From contig JAMNXK010000073.1 of the NCBI GenBank assembly GCA_023653245.1, positions 1 through 7,947 on the forward strand: a DNA stretch of 7,947 bases, given 5' to 3'. The notes under the pieces were generated by a model. It did not search any database and was not told where the DNA came from. It was given only the letters and a program-made list of their open reading frames with translations. This document shows, in pieces, positions 1-7,947 of the stretch; position 1 is the stretch's first letter; each line of letters opens with the position of its first letter. Both the position numbers and the translations under genes were made by a program. The DNA is from Tagaea sp. GTDB taxonomy: Bacteria > Pseudomonadota > Alphaproteobacteria > CACIAM-22H2.

Positions 1-515
1 GTCTGGTAAAGCGCGTAGAGCTCGTTGGGCAGCTCGGTGCGGTCCATCTTCTCGAGGCCGGGGAAGCGCGCGGCGGGGACCACGATGCGCTCGACGATCG
101 CCGCCGCCCCGTCGAGCAGGCGCACGCGCGCGAGGCGCACCACGCGCGCCAGTGCCGGCAGCGCGAGACGCAGCGCTTCCGTGCGCGTCGGCGCGCCCGA
201 TTTGATCGCGAGCACGCGGCTTTCGGGCTGGGCGCGCCCGCCGCCATCGGTCTCCAGATGCAGGAAATGGAACAGCGCGCGCTCGCGCGTGTGCTCGGCC
301 ACGTAGGTGCCCTTGCCCTGGCGGCGGACGACCAGGCGGGCCTGGGCGAGCTCGTCGAGCGCGCGGCGCATCGTGCCCTGACTCACGCCGTACTCGGCCG
401 CGAGCGCGAATTCGTTGGGCAGCGCTTGGCCGGGCTTCCAGTCGGCGTCGACCAGCCGGCGGACCAGCGAGTCCTTCACTTGGGCGTAGAGCGGGCGGGC
501 GACGGGGCGGTCCAT
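1..515 (-). CDS. GntR/HutC-family transcriptional regulator with UTRA domain, C-terminus cut by window edge
   Basis: Reading the minus strand from the ATG at 515-513 gives an open frame of 171 codons that runs off the left edge. Residues about 8-73 form a GntR winged helix-turn-helix: PLYAQVKDSL near the start, then KPGQALPNE, YGVSQGTMRRALDEL (recognition-helix region, 42-56) and the wing RRQGKGTYVAE (64-74). From about residue 80 the sequence (ERALFHFL, then ESRVLAIKSG and VRLLDGAAAIVERIVVP) matches the start of a UTRA ligand-binding domain, as in HutC/FarR-type repressors. Such proteins usually bind a small metabolite and release the operator. It is transcribed away from suyA, with a palindrome between them, so it is the likely repressor of the sulfonate operon; the inducer may be sulfolactate or a related metabolite (inference). 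No clear Shine-Dalgarno precedes the ATG. About 70 C-terminal residues appear to be missing, judged by usual family length. Confidence 0.9.
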   Translation of the reverse strand, partial: MDRPVARPLYAQVKDSLVRRLVDADWKPGQALPNEFALAAEYGVSQGTMRRALDELAQARLVVRRQGKGTYVAEHTRERALFHFLHLETDGGGRAQPESRVLAIKSGAPTRTEALRLALPALARVVRLARVRLLDGAAAIVERIVVPAARFPGLEKMDRTELPNELYALYQ

Positions 516-532
516 GCGGCGAGTTTAACCGC

Positions 533-548
533 TATCATATATAAGATA
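533..548. promoter_or_regulatory. Candidate operator: AT-rich imperfect palindrome
   Basis: TATCATAT followed directly by ATAAGATA forms an inverted repeat with 7 of 8 positions paired (one A/T-type mismatch in each arm). It stands out as an AT-only island in very GC-rich DNA between the divergent regulator and suyA. It lies 18 bp upstream of the regulator ATG and 10 bp upstream of the proposed suyA -35 box. Dimeric GntR/HutC regulators bind short inverted repeats in such positions. The site does not look like the best-known HutC consensus, so the assignment rests on symmetry and position. The same AT-rich stretch could also serve as a -10 element. Confidence 0.5.
534..539 (-). promoter_or_regulatory. 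Possible -10 element for the divergent regulator
   Basis: Read on the minus strand this is TATGAT, one mismatch from the TATAAT consensus. It would place the transcript start about 12 nt before the regulator ATG at 515, giving a nearly leaderless mRNA, which agrees with the absence of a Shine-Dalgarno there. No convincing -35 box is seen at the right distance (positions 557-563 read TCAATC or GTCAAT). It overlaps the palindrome at 533-548, which would make the regulator autoregulatory. Confidence 0.3.
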
Positions 549-558
549 TAGGGCCTGA

Positions 559-587
559 TTGACCCTCCGCGCGCGCCCCTCTAGCTT
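559..587 (+). promoter_or_regulatory. Candidate sigma-70-type promoter for suyAB
   Basis: TTGACC at 559-564 (five of six matches to TTGACA) is followed after 17 bp by TAGCTT at 582-587, a weak -10 of the sort common in GC-rich alphaproteobacteria. The predicted start near 594 leaves a leader of about 60 nt before the suyA ATG at 656. The palindrome at 533-548 lies just upstream of the -35 box. This was found by eye, and an alternative -10 in the AT-rich stretch 540-551 cannot be excluded. Confidence 0.45.
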
Positions 588-614
588 CCCGTCGCGCGCG
601 CAAACGCCGCGAAC

Positions 615-634
615 CGCCGGGCCCGAGCCCGGCG
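615..634 (+). other. Leader hairpin upstream of suyA
   Basis: CGCCGGGC (615-622) and GCCCGGCG (627-634) pair perfectly over 8 bp around a CCGA loop. The hairpin ends 10 nt before the GAGGGAGA ribosome-binding site (645-652) and lies inside the predicted suyA leader. There is no following T-run, so it is not a terminator. It may stabilise the 5' end of the message, or may simply reflect GC-rich sequence. Confidence 0.4.
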
Positions 635-655
635 ACGCAAAAACGAGGGAGAACG

Positions 656-940
656 ATGGCAACCCAATTCATCGTCCACGACAAGAAGGACACCGTCGGC
701 GTCATCGTCGTGGAGGACGTCAAAGCCGGCGCCACGCTCGAAGGCTGGCTGATGGAAGGCGACGGCACCGTCAAGGTGAAGGCGCTCAAGCCCGTGCCGC
801 TCGGCCACAAGATCGCGATGGTCGATCTCAAGAAGGGCGACACGGTGCTGAAATACGGCCACGACATCGGCCGCATGATCGCCGACGCCAAGAAGGGCGA
901 TCACGTCCACGTCCACAACATGAAAACCAAGCGCTGGTAA
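656..940 (+). CDS. suyA: (2R)-sulfolactate sulfo-lyase, small (alpha) subunit; UxaA-type SAF domain
   Basis: This 94-residue protein is a stand-alone SAF-type domain, the small subunit that in UxaA/altronate dehydratase is fused ahead of the catalytic part. Diagnostic segments are [15 protein letters not shown] (6-20), [15 protein letters not shown] (48-62), [20 protein letters not shown] (66-85) and the ending HNMKTKRW. Together with the large subunit encoded 11 bp downstream it would form the cytoplasmic lyase that splits (R)-3-sulfolactate into pyruvate and sulfite. The split two-gene layout, the size and the KTKRW end fit SuyA as I remember it, rather than fused altronate or galactarate dehydratases. 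The start is set by GAGGGAGA at 645-652. A dehydratase for a sugar acid is the main alternative, but the sulfite-exporter gene next to suyB argues for the sulfonate role. Confidence 0.87.
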
Positions 941-951
941 GGGAGCGGAAC

Positions 952-2160
952 ATGGCCAAGGCACCCGCCGTCATCAAGAAGCGCTCCAAGTCCACCGGCA
1001 AGCTGCCCTTCATGGGCTTCCGCCGCGAGAACGGGCGCGTGGGGATCCGCAATCACGTCATCATCCTGCCGCTGGACGATCTGTCCAACGCGGCGGCCGA
1101 AGCGGTGGCGAACAACATCAAGGGCACGATCGCGCTGCCGCACGCCTATGGGCGCCTGCAGTTCGGCGAGGATCTGGCGCTGCATTTCCGCACCCTGATC
1201 GGGACGGGCTGCAACGCCAACGTCGCCGCGGTCGTGGTCATCGGCATCGAGCCGAGCTGGACCGGCCGCGTGGTCGAAGGCATCGCCAAGACCGGCAAGC
1301 CCGTGCAGGGCTTCGCCATCGAAGGCAACGGCGATCTCAAGACCATCGAGGCCGCCAGCCGTGTGGCCCAGCAATTCGTCATGTGGGCCACGGAAAAGCA
1401 GCGCGAAGAATGCCACATCGACGAGCTGTGGGTTTCGACCAAGTGCGGCGAGTCCGACACCACGTCGGGTCTCGCCTCGTGCCCGACCGTCGGCAATCTC
1501 ATCGACAAGATCGACCCGCTGGGCGCGACGACCTGCTTCGGCGAAACCTCGGAGCTGACCGGGGCGGAGAAGGAGATGGTCAAGCGCGCGGTGGACAAGT
1601 CGGTCGCCGACAAGTTCATGGCGACGTTCAACGCCTATCAGGACGTGATCAACCGCCACAAAACGTCCGATCTGTCCGACTCCCAGCCGACCAAGGGCAA
1701 TATCGCGGGCGGTCTGACCACGATCGAGGAAAAGGCCTTCGGCAATTTCCAGAAGATCGGCCACAAGACCAAGTACGTCGACGTGCTGACCCCGGCGGAA
1801 GCGCCGGCCAAGGGTCCGGGCCTCTACTTCATGGACACGTCCTCGGCCGCGGCCGAATGCGTGACCTTGCAGGCGGCGGCCGGGTTCGTGGTGCATCTGT
1901 TCCCGACGGGTCAGGGCAACGTGATCGGCAATCCGATCGAGCCGGTGATCAAGCTCACGGCCAATCCGAAGACCGCGCGCCTGATGCCCGAGCATATCGA
2001 TCTCGACTGCTCGGGAATCTTGCGTCGCGAGATGGATCTGGACGAGGCGGGCGACCGTCTTCTCGACATCATGATCCGCGTGTGCAACGGCCGCTACACG
2101 TGCGCCGAAGCCTTGGGCCATCGCGAATTCGTGATGACCAAGCTCTACCAAAGCGCCTGA
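952..2160 (+). CDS. suyB: (2R)-sulfolactate sulfo-lyase, large (beta) subunit; UxaA/GarD family
   Basis: The 402-residue product is the catalytic subunit of a UxaA-family lyase. Landmarks are [14 protein letters not shown] (21-34), [14 protein letters not shown] (62-75), GTGCN (84-88), [12 protein letters not shown] (162-173), FGETSELTG (196-204), [10 protein letters not shown] (241-250), [14 protein letters not shown] (291-304) and [19 protein letters not shown] (317-335), ending [14 protein letters not shown]. Family members are iron-dependent; Cys165 in KCGESD is a plausible metal ligand (inference). The reaction expected is (R)-sulfolactate to pyruvate plus sulfite. These segments match SuyB sequences as I remember them much better than altronate dehydratase. 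GGGAG at 941-945 supports the ATG at 952. This start adds about 20 lysine-rich residues before the conserved core; Met21 (1012) has no ribosome-binding site. It forms a transcription unit with suyA and is followed by a strong hairpin. Confidence 0.9.
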
Positions 2161-2169
2161 CGAAGGGCG

Positions 2170-2198
2170 GGGCCCGGACGGAAGTCCGGGCCCTTCTT
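2170..2198 (+). terminator. GC-rich hairpin between suyB and the exporter gene: terminator or attenuator
   Basis: GGGCCCGGAC (2170-2179) and GTCCGGGCCC (2184-2193) pair perfectly over 10 bp around a GGAA loop of the stable GNRA type. The tail is TTCTT rather than a full U-run. CGAAG (2161-2165) and CTTCG (2196-2200) can extend the stem beyond an internal loop, right up to the ATG at 2201. This looks like a leaky intrinsic terminator that would keep suyAB expression above that of the exporter and transport genes. It could also be an mRNA 3'-end stabiliser. Confidence 0.6.
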
Positions 2199-2200
2199 CG

Positions 2201-2932
2201 ATGGGGATCGATCTTCCGGGCGAGGCTTGGCTCGCGCTGGGCCTGTTCGCCGCGAGCGTCGCTTCGGGCCTCGCGGGTTTCGCTTTCGCGCTGATCGCCT
2301 CGGCGACGGCGCTGCATTTCCGCGATCCGATCGACGCCACGCCCTTGATCCTGGCGGGCTCGCTGCTCGCCCAATGCCTGACCATCCTGGCCTTTCGCGG
2401 CCACGTCAAATGGGACCGCGTGCTGCCGTTCGTGTTGTGCGGCCTCGCCGGGATTCCGCTCGGCACCTGGCTGCTCGCCGCGATCCCCGCCGAGCCGCTG
2501 CGCCAGGGGATCGGCGCGTTCCTGGTGGCGTACGCCGCCTATATGCTCTTTCGCGGCCAACCCAAGCCCTTGCGCTGGGGCGGGAAGAGCGCCGATGGCG
2601 CCGTCGGATTCCTGGGCGGCGTGTTGGGCGGGTTGGGCGGATTGTCGGGCGCGCTGCCCACGCTGTGGGCGGGCTTGCGCGGCTGGTCGCGCGACGAGCA
2701 GCGCGCGGTCTATCAGCCCTACATCTTCGCCATGCAGACCGCGGCGCTCGCGGCCCTCTGGGCGCGGGACGCGATCGGGCCGCGCGCGGTCGCCGATTTC
2801 GCCTGGTGCTTGCCGCCGATCGTGCTGGGCGCGTGGCTGGGCCTGAAGCTCTACGGCCGCGTGGACGATTCGCAATTCCGCCGGATCGTGCTCGGCTTGT
2901 TGCTCGCATCGGGAGTCGTGTTGCTCGTCTAG
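2201..2932 (+). CDS. TauE/SafE-family membrane protein, probable sulfite exporter
   Basis: The 243-residue product is almost wholly hydrophobic, with about seven or eight predicted membrane segments in two related halves, as in the TauE/SafE (DUF81) family. Half one carries GLAGFAFALIASATAL (23-38) and GIPLGTWLL (84-92); half two carries GFLGGVLGGLGGLSGALP (136-153) and GAWLGLKLYG (210-219). Proteins of this family export sulfite or sulfoacetate, or move other small anions, across the inner membrane. Its place directly after suyAB fits removal of the sulfite made by the lyase. The ATG at 2201 is the only good start before the first membrane segment, yet it has no Shine-Dalgarno and sits at the foot of the hairpin at 2170-2193, so expression may be low or coupled to suyB. 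The substrate is inferred from context. Confidence 0.85.
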   Translation: MGIDLPGEAWLALGLFAASVASGLAGFAFALIASATALHFRDPIDATPLILAGSLLAQCLTILAFRGHVKWDRVLPFVLCGLAGIPLGTWLLAAIPAEPLRQGIGAFLVAYAAYMLFRGQPKPLRWGGKSADGAVGFLGGVLGGLGGLSGALPTLWAGLRGWSRDEQRAVYQPYIFAMQTAALAALWARDAIGPRAVADFAWCLPPIVLGAWLGLKLYGRVDDSQFRRIVLGLLLASGVVLLV

Positions 2933-2955
2933 CTTTGCTAAGTTCGCGGCGAAGA

Positions 2956-2984
2956 CCGGGTCGAAACCCCGGCCAAAGGAGGAA
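2956..2984 (+). promoter_or_regulatory. Small hairpin and strong ribosome-binding site before the first binding-protein gene
   Basis: The 55-bp gap after the exporter gene ends in AAAGGAGGAA (2975-2984), the best Shine-Dalgarno in the window, which fixes the ATG at 2988. Just before it, CCGGG (2956-2960) and CCCGG (2968-2972) can form a short stem. No terminator is seen. A sequence TGCTAAGTT near 2936-2944 could be part of a promoter, but no -35 box supports it. A strong site is expected for a binding protein that is needed in excess over its transporter. Confidence 0.55.
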
Positions 2985-2987
2985 GCC

Positions 2988-4019
2988 ATGGAATTCGCCA
3001 AGACCCCGCGCCCGACGCGGCGCGCCTTCGTCGCCGGCGTGGCCGGCGCGCTCGCGGCACCGCTGGTGTCCAACGCGCAGACGGAAGTGCGCGAGGTGCG
3101 CGTCGCCAAGCAATTCGGCATTTCCTATCTGCCGCTGATGATCATGGAGGACCGCCAGCTGATCGAGAAGCACGCGGCCGCCCAAGGATTGCCCGGCGTG
3201 CGCACGAATTGGCTGCAATTCGCGGGCGGCGCGCCGATCAACGACGCGCTCATTTCGGGCAGCCTCGAATTCGCCGGCGGCGGCGTCGGGCCGATGATCA
3301 CGCTGTGGGCGCGCACGCGCGGGAATCTGGGCGTGCGCGGCGTGGCCTCGCTCAACGCGATGCCGCTTTTTCTCAACACCGTGAACCCGAACGTGCGCAC
3401 GATCCGCGACTTCACCGATCGCGACCGCATCGGCCTGCCGGCCGTGCGCGTGTCGATCCAGGCGGTGACGCTGCAGATGGCGTGCGAGGCGGCGTTCGGC
3501 CCCGGCCAGCACGGGCGGCTGGACAACATCACCGTGTCGATGTCCCACCCCGACGCGATGAACGCGATGATGTCCGGGCGCAGCGAAGTGACCGCGCATT
3601 TCGGCTCGCCGCCGTTCCAGAACACCCAGTTGCAAGACGCGCGCGTGCGCCGCGTGCTGTCGAACTACGAAGTGCTCGGCGGCTCGGCCTCGTTCAATTT
3701 CATGTGGACCACGGCCCGCGTGCGCGACAACAACCCGCGCATCTACCGCGCCTTCATGGCCGCGTTGGAGGAGGCGCAAGCCTTGATCCGCTCGGACGCG
3801 TCGACGGCCGCGGACATCTATCTCAAGGTCGAGCGCTCGACGCTCTCCAAGGAGTTCGTGCTCGGTCTGCTGCGCAATCCCGAGCACGAGTTCACCTCCG
3901 TGCCGCGCAACACGATGAGGTACGCCGAGTTCATGCAGCGCACCGGCACGGTCGCGGTGCGGCCGGCGGGCTGGCAGGAGCTCTACTTCCCCGAGCTGCA
4001 CGGCGTGCAAGGCTCGTGA
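2988..4019 (+). CDS. ABC transporter substrate-binding protein, NitT/TauT (NMT1-like) family, Tat signal
   Basis: This 343-residue protein starts with a twin-arginine signal: TRRAFVAG (10-17), a hydrophobic stretch and SNA-QT, giving probable cleavage after residue 30. It should fold in the cytoplasm and be exported by Tat to the periplasm. The mature part begins REVRVAKQFGISYLPLMIM, the usual first strand of TauA/SsuA/NMT1-type proteins. It continues with GGAPINDALISGSLEFAGGG (80-99) and the signature TARLR-like region replaced by PAVRVSIQAVTLQMACE (151-167). This family binds sulfonates, nitrate, aromatic acids and pyrimidine precursors. Its setting beside suyAB suggests sulfolactate or another sulfonate (inference). 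The ATPase gene overlaps its stop codon by 4 nt, so the two are translationally coupled. A clear paralogue lies at 6807-7826. Confidence 0.85.
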   Translation: MEFAKTPRPTRRAFVAGVAGALAAPLVSNAQTEVREVRVAKQFGISYLPLMIMEDRQLIEKHAAAQGLPGVRTNWLQFAGGAPINDALISGSLEFAGGGVGPMITLWARTRGNLGVRGVASLNAMPLFLNTVNPNVRTIRDFTDRDRIGLPAVRVSIQAVTLQMACEAAFGPGQHGRLDNITVSMSHPDAMNAMMSGRSEVTAHFGSPPFQNTQLQDARVRRVLSNYEVLGGSASFNFMWTTARVRDNNPRIYRAFMAALEEAQALIRSDASTAADIYLKVERSTLSKEFVLGLLRNPEHEFTSVPRNTMRYAEFMQRTGTVAVRPAGWQELYFPELHGVQGS

Positions 4020-4810
4020 ACGCCGCCCCGCCGCTGCTGGAGGTCGACGGCGTCACGCTCCAGTACAAGACCAAGGACCATCTGGTCACCGCGACGTACC
4101 GGGTGAGCTTCCAGGTGCACCGCGCCGACCGCTACGTGCTGCTCGGGCCGTCGGGCTGCGGGAAGTCGACGTTGCTGAAGGGCGTGGCCGGGTTCATGCA
4201 GCCGGTCGAAGGAAGGATGAGTCTCGACGGGCGCGAGATCTCCGCACCCGGTCCCGACCGGATGATGGTCTTCCAGGAATTCGACCAGCTGCTGCCCTGG
4301 AAGACCGTCGAGCAGAACGTGATGTTCCCGATGCTGTGCGCGGGCAAATGGAGCAAGGCCGAAGCGCGCGAGCGCGCGCGGCGGTTCATCGACAAGGTCA
4401 ACCTGACCAAGTTCCGCGAGGCCTATCCGCACATGCTGTCCGGCGGGATGAAGCAGCGCGTGGCGATCGCCCGCGCGATGGCGATGGAGCCGCAGATTCT
4501 GCTGATGGACGAGCCTTACGCGGCGCTCGACGCGCTCACCCGGCGCAAGATGCAGGAGGAGCTGCTCGAACTCTGGGACGACGTGCGTTTCACCGTGCTG
4601 TTCGTCACCCATTCGATCGAGGAAGCGATCATCGTCGGCTCGCGCATTCTGGTGCTGTCGCCGCATCCGGGCCGGGTGAAGGCCGAGCTCAACTGCCATC
4701 ATTTCGATCACAAGACCCAAGGCGGGCCCGAGTTCCAGACGCTGCACCGCAAGATCCACGACATGCTCTTCGCCGAGCGCATCGAAGAGGAGAAAGCCGC
4801 CCATGGCTGA
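4016..4810 (+). CDS. ABC transporter ATPase, nitrate/sulfonate/taurine type
   Basis: The 264-residue product carries every ABC ATPase motif: Walker A GPSGCGKST (44-52), Q-loop VFQEFDQLLPW (85-95), signature LSGGMKQR (141-148), Walker B ILLMDEP (161-167), D-loop AALD (169-172) and switch His199 in VTHS. The QLLPWKTV segment after the Q-loop is typical of the TauB/SsuB/NrtD group. It would power import through the permease encoded next. I chose the GTG at 4016, which overlaps the previous stop as GTGA and leads directly into LLEVDGVTLQYK, the normal family start. The frame is open far upstream, but that part is antisense-like, arginine-rich noise over the binding-protein gene. The 3' end overlaps the permease start by 8 nt. 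Confidence 0.92.
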   Translation: MNAAPPLLEVDGVTLQYKTKDHLVTATYRVSFQVHRADRYVLLGPSGCGKSTLLKGVAGFMQPVEGRMSLDGREISAPGPDRMMVFQEFDQLLPWKTVEQNVMFPMLCAGKWSKAEARERARRFIDKVNLTKFREAYPHMLSGGMKQRVAIARAMAMEPQILLMDEPYAALDALTRRKMQEELLELWDDVRFTVLFVTHSIEEAIIVGSRILVLSPHPGRVKAELNCHHFDHKTQGGPEFQTLHRKIHDMLFAERIEEEKAAHG

Positions 4811-5681
4811 CGCCGCCAAGCTCGCGCCGCCGATCCGGCCGGAGTTCGAGGTCAAAGTCGGCGAGGCGCAATTCGGCGCGGTCGAGCGCCCGCTCTCGGC
4901 GTGGGAGCGGCTGACCAACATCACCTGGGTCCGCCGCGCCTTCATCATCGCCGTGTTGGCGTCGGCGTGGCAGATTTACGCCACGTTCCTCGACAACCCG
5001 CTGATGTTTCCGACCTTCGTCGAGGTGTGCGGCGCGTTCTACGACGCTTTCGTCAAAGGCCCGCTGCTCGGCCGGATGTTCACGACCATCCAAGTGCTGT
5101 TCATGGGCTACGGCACGGGATTGGCGCTGGCGGCCGTGTTCACGACGCTCGCGGTCTCCACGCGCATCGGCAACGATCTGCTCTCCACGCTCACCGCGAT
5201 GTTCAACCCGCTGCCGGCGATCGCGCTGCTGCCGCTCGCGCTGCTGTGGTTCGGGCTCGGCATCCCCTCGCTCGTCTTCGTGATCGTGCATTCGGTGCTG
5301 TGGGCGGTGGCGCTCAACACGCATACGGGATTCAAGTCGGTGTCCGAAACTTTGCGCATGGCGGGGATGAATTACGGCCTGACCGGCGTGCGCTACGTGA
5401 TGAAGATCCTGATCCCGGCGGCGTTCCCGTCGATTCTGGCGGGCCTCAAGATCGGCTGGGCTTTCGCCTGGCGCACGCTGATCGCCGCCGAGCTGGTGTT
5501 CGGCGTGTCGGCGCGCTCGGGCGGGCTGGGCTGGTACATCTTCGAGAACCGGAACCTGCTCGAAACCGCCAACGTGTTCGCCGGCCTGTTGACGGTGATC
5601 ATCATCGGCCTGTTCGTCGAGGGCGTGATCTTCCGCTATATCGAAGCCAAGACCGTGCGCCGTTGGGGCATGCAGCGTTAG
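4803..5681 (+). CDS. ABC transporter permease, SsuC/TauC type
   Basis: The 292-residue product has a cytoplasmic N-terminus of about 45 residues and then roughly six membrane segments (about 46-62, 93-117, 137-155, 156-172, 205-232 and 258-278). The EAA loop that docks on the ATPase is at 181-209: SETLRMAGMNYGLTG followed by KILIPAAFP. The region after it, GLKIGWAFAWRTLIAAEL and SGGLGWYI, is characteristic of nitrate/sulfonate/taurine permeases. One permease gene is present, so the channel is expected to be a homodimer. The ATG at 4803 overlaps the ATPase stop by 8 nt and follows a GAAGAGGAGAAAG purine-rich ribosome-binding region. The following enzyme gene begins 4 nt after the stop, which ties that enzyme to the importer. 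Confidence 0.92.
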   Translation: MADAAKLAPPIRPEFEVKVGEAQFGAVERPLSAWERLTNITWVRRAFIIAVLASAWQIYATFLDNPLMFPTFVEVCGAFYDAFVKGPLLGRMFTTIQVLFMGYGTGLALAAVFTTLAVSTRIGNDLLSTLTAMFNPLPAIALLPLALLWFGLGIPSLVFVIVHSVLWAVALNTHTGFKSVSETLRMAGMNYGLTGVRYVMKILIPAAFPSILAGLKIGWAFAWRTLIAAELVFGVSARSGGLGWYIFENRNLLETANVFAGLLTVIIIGLFVEGVIFRYIEAKTVRRWGMQR

Positions 5682-5685
5682 ACCG

Positions 5686-6795
5686 ATGAAGATCGCCGCG
5701 CTCGATTTCATCGCATTGGCGGTCCCGGCCGAGCCGCCGCCGGTCACGTCGTTCGGCCTGATGCTGCGGCGTTCGGCGCTGCTGGTGCGCGCGCGCGACG
5801 CGGACGGTGCTTATGGCTGGGGCGAGATCTGGTGCAATTTCCCGCTCCGCGCGATGGCGGCGCGCAAAGCGCTGGGCGAAGACGTGTTCGCACCCGTGTT
5901 GCTCGGCGCCGCGTTCGACGGGCCGCAAGCCGCGCACGCGCACCTCGCCCAACGCACGCATGTGTTGTCGCTGCAGACCGGCGAGCCCGGGACTTTCGCC
6001 CAGGTGCTGGCGGGGATCGACCAGGCGCTGTGGGATCTGGCGGCGCGCAAAGCGGGCCTGCCGCTGTGGAAGTTTCTCGGCGGCACCGGCGGGTCGGTCG
6101 CGACCTACGCCTCGGGCATGGGGCCCGAGGGCGCGGACGCGCAAGCCGCCGCCAAGCGCGCGCAAGGCTTCGACGCGTTCAAGCTCAAGATCGGTTTCGC
6201 CGCCGAGCGCGACCGCGCCAATCTCGCGGCATTGCGCGCGGGTGCGGGGGCCGGCGCCGTCGTCATGGCCGACGCGAACCAGGCTTGGGACGTCGACGAA
6301 GCGTGCAAGCGCGCGGACATGTACGCCGAGTTCGGCCTCGATTGGCTCGAAGAGCCGCTGCCCGCCGACCGGCCGATCGAGGAATGGCGGCGCGTGGCGG
6401 CGGCGGCACCGATGCAACTCGCGGCCGGCGAAAATCTGCGCGACGGCGCCTTCGACGCGGCGATCGAAAGCCTGACGCTGGGCGTGTTGCAGCCGGATAT
6501 CGCCAAATGGGGCGGGTTCACGCGCTGCTTGCCGCTCGCGAAAAAGGCGATGGCGTCGGGCTTGCGCTTCTGCCCGCATTTCCTGGGCGGTGCCGTCGGT
6601 CTGGCCGCGTCGGCCCATTTGCTCGCGGCGGCGGGCGGCGGCGGGCGCTTGGAGATCGACGCCCAGAACAACGCCTTGCGCGACCGGCTGCTGCCCGATT
6701 TTCCGCGCGTGCGCGACGGGCGCTTGACCCTGCCCGATCGGCCCGGACTGGGCTACGATCCCGACCCGGACATGTTGAAAGCGTCCGCGGTCTAG
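5686..6795 (+). CDS. Enolase-superfamily enzyme, mandelate racemase subgroup, substrate unknown
   Basis: The 369-residue length and motifs match mandelate racemase-type (MR) enzymes almost position for position. The N-terminal capping domain covers about residues 1-120. The barrel then shows FKLKIG with Lys166 and Lys168 (KxK base), metal ligands Asp196 (MADANQAW), Glu222 (WLEEP) and Glu249 (AAGEN), the His-Asp dyad Asp271 (QPD) and His298 (CPH), and Glu323 (LEID), the usual electrophilic Glu. These enzymes abstract the proton next to a carboxylate and then racemise or beta-eliminate. Both bases are intact, so either chemistry is possible. The gene starts 4 nt after the permease stop with no clear Shine-Dalgarno, implying coupling. 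Context suggests a sulfonated 2-hydroxyacid as substrate; an ordinary sugar-acid dehydratase is the alternative. The family is certain, the reaction is not. Confidence 0.9.
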   Translation: MKIAALDFIALAVPAEPPPVTSFGLMLRRSALLVRARDADGAYGWGEIWCNFPLRAMAARKALGEDVFAPVLLGAAFDGPQAAHAHLAQRTHVLSLQTGEPGTFAQVLAGIDQALWDLAARKAGLPLWKFLGGTGGSVATYASGMGPEGADAQAAAKRAQGFDAFKLKIGFAAERDRANLAALRAGAGAGAVVMADANQAWDVDEACKRADMYAEFGLDWLEEPLPADRPIEEWRRVAAAAPMQLAAGENLRDGAFDAAIESLTLGVLQPDIAKWGGFTRCLPLAKKAMASGLRFCPHFLGGAVGLAASAHLLAAAGGGGRLEIDAQNNALRDRLLPDFPRVRDGRLTLPDRPGLGYDPDPDMLKASAV

Positions 6796-6804
6796 GGGAG
6801 GGAG
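6795..6804 (+). promoter_or_regulatory. Ribosome-binding site fixing the start of the second binding-protein gene
   Basis: GGGGAGGGAG overlaps the last base of the enzyme gene's stop codon and ends 2 nt before the ATG at 6807. The reading frame is open for almost 1 kb upstream of this ATG. The site and the export signal that follows show that translation starts here, and not further upstream inside the enzyme gene. Confidence 0.6.
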
Positions 6805-6806
6805 CG

Positions 6807-7826
6807 ATGCGCATCGGATTGACGCGCCGCACGGCGCTGGGCACCGGTTTGGCGGCGATGTCCGCCCCCGCTGTGGCGCAAGCGCCGGCGGAGGCCCGCC
6901 AGGTTCGGCTCATTCAGCAATTGTCGATCATGTACGTGCCGGTGGACGCGATGGTCCAGAACGGCCTGATCGCCAAGCACGCTGCGGCGATGGGGCTCGG
7001 GCCGATCGCCGCGAGCGCCGCCACCACGTCCTCCGCCGCCGGGATCAACGACGCGGTCTTGTCGGGCACGGCGGATTTCGGCACCGGCGGTCCGCCGCCT
7101 TTGCTGACCATGTGGGACCGCACGCGCGGCAATCTCGACGTGCGCGCCATCGGCGCCATGGCCGAAGTGCCCATGCAGCTCTACACGACCGATCCGCGCA
7201 TCCGCAGCATAGCCGATTTCCGCCCCGACGACCGCATCGCGCTGCCCGCGCCGCGCGTGTCGTTCCAGGCCATCGTGCTGCAGATCGCCGCCGAGCGGCA
7301 ATGGGGCGACGCCGCGCGCCTCGACCAGAACGCGGTGGCGATGGGCCATCCCGACGCGATCGCGCAGATGAGCGCGGGGCCGGGCCGCTCGTCGATCGCG
7401 GCGCACTTCGCCGTGCCGCCCTTCACCCAGCAGGGTCTGCGCCTGCCCGGCGCGCGCGTGATCCTCGACAGCCAGGAGCTGCTCGGCGGCGCGTTCACGC
7501 AGATGACGCTCTATTGCACGCGCCGGTTCAAGGAAGGCAATCCGCGCCTGTGGCAGGCATGTGTGGCGGCCTACGACGAGGCGGTCGATTGGGTGGCCGC
7601 GAACAAGCGCGCGGCGGCGGAGTTGTGGAAGCGCGTGCACGCGTCGAACGAGAGCGTCGAGGCGCTGCTGGCGCAGATCGAAGACCCGCGCTTTCGCTTC
7701 ACCACCGTGCCCAATCGCACGATGATGATCGCCGACACCATGCATCGCCGGGGCCTGATCCGGAACAAGCCCGAGTCCTGGCGCGACTATTTCTGGGAAA
7801 ACGTCCACGCGCGGGCGGGCAGTTGA
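6807..7826 (+). CDS. Second ABC substrate-binding protein, paralogue of the first
   Basis: The 339-residue protein has a Tat-like signal (LTRRTALGTG at 5-14, hydrophobic stretch, then AVAQA with cleavage near residue 24-26) and is expected in the periplasm. It is a full-length NMT1/TauA-type binding protein related to the one at 2988-4019. Shared landmarks are IAKHAAAMGL against IEKHAAAQGL, GINDAVLSGTADF against PINDALISGSLEF, TRGNLDVR against TRGNLGVR, PAPRVSFQAIVLQ against PAVRVSIQAVTLQ, and HPDAIAQMSAG against HPDAMNAMMSG. It has no transporter of its own in the window, so it probably feeds the same permease and widens or tunes its substrate range (inference). The two have diverged well beyond a recent duplication, including much of the lobe facing the ligand. 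Confidence 0.87.
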   Translation: MRIGLTRRTALGTGLAAMSAPAVAQAPAEARQVRLIQQLSIMYVPVDAMVQNGLIAKHAAAMGLGPIAASAATTSSAAGINDAVLSGTADFGTGGPPPLLTMWDRTRGNLDVRAIGAMAEVPMQLYTTDPRIRSIADFRPDDRIALPAPRVSFQAIVLQIAAERQWGDAARLDQNAVAMGHPDAIAQMSAGPGRSSIAAHFAVPPFTQQGLRLPGARVILDSQELLGGAFTQMTLYCTRRFKEGNPRLWQACVAAYDEAVDWVAANKRAAAELWKRVHASNESVEALLAQIEDPRFRFTTVPNRTMMIADTMHRRGLIRNKPESWRDYFWENVHARAGS

Positions 7827-7849
7827 ACGGCATCGATGGAGCAGCGGAA

Positions 7850-7947
7850 ATGCACGATATCGTCGTGACGGAATTCGTCGACCAATGGGCGGTCGACGAC
7901 CTCGCCAAGGACTACAAGGTCCATTACGACCCCAAGCTGGTCGACAA
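7850..7947 (+). CDS. slcC: D-2-hydroxyacid dehydrogenase N-terminus, probable (S)-sulfolactate dehydrogenase, cut by window edge
   Basis: Only 32 codons are present before the right edge. They read MHDIVVTEFVDQWAVDDLA, then KDYKVHYDPKLVD. This is the first strand, helix and second strand of the substrate-binding domain in D-isomer-specific 2-hydroxyacid dehydrogenases (phosphoglycerate dehydrogenase-like). SlcC, which oxidises (S)-sulfolactate to sulfopyruvate with NAD in the known sulfolactate pathway, belongs to this family, and the TEF.D start is what I remember of SlcC-like proteins. GGAG at 7838-7841 supports the ATG at 7850. The family is likely from the N-terminus; the specific activity rests on the suyAB context. 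Hydroxypyruvate reductase or phosphoglycerate dehydrogenase are alternatives. Confidence 0.65.
   Translation, partial: MHDIVVTEFVDQWAVDDLAKDYKVHYDPKLVD

Follow-up and report, generated by a model that had tools for sequence, protein, structure and literature searches.

A mandelate-racemase-type enzyme in the sulfolactate operon of Tagaea sp. and its relatives: a sulfonate-linked accessory gene that may invert sulfolactate

The stretch of DNA analysed here, hereafter the window, comprises 7,947 nucleotides of the Tagaea sp. contig JAMNXK010000073.1 and carries a sulfolactate operon on its plus strand. Divergent from it, on the minus strand, lies the gene of a GntR/UTRA regulator (3..515; PF00392 and PF07702; 89% identity to the counterpart at locus L001), cut by the window start. 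The operon opens with the genes of the two subunits of (R)-sulfolactate sulfo-lyase: suyA (small subunit, 656..940) encodes a protein that is 90% identical to SuyA of loci L001 and L002 and that had no Pfam match, with a weak match to the N-terminal part of galactarate dehydratase; suyB (large subunit, 952..2160) encodes a protein with the Pfam domains GD_AH_C and GD_AH_second and 96% identity to that of L001. Next come a sulfite exporter of the TauE/SafE family (2201..2932; PF01925, E-value 1.9e-31) and the three components of an ABC importer, namely an SsuA-like substrate-binding protein (2988..4019; TIGR01728, 4.6e-13, below the cut-off), an ATPase of the taurine/sulfonate/nitrate type (4016..4810; PF00005, with NF008421 as best match, below the cut-off) and a permease (4803..5681; PF00528, with SaoP/SsuC-type matches below the cut-off). 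The permease is followed by a gene for a protein of the enolase superfamily (5686..6795; hereafter MR), by a second SsuA-like binding protein (6807..7826; TIGR01728, 1.9e-13, below the cut-off; 39% identity to the first binding protein of L001) and by the first 98 bases of slcC (7850..7947), the gene of an (S)-sulfolactate dehydrogenase homologue of the 2-hydroxyacid dehydrogenase type, cut by the window end. The starts of suyB and of the second binding protein gene are those set by the gene caller; the place of the latter, between MR and slcC, is taken in L001 by a gene for a ThDP enzyme.

As for the sulfolactate label of this operon, a 2026 review (PMC12890257) gives SuyAB as the (R)-sulfolactate sulfolyase identified in Cupriavidus pinatubonensis JMP134. 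SuyB of the window has 69.5% identity, over 95% of the protein, with a plasmid homologue of C. pinatubonensis encoded near hpsN/hpsO, and on this ground the label is sound. In addition, suyA, suyB and slcC run in one transcription direction, as in a suy operon; slcC was judged by its first 32 residues, which are 94% identical to those of the complete slcC of L001. The initial annotation had placed a mandelate-racemase-type enzyme inside a sulfolactate operon, and the gene order found, suyA-suyB-tauE-binding protein-ATPase-permease-MR-binding protein-slcC, agrees with it.

MR has 369 residues and contains both the N-terminal capping domain (MR_MLE_N, PF02746, 1.3e-10) and the C-terminal barrel domain (MR_MLE_C, PF13378, 5.1e-53), each above the cut-off, which assigns it to the mandelate-racemase subgroup of the enolase superfamily. 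This subgroup is recognised by a KxK motif, three acidic metal ligands, an Asp-His dyad and a Glu in the last strand; in MR these correspond to K166/K168, D196/E222/E249, D271-H298 and E323, so that the enzyme type and the eight residues named in the initial annotation were confirmed. Of the 211 family members aligned, 210 keep the full set of eight and L126 departs from it, by K168R; such a catalytic set can serve alpha-proton transfer on either face of the substrate. The predicted model of MR (pLDDT 91.7) has as its top fold match 3ddm, a mandelate racemase/muconate lactonizing enzyme-type (MR/MLE) protein of Bordetella bronchiseptica described by its structure only; it is the nearest solved relative of MR, but it has Gly in the alignment at the place of E323, a Glu that is present in all 211 aligned family rows, among which 3ddm is not included. 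We know of no activity for 3ddm, which is carried as a "putative mandelate racemase/muconate lactonizing enzyme". Next among the fold matches comes 3ozm (33% identity), likewise an enolase-superfamily protein of B. bronchiseptica; its title names m-xylarate and L-lyxarate as its partners in the complex, and in the alignment its 20s and 50s loops differ from those of MR.

A gap of 4 nt separates the end of the permease ORF (5681) from the ATG of MR (5686) and bears out the proposed coupling of MR to the importer; no clear Shine-Dalgarno sequence is visible upstream of this ATG. MR of the window and its L001 counterpart share 78-79% identity with a dN/dS of about 0.16, and the comparison of L002 with L197 gave a dN/dS of 0.05: the gene is under purifying selection, and a 369-codon ORF with these values is not a chance one. 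Relatives of MR were searched for in viral contigs as well, and none was found there.

A scan of GTDB genomes yielded at least 538 confirmed relatives of MR, and 80 loci among those listed were examined. The operon of the window recurs in L001 (MR 79% identical) and L002 (59%), and a search of 23 genomes from the order of L002's genome added two more, in G448 (61%; locus L197) and G443 (56%; locus L198). MR stands directly 3' of the permease gene in all five suy operons, and in L002 and in L197 it overlaps both of its neighbours by 4 nt. L198 is the leanest of them, with suyA, suyB, tauE, the binding protein, ATPase and permease genes, MR, slcC and comC. The window ends inside slcC, so the presence of comC can be read only in the other four operons, and in all of these slcC and a comC-like gene are found together. 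The comC-like gene of L001 belongs to Ldh_2, with L-sulfolactate dehydrogenase as best NCBIfam match (205 bits against a cut-off of 500), and those of L002, L197 and L198 were called by similarity to it. The idea that MR replaces comC is therefore ruled out; of the initial proposal that this clade co-occurs with suyAB and lacks comC, the first part stood in five operons and the second failed in every operon where it could be read.

In two further matches from the order of L002's genome, G453 (48%) and G375 (50%), MR lies away from the suy genes. The latter, a sister genome, has the same operon with nothing between the permease and fumarase genes and its MR-family gene on another contig, which makes MR dispensable. 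In the tree, the window falls inside a well supported set of 18 rows, with L198 outside it and the deep forks unresolved. The context is known for four of these 18 rows (window, L001, L002, L197), all of them in suy operons; three others are P-proteins near-identical to those of L001, L002 and L197, and the remaining 11 are without context. Over the whole tree, the label "suy context" (seven rows, including L056 and L079) is not clustered and takes seven changes. Since the gene keeps the same position in all context-known operons of the clade and in L198, the sulfonate link of MR is real, and a sulfonate-related role is well supported by gene position.

Some suy loci contain further gene sets. 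Downstream of comC, genes for an acyl-CoA dehydrogenase, a class III CoA-transferase and a FAS1-like dehydratase occur at L001:10669-13765, L002:17908-20991 and L192:4129-7186; this set could turn 3-sulfopropionate into sulfolactate via CoA esters. A succinate-dehydrogenase-like set with a class I fumarase/tartrate-dehydratase-like pair is found at L002:5029-15955 and in L197, L121, L127, L145, L153 and L230, some of these loci adding a ThDP enzyme and L230, on a Methylobacterium oryzae plasmid, also a dicarboxylate symporter. Such loci are candidates for a C4 sulfo-dicarboxylate route, for example from sulfosuccinate through sulfofumarate and 2-hydroxy-3-sulfosuccinate to sulfolactate; a literature search on sulfosuccinate degradation returned nothing on that route.

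Regarding how often suy loci carry such an enzyme, 64 suy stretches were inspected in three sets, nine of them shorter than 12 kb (including L177 with 3.1, L182 with 3.6, L167 with 6.3, L178 with 7.2, L149 with 7.8 and L139 with 8.7 kb). Two of the sets were drawn by SuyB alone: in the stretches obtained, an enolase-superfamily ORF was present in none of 27 loci of the first, which covers the family of the Variovorax genome G006, and in one of 16 loci of the second, which covers the class of G002 (Alphaproteobacteria), this one being G002 itself; among the loci from genomes picked for carrying the MR family, it was present in 7 of 21 (L001, L056, L140, L141, L142, L143 and L145). The two SuyB-drawn samples rule out MR as a regular part of suy operons and, together with the MR-less operon of G375, define it as an accessory gene.

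The association is visible at the level of whole genomes, too. With cut-offs of E ≤ 1e-70 for MR and E ≤ 1e-120 for SuyB, and with the centre genomes left out, SuyB was present in 5 of 9 genomes with MR against 10 of 180 without it in the class of G002 (p 0.0002), in 4 of 15 against 22 of 184 in the family of G006 (p 0.11, or 0.047 with the centre genome), and in 6 of 6 against 24 of 36 in the genus of G037 (Achromobacter; p 0.16). Over the three strata the Mantel-Haenszel odds ratio is 6.6 (p 3e-5); the alphaproteobacterial stratum is the only one significant alone, and genome size was controlled in the genus stratum only. No more than 10 MR candidates per genome were scored in the family and class samples, so that MR was perhaps missed in some genomes. 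The raw count, SuyB in 29 of 50 genomes with MR, is partly background, as 31 of 43 Achromobacter genomes have SuyB. Where both genes occur, they are mostly distant: in the class sample they lie on different contigs, or more than 2 Mb apart on the same contig, in the five non-centre genomes with both; of the four such genomes in the family sample, three have them on separate contigs and one, G103, at a distance of 21 kb.

The family that includes MR and 3ddm is large: of the 7995 candidates scored, 4841 reached E ≤ 1e-60. The 80 loci were examined up to 10 kb on each side, 22 of them offering less than 15 kb in all. SuyB, strictly called, was near MR in four (L001, L002, L056 and L079) and in none of the other 76. 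An SsuA-type binding protein was found in 34 of the 80, a sulfatase in 26 and a choline-dehydrogenase-like GMC oxidoreductase in 46; at least one among SsuA-type binding protein, sulfatase and SuyB occurred in 58 of 80 loci (43 of 58 when only loci with at least 15 kb are counted) against 1 of 20 control stretches. It should be noted that this sulfur context is a link and not a proof, since the loci are not independent (many are from Comamonadaceae), the controls are 20 hand-picked 20-kb stretches from genomes unmatched to the 80 loci, and importers of the SsuA type are not sulfonate-specific. A search of open-licence PMC articles found none in which the 3ddm family is given sulfolactate or another sulfonate as substrate. 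Protein and operon are each of a known kind; the placement of MR in a conserved suy operon and the organosulfur surroundings of its family are new to us.

Several of these neighbourhoods deserve a description of their own. In L016, L025, L035, L040 and others, the 3ddm-type gene adjoins genes for a GntR regulator, an SsuABC-type importer, a GMC oxidoreductase, an aldehyde dehydrogenase and sulfatases; this cluster of an organosulfur type recurs, and no description of it is known to us. A two-gene lyase of the UxaA type, which has about 30% identity to SuyB and belongs to the same fold family, lies directly 3' of MR in L024, and in L011 and L057 a UxaA-type lyase lies three genes past MR, after MR and an ABC importer; these three loci possibly represent another pairing of a lyase with MR. 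On the Paracoccus seriniphilus plasmid NZ_CP067132.1 (L229), a 45% relative of MR adjoins tctCBA and a gene annotated as L-arabinonate dehydratase, at a distance of about 11 kb from suyAB; hps-like genes fill part of the interval, and slcC/comC-like genes lie farther on. In Chelativorans petroleitrophicus (L079:9929-12251), a tctCBA-linked 48% relative of MR directly borders an SfcF-like gene, within what is likely a sulfofucose cluster that continues to suyAB. Another study reports that arylmalonate decarboxylase genes had an MR/MLE gene, not necessarily of this family, in their vicinity in 61% of its cases (PMC4996985).

The surroundings of the active site were compared between the 18 rows of the window clade and 189 other rows; the eight catalytic residues are unchanged between the two groups, save for L126. 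Six other positions differ: residue 12 is R in 187 of the 189 others and A/L in all 18 clade rows, residue 28 is D or E in 166 and A/R/M in the clade, residue 59 is H in 186 and A/G/T in the clade, and residue 61 is A in 175 and K/Q/R in the clade, these four lying around two specificity loops; near the last strand, residue 321 is L or M in 136 of the others and R/K in all 18, and residue 327 is N in 187 and Q in all 18. L198 shares with the clade only the loss of the acid at position 28 (Thr) and Gln 327, keeping the residues of the wider family at 12, 59 and 61. The positions would fit a changed distal group of the substrate with the chemistry kept and a less acidic 20s loop, which is suggestive only, as the 18 rows are close kin and kinship alone produces such positions.

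As for other members of the superfamily beside suyAB, a different enolase gene is found in the order suyA-suyB-tctC-ENO-comC in L142 and L143 and suyA-suyB-ENO in L141 (ENO at L142:7019-8188, L143:11496-12665 and L141:11134-12303). The ENO proteins of L142 and L143 are 92% identical and that of L141 is 59% identical to them, so the three cases count as two lineages. L143 ENO matches the 2dw7/1tzz family, which we take to be D-tartrate dehydratase, at 5e-146, against 2e-11 for 3ddm and 30% identity over 151 residues with MR of the window. D-tartrate dehydratase belongs to the same subgroup as MR, but to another family: 2dw7/1tzz is absent from the best 60 of the 185 solved matches of MR (the 60th at 2e-17), and MR is thus not its close homologue. 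SlcC (E ≤ 1e-60) was not found anywhere in the three genomes with this ENO type beside suyAB (G004, G005 and G009), nor was it found in 10 other suy genomes without an adjacent enolase ORF, of 19 searched, several of which are draft assemblies. Of 190 alphaproteobacterial genomes, 24 have this type, and in none of the five that also have SuyB do the two genes adjoin, which, with the cases reduced to two lineages, weakens the idea of a general stand-in for SlcC; beside suyAB it is a candidate for the same inversion or for a C4 elimination step. Yet another member lies near suyAB, slcC and comC in L145, with an L-Ala-D/L-Glu epimerase as best solved match. Recruitment of the enolase superfamily into suy loci is therefore rare but repeated.

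The window operon belongs to the known route in which the dehydrogenases SlcC and ComC invert sulfolactate for SuyAB, and its relatives have all four genes; the available descriptions of that route include no MR-type enzyme. A functional precedent for an enolase in a suy locus is SfcF, given in a 2025 mBio article (PMC12421959) as the sulfogalactonate dehydratase of Paracoccus wurundjeri, with the same two Pfam domains as MR (PF13378 and PF02746) and a cluster that also has suyAB, slcC, comC and an ABC cassette. With it, the initial statement that no enolase-superfamily member had been assigned to a sulfonate is out of date.

On the pattern of SfcF, MR would dehydrate a sulfonated sugar acid or a sugar diacid, with a 2-keto-3-deoxy product feeding the hub of the operon. 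This reading has the best biochemical precedent, and the sugar acids in the title of 3ozm and the L-arabinonate dehydratase annotated beside the P. seriniphilus relative point the same way; however, the partner enzymes expected from the sugar pathway of SfcF are not seen here, as no sulfofucose dehydrogenase, lactonase or aldolase was recognised in the available parts of the operons of L001, L002, L197, L198 and the window, the last cut at both ends. Moreover, MR has only 29% identity to the SfcF-like gene of L079, which was itself called from its neighbours and not by accession, and none of the NCBIfam dehydratase equivalogs (L-talarate/galactarate, galactonate, rhamnonate, glucarate) reached its cut-off, the best being TalGalacDh with 118.8 bits against 500. 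We consider a dehydratase rather unlikely. The same catalytic set could instead take the alpha proton and expel sulfite from C3, making MR a second sulfo-lyase that converts (S)-sulfolactate into pyruvate or 2-hydroxy-3-sulfosuccinate into oxaloacetate: MR-subgroup enzymes do catalyse beta-elimination, sulfite needs no acid catalyst, the operon has a TauE-type exporter, and the Sdh-like and class I fumarase-like genes of several suy loci could make 2-hydroxy-3-sulfosuccinate. Such a role is improbable, given that SuyAB already performs the elimination on (R)-sulfolactate in the same operon, that neither the lean L198 operon nor the window shows Sdh or fumarase genes, and that the search of open-licence PMC revealed no enolase-superfamily enzyme that expels sulfite.

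MR might also be an ordinary enzyme of acid sugars or hydroxy diacids that travels with the operon because its own substrate enters through the same importer, with sulfolactate not acted upon at all. The size of the family and the 76 of 80 loci where SuyB was not found are consistent with such a passenger, as are the dispensability of MR in G375 and the second binding protein of the window, but its identical place in five operons, tight coupling and purifying selection argue otherwise, and so does the sulfur context seen in 58 of the 80 loci; we regard this alternative as doubtful. A racemase, a dehydratase and a sulfo-lyase of this subgroup cannot be told apart by sequence, and it is the lean operon of L198 that favours a reaction starting and ending at sulfolactate or a near analogue: inversion or sulfite elimination would close the pathway there with no further enzymes, whereas a sugar-acid dehydratase would depend on enzymes that were not seen in this operon.

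The neighbourhoods in relatives suggest that MR handles a sulfonated hydroxy acid, possibly flipping its handedness. Our leading, and still tentative, explanation is that MR is an accessory enzyme whose substrate is a small 2-hydroxy acid bearing a further anionic group, and that its reaction is most likely the inversion of sulfolactate or of a close analogue. Substrate, reaction and direction we infer as follows: the enediolate formed from a small 2-hydroxycarboxylate, whose second anionic group is a sulfonate, would be stabilised by the lysines of the KxK motif and by Mg2+ bound to D196/E222/E249; the alpha proton would be moved by K168 on one face and by H298-D271 on the other; and sulfolactate, or a close 2-hydroxy-3-sulfo acid, would be inverted with no cofactor, the R form passing to the R-specific SuyAB, beside the redox route of SlcC and ComC. 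The conserved place in five operons, the two acid/base catalysts kept in 210 of 211 members, the co-occurrence with SuyB, the sulfur context of the family and the different enolase beside suyAB in three genomes where SlcC was not found all count for inversion. Against it count the operon of G375, the SuyB-drawn samples, the Gly of 3ddm at the place of E323 and the 10 other suy genomes in which SlcC was not found and no enolase ORF is adjacent; most characterised MR-subgroup enzymes, in addition, are acid-sugar dehydratases. A racemase would be redundant and not a comC substitute, since slcC and a comC-like gene accompany MR in all four readable operons; of the initial proposal, conserved membership of a suy operon is thus supported, and a one-step replacement of comC is not. 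The chemistry is also not specific to suy operons, the active-site residues being nearly invariant in relatives far from suyAB. The broader proposal, that cofactor-independent racemases of sulfolactate (2-hydroxy-3-sulfo acid) belong to a 3ddm-type family devoted to organosulfur acids, the D-tartrate-dehydratase type having been taken up for that step by lineages without SlcC, is a speculative one, about which we are doubtful.

In conclusion, whichever reading holds, an uncharacterised enolase family of thousands of proteins is tied to organosulfur neighbourhoods and so acquires its first testable substrate class, and the link helps to annotate sulfonate turnover in soil and water bacteria. 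If MR does invert sulfolactate, it would provide a one-step alternative to the route with two dehydrogenases and would account for the use of both sulfolactate enantiomers by some bacteria at no cost in redox cofactor.
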